From an uncultured Acholeplasmatales bacterium (lineage in GTDB: Bacteria; Bacillota_I; Bacilli_A; Acholeplasmatales; Anaeroplasmataceae), in the NCBI GenBank assembly GCA_905236965.1, contig CAJOQR010000023.1, positions 1-40,797 on the forward strand: a stretch of 40,797 nucleotides of DNA, read 5' to 3'. Positions 1 to 40,797 of this stretch are shown here, in pieces. The notes below the pieces were generated by a model. That model was not told where the DNA came from, searched no databases, and worked only from the letters and a program-made list of their open reading frames with translations. The position numbers and the translations under genes were made by a program. Position 1 is the stretch's first letter, and every line of letters starts with the position of its first letter.

Positions 1-34
1 AAAAATGTTAGTAGCTTACTAACATTTTTATTTT
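1..34 (+). terminator. Intrinsic terminator of a gene left of the window
   Basis: Thirteen-base perfect inverted arms at 1-13 and 17-29 around a 3-nt loop, followed by further T-rich sequence. The A-run on the left means it could also stop transcription coming from the right. It ends whatever lies before the window. Confidence 0.8.
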
Positions 35-52
35 ATATAAATATTTTTTATG

Positions 53-156
53 CTAAACTATAAATAGTTTAGTATAAATATTTTAATCAATAAAATATTT
101 ATTAGACATCGATTTTGTCTATTTATATGATATTATTTAATAAGAGGTGCTGATAA
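53..156 (+). promoter_or_regulatory. addB upstream region: two inverted repeats and an extended -10
   Basis: Arms CTAAACTAT (53-61) and ATAGTTTAG (64-72) form a perfect inverted repeat with a 2-nt spacer. A second repeat, AAATATTTT (76-84) and AAAATATTT (92-100), follows. TG-A-TATTAT at 128-136 is an extended -10 without a good -35, and the addB Shine-Dalgarno AGAGGTG lies at 143-149. The first repeat could be an operator, but no regulator family is recognised. Confidence 0.4.
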
Positions 157-3105
157 ATGATATTTAATGATTGGATTAAAAATGAAAATAAAAAAATTAT
201 AATATCAAATTCAAATGATTTTACAAATAAAATTATTAAAAATTATTGTGTAGGTTTTAATACATATATTAAAAATTATAAAGTATTAACAATTGAAAAT
301 ATATTAACAAATTTATTGATTTTTTCTAAATCAAAAACAATTGAAAATTTTATAATCATAAATGATAATATCGCATCTACAATTATTGAATATTTATTAA
401 GAAAAAATAAAAATGAATCTGATTATATATATGGATTTATACCTAAAACATCATTAGGTGGAAAGACTTATTATGAAATATATAAAGCAATTAAACAAAT
501 AAATTTAGGAAACGTTATAAAGCCAAATGAAAAATATGAAAAATTAATGCAATTAAATTATGATTATAATTCATTTTTAGAAAAATATAATTATTATGAT
601 TATTCTAAATTGTTAGATATAGCTGTTGATTTTATTTATAATCATACAAAAGAAGAAATAATTGAATGCTTTGGATTTGGAAATGATTTTATTATTGGTA
701 TTTTTGACAATGTAAAATTAAGGTATAAAGAAGCATTATTTTTAGATTTAATACAAAAAAAATTAAATATAAAAATAGATTATTTATCATATATATATGA
801 AGATAATATTGTTGATAATAAATTTATCAAATGCTATGGTTTATATAATGAGGTTGATTTTATTGCTGAAAAAATTATATCAGATAAAATGAATTTATCA
901 GATATCAATATATTTTATTTAGATAATACATATGAAAATTATATTAGAGCTTTATTTGAAAGAAGATGTATTAATTTTAGGTTCGATAAAGCAAATGCTT
1001 GTGCTACAAATTTAATACAATTATTTAATGATATAATTTTATTTTATAAAAATGATTTTAATTATAAAAATTTATATAATGTCGTAAAAAATCCAATTTT
1101 TACATTTGATAAAATTATTATAGAAAATAATTTAGATAAAGAAAATTATAATAAGCCATTAAAAAGCTTTACAGATATTAATAATGAAAATTTATGCATA
1201 GGTATCAATAGATATATTGAATTTGTTAATAATTATAAATGCGAAAAAATAAATAATGATTTATTCGTTAAATATTTTTTAAAGGATTTAATTTTAGCAT
1301 ATAGTGATGAAGAGGTTAATAAATTATATTTAAATATTTATAATTTAATAAAAAAATATACATATATTAATAATGAATATATTTCTTTAAAAGAAAAATT
1401 AGATGATCTAATAATAGTTTTTGATATTATGAATTTAGTAAAAGATTCTAAAGAAAATAATTTAGATTATATTTCAAAAACTTTATCTAATTTAACTTTT
1501 AGTGAAAAAGAAGATGATAATTCTATAAATATTATAAATTTAAATTCATATAAAGTTTTAGATAGAAAATATAATTTTATTTTAGGATTATCAAGTGGAC
1601 AAATAAAGAAAAAAGAAGTTGAATCTGCAATATTTTCAGATGAAGAATATAAAAAAATGCTTAATAATAATTATTATATTGAATTAGCAGAAAATATAAA
1701 TTTAGAATTTAATGATATTTTAAATAAAACCACTAAAACATTATATAAAGGCACAATATATTATCAATATTCTAATTTTGATACAATTGAATTTAAACCA
1801 ACTTCACCATCAATTTTTTATTTAGATAAATTGAATAAAAATGATGAAATTTATTATACTTATAAAAATTTAAATGATGAATTTATAATTGATAAAAAAT
1901 CTGTTATAGAAAAAGTTTCATCATACAAAAACATGAATGATTTACATATTGCAAATATAAATAATTTAAATTTTGTTGATGTTTCTGATAAAATATTAGA
2001 TTTAAATTTAAAGCCTGATGAAGTTATAATAGATGAAACATTAGATGGAAAAATAGAAAAAAAATGGTCATTAAGCGCATCTGGATTAGCTATGCTAGTA
2101 ACATGCCCTATGTGTTATTGTTATAAATATGTTAAATTTATTCCTGATTTAGATTTTAGAGAGCCTTTAAGCTATGCATGGCTTGATCCTTTAGCTAAAG
2201 GAAATTTATTCCATCATACTTTAGAAAATTATTCAAAAGATATTTTTATGAAAAATTTATGCTTTGATGAAAATGTTTTTGATTTATCATATGAAAAGGC
2301 AATAAATGATGCAACAAAAGAAATACCATATCCTAATGAAAAAATATTTAAAAAAGAATATGATGCTAATAAATTAATTGCAAAAGAATATATTATTAAT
2401 TTACATAAATTTTATGATGAAGAAAAATTATTAAATAAATTTTATATAAATATTGGAAATGAATTAAAATTTGGTAATGGATGTAAAACTAAAGCTATAA
2501 TAAAGGATTGTTATGAAGTTTTAATAAATGATAAAATTTATAAAACAAATTATGAAATATCTTTAAATGGTTCAATTGATAGACTTGATGGATATTTAGA
2601 TGGTGATGTCCTACATTTATTAATAATTGATTATAAAACATCTAAATTGAAAAATTTAAAGGATGAAATAAAAGAATATACAAAAATACAGCATTATATT
2701 TATTCTATAGCTGCTTATAATTATTTTGATTCAGAAAAAGAAGAAATAGAAAAAATCTTTAATCATAAAATTAAATCATGCATTATAGATGATATGGAAT
2801 ATCATTTGCCATTTAGCTTTGAAATTTTAAAATGGAGTGAAGGATTTAATATTAAAAATTATGATAATTTTATTCCATCTAAAAAAGAAGAAATAAAATT
2901 ACCAAATAAAATAAAAGAAGCATTAGGATTGGTTTCTTTATTTAAAGATGGAATTAACATTGATATTTTATATCAAAAATTATCAAAATATTATCTAGAT
3001 TATGATATAAAAGATGCAAACAAATATTCAAATTATAAACATATATGTAGATATGAAATAGATTCATATTCTGAAGGGGATGAAGATAATGAATCTGATG
3101 AATGA
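157..3105 (+). CDS. addB: AddB/RexB-type helicase-nuclease subunit
   Basis: Subunit B of the AddAB (RexAB) complex, which resects double-strand breaks for RecA-dependent repair. The 982-aa protein has a C-terminal PD-(D/E)XK nuclease: D808 and D811 in S-I-D-R-L-D-G, the core D825-Y826-K827, and Q845-H846-Y847. No Walker A is visible at the N-terminus (the equivalent stretch reads IIISNSNDFTNK), as in RexB-type subunits. In Bacillus AddB four cysteines hold an iron-sulfur cluster, one before the nuclease and three in C-x2-C-x5-C after it. Here C650 and C964 fit the first and last positions, but the middle two are N955 and S958; extra cysteines C653 and C655 sit beside C650. AGAGGTG at 143-149 supports the ATG. 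The 3' end overlaps addA, so translation is probably coupled. The family call rests on the nuclease motif, length and addA neighbour; the helicase-like half is divergent. Confidence 0.85.
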   Translation: MIFNDWIKNENKKIIISNSNDFTNKIIKNYCVGFNTYIKNYKVLTIENILTNLLIFSKSKTIENFIIINDNIASTIIEYLLRKNKNESDYIYGFIPKTSLGGKTYYEIYKAIKQINLGNVIKPNEKYEKLMQLNYDYNSFLEKYNYYDYSKLLDIAVDFIYNHTKEEIIECFGFGNDFIIGIFDNVKLRYKEALFLDLIQKKLNIKIDYLSYIYEDNIVDNKFIKCYGLYNEVDFIAEKIISDKMNLSDINIFYLDNTYENYIRALFERRCINFRFDKANACATNLIQLFNDIILFYKNDFNYKNLYNVVKNPIFTFDKIIIENNLDKENYNKPLKSFTDINNENLCIGINRYIEFVNNYKCEKINNDLFVKYFLKDLILAYSDEEVNKLYLNIYNLIKKYTYINNEYISLKEKLDDLIIVFDIMNLVKDSKENNLDYISKTLSNLTFSEKEDDNSINIINLNSYKVLDRKYNFILGLSSGQIKKKEVESAIFSDEEYKKMLNNNYYIELAENINLEFNDILNKTTKTLYKGTIYYQYSNFDTIEFKPTSPSIFYLDKLNKNDEIYYTYKNLNDEFIIDKKSVIEKVSSYKNMNDLHIANINNLNFVDVSDKILDLNLKPDEVIIDETLDGKIEKKWSLSASGLAMLVTCPMCYCYKYVKFIPDLDFREPLSYAWLDPLAKGNLFHHTLENYSKDIFMKNLCFDENVFDLSYEKAINDATKEIPYPNEKIFKKEYDANKLIAKEYIINLHKFYDEEKLLNKFYINIGNELKFGNGCKTKAIIKDCYEVLINDKIYKTNYEISLNGSIDRLDGYLDGDVLHLLIIDYKTSKLKNLKDEIKEYTKIQHYIYSIAAYNYFDSEKEEIEKIFNHKIKSCIIDDMEYHLPFSFEILKWSEGFNIKNYDNFIPSKKEEIKLPNKIKEALGLVSLFKDGINIDILYQKLSKYYLDYDIKDANKYSNYKHICRYEIDSYSEGDEDNESDE

Positions 3106-6100
3106 AAATAAATTTAATTCAGAAGAAATTAGAAATTTAATTAAAAATGATATATCAAATTCAGTTTTCATAGAAGCAGGAGCAGGAGCTGGAAAAACAA
3201 CATCAATAGTTGGAAGAGTTTTAAACCAAATTAAAGCAGGTATAGAACCTAAAAGAATAGTTATAATTACATTTACAAATAAAGCAACAGAAGAAATATT
3301 ATCAAGGATTAATGAAGCAGTTTATAATGCTTTAAATGAAGAAAAAGATGCAATAAAAAAAGAAATATTAACAAATGCTTTTAATAATTTAGGCTCAATG
3401 AATATATCAACAATTCATTCATTTTGTTATACACTTTTATCAGAAAAAAGCTTAAATATAAAGCTTCCTGTCGGTGTTGAATTAGCTGAAGATGATGAAT
3501 TAGATTTAGAAATGAGAAAAATATTTAATATTTGGATTAAATCATTATCAAAAAATGATTATGATATTTTAGCAAATGATGAAATTTTAAATAAAAATAT
3601 TGTTGAAAGGATTTATAAATATTTTCTTATGTTTTCATCATCTGAGGTATCAACTTATGAAATATTAAAATTTGAATATAAAAAATTATTAGAATATAAA
3701 GAAAAAATATTAAATTATATAGATAAATTAATCGAATATGCAAATGAATTTTCATCTTTAACAGAAAAAGATTTTTTAAGTGTAATTAAAGCTGATGGTA
3801 AAACAATTATTGATTTAAAAGATGATTTTATGGCTATTGATTTTAATAAATTCATGAATTACGAGATTGATGAGGCAAAAGATATAATTTCAAATATTAA
3901 TTCAAAAATTAAAAATGCTTTATTAACAACAAGATTAAAAAAACAAGAAATAAAGGATTATTTGAATGAATTTAATGATTCTTTAATAGAATTATATGAA
4001 GATTTAAAAGATGATATAGATTATATAAAAGAGACAATTTATGTAATAAGTGAACAAAATAAAATAATTTATGCTTATAAAGCATATGAATTTTATAAAG
4101 AAAAAAGACAAAGAATTAAAATATCAAAGGATGAATTATTATATTTAACTGATCAAATTATTAAAGATAGAGATGCTAGATTATATTTTGCATCTAAATA
4201 TGATTGTATTTATGTTGATGAATTTCAAGATACAGATCAAATTCAAGCTGATTTAATTTGGAACTTAACATCTGAGATTGATGATATACACAAAAATTTA
4301 GGCAAAGAATATGGTTCTTTAGTTGTTGTAGGAGATCCTAAACAATCAATTTATCGTTTTAGAGGTGCTGATCCTTCTGTTTTTTTCAAAATAAAAGATG
4401 AATATATTAATAAAAAATCTGTTATTTATTCTTTAAATTATAATTTTAGATCAAATAATTTGATATTAGATTATATTAACAAAGAATTTGAAAAGAAAGA
4501 TATAGAAAGCTCATCATCAAATTATAGTCCAATGCTTTATAATGATAATCATATCGTCCCAAAACCTATATCAGATAAATGTATAGCAGGAGTTTTTAAA
4601 TTAAATTCAGATCCTAATTTAAAAGAAGAAGAAGCTATAGCTTTATTAATTAGAAATTTAATAGATAATAAATATTTAATTCCTAAATTTGATAGAACAA
4701 AAAAAATATATGAATGGTCATTAATTGATTATAATGACTTTTTAGTTTTGTTCCATCAATTTAATAATTCTAATAGATTTTTAGATGCATTTAAAAAATA
4801 TAACATTCCTGTATCAGTTGCAGGAAGAGTTGATTTTAAAAATGAGCATGGATTAAAAGTATTTAGAAGATTATATAGAGGAATTGTAACACCAAATGAT
4901 AAAATAGCTAAAATGGGGGCTATAGAAGCACTTAGAATGAATAATTATGATAAATCATTTATAAATGAAGATGATGCATTTAATTTTTATAATGATTTAT
5001 TTAATAATATTTTAAATGAAACTAAAGAATTATCAGGATATGCTAAGGCATTATATTTAAAAGAGCATTTAGAATATATATTAGGTGATAATGATTCATA
5101 TCAATCAATATATGTTAAATTAACTCAAGCAATAGAAAATGCTTTAGCAAATAGTATATCTAATGCTATTTCATTAGCTGATTATTTTGATAAATATTTT
5201 GAATCTGATATTAAAGAAGAATTAATATTAGATAATTCAATATCTACAATAAGATTTATGAATGCTCATAAATCTAAGGGATTAGAAGCAAATATAGTAA
5301 TTTGGGCTGATAATGGTACAGTTTGTAATAAAAAAACAGATATTTTTAAAGATGGAAATAAATATTATTTTGGAATTAAATTAGATAAAGAATTAAGAAA
5401 AAAAGCCGAATTAGAAGAGATGCGAGAATATGCTAGATTAGAATATGTTGCATCAACAAGAGCAATGAATGTTTTAATTTTTTCAAATTATATAGAAGAT
5501 GAAAAATTATTTAAAAGAACAAATTATGATTATCATTTAAATGATTTAAAGGATTATCAAATTGGTGTTTTACCTAATGATGAAGTTATAATATCTAAGC
5601 AATTAAAAAATGTATTTTATGATGCATATGATAAAAAAATTGATTATGAAATTTCTCCTTCAATAATTCATATGAGTCCAAGTAAATATGAAATTCATGA
5701 AGAAAGAAAAAAAATTATTAATTCATTTGATCGTCCCTTTGGTAATGTATTAGGAACAATTATGCATAGGGCATTAGAATTATTAATTTTAAGAAGAAAA
5801 AATAATAATTTAAAAGAATATGATATAGATTTAAATCAAATTGCTAAAAATACTATATTAGAATCTTCATCTGAATTTAATATTAGAAAGGATTATGATA
5901 AATATTATAAATTTATAATATCTGTTTTAAAAAACACATTAAAATATTATCAAGATATAAATTTATTAGATAATGCTATTTTTGTAGAACCAGAATATTC
6001 ATATTCATTATATGATGATAGTGGAATTGATGAATTTAAAATAAATAAAGATTTATCTAATGATATTTATTTAACAGGTACAATGGATTTATTTATAAAA

Positions 6101-6331
6101 TATGAAAATAAAATATTAATTATAGATTATAAATCAGATTTTATTGGTTATGAAAATGATGAACAATTTATTGATATATTAAAAAAAGAATATCAAAATC
6201 AATTATATGTTTACAGAAAATCAGCTGAAATTATGTTTGATATTAAAGATATAGAAACTAAAATAATATATTATAAAAATTATGATTCAAGCTCATTATC
6301 TATTACACCTGTTGAGGTAGAAATTAAATAA
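3089..6331 (+). CDS. addA: AddA: UvrD-family helicase-nuclease subunit
   Basis: ATP-driven 3'-5' helicase and nuclease subunit of AddAB. All superfamily 1 motifs are visible: Walker A G-A-G-A-G-K-T-T (K36), motif II D377-E-F-Q-D-T-D, motif III VVGDPKQSIYRFRGAD, NFRS, motif V MNAHKSKGLEAN, motif VI EYVASTRAM. The C-terminal PD-(D/E)XK nuclease has H in GTIMHRALE, D in TGTMDLF, core D1013-Y-K, and QNQLYVY. The open frame begins at 3080, but the Shine-Dalgarno GAAGGGG (3073-3079) abuts that ATG and is 9 nt from the ATG at 3089, which is therefore preferred (1080 aa). It overlaps the addB end by 17 nt. It is shorter than Bacillus AddA (about 1230 aa) but no motif is lost. Confident call. Confidence 0.95.
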   Translation: MNLMNENKFNSEEIRNLIKNDISNSVFIEAGAGAGKTTSIVGRVLNQIKAGIEPKRIVIITFTNKATEEILSRINEAVYNALNEEKDAIKKEILTNAFNNLGSMNISTIHSFCYTLLSEKSLNIKLPVGVELAEDDELDLEMRKIFNIWIKSLSKNDYDILANDEILNKNIVERIYKYFLMFSSSEVSTYEILKFEYKKLLEYKEKILNYIDKLIEYANEFSSLTEKDFLSVIKADGKTIIDLKDDFMAIDFNKFMNYEIDEAKDIISNINSKIKNALLTTRLKKQEIKDYLNEFNDSLIELYEDLKDDIDYIKETIYVISEQNKIIYAYKAYEFYKEKRQRIKISKDELLYLTDQIIKDRDARLYFASKYDCIYVDEFQDTDQIQADLIWNLTSEIDDIHKNLGKEYGSLVVVGDPKQSIYRFRGADPSVFFKIKDEYINKKSVIYSLNYNFRSNNLILDYINKEFEKKDIESSSSNYSPMLYNDNHIVPKPISDKCIAGVFKLNSDPNLKEEEAIALLIRNLIDNKYLIPKFDRTKKIYEWSLIDYNDFLVLFHQFNNSNRFLDAFKKYNIPVSVAGRVDFKNEHGLKVFRRLYRGIVTPNDKIAKMGAIEALRMNNYDKSFINEDDAFNFYNDLFNNILNETKELSGYAKALYLKEHLEYILGDNDSYQSIYVKLTQAIENALANSISNAISLADYFDKYFESDIKEELILDNSISTIRFMNAHKSKGLEANIVIWADNGTVCNKKTDIFKDGNKYYFGIKLDKELRKKAELEEMREYARLEYVASTRAMNVLIFSNYIEDEKLFKRTNYDYHLNDLKDYQIGVLPNDEVIISKQLKNVFYDAYDKKIDYEISPSIIHMSPSKYEIHEERKKIINSFDRPFGNVLGTIMHRALELLILRRKNNNLKEYDIDLNQIAKNTILESSSEFNIRKDYDKYYKFIISVLKNTLKYYQDINLLDNAIFVEPEYSYSLYDDSGIDEFKINKDLSNDIYLTGTMDLFIKYENKILIIDYKSDFIGYENDEQFIDILKKEYQNQLYVYRKSAEIMFDIKDIETKIIYYKNYDSSSLSITPVEVEIK

Positions 6332-6355
6332 TTTTAACTAAAATTTAGTTAAAAT
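6331..6355. repeat. Perfect palindrome after addA
   Basis: Twelve-base arms ATTTTAACTAAA (6331-6342) and TTTAGTTAAAAT (6344-6355) around one base, starting at the addA stop codon. No T-run follows on the + strand, so it is a weak intrinsic terminator at best; mRNA 3'-end protection is another possibility. Confidence 0.55.
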
Positions 6356-6432
6356 CCATAATTTAACACACTTTTAATATTTTTGTATTATTTTTATTAA
6401 TTATAATAATGCATAGTTAGGAAGTGGAATTT

Positions 6433-7599
6433 ATGAAGAAAATAAAATTTGTATTTGTTTTTGGTTTAACATTTTTAATTATTTTACTGTCTAGTTGTGA
6501 AATAATTAATATTAATGATTTAATAAATTATGATAAAACTGATGTATTAACTAATTCAATAAATGAATCAGATGATTCAATAGATTATATAGAAAATAAA
6601 TCTAATAGTGAGATTATAGATGATTCATCTTTATCGGCTGTTGCTTTAAGCTTATATGAATATGAAAATGATTATAAAAACTTATATGGTTATAATGCAC
6701 TTTCACTAGATGAAAAATATGGTGATTTTATGCAAAATGTCTATGAATCATTTTATATTGATGCTCATAATTTTTTAGCAAGTGAAGATGATTATGAAGT
6801 ATATGAAGAAGATGATTTTAAGTATATTATAATTGGTGAATATGAATATAAAAATTTAAAATATACAGATATTATTGCATCTGCGTGGATAACTTTTATA
6901 GAAGAAAATCCTCTTTATTATTTTACATATACAGCCTATAAAGTTAAAATAAATGAAACAGATAATACATATTCATTTTTGTTTTTAGGTGGAGCTGATT
7001 ATGCTAATGCTTTAGATAGATATGAGGCTAATACTTTTTTATTAGAATTGTTAGAAGATTTTAAAAATGAATATGATTTGCTAGAATCTAAAGATGATTA
7101 TTCTATATCTAAAATGATTCATGATTATATTTGTAATAAAATTTCTTATGCATATGATGAATCAGGCTCTGCTAGTGAAGAATGTTTTGCTCATAATGTT
7201 TTAGGACTTACAAAGGGTGAAGGGGTTTGTGAATGCTATGCAGAATCTTATTTATTGCTTAGTTATTTAACTAATTTAAATGCTTTAATTGTTATAGGAA
7301 ATAGTAATGGCGGAGGTCATGTTTGGAATTATGTTATGATAGATAATATATGGTATGGCGTTGATGCAACGTGGGATGATGGTGATAAGGTATCATATGA
7401 TTATTTTTTGGTTTCATCAAAAATAATGAATAAATCACATAATGCTAATAAGTCAACATCATATGGCATTAATTATCAAGTTGATTTACCTATTTTATCA
7501 ACAACAAGCTATGATAAAACTTTAGATAATGATGCTAAAGATTATAATAATTTATATCCATCAATTACTCCTTTTAGAAGAATTCCATCACATAGATAA
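6433..7599 (+). CDS. Secreted transglutaminase-like lipoprotein
   Basis: A 388-aa exported lipoprotein. The N-terminus is M-K-K-I-K, a hydrophobic stretch (6-19), then lipobox L19-S-S-C22, so the mature protein should be lipid-anchored at the outer membrane face. Residues about 30-75 are a low-complexity Asp/Ser/Asn linker. The C-terminal half matches the transglutaminase-like/cysteine protease fold: C266 in G-V-C-E-C-Y-A, H296 in G-G-H-V-W-N, D311 in V-D-A-T-W-D-D, the usual Cys-His-Asp order. Substrate is unknown; family members cleave or crosslink peptides or act on cell-wall proteins. A GTG 9 nt upstream (6424) is also in frame, but AGGAAG at 6419-6424 is correctly spaced only for ATG 6433, which also gives a clean signal peptide. 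A TATAAT lies at 6402-6407. It appears monocistronic. Confidence 0.8.
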   Translation: MKKIKFVFVFGLTFLIILLSSCEIININDLINYDKTDVLTNSINESDDSIDYIENKSNSEIIDDSSLSAVALSLYEYENDYKNLYGYNALSLDEKYGDFMQNVYESFYIDAHNFLASEDDYEVYEEDDFKYIIIGEYEYKNLKYTDIIASAWITFIEENPLYYFTYTAYKVKINETDNTYSFLFLGGADYANALDRYEANTFLLELLEDFKNEYDLLESKDDYSISKMIHDYICNKISYAYDESGSASEECFAHNVLGLTKGEGVCECYAESYLLLSYLTNLNALIVIGNSNGGGHVWNYVMIDNIWYGVDATWDDGDKVSYDYFLVSSKIMNKSHNANKSTSYGINYQVDLPILSTTSYDKTLDNDAKDYNNLYPSITPFRRIPSHR

Positions 7600-7610
7600 T
7601 ATTTTTATAA

Positions 7611-7639
7611 TTGAGGTTTTATTATCTTTGTGTTAAAAT
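7611..7639 (+). promoter_or_regulatory. Sigma-A-type promoter with extended -10
   Basis: TTGAGG (7611-7616), 17-nt spacer, TAAAAT (7634-7639) preceded by TG-T (7631-7633). It places transcription start near 7646, just before the ATG at 7674. Confidence 0.7.
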
Positions 7640-7673
7640 TAACATAAATTTATGCAAATATGAGGAAATAAAT

Positions 7674-8408
7674 ATGTCAGTAGAAATTAATATTGAACAA
7701 TTTGAAAAAAAAGCAAAGCTTTCAAATAAAAGAAATATAGAAAGAAGCTATACATCTATAGCATGTCATCCTGAGGAATATTTAACATATAAGCCTATTG
7801 GAATGACTGATAAATTTTTATTAGAAATTACTTGTGATAAAGAAGATGTTTTAGAATTACAATCTTTTTTAGGAAAAAGAGGTTATCAAGTAATTGGTTC
7901 TGAAAAAACATTTTTTATGGAAAGAGAAATAGAAGATTTTCATAAATATAAAAATTATTTAAAACCAGAAGCTATTTTAGCTTATGAGCAAGAAGAAGAA
8001 AAGTTAAATAATTATTTAAATGATTATCATGATTATAAGGATGCGCCAACAGAAAATGATGTTATTTTCTATTTATATCCATATAAAGAAAATATTGAAA
8101 CATTATATGAATTTATTTTAAATGAAAAAGATCAATTATTTACATATGCTAAGCAAAAGGATATTACAATTTTAATGGGAATTGCATCTTTTACACAAAC
8201 TGTTTCTGGATTTATTGGTTTTAATTTTTTAGATTATAATGAAAATAAAGAAGAAATAACAATAGATTTTGCATATAATTTTGTTGTAAATATTGATTTT
8301 TCTGAGCCATTAAATATTTATGCAACCGCATTAGTTTTATCTGGTTTAACAAATGATAGACAAGATTTAACAGATATGAATTATCATATTATTGCAAAAG
8401 AATATTAA
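7674..8408 (+). CDS. Unrecognised cytosolic protein
   Basis: A 244-aa, acidic, soluble-looking protein without signal peptide or membrane segment. I do not recognise a family. It has only two cysteines (in S-I-A-C-H-P and E-I-T-C-D-K), a charged helical middle (about 80-115) and a more hydrophobic C-terminal third. The open frame reaches back to a TTG at 7611, but that codon is the promoter -35 box; the ATG at 7674 has TGAGGA (7661-7666) at good spacing. It has its own promoter and ends in a terminator shared with the convergent gene on the other strand, so it is a single-gene unit. Probably real because of promoter, ribosome site and sustained coding. Confidence 0.75.
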   Translation: MSVEINIEQFEKKAKLSNKRNIERSYTSIACHPEEYLTYKPIGMTDKFLLEITCDKEDVLELQSFLGKRGYQVIGSEKTFFMEREIEDFHKYKNYLKPEAILAYEQEEEKLNNYLNDYHDYKDAPTENDVIFYLYPYKENIETLYEFILNEKDQLFTYAKQKDITILMGIASFTQTVSGFIGFNFLDYNENKEEITIDFAYNFVVNIDFSEPLNIYATALVLSGLTNDRQDLTDMNYHIIAKEY

Positions 8409-8459
8409 AAAAACCTTAAGCTTATCCATTCATTTAGGATTTGCTTAAGGCTTTTTTTT
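8407..8459. terminator. Bidirectional terminator between convergent genes
   Basis: Arms CCTTAAGC (8414-8421) and GCTTAAGG (8443-8450), an A-run before and a T-run after (8452-8459). It serves the + gene ending at 8408 and the - gene ending at 8458. Confidence 0.8.
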
Positions 8460-9159
8460 ATTTAATTATTCCCCCAGATTCAGGTATTAAATCGTAATAT
8501 GAATATTCTAAAACCTGTGTTGTTGTTTTTGAATAAGCATCTACATATGATAAATATAAATAAATTGTTGGTGAATCTACAGTAATTGGAATTGGGAATG
8601 TATTAACCTTTGCAGGGAAATCTATTTGGTTTGAAATTGTAAATGTTTTGTAATAAGATGGAGAAGAAGATTTTGCATTTTCCTCATCAGCACAAAATTC
8701 TAAAGTTTTTGGAGCTGCAGAAGAAGGATATTTAATAAATCCAACCCATGGAGCTGCCATACATAAAGATACTTTAACCTCACCATTTTTAATTGAAGGT
8801 GTATTTTCATTTTTATATATAGATATTTTATATATAGCTTGTCTTGTTGTTGAAGTATTTGGTTCATCTTCTATATATGATGTACATTTTAAATTAATTC
8901 CAAATGTTGTAAATTTAGAAGCTTTCATTTTATAATCGATACTTAAAAATGTATCATCTGTATAATTTGTAATTTCTCCATTTGAAATTGATTGTGTAAC
9001 AAATGGTTCATATTTGGATTTTGCTGATGCTTTTACATAGCTTGTAATAGTTGATATTATAAATGCAACTATAAAAAATAAAACTATCGCAAATAAAAAT
9101 GTAAATATATTTCTTCCGAATGGAAGTTTCTTTTGTTTTTTTTCATTATTTTCTTTCAT
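8458..9159 (-). CDS. Unrecognised single-pass membrane protein
   Basis: A 233-aa protein with a basic cytosolic N-terminus (K/N/E-rich, residues 1-16), one strong membrane helix at about 19-43 (IFTFLFAIVLFFIVAFIIST), then an extracellular domain of about 190 residues rich in Ser, Thr and Tyr. Orientation by the positive-inside rule suggests an anchored surface domain. No catalytic motif or known fold was recognised. The open frame extends to 9210, but the ATG at 9159 has a GAGG 9 nt upstream and gives the normal short basic head, so it is preferred. Transcribed toward the terminator at 8407-8459 and divergent from rny. Confidence 0.7.
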   Translation of the reverse strand: MKENNEKKQKKLPFGRNIFTFLFAIVLFFIVAFIISTITSYVKASAKSKYEPFVTQSISNGEITNYTDDTFLSIDYKMKASKFTTFGINLKCTSYIEDEPNTSTTRQAIYKISIYKNENTPSIKNGEVKVSLCMAAPWVGFIKYPSSAAPKTLEFCADEENAKSSSPSYYKTFTISNQIDFPAKVNTFPIPITVDSPTIYLYLSYVDAYSKTTTQVLEYSYYDLIPESGGIIK

Positions 9160-9181
9160 ATTTAAAAACCTCATTTGTTTT

Positions 9182-9190
9182 ATTATAACA
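9182..9190 (-). promoter_or_regulatory. Extended -10 for the membrane protein gene
   Basis: On the - strand, TG-T-TATAAT (9190 down to 9182), 22 nt before the ATG at 9159. No convincing -35, as is common for extended -10 promoters. Confidence 0.5.
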
Positions 9191-9273
9191 AAACTAATTA
9201 TAAAAATCATTATTAAAATTAAATTTTTAATGCCTATCCTATAAATTATATTTATAGAAATTGGTTTTTATAA

Positions 9274-9302
9274 TTGACTATAAACATTAAAAAAAGTATA
9301 AT
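9274..9302 (+). promoter_or_regulatory. Sigma-A promoter of rny
   Basis: TTGACT (9274-9279), 17-nt spacer, TATAAT (9297-9302). The leader is about 50 nt and carries AGGAGG at 9351-9356, 5 nt before the rny ATG. Confidence 0.85.
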
Positions 9303-9361
9303 AATTTTGATAGGTTTTATTATTTGATAGAATTTATAACAATAATATTAAGGAGGCAATT

Positions 9362-10957
9362 ATGCACACATTTATATACGCCATAACGACTGGCGTTTGG
9401 ATTGCCCTTATTATTTTGGTTTTAATAATTGGCGCTTGTGGTGGCGTTTTAATTGGCTACACAACTCGTCTTAAAAAATCTGAAAAAACAATTAAATCTG
9501 CAAAATTAGAAGCTGAAAAAATTGTTAATCAAGCAAATGAAGAAGCTAATTTAAGAAAAAAAGAACTTCTTAATGATGCAAAAGAAGAAATTGCTTTATT
9601 AAAACAACAAGCTGATCAAGATGTTAAAGATAGAAAAAGTGTTGTTGTTGAATTGGAAAATAAATTAAATCAACGCGAAGATATGCTAGATAGAAGAAGT
9701 TCTAATTTAGATCATCGTGAAGATATTTTAAGTACAAGAGAAAGTAAGCTTGATGAAAAGAAAAATGAATTAGAACAACAAAATATTAAGGTTGAAGCTA
9801 TTTTAAAAAAGCAAGAACAAAAATTAATTGAAATTAGTAATTTAACAAAAGAAGAAGCTAAAAAAATTATTATGGATAATGTAAAAGAATCTATGAAAAT
9901 TGAAATGGCTTCATATATTAATGATGAAGAAGCTAAAGCTCGTGATATTGCAGCAGCAAAAGCTAGAGATATTTTAGCATTAGCTATTCAAAAATATGCT
10001 GGAGATACTATTTCTGAAACTACTGTTTCAACTGTTTCATTACCTGCTGAGGAAATGAAAGGAAGAATAATTGGTAGAGAAGGAAGAAATATAAGAACAA
10101 TTGAATCATTAACTGGTGTTGATTTAATTATTGATGATACTCCAGAAGCTATTGTACTTTCTGGTTTTGACCCTGTTAGAAGAGAAATTGCTAAAAGATC
10201 ATTAGAGATTTTAGTTTCTGATGGTAGAATTCATCCTGCTAGAATAGAAGCTGTTGTAGAAAGATGTAGACAAGAAGTTGAAATGTCTATTAGAGAAATG
10301 GGTGAGGATGCTGTATTTAAAACTGGTATTGGAAAAGTTCATCCTGATTTAATTAAATTATTAGGAAGATTATATTTCCGTACAAGTTATGGTCAAAATG
10401 TATTAGACCATTCAATAGAAACAGCTATGTTAGCTGGTAAATTAGCAGCTGAAATTGGTGAAAATGAAATATTAGCTAGACGTGCTGGTTTATTTCATGA
10501 TATAGGTAAAGCAGTAGATCATGAGATTGAAGGATCTCATGTTGAAATTGGTGTAGAAATAGCTAATAAATATCATGAGCCAAAAGAAGTTGTTGATGCA
10601 ATTGCATCTCATCATGAGGATGTACCACCAAAAAGCGTAATAGCTGTTTTAGTTGCAGCTGCTGATGCTTTATCATCAGCAAGACCTGGTGCAAGATCAG
10701 ATTCTTTAGAAAATTATACAAAGAGACTTGAAAATTTAGAAGCTATTTCTAATAGTATTAAAGGTGTTCAATCTTCTTATGCAGTTCAAGCAGGAAGAGA
10801 AGTTAGAGTTATTGTTAATCCTGAAGAGGTTGATGATATATCTACATTTTCTATCGCAAGACAAATTAAAGAAGAAATTGAAAATAAGCTTTCATATCCT
10901 GGTACTATTAAAGTTACAGTTGTTAGAGAAACAAGAGCTGTTGAGGTAGCAAAATAA
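9362..10957 (+). CDS. rny: Ribonuclease Y
   Basis: Membrane-anchored endoribonuclease that starts bulk mRNA decay in Gram-positive bacteria. The 531-aa protein shows the family architecture: N-terminal membrane helix (about 11-31), long charged coiled coil (about 35-195), KH domain with G-R-I-I-G-R-E-G around 234-241, and HD domain with H379-D380 in F-H-D-I-G-K. Length matches Bacillus RNase Y (520 aa). AGGAGG at ideal spacing sets the start. A hairpin terminator follows, so ymdB transcription depends on readthrough or an unseen promoter. A ricA-like gene for a possible RNase Y specificity factor lies 2.3 kb downstream. Certain call. Confidence 0.98.
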
Positions 10958-10962
10958 AATTT

Positions 10963-10988
10963 AAAGAGTGATTTATTTCACTCTTTTT
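10963..10988 (+). terminator. Terminator between rny and ymdB
   Basis: Arms AAAGAGTGA (10963-10971) and TCACTCTTT (10978-10986), 6-nt loop, T-run to 10988. It probably separates or attenuates expression of ymdB relative to rny. Confidence 0.75.
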
Positions 10989-11006
10989 AAATCTTAGGGG
11001 TTTTTT

Positions 11007-11768
11007 ATGAAAATACTATATTTAGGAGATATTGTTGGTGAAAATACATTAGATGTTTTACCTTATGCAATAGAAGATATAAAAAAAGAATATAAAATTA
11101 ATATGGTATTAGCTAATGCTGAAAATGTTACTCAAGGTAAAGGATTATCCTTAAAGCATTATAAGCAATTAAAAAATTTGGGCATTACAGCTATGAGTAT
11201 GGGAAATCATACTTTTTCTAAATCAGAAATAAAAGAATATATTAATGATTCATCTATTGTTAGACCTGCAAATATTAATACAAATTATGGCAAAGGATAT
11301 ATGATTATTAATTATAATGGTAAAAAAATAGCTTTAATAAATTTGATGGGAAGAGTATTTATTAATCAACCACTTGATTGTCCTTTTAAAACTATGGATA
11401 ATTTATTAAATGAGGTAAAAGCTGATTATATAATTGTTGATTTTCATGGAGAAGCAACAAGTGAAAAAAAGGCATTTTTTTACGATTTTGCGGGGAAAGT
11501 TGATGCTATAGTTGGAACACATACTCATGTTCAAACATCTGATGAGGAAGTATATAAAAACACATGCTATATAACAGATTTAGGGATGTGTGGCGTAAAA
11601 GAATCTATCTTAGGTGATGATAAAGATATGATAATTGATCGTTTTAGAAGTGGTGTTTTTGATAAATTGAAAGTAGCAAGTGGCAAAGAATATATTATTA
11701 ATGGCGTTATATTAGATTTTAATGATGTTAATAATATTATAAGAATTAATCTTAAATATAAATTATAA
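11007..11768 (+). CDS. ymdB: YmdB-type metallophosphoesterase
   Basis: Binuclear metal phosphodiesterase of the YmdB family, shown in Bacillus to hydrolyse 2',3'-cyclic nucleotides and to affect biofilm and motility choice. The 253-aa sequence has the expected ligands: D8 in L-G-D-I-V-G, E39 and N40 in N-A-E-N-V, N67-H68 in M-G-N-H-T-F, H147 in D-F-H-G-E-A, H172 and H174 in G-T-H-T-H-V-Q-T. TAGGGG (10995-11000) precedes the ATG. The rny-ymdB pair is conserved across Bacillota, which supports the call. miaB begins 10 nt after its end, so ymdB, miaB and ricA-like are probably one transcript. Confidence 0.93.
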   Translation: MKILYLGDIVGENTLDVLPYAIEDIKKEYKINMVLANAENVTQGKGLSLKHYKQLKNLGITAMSMGNHTFSKSEIKEYINDSSIVRPANINTNYGKGYMIINYNGKKIALINLMGRVFINQPLDCPFKTMDNLLNEVKADYIIVDFHGEATSEKKAFFYDFAGKVDAIVGTHTHVQTSDEEVYKNTCYITDLGMCGVKESILGDDKDMIIDRFRSGVFDKLKVASGKEYIINGVILDFNDVNNIIRINLKYKL

Positions 11769-11778
11769 TGAGGTATCT

Positions 11779-13230
11779 ATGGCTAAATTAGATAAAGATA
11801 TTGAACAAATATTCTTACCATCTTTAAAGACTGCAAGAATGAGAAAAAATCTTCCAACTGAAATAATTAATTTTGAAGTTGATGATGAATATAAAAATTT
11901 AGGAATTGGTAAAACATATTATATATATACATATGGATGTCAAGGTAATATGGCTGATTCAGAAATTATGGCTGGTATATTAGAAAAAATTGGTTATACA
12001 TATTCTAAAGATCCAATTAATGCTGATGTTGTTTTATTAAATACATGTGCTGTAAGAGAAAATGCTGAACAGAGAATTTGGGGCGTTTTAGGTCAATTAA
12101 AAGGAAGAAAAAGGACACATCCTGATATGATAATTGGTATTTGTGGTTGTATGCCTCAAGAAGAAAAAGCTACAAATAAATTAATTAATTCATATGAATT
12201 TGTAGATATTATTTTTGGCACTCATAATAGAGACCATCTTCCTAAATTAATTAAAATGGCATATGATACAAAAGAAACTGTTGTTGAAGTATTATCTAAT
12301 GAAGGATGTATATTAGAAAATACGCCTAAAATAAGAGAATCTGAATTTAAAGCTTGGGTACATATAATGTATGGATGTGATGAATTCTGTACATATTGTA
12401 TAGTTCCTTATACAAGAGGAAAAGAGCGTTCAAGAAAAAAAGAAGATATTTTAAATGAAATAAAAGAATTAAAAGAAAAAGGCTATAAAGAAATTACTTT
12501 ATTAGGTCAAAATGTAAATGCCTATGGCAAGGATTTAGATAATGGAAAATATACTTTTGGAGATTTATTAATTGATATTGATAAAATAGGTATAAATAGG
12601 GTTAGATTTACATCACCTCATCCAAGAGATATGGATGAAAAAGCAATGCAAGCTATGGCAAATTGTAAATCTATAATGCCACATTTACATTTCCCAGTTC
12701 AATCTGGAAATGATAGAGTTTTAAAAATAATGAATAGAAAATATACTAGAAAAGAATATTTAGATAAAGTAAATAGGCTTTATGAATTAATTCCTAATAT
12801 TTCTATAACAACTGATATTATTGTTGGCTTTCCAGGAGAGACTTATGAAGAATTTAAAGATACTATCTCTTTAGTAAAAGAAGCTCGTTTTGAAGGGGCA
12901 TATACTTTTATTTATTCAAAAAGAGAAGGAACTCCTGCCGCAGTAATGGATGATCCTATTTCAATAGAAGAAAAGCATTTATGGTTTGATGAATTATGTA
13001 AAGCAACAAATGAAGGCTATTTAAAAGGACATGAAAGATTTGTAGGCGAAATAGTTGAGGTTTTAGTTGAAGGACCAGCTAAATCTGGAAATAATATGAT
13101 GTCTGGTTATACGCCAAATAATAAATTAACTCATTTTGAGTCAACTGATAATTCTTTAATAGGTAAATTTGTTAATGTTAAAATTACAAAAGCGAATACA
13201 TGGTTTATGATAGGTGATTTAGTTGAATAA
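11779..13230 (+). CDS. miaB: MiaB tRNA methylthiotransferase
   Basis: Radical-SAM enzyme that adds a 2-methylthio group to N6-isopentenyladenosine at tRNA position 37 next to the anticodon. The 483-aa protein has the N-terminal UPF0004 cluster cysteines C54 (Y-G-C-Q-G-N), C90 (N-T-C-A-V-R) and C124 (C-G-C-M-P-Q), the radical-SAM C200-x3-C204-x2-C207, and a C-terminal TRAM-like RNA-binding domain (about 415-483). The motif Y-G-C-Q-G-N-M-A-D-S-E is MiaB type rather than RimO or MtaB. GAGG at 11770-11773 supports the start. Its stop overlaps the next start by 8 nt. Confidence 0.96.
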   Translation: MAKLDKDIEQIFLPSLKTARMRKNLPTEIINFEVDDEYKNLGIGKTYYIYTYGCQGNMADSEIMAGILEKIGYTYSKDPINADVVLLNTCAVRENAEQRIWGVLGQLKGRKRTHPDMIIGICGCMPQEEKATNKLINSYEFVDIIFGTHNRDHLPKLIKMAYDTKETVVEVLSNEGCILENTPKIRESEFKAWVHIMYGCDEFCTYCIVPYTRGKERSRKKEDILNEIKELKEKGYKEITLLGQNVNAYGKDLDNGKYTFGDLLIDIDKIGINRVRFTSPHPRDMDEKAMQAMANCKSIMPHLHFPVQSGNDRVLKIMNRKYTRKEYLDKVNRLYELIPNISITTDIIVGFPGETYEEFKDTISLVKEARFEGAYTFIYSKREGTPAAVMDDPISIEEKHLWFDELCKATNEGYLKGHERFVGEIVEVLVEGPAKSGNNMMSGYTPNNKLTHFESTDNSLIGKFVNVKITKANTWFMIGDLVE

Positions 13231-13555
13231 TATTGATGAATTAAAAAATTATTTTTTAAGTTTAGAAGAAGTTAAAAGATTTAAAGAATTAGAAAATTAT
13301 ATTTTAAATAATAAGAAAATAAAGGATTCATTTGAATCCTTAAAAGAAAAACAAAAACAATTAGTAAATGCTAAAGAATTTAATCAAAAAGTGCAATATA
13401 AAATCTATGAAGAAGAATATTTAAAACAAAAAGAAGAATTATTAGATATGCCTTTTGTTGAAGAATATTTAGAATTAGTAGATATAATTAATTCAAAATT
13501 AGAAGAATTAAGCTTTGAATTAGAAAATAAATTAAATAAAATAATAAATAATTAA
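13223..13555 (+). CDS. YlbF/YmcA-family protein, RicA-like
   Basis: A small all-helical Com_YlbF family protein (110 aa), probably the counterpart of Bacillus YmcA (RicA), which sits right after miaB there too. RicA, RicF and RicT form a complex that redirects RNase Y processing and carries iron-sulfur clusters in Bacillus. This protein has no cysteine at all, so it could not supply cluster ligands. The start is TTG at 13223, inside the miaB end, with AGGTGA (13212-13217) 5 nt before it; no ATG fits. Sequence is Lys/Glu/Leu-rich, so family assignment leans on size, helical pattern and synteny. It could instead be nearer YlbF. Confidence 0.75.
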   Translation: MNNIDELKNYFLSLEEVKRFKELENYILNNKKIKDSFESLKEKQKQLVNAKEFNQKVQYKIYEEEYLKQKEELLDMPFVEEYLELVDIINSKLEELSFELENKLNKIINN

Positions 13556-13579
13556 GGGCCTTTTGAAAGGCCCTTTAAT
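13552..13579. terminator. Bidirectional terminator
   Basis: AAGGGCC (13554-13560) and GGCCCTT (13569-13575), 8-nt loop, with T-rich flanks on both strands. It separates the ricA-like gene from the convergent antiporter and begins at the ricA-like stop codon. Confidence 0.8.
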
Positions 13580-13581
13580 TT

Positions 13582-14844
13582 TTAATTTCCAATTGTTGCA
13601 ATATCTGAGACATCCTGATGAGCTTCATTTTTATATGTTGCTTTTAATATGATAGGTGCAGCAAAAGATGTTATTAAAATTAAAACTAAAATAAATGGTT
13701 GAATGGATGCTGATATAATTCCTGCATCTATTCCTTTTTGAGCAGATATTAAGCATACCTCAGCTCTAACCATCATACCAACACCACATCTTATAGAATC
13801 TTTAAAAGAATATTTTGTGATTTTAGCACCAATTCCACAGCCTAATAATTTTCCAGCAATTCCTGCTAAAATGAATAATAATCCAAAAGCAATAAATGAT
13901 GGATCAATGCTTGAAAAAGAAGAAATAGATGTTAATCCAACTTTAGCAAAGAAAACAGGAGTAAAAATTAAATAAGAAGTAGTATCAGCTCTTTTTTCAA
14001 TATAGCCTGAATCTTTTGTTCCAGATAAAAATATTCCTGCAAAAAATGCACCTGTTATATCTGCAATTCCAAACCACGCCTCAGCTGCATATGCATAAAA
14101 AAATGCAAAAGCTAAAGCGAATATAGGTAATCTTCTATGATGGTCATATCTATTTGATAATTTTTTAAATATTATTCTAATTAAAATTCCAAATGCTATT
14201 GCGAAAACAAAAAATAATGCAGTTTTACCTAAAACAATACCTATTTGTTTTCCAATTTCTGATGTATTTCCATTAGCTAAAGCGCCATCTAAAGAAATTA
14301 TAACAGATAAAATTATAACACCAATTATATCATCTAATATAGCAGCAGATACAATTGCTGTACCAATTGGAGTTTTTAATCTTCCTAATTCTTTTAAGGA
14401 TGCAACTGTAACAGATACTGATGTTGCAGTTAAAATTATTCCATAAAATAAATTTCTAAATAAAATTTTTGGATCACTTAAATCCCCTGATAAAATTAAA
14501 GAAACAACAAAGCCTAACCCTAATGGAATTAAAACACCTAATATAGTTATTACTAAGGCCGAACCGCCTGTTTCTTTTACTTGTTTTATATCTGTTTCAA
14601 GTCCAGCTGAAAACATTATTAAAACGACTCCAATTTCTGCTAAAAATGATATACCTATTTTTGCATCATTTGAAATTAGATTTTGATTTGGTATTAATGT
14701 AATAAGACCTAAAATTATTCCTGTAAATAATAATCCTATTACTTGAGGTAATCCTATTTTTCTACATCCAATTGAAAGTAGTTTAGATAAAACTAAAATT
14801 AAAGCTAAAGAAAATAATATTTGATAAAAACTTAAATTATCCAT
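13582..14844 (-). CDS. CPA2-type cation/proton antiporter
   Basis: Integral membrane monovalent-cation/proton antiporter of the Na_H_Exchanger (Kef/NapA-like) family, for ion and pH homeostasis. The 420-aa protein has about 12 hydrophobic segments from residue 6 to 405, the unwound-helix motif T141-S-V-S-V-T, and the double aspartate D171-D172 in A-I-L-D-D-I-I-G that marks electrogenic CPA2 exchangers. There is no cytosolic TrkA-N/RCK domain, unlike full-length KefB or KefC. Which cation is exchanged cannot be told from sequence. AGGGGG upstream of the ATG on the - strand gives a strong ribosome site. Divergent from the MATE gene; a weak TATATT (-10) lies at 14887-14882. Confidence 0.9.
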   Translation of the reverse strand: MDNLSFYQILFSLALILVLSKLLSIGCRKIGLPQVIGLLFTGIILGLITLIPNQNLISNDAKIGISFLAEIGVVLIMFSAGLETDIKQVKETGGSALVITILGVLIPLGLGFVVSLILSGDLSDPKILFRNLFYGIILTATSVSVTVASLKELGRLKTPIGTAIVSAAILDDIIGVIILSVIISLDGALANGNTSEIGKQIGIVLGKTALFFVFAIAFGILIRIIFKKLSNRYDHHRRLPIFALAFAFFYAYAAEAWFGIADITGAFFAGIFLSGTKDSGYIEKRADTTSYLIFTPVFFAKVGLTSISSFSSIDPSFIAFGLLFILAGIAGKLLGCGIGAKITKYSFKDSIRCGVGMMVRAEVCLISAQKGIDAGIISASIQPFILVLILITSFAAPIILKATYKNEAHQDVSDIATIGN

Positions 14845-15032
14845 ATTAAGTCCCCCTTAACAAAAAAGATTTTATCACTTTAATATAACTTTGTTAATAT
14901 TATTTTTAAAAATATAATTTTTTTTAATAATTGAAAGTGTTTTAGTAATAATAAAAGATAAAAATATTGTGCTATTTTTTCCTAGAAATTATTAATAATA
15001 GTTTTATAATATCTTTGGAAAGAGATGATTTG

Positions 15033-16496
15033 ATGGAAAACAAACAAATTATAAGAAGAAAAAATATTTTAAGTGGTAATTTATGGAAAACTGTTTTAGT
15101 TATTATTGCACCACTTGCTTTATATCAATTATTTAATAGCTTTTATTCTTTAATTGATGCAGCAATATGTGCTCAAATATCAACAGGCGCTCAAACTAAA
15201 GTTGTAGCGATAAATCAAATAAAATCAACTATTTCTGCGTTTGGTGCTGGTCTTGCTGCTGGAGGTGCTGTATTAGTTTCTAGAAAATATGGTGCTGGTG
15301 ATGTAAAGGATGCTAGATATACAGCATCAAATATGATTTTTATGGCTTTAATATTAAGCGCAATTTTATGTCTTATTATGATTCCATTAGCATATCCTAT
15401 TTTATTAATATGTGCTGTTCCTAATGCTGATTCATCTGAAGTTATTTTATATTTTAGCTTACAGCTTGTTGAATTAGTATTTGTTTCTATTAATAATTGC
15501 TTTATAGGCTTAGAAAAGGTTAAAGGAAATTCTAAAAATATAATGTTTTTGAATTTATTAGTTTTGGTAATTAAAATTTCATTGACATGCTTGTTTGTTT
15601 TTGGATTAGATTTAAAAAATATTATTTTTGTTGAAGTTGCAACAATTATAGCTCAAGCTTTATTAACATTTATTGGCTTATATATAATGTTTAATAAGAA
15701 AAATATTTTACATGCTGATATTAAAATGCTTTTGCCTAAAAAAGCATATGTCTTACCAATTCTAAAATTATCTATTCCTATCTTTTTAGGTAAATTTGTT
15801 ATGAGTTTAGGAAAAGTTATAGTAAATTCAATGTGTGGTCATTTTTGGAATGATTATACATCAGATGTAGTAATAGGAAGCTTAATTGTTGGTACATTAG
15901 GTGTTTCTAATAATATATGTGGACTTATTACATCTCCTACTAATTCATTTGAAGAAGGAGAATCTACAATTGTTTCTCAAAATTTAGGAAACGGAAATAT
16001 GAAAAGAGCCATTAAAGCCTTTATAATAACTTTAATATATGTATCTATAGTTTCTTTTTTAGGATATATTTTAATGAGATTTATATTTATAAATCAATTG
16101 ATAGAATTATTCTCAAGCCCTGATGAGGATGCTGAAATATATAAATCAATGGTAAAGCAAATATTTGTTTGGGATAGTTTATCTATTCCATCATTGGGAA
16201 TTGCAGCTGCAGTTTTAGGATTATTGTATGGATATGGTCAAACTAAATTATCAACTATTTTAAATTTAAGTAGAATTGGTTCTAGAATAATTATTTTATT
16301 AATATGCCATTATTCAGCACCAGATATGAGTCCTACTTTATGTGCAGGCTTATCTATGGGTATATCTAATACAGTTATATTATTGATTTCAGTTTTATTT
16401 TTAGTTGGATTCTTATTAAAAATAAAGAAAAATGGATATATGGGAATGCATTTTTCAGATCCAGAGCCAGATGTTTCTGAATTGAAATTTGAATAA
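15033..16496 (+). CDS. MATE-family efflux transporter
   Basis: Multidrug and toxin extrusion family exporter (487 aa) with 12 predicted membrane helices in two pseudo-symmetric halves. The early signature L-A-L-Y-Q-L-F-N-S-F-Y-S-L-I-D-A and the loop A-G-L-A-A-G-G-A-V-L-V-S-R-K-Y-G-A-G are typical (NorM/DinF-type fold). It would expel cationic drugs or metabolites using an ion gradient; the substrate is unknown. The frame opens at a TTG (14967), but TATAAT at 15005-15010 lies downstream of it, so that start cannot be used from this promoter; the ATG at 15033 gives a normal MATE N-terminus. Monocistronic, ending in a strong terminator. Confidence 0.92.
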   Translation: MENKQIIRRKNILSGNLWKTVLVIIAPLALYQLFNSFYSLIDAAICAQISTGAQTKVVAINQIKSTISAFGAGLAAGGAVLVSRKYGAGDVKDARYTASNMIFMALILSAILCLIMIPLAYPILLICAVPNADSSEVILYFSLQLVELVFVSINNCFIGLEKVKGNSKNIMFLNLLVLVIKISLTCLFVFGLDLKNIIFVEVATIIAQALLTFIGLYIMFNKKNILHADIKMLLPKKAYVLPILKLSIPIFLGKFVMSLGKVIVNSMCGHFWNDYTSDVVIGSLIVGTLGVSNNICGLITSPTNSFEEGESTIVSQNLGNGNMKRAIKAFIITLIYVSIVSFLGYILMRFIFINQLIELFSSPDEDAEIYKSMVKQIFVWDSLSIPSLGIAAAVLGLLYGYGQTKLSTILNLSRIGSRIIILLICHYSAPDMSPTLCAGLSMGISNTVILLISVLFLVGFLLKIKKNGYMGMHFSDPEPDVSELKFE

Positions 16497-16497
16497 T

Positions 16498-16524
16498 AAA
16501 AGAGGCAATAATTGCCTCTTTTTT
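16498..16524. terminator. Bidirectional terminator
   Basis: Eleven-base perfect arms AAAAGAGGCAA (16498-16508) and TTGCCTCTTTT (16512-16522) with a 3-nt loop. It overlaps the RNase J stop codon on the other strand and serves both convergent genes. Confidence 0.88.
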
Positions 16525-18220
16525 AATTAGTTGATATTTCCATAAATATTGGAATTACAATTGGTTTTCTATCTGTTTTTTGATAAATGACTTCTTCTAA
16601 TTTATCAGCTAAATCTTTTTTTAGAATTTCAAGATTTATAATTTTTGTTTTAGCCATTTCTTCATTAACAAATTGTTTTGCAAAATCAACAAAATATTTA
16701 GTTAATTCTTCAGAATCTTTCATATAAATAAAGCCACGTGATACAACTTGAGGTTCTAAAAGAAGAGCCTTATTTTTAGTATCGATTGTCATAACTAAAG
16801 AAAACATTCCATCATCAGATAAAGCTTTTCTTTCTCTTATGATTGTTCCTGAAACATCACCAATTGATGTTCCATCTATATAAACATCACCAGCTGATGG
16901 TATATGACCTGCAATACGACCTTGTTGTTGTTCATTAAATGCAACAACATCACCATTTTCTAATATAAATATATTATTAGGATCAACACCAGTTTCTATT
17001 GCTAAATCCTTATGAACCCTTTGCATACGATATTCACCATGAACAGGTAAAAAATATTTTGGCTTTATTAATGATAACATCAACATTAATTCTTTTTTAG
17101 CTGCGTGTCCTGTTGTATGTGTATCTATTATAGGTGAATTAACAATTACATTTGCTCCATGCTTAAACAATTGATTTATTGTTTTATTAACACTTTCTTG
17201 ATTTCCTGGAATAGGAGAAGAAGAGAATATAATTGTATCACTAGGCATTAATTTAATATGTCTATGTGATCCATTTGCAACTCTTGATAATGCTGCTAAA
17301 GGTTCACCTTGTGAACCTGTACATAAAAGACATAATTCATTTGGCTTATATAAATCAATTTCTGTACCATCAATAATAGTTCCTTTTGGGGCTTTTATAT
17401 AACCAACCTGCTGTCCAACTAAAATTGTTTTTTCCATTGAACGACCAAAAATTGCAATATGTCTATTATTTTCAACACAGGCCTCAATTATTTGTTGGAC
17501 TCTATACATATTTGATGCAAAGGTAGCAACTATTATTCTATCTTCAGTTTTAGCAAATAATTCTTTAATTGATGCCCCAATTTTTCTTTCTGATTCAGAA
17601 TATCCTTCTCTTAAAGCATTAGTTGAATCTGAAAGCATACATAATACACCTTGCTCACCAAGCTTTGCCAACTTTTCAAATTCAACACCAGGACCAACAG
17701 GAGTTAGATCTATTTTAAAATCTCCTGTATGGAAAATAGTTCCAATATCTGTTTTAAATACAATTCCAAATGAATCAGGAATTGAATGTGTTAATCTTAT
17801 AAATGAAACCTCAACACCTGGAAAATTATATTTAAAGTGAGCTTTAAATTCTATAATAGTAGTACTAGATAAAAGTTCTGGATAATCTTCAAGCTTATTT
17901 TCTATTAAATCAACAGTAACACCAGCAGCATAAATAGCAGGTATTTTTACTTGCTTTAATAAAAAAGGTATGCCACCAATATGATCTTCATGTCCATGTG
18001 TTATAAAAAGGCCTTCAATACGATGTTCATTTTCTTTTAAATATGTAAAATCAGGGATTACATAATCAACACCAAGTAAGTGCTCATCTGGAAATAATAC
18101 GCCTGCATCAATTATATATAATCTTTCTAAATAATCGATACAATACATATTTTTACCAACTTCGCCTAGTCCGCCTAAGGCAAAAATGCCGATTTCTCCC
18201 CTACCTTTTATCTTATCCAT
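16523..18220 (-). CDS. rnj: Ribonuclease J
   Basis: Metallo-beta-lactamase/beta-CASP nuclease with 5'-3' exonuclease and endonuclease activity, used in mRNA decay and rRNA maturation with RNase Y. The 565-aa protein has the zinc motif H75-G-H77-E-D79-H80, H in F-I-R-L-T-H-S-I-P-D, G-T-I-F-H-T-G-D-F-K-I-D, the beta-CASP region with T-G-S-Q-G-E-P, and V-H-G-E-Y-R-M. The frame also contains an ATG at 18229, but AAAGG abuts it and is 9 nt from the ATG at 18220, which is preferred. Transcribed from a consensus promoter divergent from proS. Only one RNase J is in the window, so J1 versus J2 cannot be assigned. Confidence 0.96.
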   Translation of the reverse strand: MDKIKGRGEIGIFALGGLGEVGKNMYCIDYLERLYIIDAGVLFPDEHLLGVDYVIPDFTYLKENEHRIEGLFITHGHEDHIGGIPFLLKQVKIPAIYAAGVTVDLIENKLEDYPELLSSTTIIEFKAHFKYNFPGVEVSFIRLTHSIPDSFGIVFKTDIGTIFHTGDFKIDLTPVGPGVEFEKLAKLGEQGVLCMLSDSTNALREGYSESERKIGASIKELFAKTEDRIIVATFASNMYRVQQIIEACVENNRHIAIFGRSMEKTILVGQQVGYIKAPKGTIIDGTEIDLYKPNELCLLCTGSQGEPLAALSRVANGSHRHIKLMPSDTIIFSSSPIPGNQESVNKTINQLFKHGANVIVNSPIIDTHTTGHAAKKELMLMLSLIKPKYFLPVHGEYRMQRVHKDLAIETGVDPNNIFILENGDVVAFNEQQQGRIAGHIPSAGDVYIDGTSIGDVSGTIIRERKALSDDGMFSLVMTIDTKNKALLLEPQVVSRGFIYMKDSEELTKYFVDFAKQFVNEEMAKTKIINLEILKKDLADKLEEVIYQKTDRKPIVIPIFMEISTN

Positions 18221-18258
18221 TATATTCATCCTTTCATAATTGAATAATTATTAAGTAT

Positions 18259-18287
18259 ATTATAAACCATATTGAAAATATTTTCAA
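18259..18287 (-). promoter_or_regulatory. Sigma-A promoter of the RNase J gene
   Basis: On the - strand TTGAAA (18287-18282), 17-nt spacer, TATAAT (18264-18259). Start is expected near 18252, giving a short leader to the ATG at 18220. Confidence 0.85.
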
Positions 18288-18341
18288 AGCGTGTTATACG
18301 TTTTCATAAATAAAAATATAATTTAAAAGCTTTTTCGTTTC

Positions 18342-18370
18342 TTGCGTGAGATTTATTATTATGATATAAT
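18342..18370 (+). promoter_or_regulatory. Promoter of proS
   Basis: TTGCGT (18342-18347), 17-nt spacer, TATAAT (18365-18370) with an extended TG-A. The transcript leader is only about 25 nt, so there is no room for a T-box ahead of this synthetase gene. Confidence 0.8.
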
Positions 18371-18401
18371 AATTTTCGATTTTATACGGGGTGATTAATC
18401 T

Positions 18402-20132
18402 ATGAAAGCAAGTAAAATGCTAATTTCAACTTTAAAAGAAGCACCAAGTGAAGCAAAGATTCCTTCACATATTTTATTGTTACGTGCTGGTTTAATAAAA
18501 AATGAAGTTGCAGGTGTTTATAATTATTTACCATTGGGGTTAAAGGTTTTAGACAAAGTAGAAAAAATTGTAAGAGAAGAAATGGATGAATCAGGAGCAT
18601 TAGAAATTAGATGTTCTGCTTTACAACCAAAAGAATTGTGGGTTGAATCTGGAAGATGGCAAAAATATGGTCCAGAATTAATTAGATTAAAAGATAGACA
18701 TGAAAGAGAATTTTGCTTAGGACCTACACATGAAGAAATTTTTACATCAATGGTTAGAGATTTAGTAAAATCTAGTAAATCTCTACCTTTAAATATTTAT
18801 CAAATTCAAACAAAATATAGAGATGAATTAAGACCAAGGTTTGGTCTTATGAGATCAAGAGAATTTATCATGAAGGATGCATATTCTTTTGATAAAGATG
18901 AAAATGGTTTAGAAAAATCATATCAACAAATGTATGATACTTATACAAAAATATTTAAAAGATGTCATTTAAATTTTAGAGCAGTTTTAGCTGATACAGG
19001 AAATATTGGTGGTAATGGATCCCATCAATTTATGGCTTTATCTGATGTTGGAGAATCTTTAATTGCATATTGTGAATGTGGTTATGCTGCTGATGTTGAA
19101 AAAGCTACATCTAAATTAGATGGCTATGTTGGTGGCGATATAAAAGATATTGAAAAAGTTTACACTCCAAATCATATGACAATTATAGATTTAGAACAAG
19201 AAGAAGGCTTTTTGCCTAAGGATATGTCTAAAACAATGGTATATCATGATTTTTTAAATGAAAAATATATTATTGCAATGGTAAGAGCTGATAGAGAAGT
19301 TAATGTAATTAAATTAGTTAACGAGTCTAATTCAAATGAAAATTATTTAAGATTAGCAACTGATGAAGAAATTATGAATTTAGGCTTAGTTAAAGGATTT
19401 ATTGGACCTGTTAATTTAAAAAGAGATGATATTGATATTTATGTTGATTATGAGCTTGAAAATCATAATGGCTTTTTAGTTGGTGCTAATGAATTAAATT
19501 ATCATTTAAAAAATGTAAAATATGGTAGAGATTTTAATGGTATTTTATGTGATTTAAGAACAGTTAATGAAAATGATTTATGCCCTTGTTGTGGTAAGCC
19601 TTTAAAAATTGAAAGAGGAATTGAAGTAGGACAAATTTTTAAATTACAAACAAAATATTCAGATCCAATGAATTGCATTTATGTTGATGAATTTGGTAAA
19701 AATAAGCCTATGGTAATGGGATGTTATGGAATAGGTATAACTAGAACATTACAATCTATTGTAGAACAATATCATGATGATGCTGGTATTAAATGGCCTT
19801 TAAATGTTGCCCCATACCATGCAGTAATAGTACCTGTTAATTATAAAGATGATTCACAAAGAAAGCTTGCAGAAACATTATATGAAGCATTAAAGGCTAA
19901 TGGTGTTGAAGCAATATTTGATGATAGGGATGAAAGACCTGGATTTAAATTTAAGGATTGGGAATTAATTGGTATTCCATTTATGATTATTTGTGGTAAA
20001 AGATCAGAAGAAGGAATTGTGGAATTTAAAACAAGACAAACCTTAGAAAAAGAAGAATTAACAATTTCAGATGCATTAAATAGAATTTTAGATGCATTAG
20101 AAGAAGAAAAAAAATATAATGATTCAATTTAA
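18402..20132 (+). CDS. proS: Prolyl-tRNA synthetase
   Basis: Class II synthetase that charges tRNA-Pro. At 576 aa it is the bacterial form with an inserted editing (INS) domain, roughly residues 225-400. Motif 2 lies in T-K-Y-R-D-E-L-R-P-R-F-G-L-M-R-S-R-E-F; motif 3 in G-C-Y-G-I-G-I-T-R-T; a HGTP anticodon-binding domain forms the last 110 residues. The start has GGGGTGAT upstream and yields the usual M-K-A-S-K-M-L-I-S-T-L-K-E-A-P N-terminus. Single-gene unit with its own promoter and terminator; no amino-acid-sensing leader. Confidence 0.98.
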   Translation: MKASKMLISTLKEAPSEAKIPSHILLLRAGLIKNEVAGVYNYLPLGLKVLDKVEKIVREEMDESGALEIRCSALQPKELWVESGRWQKYGPELIRLKDRHEREFCLGPTHEEIFTSMVRDLVKSSKSLPLNIYQIQTKYRDELRPRFGLMRSREFIMKDAYSFDKDENGLEKSYQQMYDTYTKIFKRCHLNFRAVLADTGNIGGNGSHQFMALSDVGESLIAYCECGYAADVEKATSKLDGYVGGDIKDIEKVYTPNHMTIIDLEQEEGFLPKDMSKTMVYHDFLNEKYIIAMVRADREVNVIKLVNESNSNENYLRLATDEEIMNLGLVKGFIGPVNLKRDDIDIYVDYELENHNGFLVGANELNYHLKNVKYGRDFNGILCDLRTVNENDLCPCCGKPLKIERGIEVGQIFKLQTKYSDPMNCIYVDEFGKNKPMVMGCYGIGITRTLQSIVEQYHDDAGIKWPLNVAPYHAVIVPVNYKDDSQRKLAETLYEALKANGVEAIFDDRDERPGFKFKDWELIGIPFMIICGKRSEEGIVEFKTRQTLEKEELTISDALNRILDALEEEKKYNDSI

Positions 20133-20157
20133 AAAACTCCAAATTTGGAGTTTTTTT
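20131..20157 (+). terminator. proS terminator
   Basis: AAAAAACTCC (20131-20140) and GGAGTTTTTT (20147-20156) around a 6-nt AAATTT loop, ending in a T-run. Confidence 0.88.
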
Positions 20158-20158
20158 A

Positions 20159-20187
20159 TTGGAAACAAATATATAATGATTTATAAT
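20159..20187 (+). promoter_or_regulatory. Promoter of the sirtuin gene
   Basis: TTGGAA (20159-20164), 17-nt spacer, TATAAT (20182-20187). The -35 starts immediately after the proS terminator T-run. A second TATAAT at 20172-20177 has no matching -35. Confidence 0.65.
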
Positions 20188-20222
20188 AAAAGTAATAAAT
20201 AACTTTAAAAAAGGAGAATTAT

Positions 20223-20954
20223 ATGAATGATGAAATAATAAAAAGATTAAAAGATGAAATTAATAATTCTAAAAAAATTGTTATTTTTTCAGGTGCTGGT
20301 CTATCAACAAATTCAGGAATTCCAGATTTTAGATCTGCTGATGGACTATATAATAAAAAAACAGGCTATAAAGTTGCACCTGAAGAAATAATATCTCATT
20401 CATTTTTTTTAAAGGATCCAAAAACATTTTATGAATTTTATTTTTCTAAAATGGTATATTTAGATGCTTTACCAAATGATGCTCATATATATTTTAAAGA
20501 ATTAGAAAAAAATCATGATATAACTATTGTAACTCAAAATATAGATAATCTTCATCAAATGGCTAAATCTGAAAATGTAATAGAATTACATGGAAGTATT
20601 ATGAGAAATTATTGTATGAAATGTAATAAATTTTACGATTTAAAGCAAATTTATAATAAAAATTATAAAGTTCCATATTGTGAATGCGGAGGAATTATAA
20701 AACCAGATGTAGTTTTATATGAAGAGCAATTAAATACAAATGCCATAAATAAAGCTATTGAAAGTATATCTAATGCTGACATGCTTATTGTTGTTGGAAC
20801 ATCTTTAACTGTTTATCCTGCAGCAAGCTTTATTCAATATTATAATAAAGATAAATTAGTATTAATAAATAAATCTAAAACACCTTATGATCATATAGCT
20901 AATATAGTAATTAATGATGATATTAAAGAGGTTGTAAATAAATTAAGAGACTAA
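20223..20954 (+). CDS. Sir2-family NAD-dependent protein deacylase
   Basis: Sirtuin (243 aa) that removes acyl groups from protein lysines using NAD+, releasing nicotinamide. Visible features: NAD-binding G24-A-G-L-S-T, G-I-P-D-F-R-S, T104-Q-N-I-D108, catalytic H123 in E-L-H-G-S, zinc cysteines C131/C134 and C153/C155, and G-T-S-L-T-V-Y-P-A. The Y-x-x-R pair that lets CobB/SIRT5-type enzymes take succinyl groups appears as Y73-x-x-K76, so acetyl or other neutral acyl substrates are more likely (inference). AAGGAG at 20211-20216 fixes the start. Equivalent to Bacillus SrtN/CobB-class proteins. Confidence 0.94.
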   Translation: MNDEIIKRLKDEINNSKKIVIFSGAGLSTNSGIPDFRSADGLYNKKTGYKVAPEEIISHSFFLKDPKTFYEFYFSKMVYLDALPNDAHIYFKELEKNHDITIVTQNIDNLHQMAKSENVIELHGSIMRNYCMKCNKFYDLKQIYNKNYKVPYCECGGIIKPDVVLYEEQLNTNAINKAIESISNADMLIVVGTSLTVYPAASFIQYYNKDKLVLINKSKTPYDHIANIVINDDIKEVVNKLRD

Positions 20955-20969
20955 AATTAGTCTCTTTTT
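20945..20969. terminator. Bidirectional terminator
   Basis: AAGAGACTAA (20945-20954) and TTAGTCTCTT (20957-20966) with T-run after. The stop codons of both convergent genes (sirtuin and esterase-like) lie inside the hairpin. Confidence 0.82.
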
Positions 20970-21679
20970 AACAAATATTCAATTGATTCAATAATATGTT
21001 TTTTTTGAAAATTAAAATTATTATTTTCAAAATTATTATTTAAATAATAATTATCAATTTTTAATTCATCAAATTTTTCTTTTAATCTTAAAATTTTATG
21101 GTTTATACCATCTAATCCACCATTAAATATAAAAATTTTTTTGCCTATTTTCATATTATGATAAATATCATCTAAAATAGGTTCAAAATCACTTTTAGAA
21201 AAATCAGGTGAAAATAAAGAAATTCCTTTAAAAATTGATTGGTGATATAAAGAATAAATTGCTTGATTTGCTGCATCATCAAAAGAAATTAAATAAAAAT
21301 TATCATTTGAGATTCTATAGCGTTGATTTAAAACTTCCTTTAAATCATTTGCTAAATAATTAGAAAAAATTTTTCCTAATTCAGCATCAACAGATGTTGA
21401 ATCTTTTTTATAATATGGATTTAATTCAGATATTCTCCACTCAGGAATAGAAGGATTATGTAATCCAACAATTATAATATTTAAATTTTCATTATCTATT
21501 AAAGAGGGTAAATCAAATTCTTGCTTTAAATTATCTAATGAATGAAAAAAGCGTTCGCCATCTAATAAATAAAAAACAGGATAATTTCTATTAGAATCAT
21601 TATAATCATTTGGTAAATATACTGAAATATTTAATTTTCTTTTTAATTGATAAGCAGTTATCTTAAAATTTTCTACCAC
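20957..21679 (-). CDS. Esterase-like alpha/beta hydrolase with altered active site
   Basis: A 240-aa protein resembling the putative esterase (esterase D/enterochelin esterase-like) family: V-Y-L-P-N-D-Y, P-V-F-Y-L-L-D-G-E, I-I-I-V-G-L-H-N-P, then the elbow and a C-terminal G-G-L-D-G. The nucleophile elbow, normally G-x-S-x-G-G, reads S-F-D134-D-A-A, so the serine is replaced by Asp. The late histidine (usually G-G-H-D-W) is also not visible; that stretch is Asn/Phe-rich. It may be a non-catalytic homologue. The frame opens with a GTG at 21688, but AAGGTGA (21691-21685) overlaps it and suits the in-frame GTG at 21679. TATAAT on the - strand at 21703-21698. Divergent from htpG across the CIRCE-like site. 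Confidence 0.65.
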   Translation of the reverse strand: MVENFKITAYQLKRKLNISVYLPNDYNDSNRNYPVFYLLDGERFFHSLDNLKQEFDLPSLIDNENLNIIIVGLHNPSIPEWRISELNPYYKKDSTSVDAELGKIFSNYLANDLKEVLNQRYRISNDNFYLISFDDAANQAIYSLYHQSIFKGISLFSPDFSKSDFEPILDDIYHNMKIGKKIFIFNGGLDGINHKILRLKEKFDELKIDNYYLNNNFENNNFNFQKKHIIESIEYLLKRD

Positions 21680-21736
21680 CTTAATCACCTTATAATTATT
21701 ATAAATTAAATAAAATAAAAAATCATCTTTTTTATA

Positions 21737-21771
21737 TTTTTTGGCACTTAAGTGTTGACAGTGCCAAAAAA
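21737..21771. promoter_or_regulatory. CIRCE-like inverted repeat (HrcA operator candidate)
   Basis: Perfect 12-base arms TTTTTTGGCACT (21737-21748) and AGTGCCAAAAAA (21760-21771) with an 11-nt spacer. The classic CIRCE element is TTAGCACTC-N9-GAGTGCTAA, that is TTAGCACT-N11-AGTGCTAA. This site has the same geometry and differs by one symmetrical base (A to G at arm position 3). It covers the htpG -35 box, as expected for a repressor operator. Confidence 0.7.
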
Positions 21772-21783
21772 TGAGTCTATAAT
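21755..21783 (+). promoter_or_regulatory. Consensus promoter of htpG
   Basis: TTGACA (21755-21760), 17-nt spacer, TATAAT (21778-21783), both exact consensus. The -35 box lies in the spacer of the CIRCE-like repeat, so binding there would block it. Confidence 0.9.
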
Positions 21784-21816
21784 GATGTTGTTAAAGTTTA
21801 AAGTGGAGGAAAATTT

Positions 21817-23721
21817 ATGAAGGAAACAAAAAAATTTAAAACTGAAACAAAGAAATTATTAGATATGATGATTAATTCCATTTATACACATAAAGAAATA
21901 TTTTTAAGAGAATTAATTTCAAATGCATCAGATGCAATCGATAAAAGACATTATTTGGCTTTAACAGATACAAATTTATCTGCTGATTATGAAATTTTAG
22001 TTGAAGCAAATAAAGATGAAAGAACAATTACTATTACTGATAATGGTATTGGTATGACTCAAAAAGAATTAGAAGAGCATTTAGGAACAATTGCTAAATC
22101 TGGTTCAAAAGAATTCTTAGAAAAGGTTTCAAAAGAACAATCTCCTGATGTTGATATTATTGGTCAATTTGGTGTAGGCTTTTATTCAGCATTTATGGTT
22201 GCTGAAAAGGTTGATGTTTTAACAAAAGCTGTTAATTCAGACCAAGCATATTTATTTACATCAATGGGCTTAGAATCTTATTCAATTGAAGATGCAACAA
22301 AAGATGATTATGGTACTATTATTACACTTCATTTAAGAGAAGATACTGAAGATGAAAAATATTCAGATTATTTAGAAGAATATGAGCTTAAAGATTTAAT
22401 TAAAAAATATTCAGATTATGTTAGATATCCAATTAAAACATGGGTTACTAAATATGATCCAGTAGAAGATTCTGATGATGCTGATGATAATAAAGAAAAA
22501 GAATATAAAGAGCCAAAAACTCATTTAGAACTTGAAACAGTAAATTCTATGCTTCCTATTTGGAAGAAAAATAAAAGTGAAGTAACTGATGAGGAATTAA
22601 ATAATTTTTATAAAACAAAATTTATGGATTACCAAGATCCAATTACAAATATTTTTGTAAATGTTGAAGGTATGTTAACATATAATGCATTATTATTTGT
22701 TCCTAAAAAATCAATGTATGATTTTTATTCAGATAGAAATGAAAGAGGCTTACAATTATATACAAAGGGTATATTTATTTTAGATAGATGTAAAGAATTA
22801 ATACCTGAATATTTAAGATTTGTTAAAGGTTTAGTTGATTCTGCTGATCTCCCTTTAAATATTTCAAGAGAAATGCTACAAGAAGATAGAGCAATTAAGA
22901 AGATTGCTTCAAATGTTGAAAAGAAAATTCTTGCTGAATTTTCTAGAATGTTAAAGAATGATAGAGAAAAATATGAAGAATTCTTTGCTGATTATGGTGT
23001 TAATTTAAAATATGGCTTATATGAAGATTATGGTGCTAAAAAAGAACAATTAAAGGATTTAATTATTTTAGATTCATTCAATGAAGAAAAGAAAATTACT
23101 TTTGCAGAATATAAAGAAAAAATGCCTGAAGAACAAAAAGTAATTTATTATGCTTGTGGTAAAAATAAAGAAGCAGTTGAAAAAATGCCTGAGATGGATT
23201 TAGTTAAGAAAAAAGGATACGATGTATTAATATTAACTGATGATGTTGATGAATTTATGATTCATTCTTTAGATAAATATGATGATTTAGAATTTAAATC
23301 TATTAATCAAGGTGATTTAGGCTTAATTGATGAAGAAGAAGCTAAAAAGATTGAACAAATAAAAGAAGAAAAGAAAGATTTATTAGAAAAAATCAAAAAT
23401 GCATTACCAAATGTTAAAGATGTTGTTTTATCAAAAAGATTATCAGATTCTGCATGCTGTTTAACTGCTGGTGAAGGTATTTCATTTGAAATGGAAAAAG
23501 TTTTAAAGCAACAGCATAATGATATTAAAGCTGATAGAGTATTAGAATTAAATCCAAATCATGAAATATTTAATAAATTAGAAAAAGCATATAATGAATC
23601 AGAAGAATTAGGAAATAAATATGCTAATTTATTATATAATCAAGCATTATTAATGGCTGGTATTATTCCAGATGACCCTAAAGCATTTTCTAATGATATA
23701 GTAGAGTTAATGTTAAAATAA
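21817..23721 (+). CDS. htpG: HtpG, Hsp90 chaperone
   Basis: ATP-dependent Hsp90-family chaperone, a cytosolic dimer. The 634-aa protein has the GHKL ATPase motifs: E32 and N36 in R-E-L-I-S-N-A-S-D-A, D75-N-G-I-G-M, and G-Q-F-G-V-G-F-Y-S-A. The middle domain with the catalytic arginine loop (S-R-E-M-L-Q-E) and the C-terminal dimerisation domain are complete. A short acidic insert (about 210-235, Asp/Glu/Lys-rich) sits between N and middle domains. GTGGAGGA precedes the ATG. The consensus promoter with an overlapping CIRCE-like operator suggests heat-shock control by HrcA, unlike Bacillus subtilis, where htpG is outside the HrcA regulon. Confidence 0.97.
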   Translation: MKETKKFKTETKKLLDMMINSIYTHKEIFLRELISNASDAIDKRHYLALTDTNLSADYEILVEANKDERTITITDNGIGMTQKELEEHLGTIAKSGSKEFLEKVSKEQSPDVDIIGQFGVGFYSAFMVAEKVDVLTKAVNSDQAYLFTSMGLESYSIEDATKDDYGTIITLHLREDTEDEKYSDYLEEYELKDLIKKYSDYVRYPIKTWVTKYDPVEDSDDADDNKEKEYKEPKTHLELETVNSMLPIWKKNKSEVTDEELNNFYKTKFMDYQDPITNIFVNVEGMLTYNALLFVPKKSMYDFYSDRNERGLQLYTKGIFILDRCKELIPEYLRFVKGLVDSADLPLNISREMLQEDRAIKKIASNVEKKILAEFSRMLKNDREKYEEFFADYGVNLKYGLYEDYGAKKEQLKDLIILDSFNEEKKITFAEYKEKMPEEQKVIYYACGKNKEAVEKMPEMDLVKKKGYDVLILTDDVDEFMIHSLDKYDDLEFKSINQGDLGLIDEEEAKKIEQIKEEKKDLLEKIKNALPNVKDVVLSKRLSDSACCLTAGEGISFEMEKVLKQQHNDIKADRVLELNPNHEIFNKLEKAYNESEELGNKYANLLYNQALLMAGIIPDDPKAFSNDIVELMLK

Positions 23722-23731
23722 TTATAAAATT

Positions 23732-23770
23732 AAAGCTTATAAAATATTTAAAAATTTTATGAGCTTTTTT
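23732..23770 (+). terminator. htpG terminator
   Basis: AAAGCTTATAAAAT (23732-23745) pairs with ATTTTATGAGCTTT (23754-23767) with one G-T wobble; a T-run follows. Confidence 0.8.
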
Positions 23771-23818
23771 AATTTTATTTTTTTAATTCTTATGTTATCA
23801 TTTAATAGGTGATAAGGT

Positions 23819-24520
23819 ATGAATATTTTAGTAGTAAATGATGATGGAATTGAAGCTGAAGGCATAAAAATTTTAACTGAAAAATTATTAAAATATGGAA
23901 ATGTTTATGTTTTAGCTCCTGATAAAGAAAGGTCTGCTGCAAGTCATTCTATTAATATAGTATCACCTTTATTAATTGAAGAGGTAAAACCAATCGTAAA
24001 AGGATGTAAATGCTATAAAACAGATGGTACTCCTGTTGATTGCGTTAGACTTGCTAATGGTGGTTTAGGATTAGATTTTGATATTGTTTTTTCTGGTATT
24101 AATTATGGTTTAAATATAGGAACTGATATTATTTATTCTGGCACTTGTGCTGCTGCAAGAGAAGCTTATATAGAAGGCTTAGCTGCTGTTGCTATTTCTT
24201 GTGATAGAAGATTTGATATTGTAAAAGAAGAAATAGATGATATTTTAAATTTAATTTTTAATGATAAATTATATTCAAAGGATTATTATTTAAATATTAA
24301 TTTTCCTATTCATGATTATCAAAGATCAAAAGGTATTAAATTTACTAAGATGGGCAAAAAAAGATTTAAAACAACATATATGAAAAATGATAAAGGCTTT
24401 TATGAAGTTATAAAGGATGAAATTTTATATGATGTTGATTTAGATACTGATGCATATTTATCTTTAAATGGATATACAACTATTACTTTTTTAGATGCAA
24501 ATTTAAATTATAAAAAATGA
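23819..24520 (+). CDS. surE: SurE 5'/3'-nucleotidase
   Basis: Metal-dependent nucleoside monophosphate phosphatase of the SurE family (233 aa, slightly short of the usual 245-260). Signature N-terminus V-N7-D8-D9-G-I-E-A-E-G, then A-P-D-K-E-R-S39-A-A-S-H-S-I, T-D-G-T-P-V-D-C, and the loop S-G-I-N-Y-G-L-N-I-G with Y-S-G-T-C-A-A-A-R-E-A. It acts on nucleotides in the cytosol; roles in stress survival are known in other bacteria. AGGTGAT (23806-23812) precedes the ATG. A TG-T-TATCAT at 23793-23801 is a possible promoter, but its start point would cut close to the ribosome site. Confidence 0.95.
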   Translation: MNILVVNDDGIEAEGIKILTEKLLKYGNVYVLAPDKERSAASHSINIVSPLLIEEVKPIVKGCKCYKTDGTPVDCVRLANGGLGLDFDIVFSGINYGLNIGTDIIYSGTCAAAREAYIEGLAAVAISCDRRFDIVKEEIDDILNLIFNDKLYSKDYYLNINFPIHDYQRSKGIKFTKMGKKRFKTTYMKNDKGFYEVIKDEILYDVDLDTDAYLSLNGYTTITFLDANLNYKK

Positions 24521-24544
24521 GAATGTATAAAATTTTCATTTTTT
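24512..24544 (+). terminator. surE terminator
   Basis: AAAAATGAGAAT (24513-24524) pairs with ATTTTCATTTTT (24532-24543) with one G-T wobble, then T-rich sequence. The surE stop codon lies in the left arm. Confidence 0.7.
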
Positions 24545-24571
24545 ATTTTTTTATTAAAATAATAAAAAATA

Positions 24572-24580
24572 TGCTATAAT
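24572..24580 (+). promoter_or_regulatory. Extended -10 promoter before the HD-hydrolase gene
   Basis: TG-C-TATAAT at 24572-24580 without a good -35. Start near 24587, just before the ribosome site GAGGGTAG. It probably drives the HD hydrolase, nitroreductase, trmFO and xerC as one transcript. Confidence 0.6.
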
Positions 24581-24601
24581 TTATAAAAAGAGGGTAGAGT
24601 T

Positions 24602-25225
24602 ATGAATTTTGATAATATGTTAGGTTTTGTTAAGGATATTTTAGAAAAAAATAATGCTATTAAGCCAGATAAGCCTAATCAATGCTTTAGAAATAGATAT
24701 GAGCATTCAAAAAGGGTATATGAATGGGCTAAAAGATTATCTAAAGATTATAATGAATTCGATGAAGATGTTTGCTATACAGCATGTATTTTTCATGATG
24801 TTGGTTATGCATATGGAAAAGATGAACATGCACTTAATAGTAAAATAATATTTACAGAATATGCTTTAAATAATAATTTTTCAAAAGAATTTATTGATAA
24901 GGTTTCTAAAATAATTGAGGTTCATTCAGATAAAAGCTTATTAAAAGATCCAAATTCTACAAAAGAATTAATTATATTATTAGAATCTGATTTAATGGAT
25001 GAAGAAGGAGCTATGGGAGTCGTATGGGATTTATTTTCCTTAGGAATGGAGCATCCTGATTCATTTGATGATAGTATTGATACATTATATAAGCATTCTG
25101 CTCATATATTAAATCAAGATTATATGGTTACTCCTCTTGCTAAAAAAATATGGGATGAGAAAAAAGAATTAGTAAAAGATTTCATAGAACAGCTTAAAGA
25201 AGATTTATTTTATGAAGGAGAATAA
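24602..25225 (+). CDS. HD-domain phosphohydrolase
   Basis: HD superfamily metal-dependent phosphohydrolase (207 aa) of the small YedJ/YpgQ-like type. Metal ligands in order are H35 (R-Y-E-H-S), H65-D66 (I-F-H-D-V-G-Y), with H76 and H108 as accessory ligands, and D130 (E-S-D-L-M-D). Family members hydrolyse nucleotides or other phosphate esters; the substrate here is unknown. Soluble, no signal. Four bases separate it from the nitroreductase gene, which uses a ribosome site within its 3' end. Confidence 0.85.
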   Translation: MNFDNMLGFVKDILEKNNAIKPDKPNQCFRNRYEHSKRVYEWAKRLSKDYNEFDEDVCYTACIFHDVGYAYGKDEHALNSKIIFTEYALNNNFSKEFIDKVSKIIEVHSDKSLLKDPNSTKELIILLESDLMDEEGAMGVVWDLFSLGMEHPDSFDDSIDTLYKHSAHILNQDYMVTPLAKKIWDEKKELVKDFIEQLKEDLFYEGE

Positions 25226-25228
25226 ATT

Positions 25229-25750
25229 ATGGATTTAAATAATTATAATAAAACTTTTTTCGAAATTATTAATGAAAGATTTTCATGTAGAGAATTTATT
25301 AATGAAAGAATAAAAACAGAAGAGGTCGAACAAATCTTAGAAGCTGCAAGATTAGCACCTACAGCTGTTAATTTTCAGCCTCAACGAATATTTGTTGTAG
25401 AAAATGATGCTTTATTAGAAAAATTAAAAGAAGCAACAAGATTTACATTTGATGCTAAAACTGTTTTTGTGATTTGTTATGATTCTAATGTTTCATATAA
25501 AAGAGGAAATGATGGAAAGGATTTTGGCGATATTGATGCAACTATTGTTGCAACACATATGATGCTTGCAGCACAAGCTTTAAATATTGGAAGCTGCTTT
25601 GTGGCATCATTTAAAGAAGATATATTAAAAAATATTTTAAGTATTCCTTCAAATTATAATATTACATGTATTCTTCCTGTAGGTTATCCTAAGGAAATAA
25701 AAGATCATAATGATAGAATTGATGTAGGAGATTTTGTTTTTTACAAATAG
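25229..25750 (+). CDS. Nitroreductase-family FMN oxidoreductase
   Basis: Short (173 aa) FMN-dependent nitroreductase-fold protein. It has the opening R-F-S-C-R-E-F flavin-binding segment, the quinone/nitro site [13 protein letters not shown], and [16 protein letters not shown]. Such enzymes reduce nitro compounds, quinones or flavins with NAD(P)H; the physiological substrate is not deducible. GAAGGAG sits 9 nt upstream inside the previous gene. Followed 8 nt later by trmFO. Confidence 0.9.
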
Positions 25751-25758
25751 TAATTAAG

Positions 25759-27072
25759 ATGTATATAAATATTATTGGTGCAGGTTTAAGTGGATGTGAA
25801 GCCTGTTATTATTTATCTAAAATGGGGTATAATATTAAGCTTTATGAAATGAGACCAGTTAAAATGACTCCAGCTCATAGAACAGAAAAATTTGCTGAGC
25901 TTGTATGTTCTAATTCTTTAAGAAGTGATTCATTAGAAAATGCTTGTGGAATTTTAAAAAAAGAAATGGAAATGTTTGATTCTTTAATAATTAAAGCTGC
26001 AAGGAGTCATTCTGTTGAAGCTGGTGGAGCCTTAGCTGTTGATAGAGAAGGCTATTCTAAATATGTTACTGATGTTATAAAAGGTTTATCTAATGTTGAA
26101 ATTATTAATAAAGAAATAGATGAAATAGATACATCTATTCCAACGATTATTGCAACAGGGCCTTTAACATCAGATTCATTATGTGAAAAAATTAAAAAGC
26201 TTTTTGGGCTAGATGATTTTTATTTTTTTGATGCCCAAGCTCCTATTATTTATGCTGATTCTATAAATTATGACAAAGTATATTTAAAATCTAGATATGA
26301 TAAAGGAGAAGCATCATATTATAATTGTCCTATGACAGAAGAAGAATTTAAAAAATTTTATGATGCTTTAATAAATGCTGAAAGCGTTGATGTAAAGGAT
26401 TTTGAATTAAAAGTTTTTGAAGGCTGTATGCCTGTTGAAATAATGGCAAAAAGAGGTCCGCAAACATTGACATATGGTCCTATGAAGCCTGTTGGTTTAA
26501 GAAAACCTAATGGTGAGATGCCTTATGCTGTTGTTCAATTAAGACAAGATGATGCAGCAAAACAGATGTATAATTTGGTTGGATTTCAAACTCATTTAAC
26601 ATTTCCAGAACAGAAAAGAGTTTTTCAAATGATTCCTGGTCTTGAAAATGCTAGGTTTGCAAAATATGGAAGAATGCATAAAAATACATATATAAATGCC
26701 CCTAAAATTTTAAATCCAACATATCAAACAAAACAATATCCTAATATTTTCTTTGCAGGTCAAATATCAGGAGTTGAAGGATATGTTGAATCAGCTGCAT
26801 CTGGAATTTATGCAGCGATTAATATGGATTTATATTTAAAAGGAAAAGAATTATATATTCTACCTTCTTCAACTGTAATGGGATCTATGAGCCAATATAT
26901 ATGTAATGCATCACCTTTAGGATTCCAACCTATGAATGCTAATTTTGGTATTATGGAAGAATTAGGATTTAAGCATAGTAAAAAAGAAAGAAAATTATTA
27001 TATGCAAAAAAAGCCTTAGAAACTATGGAAAGGTGCGTTATTGAAATAGATGAAAGAAGAAGATGCAATTAA
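25759..27072 (+). CDS. trmFO: TrmFO, folate-dependent tRNA U54 methyltransferase
   Basis: FAD enzyme that makes m5U54 (ribothymidine) in tRNA using methylenetetrahydrofolate. The 437-aa protein starts with the dinucleotide fold [11 protein letters not shown] and has the paired cysteines C50 ([11 protein letters not shown]) and C223 ([10 protein letters not shown]) corresponding to Cys53 and Cys226 of the Bacillus enzyme. [14 protein letters not shown] marks the C-terminal FAD region. No strong Shine-Dalgarno precedes the ATG, so translation probably depends on the upstream gene 8 nt away. The trmFO-xerC order matches Bacillus (trmFO-codV). Confidence 0.97.
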
Positions 27073-28000
27073 TGAATTTTTGAATTATTTATCATCAATT
27101 AAAAATTATTCAGAAAATACAATTAATGCTTATAATTTAGATATTTTAGAATTTAAAGATTTTATTCATAATGAAAAAATGGCTGCTGATTTATTAAAAA
27201 TAAGAAATAGAAATGTTTGTAAAAATTATATTTCTTATTTATCTAATTATGAATATGATAAAGAAAAGCACTTAAAATATTCAGCAACATCAATAAAAAG
27301 AAAAATATCATCTTTAAGCTCTTTTTATAATTATTTAGAAAAAGAAGAATTAGTTGATAAAAATCTATTTTTAGATTTAGAAACACCAAAAAAACCTAAA
27401 AGATTACCAAAAATAATTAAAAATACAGAAATAGAAGCAATGCTAGAATCATGTGATTTAGAAAATAAATTAGGATATAGAAATTATTGTATTTTATTAA
27501 TATTATTTACATCTGGTTTACGTGTTTCAGAGCTTTGTAATTTAGAAATAAAGGATATAGATTTTTTAGATAGAACAATTAAAATTAAAGGAAAAGGGAA
27601 TAAAGATAGAATCGTAATTTTAAATGAAGATGTTGCCCCTATATTAAAGCATTATATATCAACATTTAGAAATGATATTTTATATAATTCATCTGATTTA
27701 GAAAATAGACATGTTTTTTTAAACAAAAATGGTACAACATTAACAAGAGTTGGTGTAAGAAAAATTTTAGATAAAATTGTTGCTGATTCAGGAGATACAT
27801 TCCATATTTCTCCTCATATGCTAAGGCATAGCTTTGCTACAACACTTTTAAATAATGGAATGGATTTAAGATCTGTACAAGAATTATTAGGACATGAAAA
27901 TTTATCAACTACTCAAATTTATACTCATGTTAGTTATGAACAAATGCAAAAAGTATATTCAAATTGCTTTCCAAGAAGTCAAAAAACTACTAAAAAATGA
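27050..28000 (+). CDS. xerC: XerC/CodV-type tyrosine recombinase
   Basis: Site-specific recombinase of the XerC/D class, resolving chromosome dimers at a dif site. The 316-aa protein has an N-terminal SAM-like core-binding domain (about 1-95) and a catalytic domain with R158 (S-G-L-R-V-S-E-L), lysine in K-G-K-G-N-K-D-R, H256-x-x-R259 (H-M-L-R-H), H282 (L-G-H-E-N) and nucleophile Y291. It overlaps the trmFO end by 23 nt with only a distant AAAGGTG, implying coupling. Synteny with trmFO indicates the housekeeping Xer rather than an integrase. XerC versus XerD cannot be separated by eye. The tail is short and basic (S-Q-K-T-T-K-K). Confidence 0.92.
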
Positions 28001-28007
28001 TTTTTGC

Positions 28008-28036
28008 TTGATAAGAAATAATAATTTTGATATAAT
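28008..28036 (+). promoter_or_regulatory. Strong promoter of the small lipoprotein gene
   Basis: TTGATA (28008-28013), 17-nt spacer, TATAAT (28031-28036) with extended TG-A. It starts 8 nt after the xerC stop codon. Confidence 0.85.
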
Positions 28037-28066
28037 CTTTTTGTTTAAGAAATGGAGATTTTATTA

Positions 28067-28756
28067 ATGAAGAAAAAAATTGCTTTATTATCTATAATAA
28101 CTATTTTAGCTTTAAGCTCATGTAGTCAAAAAACTGATACAACAAAAAGAAGCGATGATCCAAATACAAATAATAAAACTGCTTTAAAATTATCTGATGT
28201 ATCAAATGGCATTTTAGTTAAAGAATTAAATGAAGAAGATACTGATTATGTAAGTGCAAAAATCGCAAATAATTATAACGATACTTTATTTTATTTAACA
28301 ACTTCTATAACAGAACCTTTAAAAAAATATGGTAGTCTAACTAAATCAATAAATGTTTCACCATTAACATTTATATCAAATATTACAGATGATGAAAAAG
28401 CAGCTTTATCTAATTATTTTTATGATGAAGAAGGCTTATATTCTAAAGATTATGAGATTTCAAATTTAGATACTTTTAGCAATTGGGAATCTAAAATAGA
28501 TATTTCTAATATATTAAATGATTTCAATGAAGAAGATGAATATGAAATTTCAGTTATATATATTCCTACTTATGTAACACATTATGCAACAAGCTATACA
28601 GCTTTAGAATGTTATGTAATGGTTCCTCTTTATTATCAAATATATAAAGCATCAAATAAATCAGAAATCTTTGATTTAAAGTCTTCTAATTTAACTGATA
28701 TATTAGAATTTGATGGCGAATTATTAAGCTCAGAAAATGCTATCGCAACTATATAA
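28067..28756 (+). CDS. Small secreted lipoprotein of unknown function
   Basis: A 229-aa exported lipoprotein: M-K-K-K, hydrophobic core (5-16), lipobox L16-S-S-C19, then a Thr/Asp/Asn-rich linker to about residue 45. The remaining domain is acidic with many Tyr, Ser and Asn; no known fold or catalytic motif was recognised. An in-frame ATG at 28052 exists, but GGAGA (28055-28059) sits right after it and is correctly placed for ATG 28067, which also gives a normal signal peptide. It is a single-gene unit between its own strong promoter and the terminator at 28778-28818. Confidence 0.78.
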   Translation: MKKKIALLSIITILALSSCSQKTDTTKRSDDPNTNNKTALKLSDVSNGILVKELNEEDTDYVSAKIANNYNDTLFYLTTSITEPLKKYGSLTKSINVSPLTFISNITDDEKAALSNYFYDEEGLYSKDYEISNLDTFSNWESKIDISNILNDFNEEDEYEISVIYIPTYVTHYATSYTALECYVMVPLYYQIYKASNKSEIFDLKSSNLTDILEFDGELLSSENAIATI

Positions 28757-28777
28757 TTAATATTAAAATTAATTTTT

Positions 28778-28818
28778 AAAATGTATTGCTTTGTTTTATC
28801 AAAATAATACATTTTTTT
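28778..28818 (+). terminator. Terminator of the lipoprotein gene
   Basis: AAAATGTATT (28778-28787) pairs with AATACATTTT (28806-28815) and a T-run follows. It isolates the leader that starts downstream. Together with the promoter, leader and second terminator it accounts for the 324-nt gap 28757-29080. Confidence 0.75.
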
Positions 28819-28843
28819 ATTTATAAAAAAATTAAATTTATTG

Positions 28844-28871
28844 TTGACATAATTTAAAATTTAAGTATAAT
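28844..28871 (+). promoter_or_regulatory. Consensus promoter of the leader/GNAT-PLP operon
   Basis: TTGACA (28844-28849), 16-nt spacer, TATAAT (28866-28871), both perfect consensus. Start near 28878, about 200 nt before the first structural gene. Confidence 0.88.
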
Positions 28872-28921
28872 ATAGTTAACCTAGCAAAATGATAGGAATA
28901 ATAGGGAAGGGCAGAACACAA

Positions 28922-29011
28922 ATGAAAAAGATATTAAACTTCTCACATAAAATGAATATGATGATGTGTGACTATATAAAATTTAATATAGTTTTTTTGT
29001 GTAATGCTTAA
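28922..29011 (+). CDS. Putative Met-rich leader peptide
   Basis: A 29-codon ORF with Met at 1, 11, 13, 14 and 15 and Cys at 16 and 27 (core H-K-M-N-M-M-M-C-D-Y). It ends 19 nt before the terminator hairpin. The purine-rich AGGGAAGGG lies 10 nt upstream of the ATG, slightly far but usable. The clustered Met codons in front of methionine/cysteine enzymes suggest a sensor peptide; in such AT-rich DNA a chance short ORF cannot be excluded. Confidence 0.45.
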   Translation: MKKILNFSHKMNMMMCDYIKFNIVFLCNA

Positions 29012-29029
29012 TTGATTTTAAATTATATT

Positions 29030-29066
29030 AAAAAGTAGAACACAAAATCTACTTTTTATTTTTTTT
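29030..29066 (+). terminator. Leader terminator before the GNAT gene
   Basis: Ten-base perfect arms AAAAAGTAGA (29030-29039) and TCTACTTTTT (29048-29057), 8-nt loop ACACAAAA, then a T-run to 29066. No gene of normal size ends before it, so it acts on the leader transcript or on readthrough. Confidence 0.82.
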
Positions 29067-29080
29067 AAGGGGATGATAAC

Positions 29081-30088
29081 TTGAACATAAATTATAAATA
29101 TAATAATGATTTTATTGATTTTAATGAAGTTAAAAATATTTTATCTTTAGCATTTGAGGGAAGAAAATTTAAAGATGTTGAAAATATTAAAAAAGCTTTT
29201 TTAAATAGTAGTCATGTTATATATGCTTTTCTTGATGAAAAGCTAATTGGTTTTGCAAGGGCAATATCTGATTCTAATTGGTCAATTATTTATAATGTTG
29301 CTGTAAAGCCTAATTATCAAGGCTATGGAGTTGGAAAGGAATTAGTAAAAAGATTAATAGAATCTTTAGGAAATAGGCATATATTTACATTTACTCATCC
29401 TAAAACAATTTCTTTTTATGAGCATTTAGGTTTTGTAAGAAGCAAGATGGCTTTTAAATATGTGAAAAATACTGATGAAAATAGAATTAAATTTCAGCAA
29501 GAAGTTGGTTTCTTTTTAAAAGATGATTTTAGATTCGATAGAGAAAAGGATAAAGTAGAAAAAAATAATTTTAATAAAGAAAAAGATATTAAATATTTTA
29601 CAGATTTAAAAAAAGCATCATTTAAACAAATAAATGATTTGTTAGAAAATGCATTTCATGATAAAAGAGATGAGAATGTTACAAAAGCTGATTTTGAAAA
29701 AAGTCAATTTTATGAGCTTGCCTTTGATAATGATAAATTAGTTGGTATTGCAAGATTATTAACAGATGGTGTAAATGAAGCATTATTATTAAATGTTGCT
29801 GTAGATGAAAAATATCGAGGATTAGGCATAGGAAAAGAAATTGTAAATAGATTATGTGAACAAGCAAAAGGATATGATATATTTTTACATACTCATCCGG
29901 GTGCTGTTAATTTTTATAATCATTCTAAAGAATATAAAAGATATAAAACAGCTTTTGCATATGTTAAAGATGATGAATATAATGATAAATTTTTTTTACC
30001 AAAAGGATATAGGTATACTGATGAGGTAAATAATGAAATAATTAATTCATATAAAATAAAAAAGGAAGGGCTTAAAAATGGCAATTGA
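29081..30088 (+). CDS. Tandem GNAT acetyltransferase
   Basis: Two GNAT N-acetyltransferase domains in one 335-aa chain. Domain 1 (about 1-130) has N-V-A-V-K-P-N-Y-Q80-G-Y-G-V-G; domain 2 (about 170-297) has N-V-A-V-D-E-K-Y-R246-G-L-G-I-G, both acetyl-CoA pyrophosphate loops. Each ends in a T-H-P...F-Y-x-H...A-F-x-Y-V-K block, so this is an internal duplication. The acceptor is unknown (amine of a small molecule, amino acid or protein). The start is TTG with AAGGGG (29067-29072) 8 nt upstream; no ATG fits. First gene of the operon behind the attenuator-like leader. Its end overlaps the ATG of the frameshifted small gene by 11 nt. Confidence 0.85.
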   Translation: MNINYKYNNDFIDFNEVKNILSLAFEGRKFKDVENIKKAFLNSSHVIYAFLDEKLIGFARAISDSNWSIIYNVAVKPNYQGYGVGKELVKRLIESLGNRHIFTFTHPKTISFYEHLGFVRSKMAFKYVKNTDENRIKFQQEVGFFLKDDFRFDREKDKVEKNNFNKEKDIKYFTDLKKASFKQINDLLENAFHDKRDENVTKADFEKSQFYELAFDNDKLVGIARLLTDGVNEALLLNVAVDEKYRGLGIGKEIVNRLCEQAKGYDIFLHTHPGAVNFYNHSKEYKRYKTAFAYVKDDEYNDKFFLPKGYRYTDEVNNEIINSYKIKKEGLKNGN

Positions 30089-30241
30089 TGCATGTGGGAT
30101 AAAAAATCATAAAAGCATTATCATTTATGCTGCGTTCCAAATCCATATTTAATCCTTCCATTAGGGCCAGATCTATCTTTATGGAATACACCTCATGAAA
30201 AGATAAAATATATAAATAAAAGAAAGGTTGCGATATTTTGA
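30078..30241 (+). pseudogene. Small gene broken by one frameshift
   Basis: GAAGGG (30064-30069) is followed 8 nt later by ATG 30078, overlapping the GNAT end. This frame codes M-A-I-D-A-C-G-I-K-N-H-K-S-I-I-I-Y-A-A-F and stops at 30150-30152. The -1 frame is open from 30113 and continues as N-P-Y-L-I-L-P-L-G-P-D-L-S-L-W-N-T-P-H-E, ending K-V-A-I-F at TGA 30239-30241, which overlaps the next gene's TTG. Joined, it would be a protein of about 54 aa with typical operon overlaps at both ends. The break must lie between 30113 and 30150. Family not recognised. A sequencing or assembly error is as likely as a true pseudogene. Confidence 0.5.
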
Positions 30242-31362
30242 TTAACAAAGAAAGACTTATAAATGAATTTATTAATTTAACAAAAATTGATTCAGAATCA
30301 TTTAATGAAAAAGAAATTCAAAATTATGTTAAAAACAAATTAGAATCTCTAGGATTAAATGTAAAAGAAGATAATTCTTATATAAATTATAAAAAATATA
30401 CTAATAGTGAAAATATCGCAAATAATTTATATGCTAGCTTAAAAGGTGAAAATGATAATATAATTTTATCTGCTCACCTAGATACTGTTTCACCAGGTAA
30501 AAATAAAAAAGCTATTGTTTTAAATGATAGAATTACATCAGATAAAACAACAGTTTTAGGAGCTGATTGCTTAAGTGCAGTTGCTTCAATAATTGAAGTT
30601 CTTAATATAATTAAAGAAAATAATATAAAGCATAAAAATATTGAAATAGTTTTTTTTGTTGCTGAAGAGCCATTTGCTAAAGGAAGTAGATATTTTGATT
30701 ATAGCTTATTAAAATCAAAAGAAGCATATGTTTTTGATTTAGAAGGCGGAATTAATAATGTTGCGATAAAAGCTCCTGCAATAATTTCTTTTGATGTTAA
30801 AATAAAAGGTAAAGCATCTCATGCAGGCTTTAATCCAGAAGATGGAATAAATGCTTTATCTATTTTAAATGATGCTTTAAATGAAATTAAATTAGGAAGA
30901 CTTGATGAATTTACTACTTTAAATATTGGAATTATAAATGGTGGTAGTGGTGTTAATATTGTTCCTGAATTAATTGAATTAAAAGGTGAAATTAGAAGCT
31001 TAGACAATGCTATAGCAAAAGAAAAATTAAATGAATTAGAAAAAATATTTACAAAAAATGCAGAATCTTATGGTGGTGGCATTGATTTTTCATATGAAAA
31101 AGAATTTGATGCATATCAAATAGATAAAGATGATAATATTGTTAAAAATTATGTTAAAGCTTTAAGAAAAATCAATAATGATGAAATTAATTATATTAAA
31201 ACTTTTGGTGGATCTGATAATAATAATTTAAATATGAATAAAATTAAAGGAATTGTTATTGGAAATGGTATGAGAAATGTTCATTCTAAAGATGAATATA
31301 TTTTAATTGATGATTTAATAAATACAGCAGAATTGATTTTAAATTTAGTAAGTATAGAATAG
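30238..31362 (+). CDS. PepT/YqjE-like M20 metallopeptidase
   Basis: Di-zinc aminopeptidase-type hydrolase of family M20 (374 aa). Ligands and catalytic residues are all present: H80-x-D82 (S-A-H-L-D-T), D110 (L-G-A-D-C), E143-E144 (V-A-E-E-P), D167 (V-F-D-L-E-G), H349 (R-N-V-H-S-K-D-E). The usual G-A-D-D-K reads G-A-D-C-L, an unusual change next to the ligand. The dimerisation domain is at about 180-290. It likely trims di- or tripeptides in the cytosol, though M20 members also deacylate N-acyl amino acids. TTG start at 30238 with GAAAGG about 11 nt upstream. Eight bases from its end to the next ATG region, same operon. Confidence 0.88.
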   Translation: MINKERLINEFINLTKIDSESFNEKEIQNYVKNKLESLGLNVKEDNSYINYKKYTNSENIANNLYASLKGENDNIILSAHLDTVSPGKNKKAIVLNDRITSDKTTVLGADCLSAVASIIEVLNIIKENNIKHKNIEIVFFVAEEPFAKGSRYFDYSLLKSKEAYVFDLEGGINNVAIKAPAIISFDVKIKGKASHAGFNPEDGINALSILNDALNEIKLGRLDEFTTLNIGIINGGSGVNIVPELIELKGEIRSLDNAIAKEKLNELEKIFTKNAESYGGGIDFSYEKEFDAYQIDKDDNIVKNYVKALRKINNDEINYIKTFGGSDNNNLNMNKIKGIVIGNGMRNVHSKDEYILIDDLINTAELILNLVSIE

Positions 31363-31369
31363 GTGTTTT

Positions 31370-32038
31370 ATGAATTTTTTTGTTGAAAAAAAAGTATTAG
31401 ATTTGGGATTAAAAATTAAATTTGTTGTTATTGAAAATATAAATAATTTAAAAGAAATTAATTATTTTGAAAAAAATAATTTAAATGAATTAATAAAAAA
31501 ATATGAAAATATAAATTTAGAAGAAGATGAAATTTTAAAAGGTTATCATAAAATTCATGAAAATGGTAACATTTCAAAAAGAAAAAATATCCCTGCAAGT
31601 GAAAATTTAATTAGATTATTAATAGAAAAAAAGACTATGTATAATATTAATCCAATAGTTGATATATATAATTATATTTCAATAAAAACAAAAATATGTT
31701 TAGGTGCTCATGATATAGATAAAACAGATGGTGATGTTACTTTAAGATTTCACAATGGCTTAGAAAATTATAAACCAATTGGAATTAATACATCTAGTAA
31801 TGTTAAATTAAATGAATATTCATATATAGATTCAAATAATGACATTTTATGTAGATTAGAAGTAAGACAGGTTGAAAAAACTAAAATAACAGAAAAATCA
31901 AAAAATGTTTTTTATATTGTAGAAGGCAATGATAAAACAACTGATGAATATTTAGTTAGTGTATGTAATGAAATAATATCAGAAACAACTAAAATTTTAG
32001 GTGGAAAAGGATATATTGAAGAGGTAAAAATAATATGA
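31370..32038 (+). CDS. Free-standing B3/4 (PheRS beta-like) domain protein
   Basis: A 222-aa protein whose residues about 85-215 match the B3/B4 domain of phenylalanyl-tRNA synthetase beta: the segment N-P-I-V-D-I-Y-N-Y-I-S, then G-A-H-D-I-D-K, G-D-V-T-L-R-F, and a closing region with T-E-K-S-K-N-V-F-Y-I-V-E-G. In PheRS this domain hydrolyses mischarged Tyr-tRNA; stand-alone copies are common in Bacillota and may edit tRNA or act on amino-acid derivatives. The N-terminal 80 residues are helical and charged. AGGTG (31361-31365) precedes the ATG. It overlaps the next gene by ATGA, so translation is coupled. Confidence 0.8.
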   Translation: MNFFVEKKVLDLGLKIKFVVIENINNLKEINYFEKNNLNELIKKYENINLEEDEILKGYHKIHENGNISKRKNIPASENLIRLLIEKKTMYNINPIVDIYNYISIKTKICLGAHDIDKTDGDVTLRFHNGLENYKPIGINTSSNVKLNEYSYIDSNNDILCRLEVRQVEKTKITEKSKNVFYIVEGNDKTTDEYLVSVCNEIISETTKILGGKGYIEEVKII

Positions 32039-33168
32039 AATTTGAAACATTATGTGTACATCCAAATATAAATGAAGATGAATATGGTGCAATTACAACT
32101 CCAATATATCAATCTGCAACCTTTATTCATAAAGATTTAAATTATTCAAAATATAGCTATTCAAGATTATCTAATCCTACTAGAAATCATTTAGAGGATT
32201 TAGTAATGAAATTAGAACAAGGTAAATCCTGTAATGCCTTTTCTACAGGAATGGCAGCTATAACAACAGTTTTTAAATTATTTAAATCAGGAGATCATTT
32301 TATTGCATCAAGTGATTTATATGGTGGTGCTTTAAGATTATTTAGAACATTAGAAAAAGATAATTATTCTTTTGATTTTGTTGATACATCTAATTTAGAT
32401 TTAATAAAATCAAAAATAAATAAAAATACTAAAGCAGTCTATATTGAAACTCCATCAAATCCATTAATGATTGTATCTGATATAGAAAAAATAAGTAAAA
32501 TATGCAGAGAAAATAATTTATTATTAATCGTTGATAATACATTTTTAACACCATATTTTCAAAATCCAATTCTTTTAGGTGCTGATATAGTAATACATAG
32601 TGGAACAAAATATTTAGGAGGCCATAATGATACATTAGCAGGTTTTGTTGTTACAAATTCTAATAAATTAGGTGAAGATATTTTATATTATGCTAAAACT
32701 ATTGGTGGATGCTTATCTCCTTTTGATTCTTTTTTGATTGAAAGAGGAATAAAAACTCTTTCTTTAAGAATGGATAAAATAAATTCTAATGCTAAAATTA
32801 TTGCTGAATTTTTAAAAACATTGCCATGTATAAAAAAAGTATTATATGTTGGTTTAGAAGATAATCCAGGCTATGAAATAAATAAAAAGCAATCAAGAGG
32901 CTCTGGCGGTATGATTTCTATTGTTGTTGAAAGCGCTGAAATTGCTAAAAGGATTTTAACAAATGTTAAAATTTTTAAATATGCTGAATCCTTAGGTGGT
33001 GTTGATTCTTTAATTACATATCCAATGTATCAAACTCATGCTGATTTACCTATAAAAGAAAGAGAAGAAAAAGGCATAAATGAATGCTTTTTAAGAATTT
33101 CAGTTGGTATTGAAAATCCAATAGATTTAATAAATGATCTAAAGGAGGCTATTTATGGCGATGTATGA
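32035..33168 (+). CDS. Cys/Met-metabolism PLP enzyme (cystathionine gamma-synthase or lyase)
   Basis: Trans-sulfuration family PLP enzyme (377 aa). The PLP lysine is K192 in S-G-T-K-Y-L-G-G-H-N-D; other signatures are Y-S-R-L-S-N-P-T-R, F-S-T-G-M-A-A-I, the cofactor aspartate in V-D-N-T-F, and F-L-R-I-S-V-G-I-E near the end. The family includes MetB, MetI, MetC, MccB and methionine gamma-lyase, which cannot be separated by eye. With the MalY-type lyase right after it, a cystathionine gamma-synthase plus beta-lyase pair (cysteine to homocysteine) is plausible; a reverse trans-sulfuration or salvage role is the alternative. ATGA overlap with the B3/4 gene; 14-nt overlap with the next. Confidence 0.9.
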   Translation: MKFETLCVHPNINEDEYGAITTPIYQSATFIHKDLNYSKYSYSRLSNPTRNHLEDLVMKLEQGKSCNAFSTGMAAITTVFKLFKSGDHFIASSDLYGGALRLFRTLEKDNYSFDFVDTSNLDLIKSKINKNTKAVYIETPSNPLMIVSDIEKISKICRENNLLLIVDNTFLTPYFQNPILLGADIVIHSGTKYLGGHNDTLAGFVVTNSNKLGEDILYYAKTIGGCLSPFDSFLIERGIKTLSLRMDKINSNAKIIAEFLKTLPCIKKVLYVGLEDNPGYEINKKQSRGSGGMISIVVESAEIAKRILTNVKIFKYAESLGGVDSLITYPMYQTHADLPIKEREEKGINECFLRISVGIENPIDLINDLKEAIYGDV

Positions 33169-34315
33169 TTTTGATTTAGAAATAAATAGATATAATACTA
33201 ATAGCTTAAAATATGATATCAAAAGAGGAAGACCAGATAATATATTTCCTCTTTGGGTAGCAGATATGGATTTTAAATCACCAGATTTTTTAATTGATGA
33301 ATTAATATCTAAAGCAAATCATGGCATTTTTGGATATAGTGAACCATTAGATGATTATTTTATTGCATTAAAAGGTTATTATAAAAGACAATATGATATA
33401 GATATTGATACATCAAAAATAAAATTAACAAATGGAGTTGTTTTTTCAATTTGTCAATTAATTAGATCAATAACAAAAGAAAATGATTCTATAATAATAA
33501 ATGAACCAGTATATTATCCTTTTAAATCAAGTATTTTAGCTAATAATAGAAAGGTTGTAATTAATAATTTAGTTAATAAAAATAATAAATATTATTTTGA
33601 TTATTTAGATTTTGAACAAAAAATTATTGAAAATAATGTTAAAGCATATATTTTATGCAATCCTCATAATCCAGTTGGAAGAGCATGGGATGAAGATGAA
33701 TTAATAAAAATAATAAACATTTGTAAAAAACATAATGTTTTTATTATATCAGATGAAATACATGCTGATTTTGTTTATAATAAAAAATTTAATTCTATAT
33801 TAAAATATTTAGATAATAATTTTGCAGTATGTAGTGCATTAACAAAAACATTTAATATTCCAGGACTACAAATAGCACACACATATATAGCAGATGAAAA
33901 TATAATGGATAAATTTTTACATGAATTAGATTGTGTAGGATATTCTCAATTATCAATTTTTGGACTTGTAGCAAGCCAAGTTTTATTTGAAAAGGGCGAT
34001 GAATATTTATACGAATTAAAAAAATATTTATGGGATAATATTTTATTTACAAAAGAATTTTTAGAAAAAAAATTACCTAAATTAAAATTAATAATTCCTG
34101 AAGCTACATATTTATTATGGATAGATTTTAATGAATATAATATTTCAGATAAGGAATTAAAAAATATAATTATAAATAAATGTAATTTATGGTTAGATGA
34201 TGGAATTATATTTGGATTATCTGGTAAAGGTTTTCAAAGAATAAATATAGCACTACCAAGAAAAAAATTAGAACAAGCTTTGAATCAATTATATGATGGT
34301 TTTAAAGATTTATAA
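33155..34315 (+). CDS. MalY/PatB-type cystathionine beta-lyase
   Basis: Fold-type I aminotransferase-like PLP enzyme (386 aa) of the MalY/PatB group: early P-L-W-V-A-D-M-D-F, N-P-H-N-P-V-G-R, the D-E-I-H-A-D-F cofactor aspartate, and K231 in S-A-L-T-K-T-F-N-I-P-G-L-Q. These enzymes cleave C-S bonds of cystathionine or S-substituted cysteines to a thiol, pyruvate and ammonia. AGGAGG (33142-33147) gives the start 7 nt later, inside the previous gene. Last gene of the operon, closed by a terminator at 34321. Confidence 0.9.
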   Translation: MAMYDFDLEINRYNTNSLKYDIKRGRPDNIFPLWVADMDFKSPDFLIDELISKANHGIFGYSEPLDDYFIALKGYYKRQYDIDIDTSKIKLTNGVVFSICQLIRSITKENDSIIINEPVYYPFKSSILANNRKVVINNLVNKNNKYYFDYLDFEQKIIENNVKAYILCNPHNPVGRAWDEDELIKIINICKKHNVFIISDEIHADFVYNKKFNSILKYLDNNFAVCSALTKTFNIPGLQIAHTYIADENIMDKFLHELDCVGYSQLSIFGLVASQVLFEKGDEYLYELKKYLWDNILFTKEFLEKKLPKLKLIIPEATYLLWIDFNEYNISDKELKNIIINKCNLWLDDGIIFGLSGKGFQRINIALPRKKLEQALNQLYDGFKDL

Positions 34316-34320
34316 TAAAT

Positions 34321-34347
34321 AAGATTATGATTTTTCATAATCTTTTT
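34321..34347 (+). terminator. Operon terminator after the MalY-type gene
   Basis: AAGATTATGA (34321-34330) and TCATAATCTT (34335-34344) with a 4-nt loop, then a T-run. Confidence 0.85.
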
Positions 34348-34383
34348 TTATGAATTTTATTCTAAAATTTATTTAAAATTTGG

Positions 34384-34444
34384 TATAATCTATCTATATT
34401 TTTTAAAATATAGATTTTTTTTATTCGATATGATAAAATATAAT
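34384..34444 (+). promoter_or_regulatory. his operon promoter region with embedded second terminator
   Basis: TG-G-TATAAT (extended -10) at 34381-34389 is followed at once by ATCTATATTTT (34392-34402) and AAAATATAGAT (34405-34415) plus seven T, a terminator-like hairpin. A second candidate, TG-A-TAAAAT (34431-34439) overlapping TATAAT (34439-34444), lies 31 nt before hisZ. No T-box or His-rich leader ORF is visible. Confidence 0.5.
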
Positions 34445-34474
34445 GAATATTATTTATTTTAAGGATGTGATTAT

Positions 34475-35653
34475 ATGAAAAATTATAAATTACATACATC
34501 AGAAGGTTTTAAAGATTCTTATGGAAAAGAAATATTAATTCAAAAGGAAATAGAAAATTCTATTTTAGATTGTTTTAAATTATATGGATTTGAATATATT
34601 AAGACTCCTGGTGTTGAATATATTGATGTTTATTCAGATAATGGAATACAAAAACCTGATTTATATAATTTAATTAATCACCAAGGTGAGGTTTTAGCTT
34701 TGTGCAATGATATGACTGCATCAATTGCTCGTTTTGTTGCGGCTAATAATATTAAATCTCCTGCTAAATATTGTTATTCAGCAGATACATTTAGATATCC
34801 TAGATTATATCAAGGTAAATCACATCAATTTTTACAAGCTGGAATTGAAATAATAGAAGAAGAATCTAAAAATTCAGATGTTGAAGCAATATATATAGCT
34901 TCAAAGGTTTTAGATAAGCTTAATATAAAAAATTATTCAATTCATATTGGATCTTCAAGATTTTTAGAATTATTATTTGAAGATTTTAAATTAAATGAAA
35001 ATTTAAAAAAAGAAATTTATGAAGATATAGAGCATAAAGATTATGTATCTTTAAATGAAATATTAAAGAATAATTTAAAAGAAAATGATTATAAATTATT
35101 GTTTAATTTAATGTTAAAAGGCGGTAAATTAAGATTTATAGAAAAATTAATTAAAGATTTAGATGGCTTTAAAGCAATAGATGAAGCATTATATTTAAAA
35201 AATATTTATAATACTTTAAAAGAATTAGGCGTTGAAAATATAATATTTGATTTTTCTATTTATCCTTATGCAACATATTATACTGGTATTATTTTTGATA
35301 TCTATTTAGAAAATACATCTAAATCAATTATATCTGGTGGAAGATGTAATGTATTTAAATCATTTGGATTAGATTATTCTGATATAGGATTTGGACTTGA
35401 TGTTAATCTTTTAACAAATTATGTTATTGAAAATAATTTAATTGATATAAAGCAAGAAAAATATTTAAGCTTTAGTGATGATGAATCTTATATATTTTCT
35501 TTAAAAACAAATGATTCATTTAGAGCCCAAGGAATAATTGTTAATGATTTAAGATTGAAAAATTTAGAAGATGTAAAAAAATATGCTAAGGATTATGGTT
35601 ATAGTAAGATAATTTTATATTGTAATAATAGCTTTAAGCTATTGGAGGTGTAA
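34475..35653 (+). CDS. hisZ: HisZ, regulatory subunit of ATP phosphoribosyltransferase
   Basis: Histidyl-tRNA synthetase paralogue that lacks aminoacylation and partners short HisG in the first step of histidine synthesis. The 392-aa protein has the HisRS-type catalytic core (N-D-M-T-A-S-I-A-R, F-R-Y-P-R-L-Y-Q-G-K-S-H-Q-F, S-G-G-R-C-N-V-F, G-F-G-L-D-V), and the tail after about residue 325 is too short for the normal anticodon domain. AAGGATGTGAT precedes the ATG. It is immediately followed, 2 nt later, by a short-form hisG, which is the expected pairing. First gene of the his operon. Confidence 0.92.
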   Translation: MKNYKLHTSEGFKDSYGKEILIQKEIENSILDCFKLYGFEYIKTPGVEYIDVYSDNGIQKPDLYNLINHQGEVLALCNDMTASIARFVAANNIKSPAKYCYSADTFRYPRLYQGKSHQFLQAGIEIIEEESKNSDVEAIYIASKVLDKLNIKNYSIHIGSSRFLELLFEDFKLNENLKKEIYEDIEHKDYVSLNEILKNNLKENDYKLLFNLMLKGGKLRFIEKLIKDLDGFKAIDEALYLKNIYNTLKELGVENIIFDFSIYPYATYYTGIIFDIYLENTSKSIISGGRCNVFKSFGLDYSDIGFGLDVNLLTNYVIENNLIDIKQEKYLSFSDDESYIFSLKTNDSFRAQGIIVNDLRLKNLEDVKKYAKDYGYSKIILYCNNSFKLLEV

Positions 35654-35655
35654 TC

Positions 35656-36285
35656 ATGCTTACTTTTGCTTTATCAAAAGGTAGACTTGCTGATGAAATT
35701 TTAGAAATGCTAAGAAAATTAAATTTATGTGATTTAAGAATTGATAAAGATGATAGAAGATTAATTATTGAATCAGATGATAAAAAATATCGTTTCTTTT
35801 TAGCTAAACCTACTGATGTGCCAACTTTTGTTGATTCAGGAGTTGCTGATATAGGTGTTGTTGGCAAGGATACTATTTTAGAAGAAAATAGAGATATAGC
35901 TGAGGTTTTAGACTTAGGCTTTGGTAAATGTAGAATGTGTGTTTGTGGTAAAAAAGGAGATTATTCATATCTTAATAAAACCACTTTAAATGTTGCTACA
36001 AAATATCCAAATATTGCAAAACATTATTTTGAATCTCGACATCAAAACACTAATATTATTAAGCTAAATGGTTCTGTTGAATTAGGCCCTATTACTGGTT
36101 TATCAGATGTAATTGTTGATATAGTAGAAAGTGGTAGAACCTTAGCTGAAAATGGTCTTGAAGTAAAAGAAACAATTGAAAATTTATCTGCAAGATTAAT
36201 TGTTAATAATGCTTCTTTAAAGACAAAATATGATGATATGTTTAGCCTAATAGAAGGCTTTAAGGGTTTAGTCGAGGAGAAATAA
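35656..36285 (+). CDS. hisG: ATP phosphoribosyltransferase, short form
   Basis: First committed enzyme of histidine synthesis, joining ATP and PRPP. At 209 aa it lacks the C-terminal regulatory domain and depends on HisZ. Seen: L-S-K-G-R-L, A-D-I-G-V-V-G-K-D-T, R-M-C-V-C-G, and the PRPP-binding loop D151-V-I-V-D-I-V-E-S-G-R-T-L. GGAGG overlaps the hisZ end, 9 nt before the ATG. One base separates it from hisD. Confidence 0.97.
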   Translation: MLTFALSKGRLADEILEMLRKLNLCDLRIDKDDRRLIIESDDKKYRFFLAKPTDVPTFVDSGVADIGVVGKDTILEENRDIAEVLDLGFGKCRMCVCGKKGDYSYLNKTTLNVATKYPNIAKHYFESRHQNTNIIKLNGSVELGPITGLSDVIVDIVESGRTLAENGLEVKETIENLSARLIVNNASLKTKYDDMFSLIEGFKGLVEEK

Positions 36286-36286
36286 A

Positions 36287-37573
36287 ATGATTGAAATAAT
36301 AAAAGATAAAAAGGATATTGATATATATTTAGATATTTTAAATAAAAGAGGAGCTATGTCTTCTGGAAAATATTTAAATATTGTTCAAGATATTATTAAA
36401 GATGTAATAGATAATGGTGATGAAGCATTAATTAAATATACAAAAAAATTTGATGATGAAAATTTTGATATTAATAGAATTGAAATAACAAAAGAAGAAC
36501 AAGAAAAAGCATTTTTATCTCTAGATAAAAAAATGCAAGATATTTTATTAAAATCAAAAGAAAGAATTTATGATTATCACACTCATCAATTAAGAAAAAG
36601 CTTTATTTATGAAGGAGCATTAGGTGAAAAATTAGGTCAAAGAATAACTCCTTTAGAAAAAGTTGGTGTGTATGTTCCAGGAGGAAAAGCATCATATCCA
36701 TCTAGTGTTCTTATGAATGTTATTCCTGCTAAGGTTGCAGGTGTTAAAGATATTACAATGGTTACTCCTGCACCTTTAGGATATGTAAAGCCAAGTGTAA
36801 TTGCTGCAGCATATGTTTGTGGAGTTGATCATATTTATAAAATTGGTGGAGCACAAGCAATAGCTGCTTTAGCTTATGGAACAAAAACTATAAAAGCAGT
36901 TGATAAAATAACTGGTCCTGGTAATATTTTTGTTGCTTTAGCAAAAAAAGAAGTTTATGGAAAAGTTGGAATAGATTCAGTTGCTGGTCCTAGTGAGGTT
37001 TTAATAATAGCAAATGAAACTTCAAACCCTAAATTTTTAGCTGCTGATTTAATGGCTCAAGCAGAGCATGATGAAATAGCTTCATCAACTTTAGTTGTAA
37101 CTGATATAAATATAGCGAATAAAACTTTATATTGGATAAATGAATTTATTAAAGATTCTAGTAGAAAAGAAATTTTAAATAAATCATTAACTAATTATTC
37201 TAGAATAATTATTGTAAAGGATTTAGATGAGGCTTGTGCTTTAGCAAATAAAATTGCACCAGAGCATTTAGAAATAGCAATTGATAATGCTAATGAATAT
37301 GTTGATAAATTACATAATGCTGGTGCTATATTTATTGGACATTATTCAGTTGAATCTTTAGGAGATTATATGGCAGGTCCTAATCATGTTTTACCTACTT
37401 GTGGTACAGCTAGATTTTTTTCACCACTTGGTGTTGATGATTTTATAAAGAAAACATCTTTAATTGAATTTGATAAAAGAAGTTGTAAAGATTTAGTTTT
37501 TGATGTAGATGCTTTTGCAAAAGAAGAAGGTCTAGAAATGCATGCTTTATCAGCTAGACTTAGAGGTGAATAA
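36287..37573 (+). CDS. hisD: Histidinol dehydrogenase
   Basis: Zinc enzyme for the last two oxidations, histidinol to histidine with NAD+. The 428-aa protein shows zinc ligands Q258, H261 (A-Q-A-E-H-D-E), D360 (E-S-L-G-D-Y-M-A-G-P-N-H) and H419, catalytic E326-H327 (A-P-E-H-L-E), and G-G-A-Q-A-I-A-A. Full length and intact. Follows hisG by 1 nt with GAGGAG at 36274-36279. Confidence 0.98.
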   Translation: MIEIIKDKKDIDIYLDILNKRGAMSSGKYLNIVQDIIKDVIDNGDEALIKYTKKFDDENFDINRIEITKEEQEKAFLSLDKKMQDILLKSKERIYDYHTHQLRKSFIYEGALGEKLGQRITPLEKVGVYVPGGKASYPSSVLMNVIPAKVAGVKDITMVTPAPLGYVKPSVIAAAYVCGVDHIYKIGGAQAIAALAYGTKTIKAVDKITGPGNIFVALAKKEVYGKVGIDSVAGPSEVLIIANETSNPKFLAADLMAQAEHDEIASSTLVVTDINIANKTLYWINEFIKDSSRKEILNKSLTNYSRIIIVKDLDEACALANKIAPEHLEIAIDNANEYVDKLHNAGAIFIGHYSVESLGDYMAGPNHVLPTCGTARFFSPLGVDDFIKKTSLIEFDKRSCKDLVFDVDAFAKEEGLEMHALSARLRGE

Positions 37574-37575
37574 TT

Positions 37576-38610
37576 ATGAAGTTTATGAAAAAAAGCTTTA
37601 AAAATATGGAACCTTATTTTTCTAAAAATATAACTGATGGTATTATTTTAAATGCAAATGAATCTCCATATAATGTTCCTGATAAAATTATTGATGAATA
37701 TATTAAAAGAATAAAAAAATTAAATTTTAATAGATACCCAGATATGGCAGCAACAGATTTATGCAATGCTATAGCAAATAAATTTAATGTTTCTAATTAT
37801 AATGTTACAGTTGGTGTTGGAAGTGATGAATTAATTGAATCAGCTTTTAGAGCAACCTTAGAGCCAAATGATATAGTATTATCATTTTCACCTTCTTTTT
37901 CAATGTATAAGGTGTTTGCTGAATTATCTTTAGCTAAATTTATTCCAATTGATTTTAAAAATAATAAATTTGATGTAGATTTAATGCTAAAAAATATTAA
38001 AGAATATAATCCTAAATTAGTTTTAGTATGTTCACCTAATAATCCTAATGGAGCTTTTTTAGAAGAAGAAGAAATTAAAAGAATTGCATCTTCAACAAAT
38101 GGATTGGTATTATTAGATTTAGCATATATAGATTTTGCTAAATATGATTATACATATTTAGGAATGGAATTTGAAAATATTATAGCATTTAGAACTTTTT
38201 CAAAAGCTATGTCTTTACCTTCAATTAGAGTAGGTTATGCAATTTCATCTAAAGATAATATTGATATGATTAATGCAATTAAGCCTCCATATTCAGTTAC
38301 ATCACAAAGCTTAATTTTAGCTGAAATTGCTATTAAAAATTATGATTTATATAAAGAAAATATTGAAAAAATAAAATCTGAAAGAAATCGTTTAATAAAT
38401 GAATTTATTAAATTAGGATATGAAGTTTTACCTAGTGAGGCTAATTTTATATATTTAAATATTTCTAATGATTTATATAAATTATTAGAGGAAAATAAAA
38501 TTTATATAAGAAAATTTAAAACTGGTCCATCTAGAATTACTGTTGGAAAAGAAGAAGAAAATAATGCATTATTAGAGGTGGTAAAATCTTATGAGAATTG
38601 CAGAAATTGA
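37576..38610 (+). CDS. hisC: Histidinol-phosphate aminotransferase
   Basis: Fold-type I PLP aminotransferase (344 aa) making histidinol phosphate from imidazole acetol phosphate. Seen: N-A-N-E-S-P-Y at the N-terminus, V-G-V-G-S-D-E, S-P-N-N-P-N-G-A, and PLP lysine K210 in F-R-T-F-S-K-A. AGAGGTG (37562-37568) supports the ATG at 37576; a second in-frame ATG at 37585 is less well spaced. It lies between hisD and hisB and overlaps hisB by 20 nt. Specificity is taken from the operon, since the family also contains Tyr/Phe aminotransferases. Confidence 0.93.
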   Translation: MKFMKKSFKNMEPYFSKNITDGIILNANESPYNVPDKIIDEYIKRIKKLNFNRYPDMAATDLCNAIANKFNVSNYNVTVGVGSDELIESAFRATLEPNDIVLSFSPSFSMYKVFAELSLAKFIPIDFKNNKFDVDLMLKNIKEYNPKLVLVCSPNNPNGAFLEEEEIKRIASSTNGLVLLDLAYIDFAKYDYTYLGMEFENIIAFRTFSKAMSLPSIRVGYAISSKDNIDMINAIKPPYSVTSQSLILAEIAIKNYDLYKENIEKIKSERNRLINEFIKLGYEVLPSEANFIYLNISNDLYKLLEENKIYIRKFKTGPSRITVGKEEENNALLEVVKSYENCRN

Positions 38611-39175
38611 AAGAAATACAAAAGAAACTAAAATTAAATGTAAATTAAATTTAGATGGTGAAGGAAAAATCAATATAGAAACAAAAATTGGTTTTTTCAA
38701 TCACATGATAAATACTTTTGCAAAGCATGCTGGTTTTGATTTAGATTTTTATTGCGATGGCGATACCTCTGTTGATATGCACCATACTGTAGAAGATTCT
38801 GGAATTGTATTAGGACAAGCGCTTTATAAAGCATTAGGTACAAGAGAAAATATTTTAAGATATCAAAGCTTTACAATGGCAATGGATGATGCATTAGTAA
38901 TGTGTGCTGTTGATATTTCTAATAGAAGTTATTATGAATCAAATGCTAAATTTGAAAGAGATTTAGTTGGTGAATTTGAAACTCAATGCGTTGATGAATT
39001 CTTTAAAAGCTTTTCAGATAATGCAAAAATTAACTTACATTTTGTTGTTTTAAGAGGAGAAAATGCTCATCATATTATAGAAGCTATGTTTAAATCATTA
39101 GCCAAATGCATTAAAGATTCAATTAAAATTGATCCTAATCTTAAAGGTTCATTAACAACTAAAGGTGTTTTATGA
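38591..39175 (+). CDS. hisB: Imidazoleglycerol-phosphate dehydratase
   Basis: Manganese enzyme converting imidazoleglycerol phosphate to imidazole acetol phosphate. The 194-aa monofunctional form (no phosphatase domain) has paired metal motifs H64-H65-T-V-E68 and H160-H161-I-I-E164, with H38 and H46 upstream. AGAGGTGG (38574-38581) sits in the hisC end. Overlaps hisH by ATGA. Confidence 0.97.
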   Translation: MRIAEIERNTKETKIKCKLNLDGEGKINIETKIGFFNHMINTFAKHAGFDLDFYCDGDTSVDMHHTVEDSGIVLGQALYKALGTRENILRYQSFTMAMDDALVMCAVDISNRSYYESNAKFERDLVGEFETQCVDEFFKSFSDNAKINLHFVVLRGENAHHIIEAMFKSLAKCIKDSIKIDPNLKGSLTTKGVL

Positions 39176-39768
39176 TAGCTATTATTGATTATGGTGTTGG
39201 TAATTTAGGCTCTGTTTTAAATGCTTTTAAATATTTAGGATATGATGCTAAAATTACTTCATCTAAAGAAGAAATATTAAATGCAGAAAAGGTTGTTTTA
39301 CCTGGAGTTGGAGCTTTTTCTATTGCTATGGAAGCATTTAAAAAAAGAGGATTTGTAGAAGTAATTAATGAATTAATAAAAAAAGATATACCAATTTTAG
39401 GAATATGTGTTGGAATGCAAATGCTATTTGAGCATTCATATGAATATGGTATTCATGATGGTCTTGGTATATTAAAGGGTAATATCATAAAATTTCAAGA
39501 TGATGAATATAAAGTTCCACAAATAGGCTGGAATCAAATTAATGTCATTAAAGATAATCCTTTATTAAAAGGATTGGATAAAAAATATGTTTATTTTGTA
39601 CATTCATATTATTTAGATTCTAAAGAATATGCAATTAGTATGACTGAATATGCTAATGTTATATATACATCAGCAATTCAATATAAAAATATATATGCAA
39701 CACAATTTCATCCTGAAAAATCCGGAGAAGTTGGGCTTCAAATTTTAAAGAATTTTGGTGAATTATAA
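39172..39768 (+). CDS. hisH: HisH glutamine amidotransferase subunit
   Basis: Glutaminase half of imidazole glycerol phosphate synthase, passing ammonia to HisF. The 198-aa class I amidotransferase has the triad C79 (G-I-C-V-G-M-Q), H180 and E182 (F-H-P-E-K-S-G), and the start M-I-A-I-I-D-Y-G-V-G-N-L-G-S. Overlaps hisB by 4 nt and hisA by 1 nt (TAATG). Confidence 0.98.
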   Translation: MIAIIDYGVGNLGSVLNAFKYLGYDAKITSSKEEILNAEKVVLPGVGAFSIAMEAFKKRGFVEVINELIKKDIPILGICVGMQMLFEHSYEYGIHDGLGILKGNIIKFQDDEYKVPQIGWNQINVIKDNPLLKGLDKKYVYFVHSYYLDSKEYAISMTEYANVIYTSAIQYKNIYATQFHPEKSGEVGLQILKNFGEL

Positions 39769-40481
39769 TGAAATTATATCCTGCAATTGATTTACATGAT
39801 GGTAAGTGTGTAAGACTTTATAAAGGTGATTATAATAATGTTACACAATATGGAAATCCAATAGAAATGGCTTTAAAATGGAAAAACATGGGAGCAACAT
39901 TTCTTCATTTAGTTGATTTAGATGGAGCTAAAGAAGGGAAAAGTAAAAATTTAGAAATTGTTAAAAAAATCATTGATGAAGTAAAAATAGATGTAGAACT
40001 TGGTGGCGGAATAAGAACAATAGATGAAATTGAATATATTTTATCTATAGGTGTTAATAGAGTTATTTTAGGTTCAAGTGCATTAAATATTGATTTTGTT
40101 AAAGAAGCAATTTTAAAATTTGGATCTAATAGAATAGTTGTTGGAATTGATTGTAAAAATATGCTAGTTGCGACTCATGGATGGTTAGATGTTTCAGAAA
40201 TTAATGCAATTTCTTTTGCTAAAAAATTAAAAGAAGTTGGCGTAAAAACAATTATATTTACAGATATTGCAAAAGATGGAACCTTAGAAGGCATTAATGC
40301 AATACAAACAAAAAAATTAATAGATGAAGTAGCAATTGATGTTATAGCATCTGGCGGTGCTAAATCAATTGATGATATTAAAATAGCAAAAGAAATTGGA
40401 GCTTTTGGAATAATTTTAGGTAAATCTATTTATTCTGATGCTATTAATTTAAAAGATGCTATAGAAGAATTTGAGGATTAA
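39768..40481 (+). CDS. hisA: HisA, ProFAR isomerase
   Basis: Beta-alpha barrel isomerase of histidine synthesis (237 aa). Catalytic D8 (P-A-I-D-L-H-D-G) and D128 (V-G-I-D-C-K) are present, with the half-barrel repeats seen as G-G-G-I-R-T and A-S-G-G-A-K-S phosphate sites. Starts on the last base of the hisH stop codon; ends 2 nt before hisF. Confidence 0.97.
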
Positions 40482-40483
40482 TT

Positions 40484-40797
40484 ATGCTTGCAAAAAGAAT
40501 CATTCCTTGTTTAGATGTTAAAGAAGGAAGAGTTGTTAAAGGAATAAATTTTATAAATTTAAAGGATGCAGGAGATCCTGTAGAAATTGCAAAAAGTTAT
40601 TCTGATTTAGGAGCTGATGAAATAGTATTTTTAGATATTACAGCATCACATGAGGGCCGTGGCACAATTATTGATGTTGTTAAAAAAACTGCTGAGGTAG
40701 TGTTTGTTCCTTTAACAGTAGGAGGAGGAATATCATCTTTAGATGATATGAAAAAAATATTAGATGCAGGTGCTGATAAGGTATCTATTAATTCAGC
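40484..40797 (+). CDS. hisF: HisF cyclase subunit, 5' part
   Basis: Synthase half of imidazole glycerol phosphate synthase. Only the first 104 codons are inside the window. Catalytic D11 ([14 protein letters not shown]), F-L-D-I-T-A-S and the phosphate site V-G-G-G-I-S-S are visible; the second catalytic Asp (about 130) lies beyond the edge. GAGG (40473-40476) precedes the ATG. hisI and hisE, if present, would follow outside. Confidence 0.97.

Follow-up and report, generated by a model that had tools for sequence, protein, structure and literature searches.

Results and Discussion

The leader and its operon

On the forward strand of the window (the whole stretch of 40,797 nt that was analysed, from an uncultured Bacillota bacterium of the gut or rumen), a promoter, a short leader ORF and two hairpins, T1 and T2, precede an operon for an acetyltransferase, a peptidase, a B3/4-domain protein and two enzymes of sulfur amino-acid metabolism; the features are collected in Table 1. 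A sequence-only reading had proposed a methionine attenuator at this locus, and when the sequence of the window was re-read, all of its coordinates were confirmed. This holds for the perfect-consensus promoter, the 29-codon ORF whose codons 11, 13, 14 and 15 specify Met, the intrinsic terminator after it, and the cystathionine gamma-synthase-type enzyme and MalY-type beta-lyase of the operon, as well as for the remark that the downstream genes are not all methionine genes, since the first encodes an acetyltransferase and is no dedicated methionine gene. All parts named in that reading are present, but it overlooked T1, the start-site palindrome and an inward pairing of 29005-29016 with 29027-29037.

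Table 1. Positions of the leader elements and downstream genes in the window.
Feature	Position	Strand	Basis
Sigma-A type promoter, TTGACA-16-TATAAT	28844..28871	+	12/12 consensus matches; kept in homologous leaders
Palindrome CCTAGCAAAATGATAGG at start site, probable Rrf2 (CymR/IscR-like) repressor operator	28880..28896	+	motif recurs in aligned leaders
SD-like GGGAAGGG of leader ORF	28904..28911	+	sequence read; purine-rich SD conserved in alignment A1
Leader ORF, 29 codons, MKKILNFSHKMNMMMCDYIKFNIVFLCNA, stop TAA 29009-29011	28922..29011	+	homologous ORFs in sister genomes
Candidate stall codons Met11, Met13, Met14, Met15, Cys16	28952..28969	+	sequence read and shuffle test
T1, hairpin GACTATAT/ATATAGTT and T-run within leader ORF, directly 3' of Met/Cys codons	28970..28998	+	counterpart of relatives' CTGTAT/ATACAG and T-run
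Antiterminator 5' side (28995-29002 pairs 29040-29047; 29005-29009 pairs 29033-29037; 29012-29016 pairs 29027-29031)	28995..29016	+	nascent RNA fold
T2, intrinsic terminator AAAAAGTAGA-ACACAAAA-TCTACTTTTT and ATTTTTTTT	29030..29066	+	sequence read; stem AAAAAGTAGA/TCTACTTTTT = 29030-29057, then T-run
Double GNAT acetyltransferase, first gene	29081..30088	+	
M20 peptidase (PepT-like)	30238..31362	+	
B3/4-domain protein	31370..32038	+	
Cys/Met metabolism PLP enzyme (cystathionine gamma-lyase/synthase type)	32035..33168	+	
PatB/MalY family C-S lyase	33155..34315	+	TIGR04350 above cut-off

The leader ORF holds four Met and two Cys codons in total, with four Met and one Cys in the run Met11-Cys16. 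Five Met/Cys within six residues of a short ORF preceded by an SD were reached in none of 2000 dinucleotide shuffles of the window leader, so that a cluster arising by chance is unlikely. The genes downstream are predicted to act on the amino acids that would be read, these being the gamma-lyase/synthase-type and PatB/MalY enzymes in the window and a cystine-type transporter in relatives.

A leader family in sister genomes

In a search at the DNA level over 40 related genomes, matching leaders were found in the same genus, often several per genome. A model built on six sister-genome leaders with the window excluded (R1) gave the window leader a score of 67.9 bits, with E-values of 1.1e-8 (search of the window) and 3.9e-7 (search of its genome), and the next match in the window had 16.3 bits; because the window was left out of the model, this homology was predicted and not fitted. 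When 160 genomes of the order were searched with R1, all hits fell within this genus; a broader model (R2), run over 395 genomes of the class, again gave strong hits in the genus only, together with two weak matches outside it (3e-4 and 7e-4).

Besides the window leader the genus has at least 16 others built alike, one of them at another locus of the window's genome, and all contain clustered Met and Cys codons. The predicted short ORF with clustered Met/Cys codons is conserved in 17 leaders, which lie 5' of cystine-type ABC transporter, GST/M20 or metB/malY operons. The operons of the family encode cystine-type ABC transporters, GST C-terminal domain proteins, M20 peptidases, acetyltransferases and the metB-type and PatB/MalY-type pair; the transporter parts (substrate-binding protein family 3, permease and ATPase) have cystine transporters as their best NCBIfam relatives, with scores below the equivalog cut-offs. 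Examples of sister leader ORFs are MKTIGLINNINMMNMMMCCMCFMMQNTAFSGGPIPKTLS, MRNINLFTMNINMMMCCMCNMHNTVFYLGLYPINNL and MKNINFKRVNMNMMMCCMCMFTNTDFYSWHNS, and inspection upstream of orthologous operons revealed diverged leaders, each of which again contains both Met and Cys codons. Conserved blocks comprise the promoter, the palindrome, the SD, the start and the Met/Cys codons, and four elements recur: the start-site palindrome, the leader ORF, T1 and T2. Thus, the comparison across relatives that the sequence-only reading had proposed turned up the Met-codon leader ORF, the antiterminator/terminator design and the sulfur genes downstream in sister genomes; the notion of a purely methionine-responsive attenuator needs widening, as the family would read Cys as well as Met.

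The second leader of the window's genome, MLNFKLSNSSKFNMCFGCCMCCCTTLFALPYSNIKTIS, stands before a gene for a cystine-type substrate-binding protein (G000:C69) and is Cys-heavy (six Cys, two Met), whereas the window leader is Met-heavy. This is suggestive of codon tuning per operon in this genome, for a transporter on one side and Met-pathway genes on the other; over all 17 leaders the Met-versus-Cys difference by operon is not clear-cut.

Hairpins, antiterminator and ribosome position

The 5' arm of T1 starts at the Met/Cys codons and a U-run follows the 3' arm, all inside the ORF. The core in relatives is CTGTAT/ATACAG, from which the CTATAT/ATATAG of the window differs by one two-sided change of G-C to A-U, and the core of the G000:C69 leader is GTTGTA/TACAAC. 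T1 is located at the Met/Cys codons in 13 leaders; a convincing T1 was not found in the diverged leaders of G012, G015 (two) and G040c. T2, the predicted intrinsic terminator between the leader ORF and the first gene, is present in all ten leaders examined. In the window it is AU-rich with only two G-C pairs, which is why a terminator scan with a threshold of three G-C did not list it.

The complementarity of TTTTGTGT at 28995-29002 to the T2 loop ACACAAAA at 29040-29047, pointed out in the sequence-only reading, is real, but the antiterminator is longer than the 8 bp given there, as it has two inner helices. When nascent RNA was folded before the T2 3' arm had been made, the end of the ORF paired with the T2 5' arm and loop in all ten leaders. 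The pairing letters vary by leader while the topology is kept (TTTTGTGT:ACACAAAA in the window, CATAATTCAT:ATGGATTATG in G007a/G008a, and TTGGAC:GTCTAA with TCC:GGA in G003). With ribosomes represented by masking, the probability that the nascent T2 5' arm is paired upstream was 0.48-0.88 in the stall versus 0-0.52 with the ribosome at the stop codon over the ten leaders, and the computed antiterminator probability in the window was 0.63 versus 0.08, which supports the proposed ribosome-position switch between antiterminator and terminator. Terminator and antiterminator are thus mutually exclusive and dependent on ribosome position in the computed folds, strongly so in most leaders and less clearly in G007b, G008b and G040.

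Compared with shuffled spacers, the antiterminator was better at p < 0.03 in seven of ten leaders (Fisher p = 2e-8, pooled over ten partly related leaders among which the G007/G008 pairs are close relatives), and it was no better than shuffled spacers in G007b and G008b. The energy of the window antiterminator is modest against shuffles (p = 0.018), so the 8-bp match alone is weak, and it is the family that makes the case convincing.

At equilibrium the free window RNA favours the antiterminator (P(T2) = 0.08). Untranslated RNA would therefore escape termination if neither T1 nor a pairing of the start region prevented this, and basal termination must come from one of the two; in the full-length minimum-energy fold the start region (about 28910-28923) is paired with 28994-29010. 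In G003, G042 and G040, T2 forms at equilibrium even during the stall, so that the switch there would have to be kinetic.

The decamer AGAACACAAA occurs twice, at 28913-28922 just before the leader start codon and at 29038-29047 in the T2 arm/loop. Either copy could thus be the partner of 28995-29002, and the full-length fold takes the upstream one. This repeat may be due to chance.

Proposed mechanism and alternative explanations

We put the probability at about 85% that the window leader is a ribosome-mediated transcription attenuator reading the supply of charged Met-tRNA (and Cys-tRNA). RNA polymerase would start at the promoter and make the leader, and the ribosome behind it would translate the 29-codon ORF. 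When Met or Cys is short, the ribosome would stall on Met11-Cys16, covering the T1 5' arm and freeing the 3' part of the ORF, which would fold with the T2 5' arm and loop into the antiterminator, so that the operon is transcribed. When both amino acids are plentiful, the ribosome would reach the stop at 29009 and cover about 28995-29022, blocking the antiterminator, upon which T2 would form and transcription would stop. The start-site palindrome probably adds repression by an Rrf2 (CymR/IscR-like) protein.

A more elaborate scheme is possible, though we consider it less likely than not. This would be a two-amino-acid attenuator with two checkpoints, where T1 terminates without a ribosome and T2 when the ribosome finishes, so that only a Met/Cys-stalled ribosome passes both; the codon mix would be tuned per operon (Cys-heavy before the cystine-type transporter and Met-heavy before metB/malY), with the Rrf2 operator on top.

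The leader peptide could instead be a regulatory arrest peptide, stalling on a ligand such as SAM or cysteine and not for want of charged tRNA. Plant cystathionine gamma-synthase uses a SAM-dependent arrest peptide, and the core NMMMC(C/S)MC is alike in close leaders, as would be expected of such a peptide. Peptides in the same role, however, vary freely with only their Met/Cys content kept (MCFGCCMCCC, MMRMCM, MCNMMYM, MMMCLCCMPMC), and the stretch that specifies the C-terminal NTxF, alike between peptides, is also the T1 3' arm and U-run, which explains this likeness at the RNA level. We therefore consider an arrest peptide improbable.

The palindrome and a probable Rrf2 layer

The palindrome is the most conserved element of the leader. 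It lies between the own -10 and the start codon in 17 of 18 close Rrf2 homologues of the genus, including that on G000:C141 (positions 419-829; L277, L290); there the -10 of the Rrf2 gene is followed by the perfect palindrome CCTAGTGTAAAACTAGG, and a cysteine synthase gene lies downstream of the Rrf2 gene. Rrf2-family genes also adjoin several of the leader-bearing operons. In the window's genome the strict palindrome pattern matches the two sulfur leaders and one unrelated site only; a loose pattern of promoter plus palindrome was not above a reversed control in total counts, and only tighter-consensus matches were used. Since the Rrf2 genes carry the same palindrome, it is probably the operator of an Rrf2 (CymR/IscR-like) repressor, which would bind both at the leader promoter and at its own gene. 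We also considered the palindrome as a stabilising 5' RNA hairpin, but rejected this because its presence at the Rrf2 genes points to a DNA operator. The Rrf2 proteins score 90-95 bits against the CymR cut-off of 195 and about 119 against the IscR cut-off of 208, and because these scores are below both cut-offs, the name of the protein is left open.

The CymR (Rrf2) cysteine regulon of Bacillus and Staphylococcus (summarised in PMC9338935) likewise links an Rrf2 protein with cysteine synthase and sulfur genes, whereas here the predicted operator is combined with leader-peptide attenuators and the proteins fall under the CymR/IscR cut-offs. A repressor at the palindrome could also be the only regulation, with the leader ORF and hairpins as evolutionary remnants, and such a view would agree with the conservation of the palindrome, its presence at the Rrf2 genes themselves and the cysteine synthase gene after the Rrf2 gene in G000. 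Unlike remnants, the leader ORFs, T1 and the antiterminator/terminator pairs are kept despite changing sequence, so we find this explanation as improbable as the arrest peptide and retain attenuation with a probable Rrf2 layer.

T-boxes, riboswitches and chance

T-boxes, riboswitches and repressors are the controls usually described for amino-acid genes of Bacillota. The window leader gave no Rfam match at gathering or relaxed thresholds, and neither a T-box (RF00230) nor a SAM riboswitch (S-box, RF00162) was matched in the window; its genome has 13 T-boxes and one SAM riboswitch (G000:C49) elsewhere. Genomes of the genus have 9-14 T-boxes each, and 24 of 27 also carry a SAM riboswitch. Those T-boxes of the window's genome that were sampled stand, judged by sequence, before serS, ileS and argG-type genes among others and not before the sulfur operons. 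Peptide attenuation would thus coexist with both.

Another explanation takes the 5' part as a metabolite riboswitch with an incidental short ORF. The full leader is structured end to end and folds better than shuffles (z = -2.9), which would suit an aptamer, but against it stand the absent Rfam match, the aligned leaders, in which a conserved unpaired aptamer core outside the ORF was not seen, and the terminator-proximal pairing, which tracks the position of the stop codon; a riboswitch is hence slightly less probable than the arrest peptide or repression alone. A chance ORF over an ordinary terminator is the least credible explanation, as the many short ORFs of AT-rich DNA and the modest antiterminator of the window taken alone are outweighed by the hold-out match, the shuffle test and the recurrence before the same genes.

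Comparison with known systems

In the classical trp/his/leu attenuators of Enterobacteria the stall codons lie in the 5' arm of the first hairpin, and the position of the stop codon decides between antiterminator and terminator. The window leader shares both traits, but its stop lies beyond the first hairpin, within the 5' side of the antiterminator, the first hairpin has its own U-run, and two amino acids would be read. For comparable Met/Cys leaders, most known cases are from Actinobacteria. In Streptomyces lividans the metL leader MSTTSDRTPATEATTTPGARCMCRRMCAF before metNIQ was proposed as an attenuator, and no typical intrinsic terminator was found (PMC8079986). With the leaders described here it shares a short leader peptide, Met codons interspersed with Cys codons and a position in front of a transporter for sulfur amino acids, but it is actinobacterial and a leaderless ORF, without mutually exclusive hairpins shown, and by eye there is no sequence resemblance. 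Leader peptides with Cys runs also precede cys/cbs operons in Mycobacterium, Propionibacterium and Bifidobacterium (PMC1262725); these differ in having no terminator hairpins, a supposed Rho-dependent mechanism and Cys codons near the stop (PMC1262725).

Ribosome-mediated attenuation was also proposed for uORFC-8-2 before cysS in Rhodobacterales (PMC8632094), with tandem Cys codons in the first stem and then a terminator with a U-run, as here; that leader has Cys but no Met codons, precedes a tRNA-synthetase gene and is alpha-proteobacterial. Closer in lineage is uORFC-13-1 before aroF in Acholeplasma (PMC8632094), a putative leader-peptide attenuator in a low-GC relative of Bacilli, which differs in its Phe codons and aromatic pathway. 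In the open-licence literature, Met/Cys leaders were not found described in Bacillota, and of the published relatives by mechanism not one has both Met and Cys codons together with a terminator/antiterminator pair or belongs to this lineage. The suggestion that a peptide attenuator here would be new is therefore right for the lineage, the mixed codons and the architecture, but the idea itself is known from Streptomyces metL (PMC8079986).

Other Met/Cys leaders

In ten sister genomes, genes for a metY-type O-acetylhomoserine sulfhydrylase are preceded by a second class of leaders (L239, L240, L241, L242, L243, L244, L245, L246, L247, L249). It has the same promoter and palindrome and a short Met/Cys ORF (e.g., MAIMSSRCMGLARMYHFYIKKRATISCWAHK, MMLMTDMCGCDCCSDMGGCK); neither an intrinsic terminator nor an Rfam match was seen in these leaders. 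Several of them contain a conserved element of the AGTCATAATGTCAT type that is able to base-pair with their own SD/start (GTGATATTATGGCT), and G022 shows a matching change; this class may act on translation. The leader ends of L194 and L202 (G015, G012) share NTWRCFRMC (GGCGATGTTTCCGAATGTG), which resembles CGATGTATGGGCTATGCCCGAATGTG in the metY leaders, with a shared RNA motif CGATGT...CGAATGTG as a possible explanation. By eye, a tiny MSYxNxFxVFxRC-like ORF ending with, or close to, a Cys codon was noticed shortly 5' of the first gene in L005 (G005), L197 (G012, - strand, about 3890) and L200 (G040, about 4946), its stop overlapping the SD in L200; cysteine-dependent translational coupling is possible.

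Outside the genus, an exact Met/Cys DNA pattern was scanned over GTDB contigs of public genomes. Most matches were chance ones in unrelated frames, and real-looking ones were obtained only in RUG12899 (same contig as G003), Trichococcus and Balneolaceae, the latter two being unrelated groups with MMCCMC leaders. In two Balneolaceae/Bacteroidota MAGs (L123, 6327 on the - strand; L124, 1901 on the + strand) the leader peptides MNTQHFNSAICYMMHTCCAMMCCMCMPKGSGAKCSIKF and MNNQFLNFTICTMMCICMSMMCCMCICMRKDSGRKIIG, with a terminator, precede a rhodanese / sulfite reductase / PAPS reductase operon, and their antiterminator is clean and covarying (GGTAGTGG:CCACTACC in one, GATAGTGGG:CCCACTATC in the other), so on its predicted folds this is an independent Met/Cys attenuator. 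In six Trichococcus records (L081, L097, L099, L133, L139, L143) a LysR-type regulator gene follows a shared leader that starts MQ[KM]MMCCMCGCKKHAG and has both a promoter and the terminator-like GTGCATG...CATGCACTTTTTTT.

Conclusions

It appears largely right to count the window leader among attenuators with mixed Met/Cys leader peptides, which form a small family in one genus, were not found described in the open-licence literature and are combined with a probable Rrf2 operator. These genomes are rich in T-boxes and most have a SAM riboswitch, yet for sulfur amino acids they seem to make use of peptide attenuation of the E. coli kind. At these leaders at least, such attenuation implies that transcription and translation are closely coupled; reports on Bacillus subtilis describe uncoupled ("runaway") transcription. 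The Met/Cys leaders in Balneolaceae and, less certainly, in Trichococcus suggest that this solution arose several times and has escaped notice because ORFs of this kind are too short for annotation.
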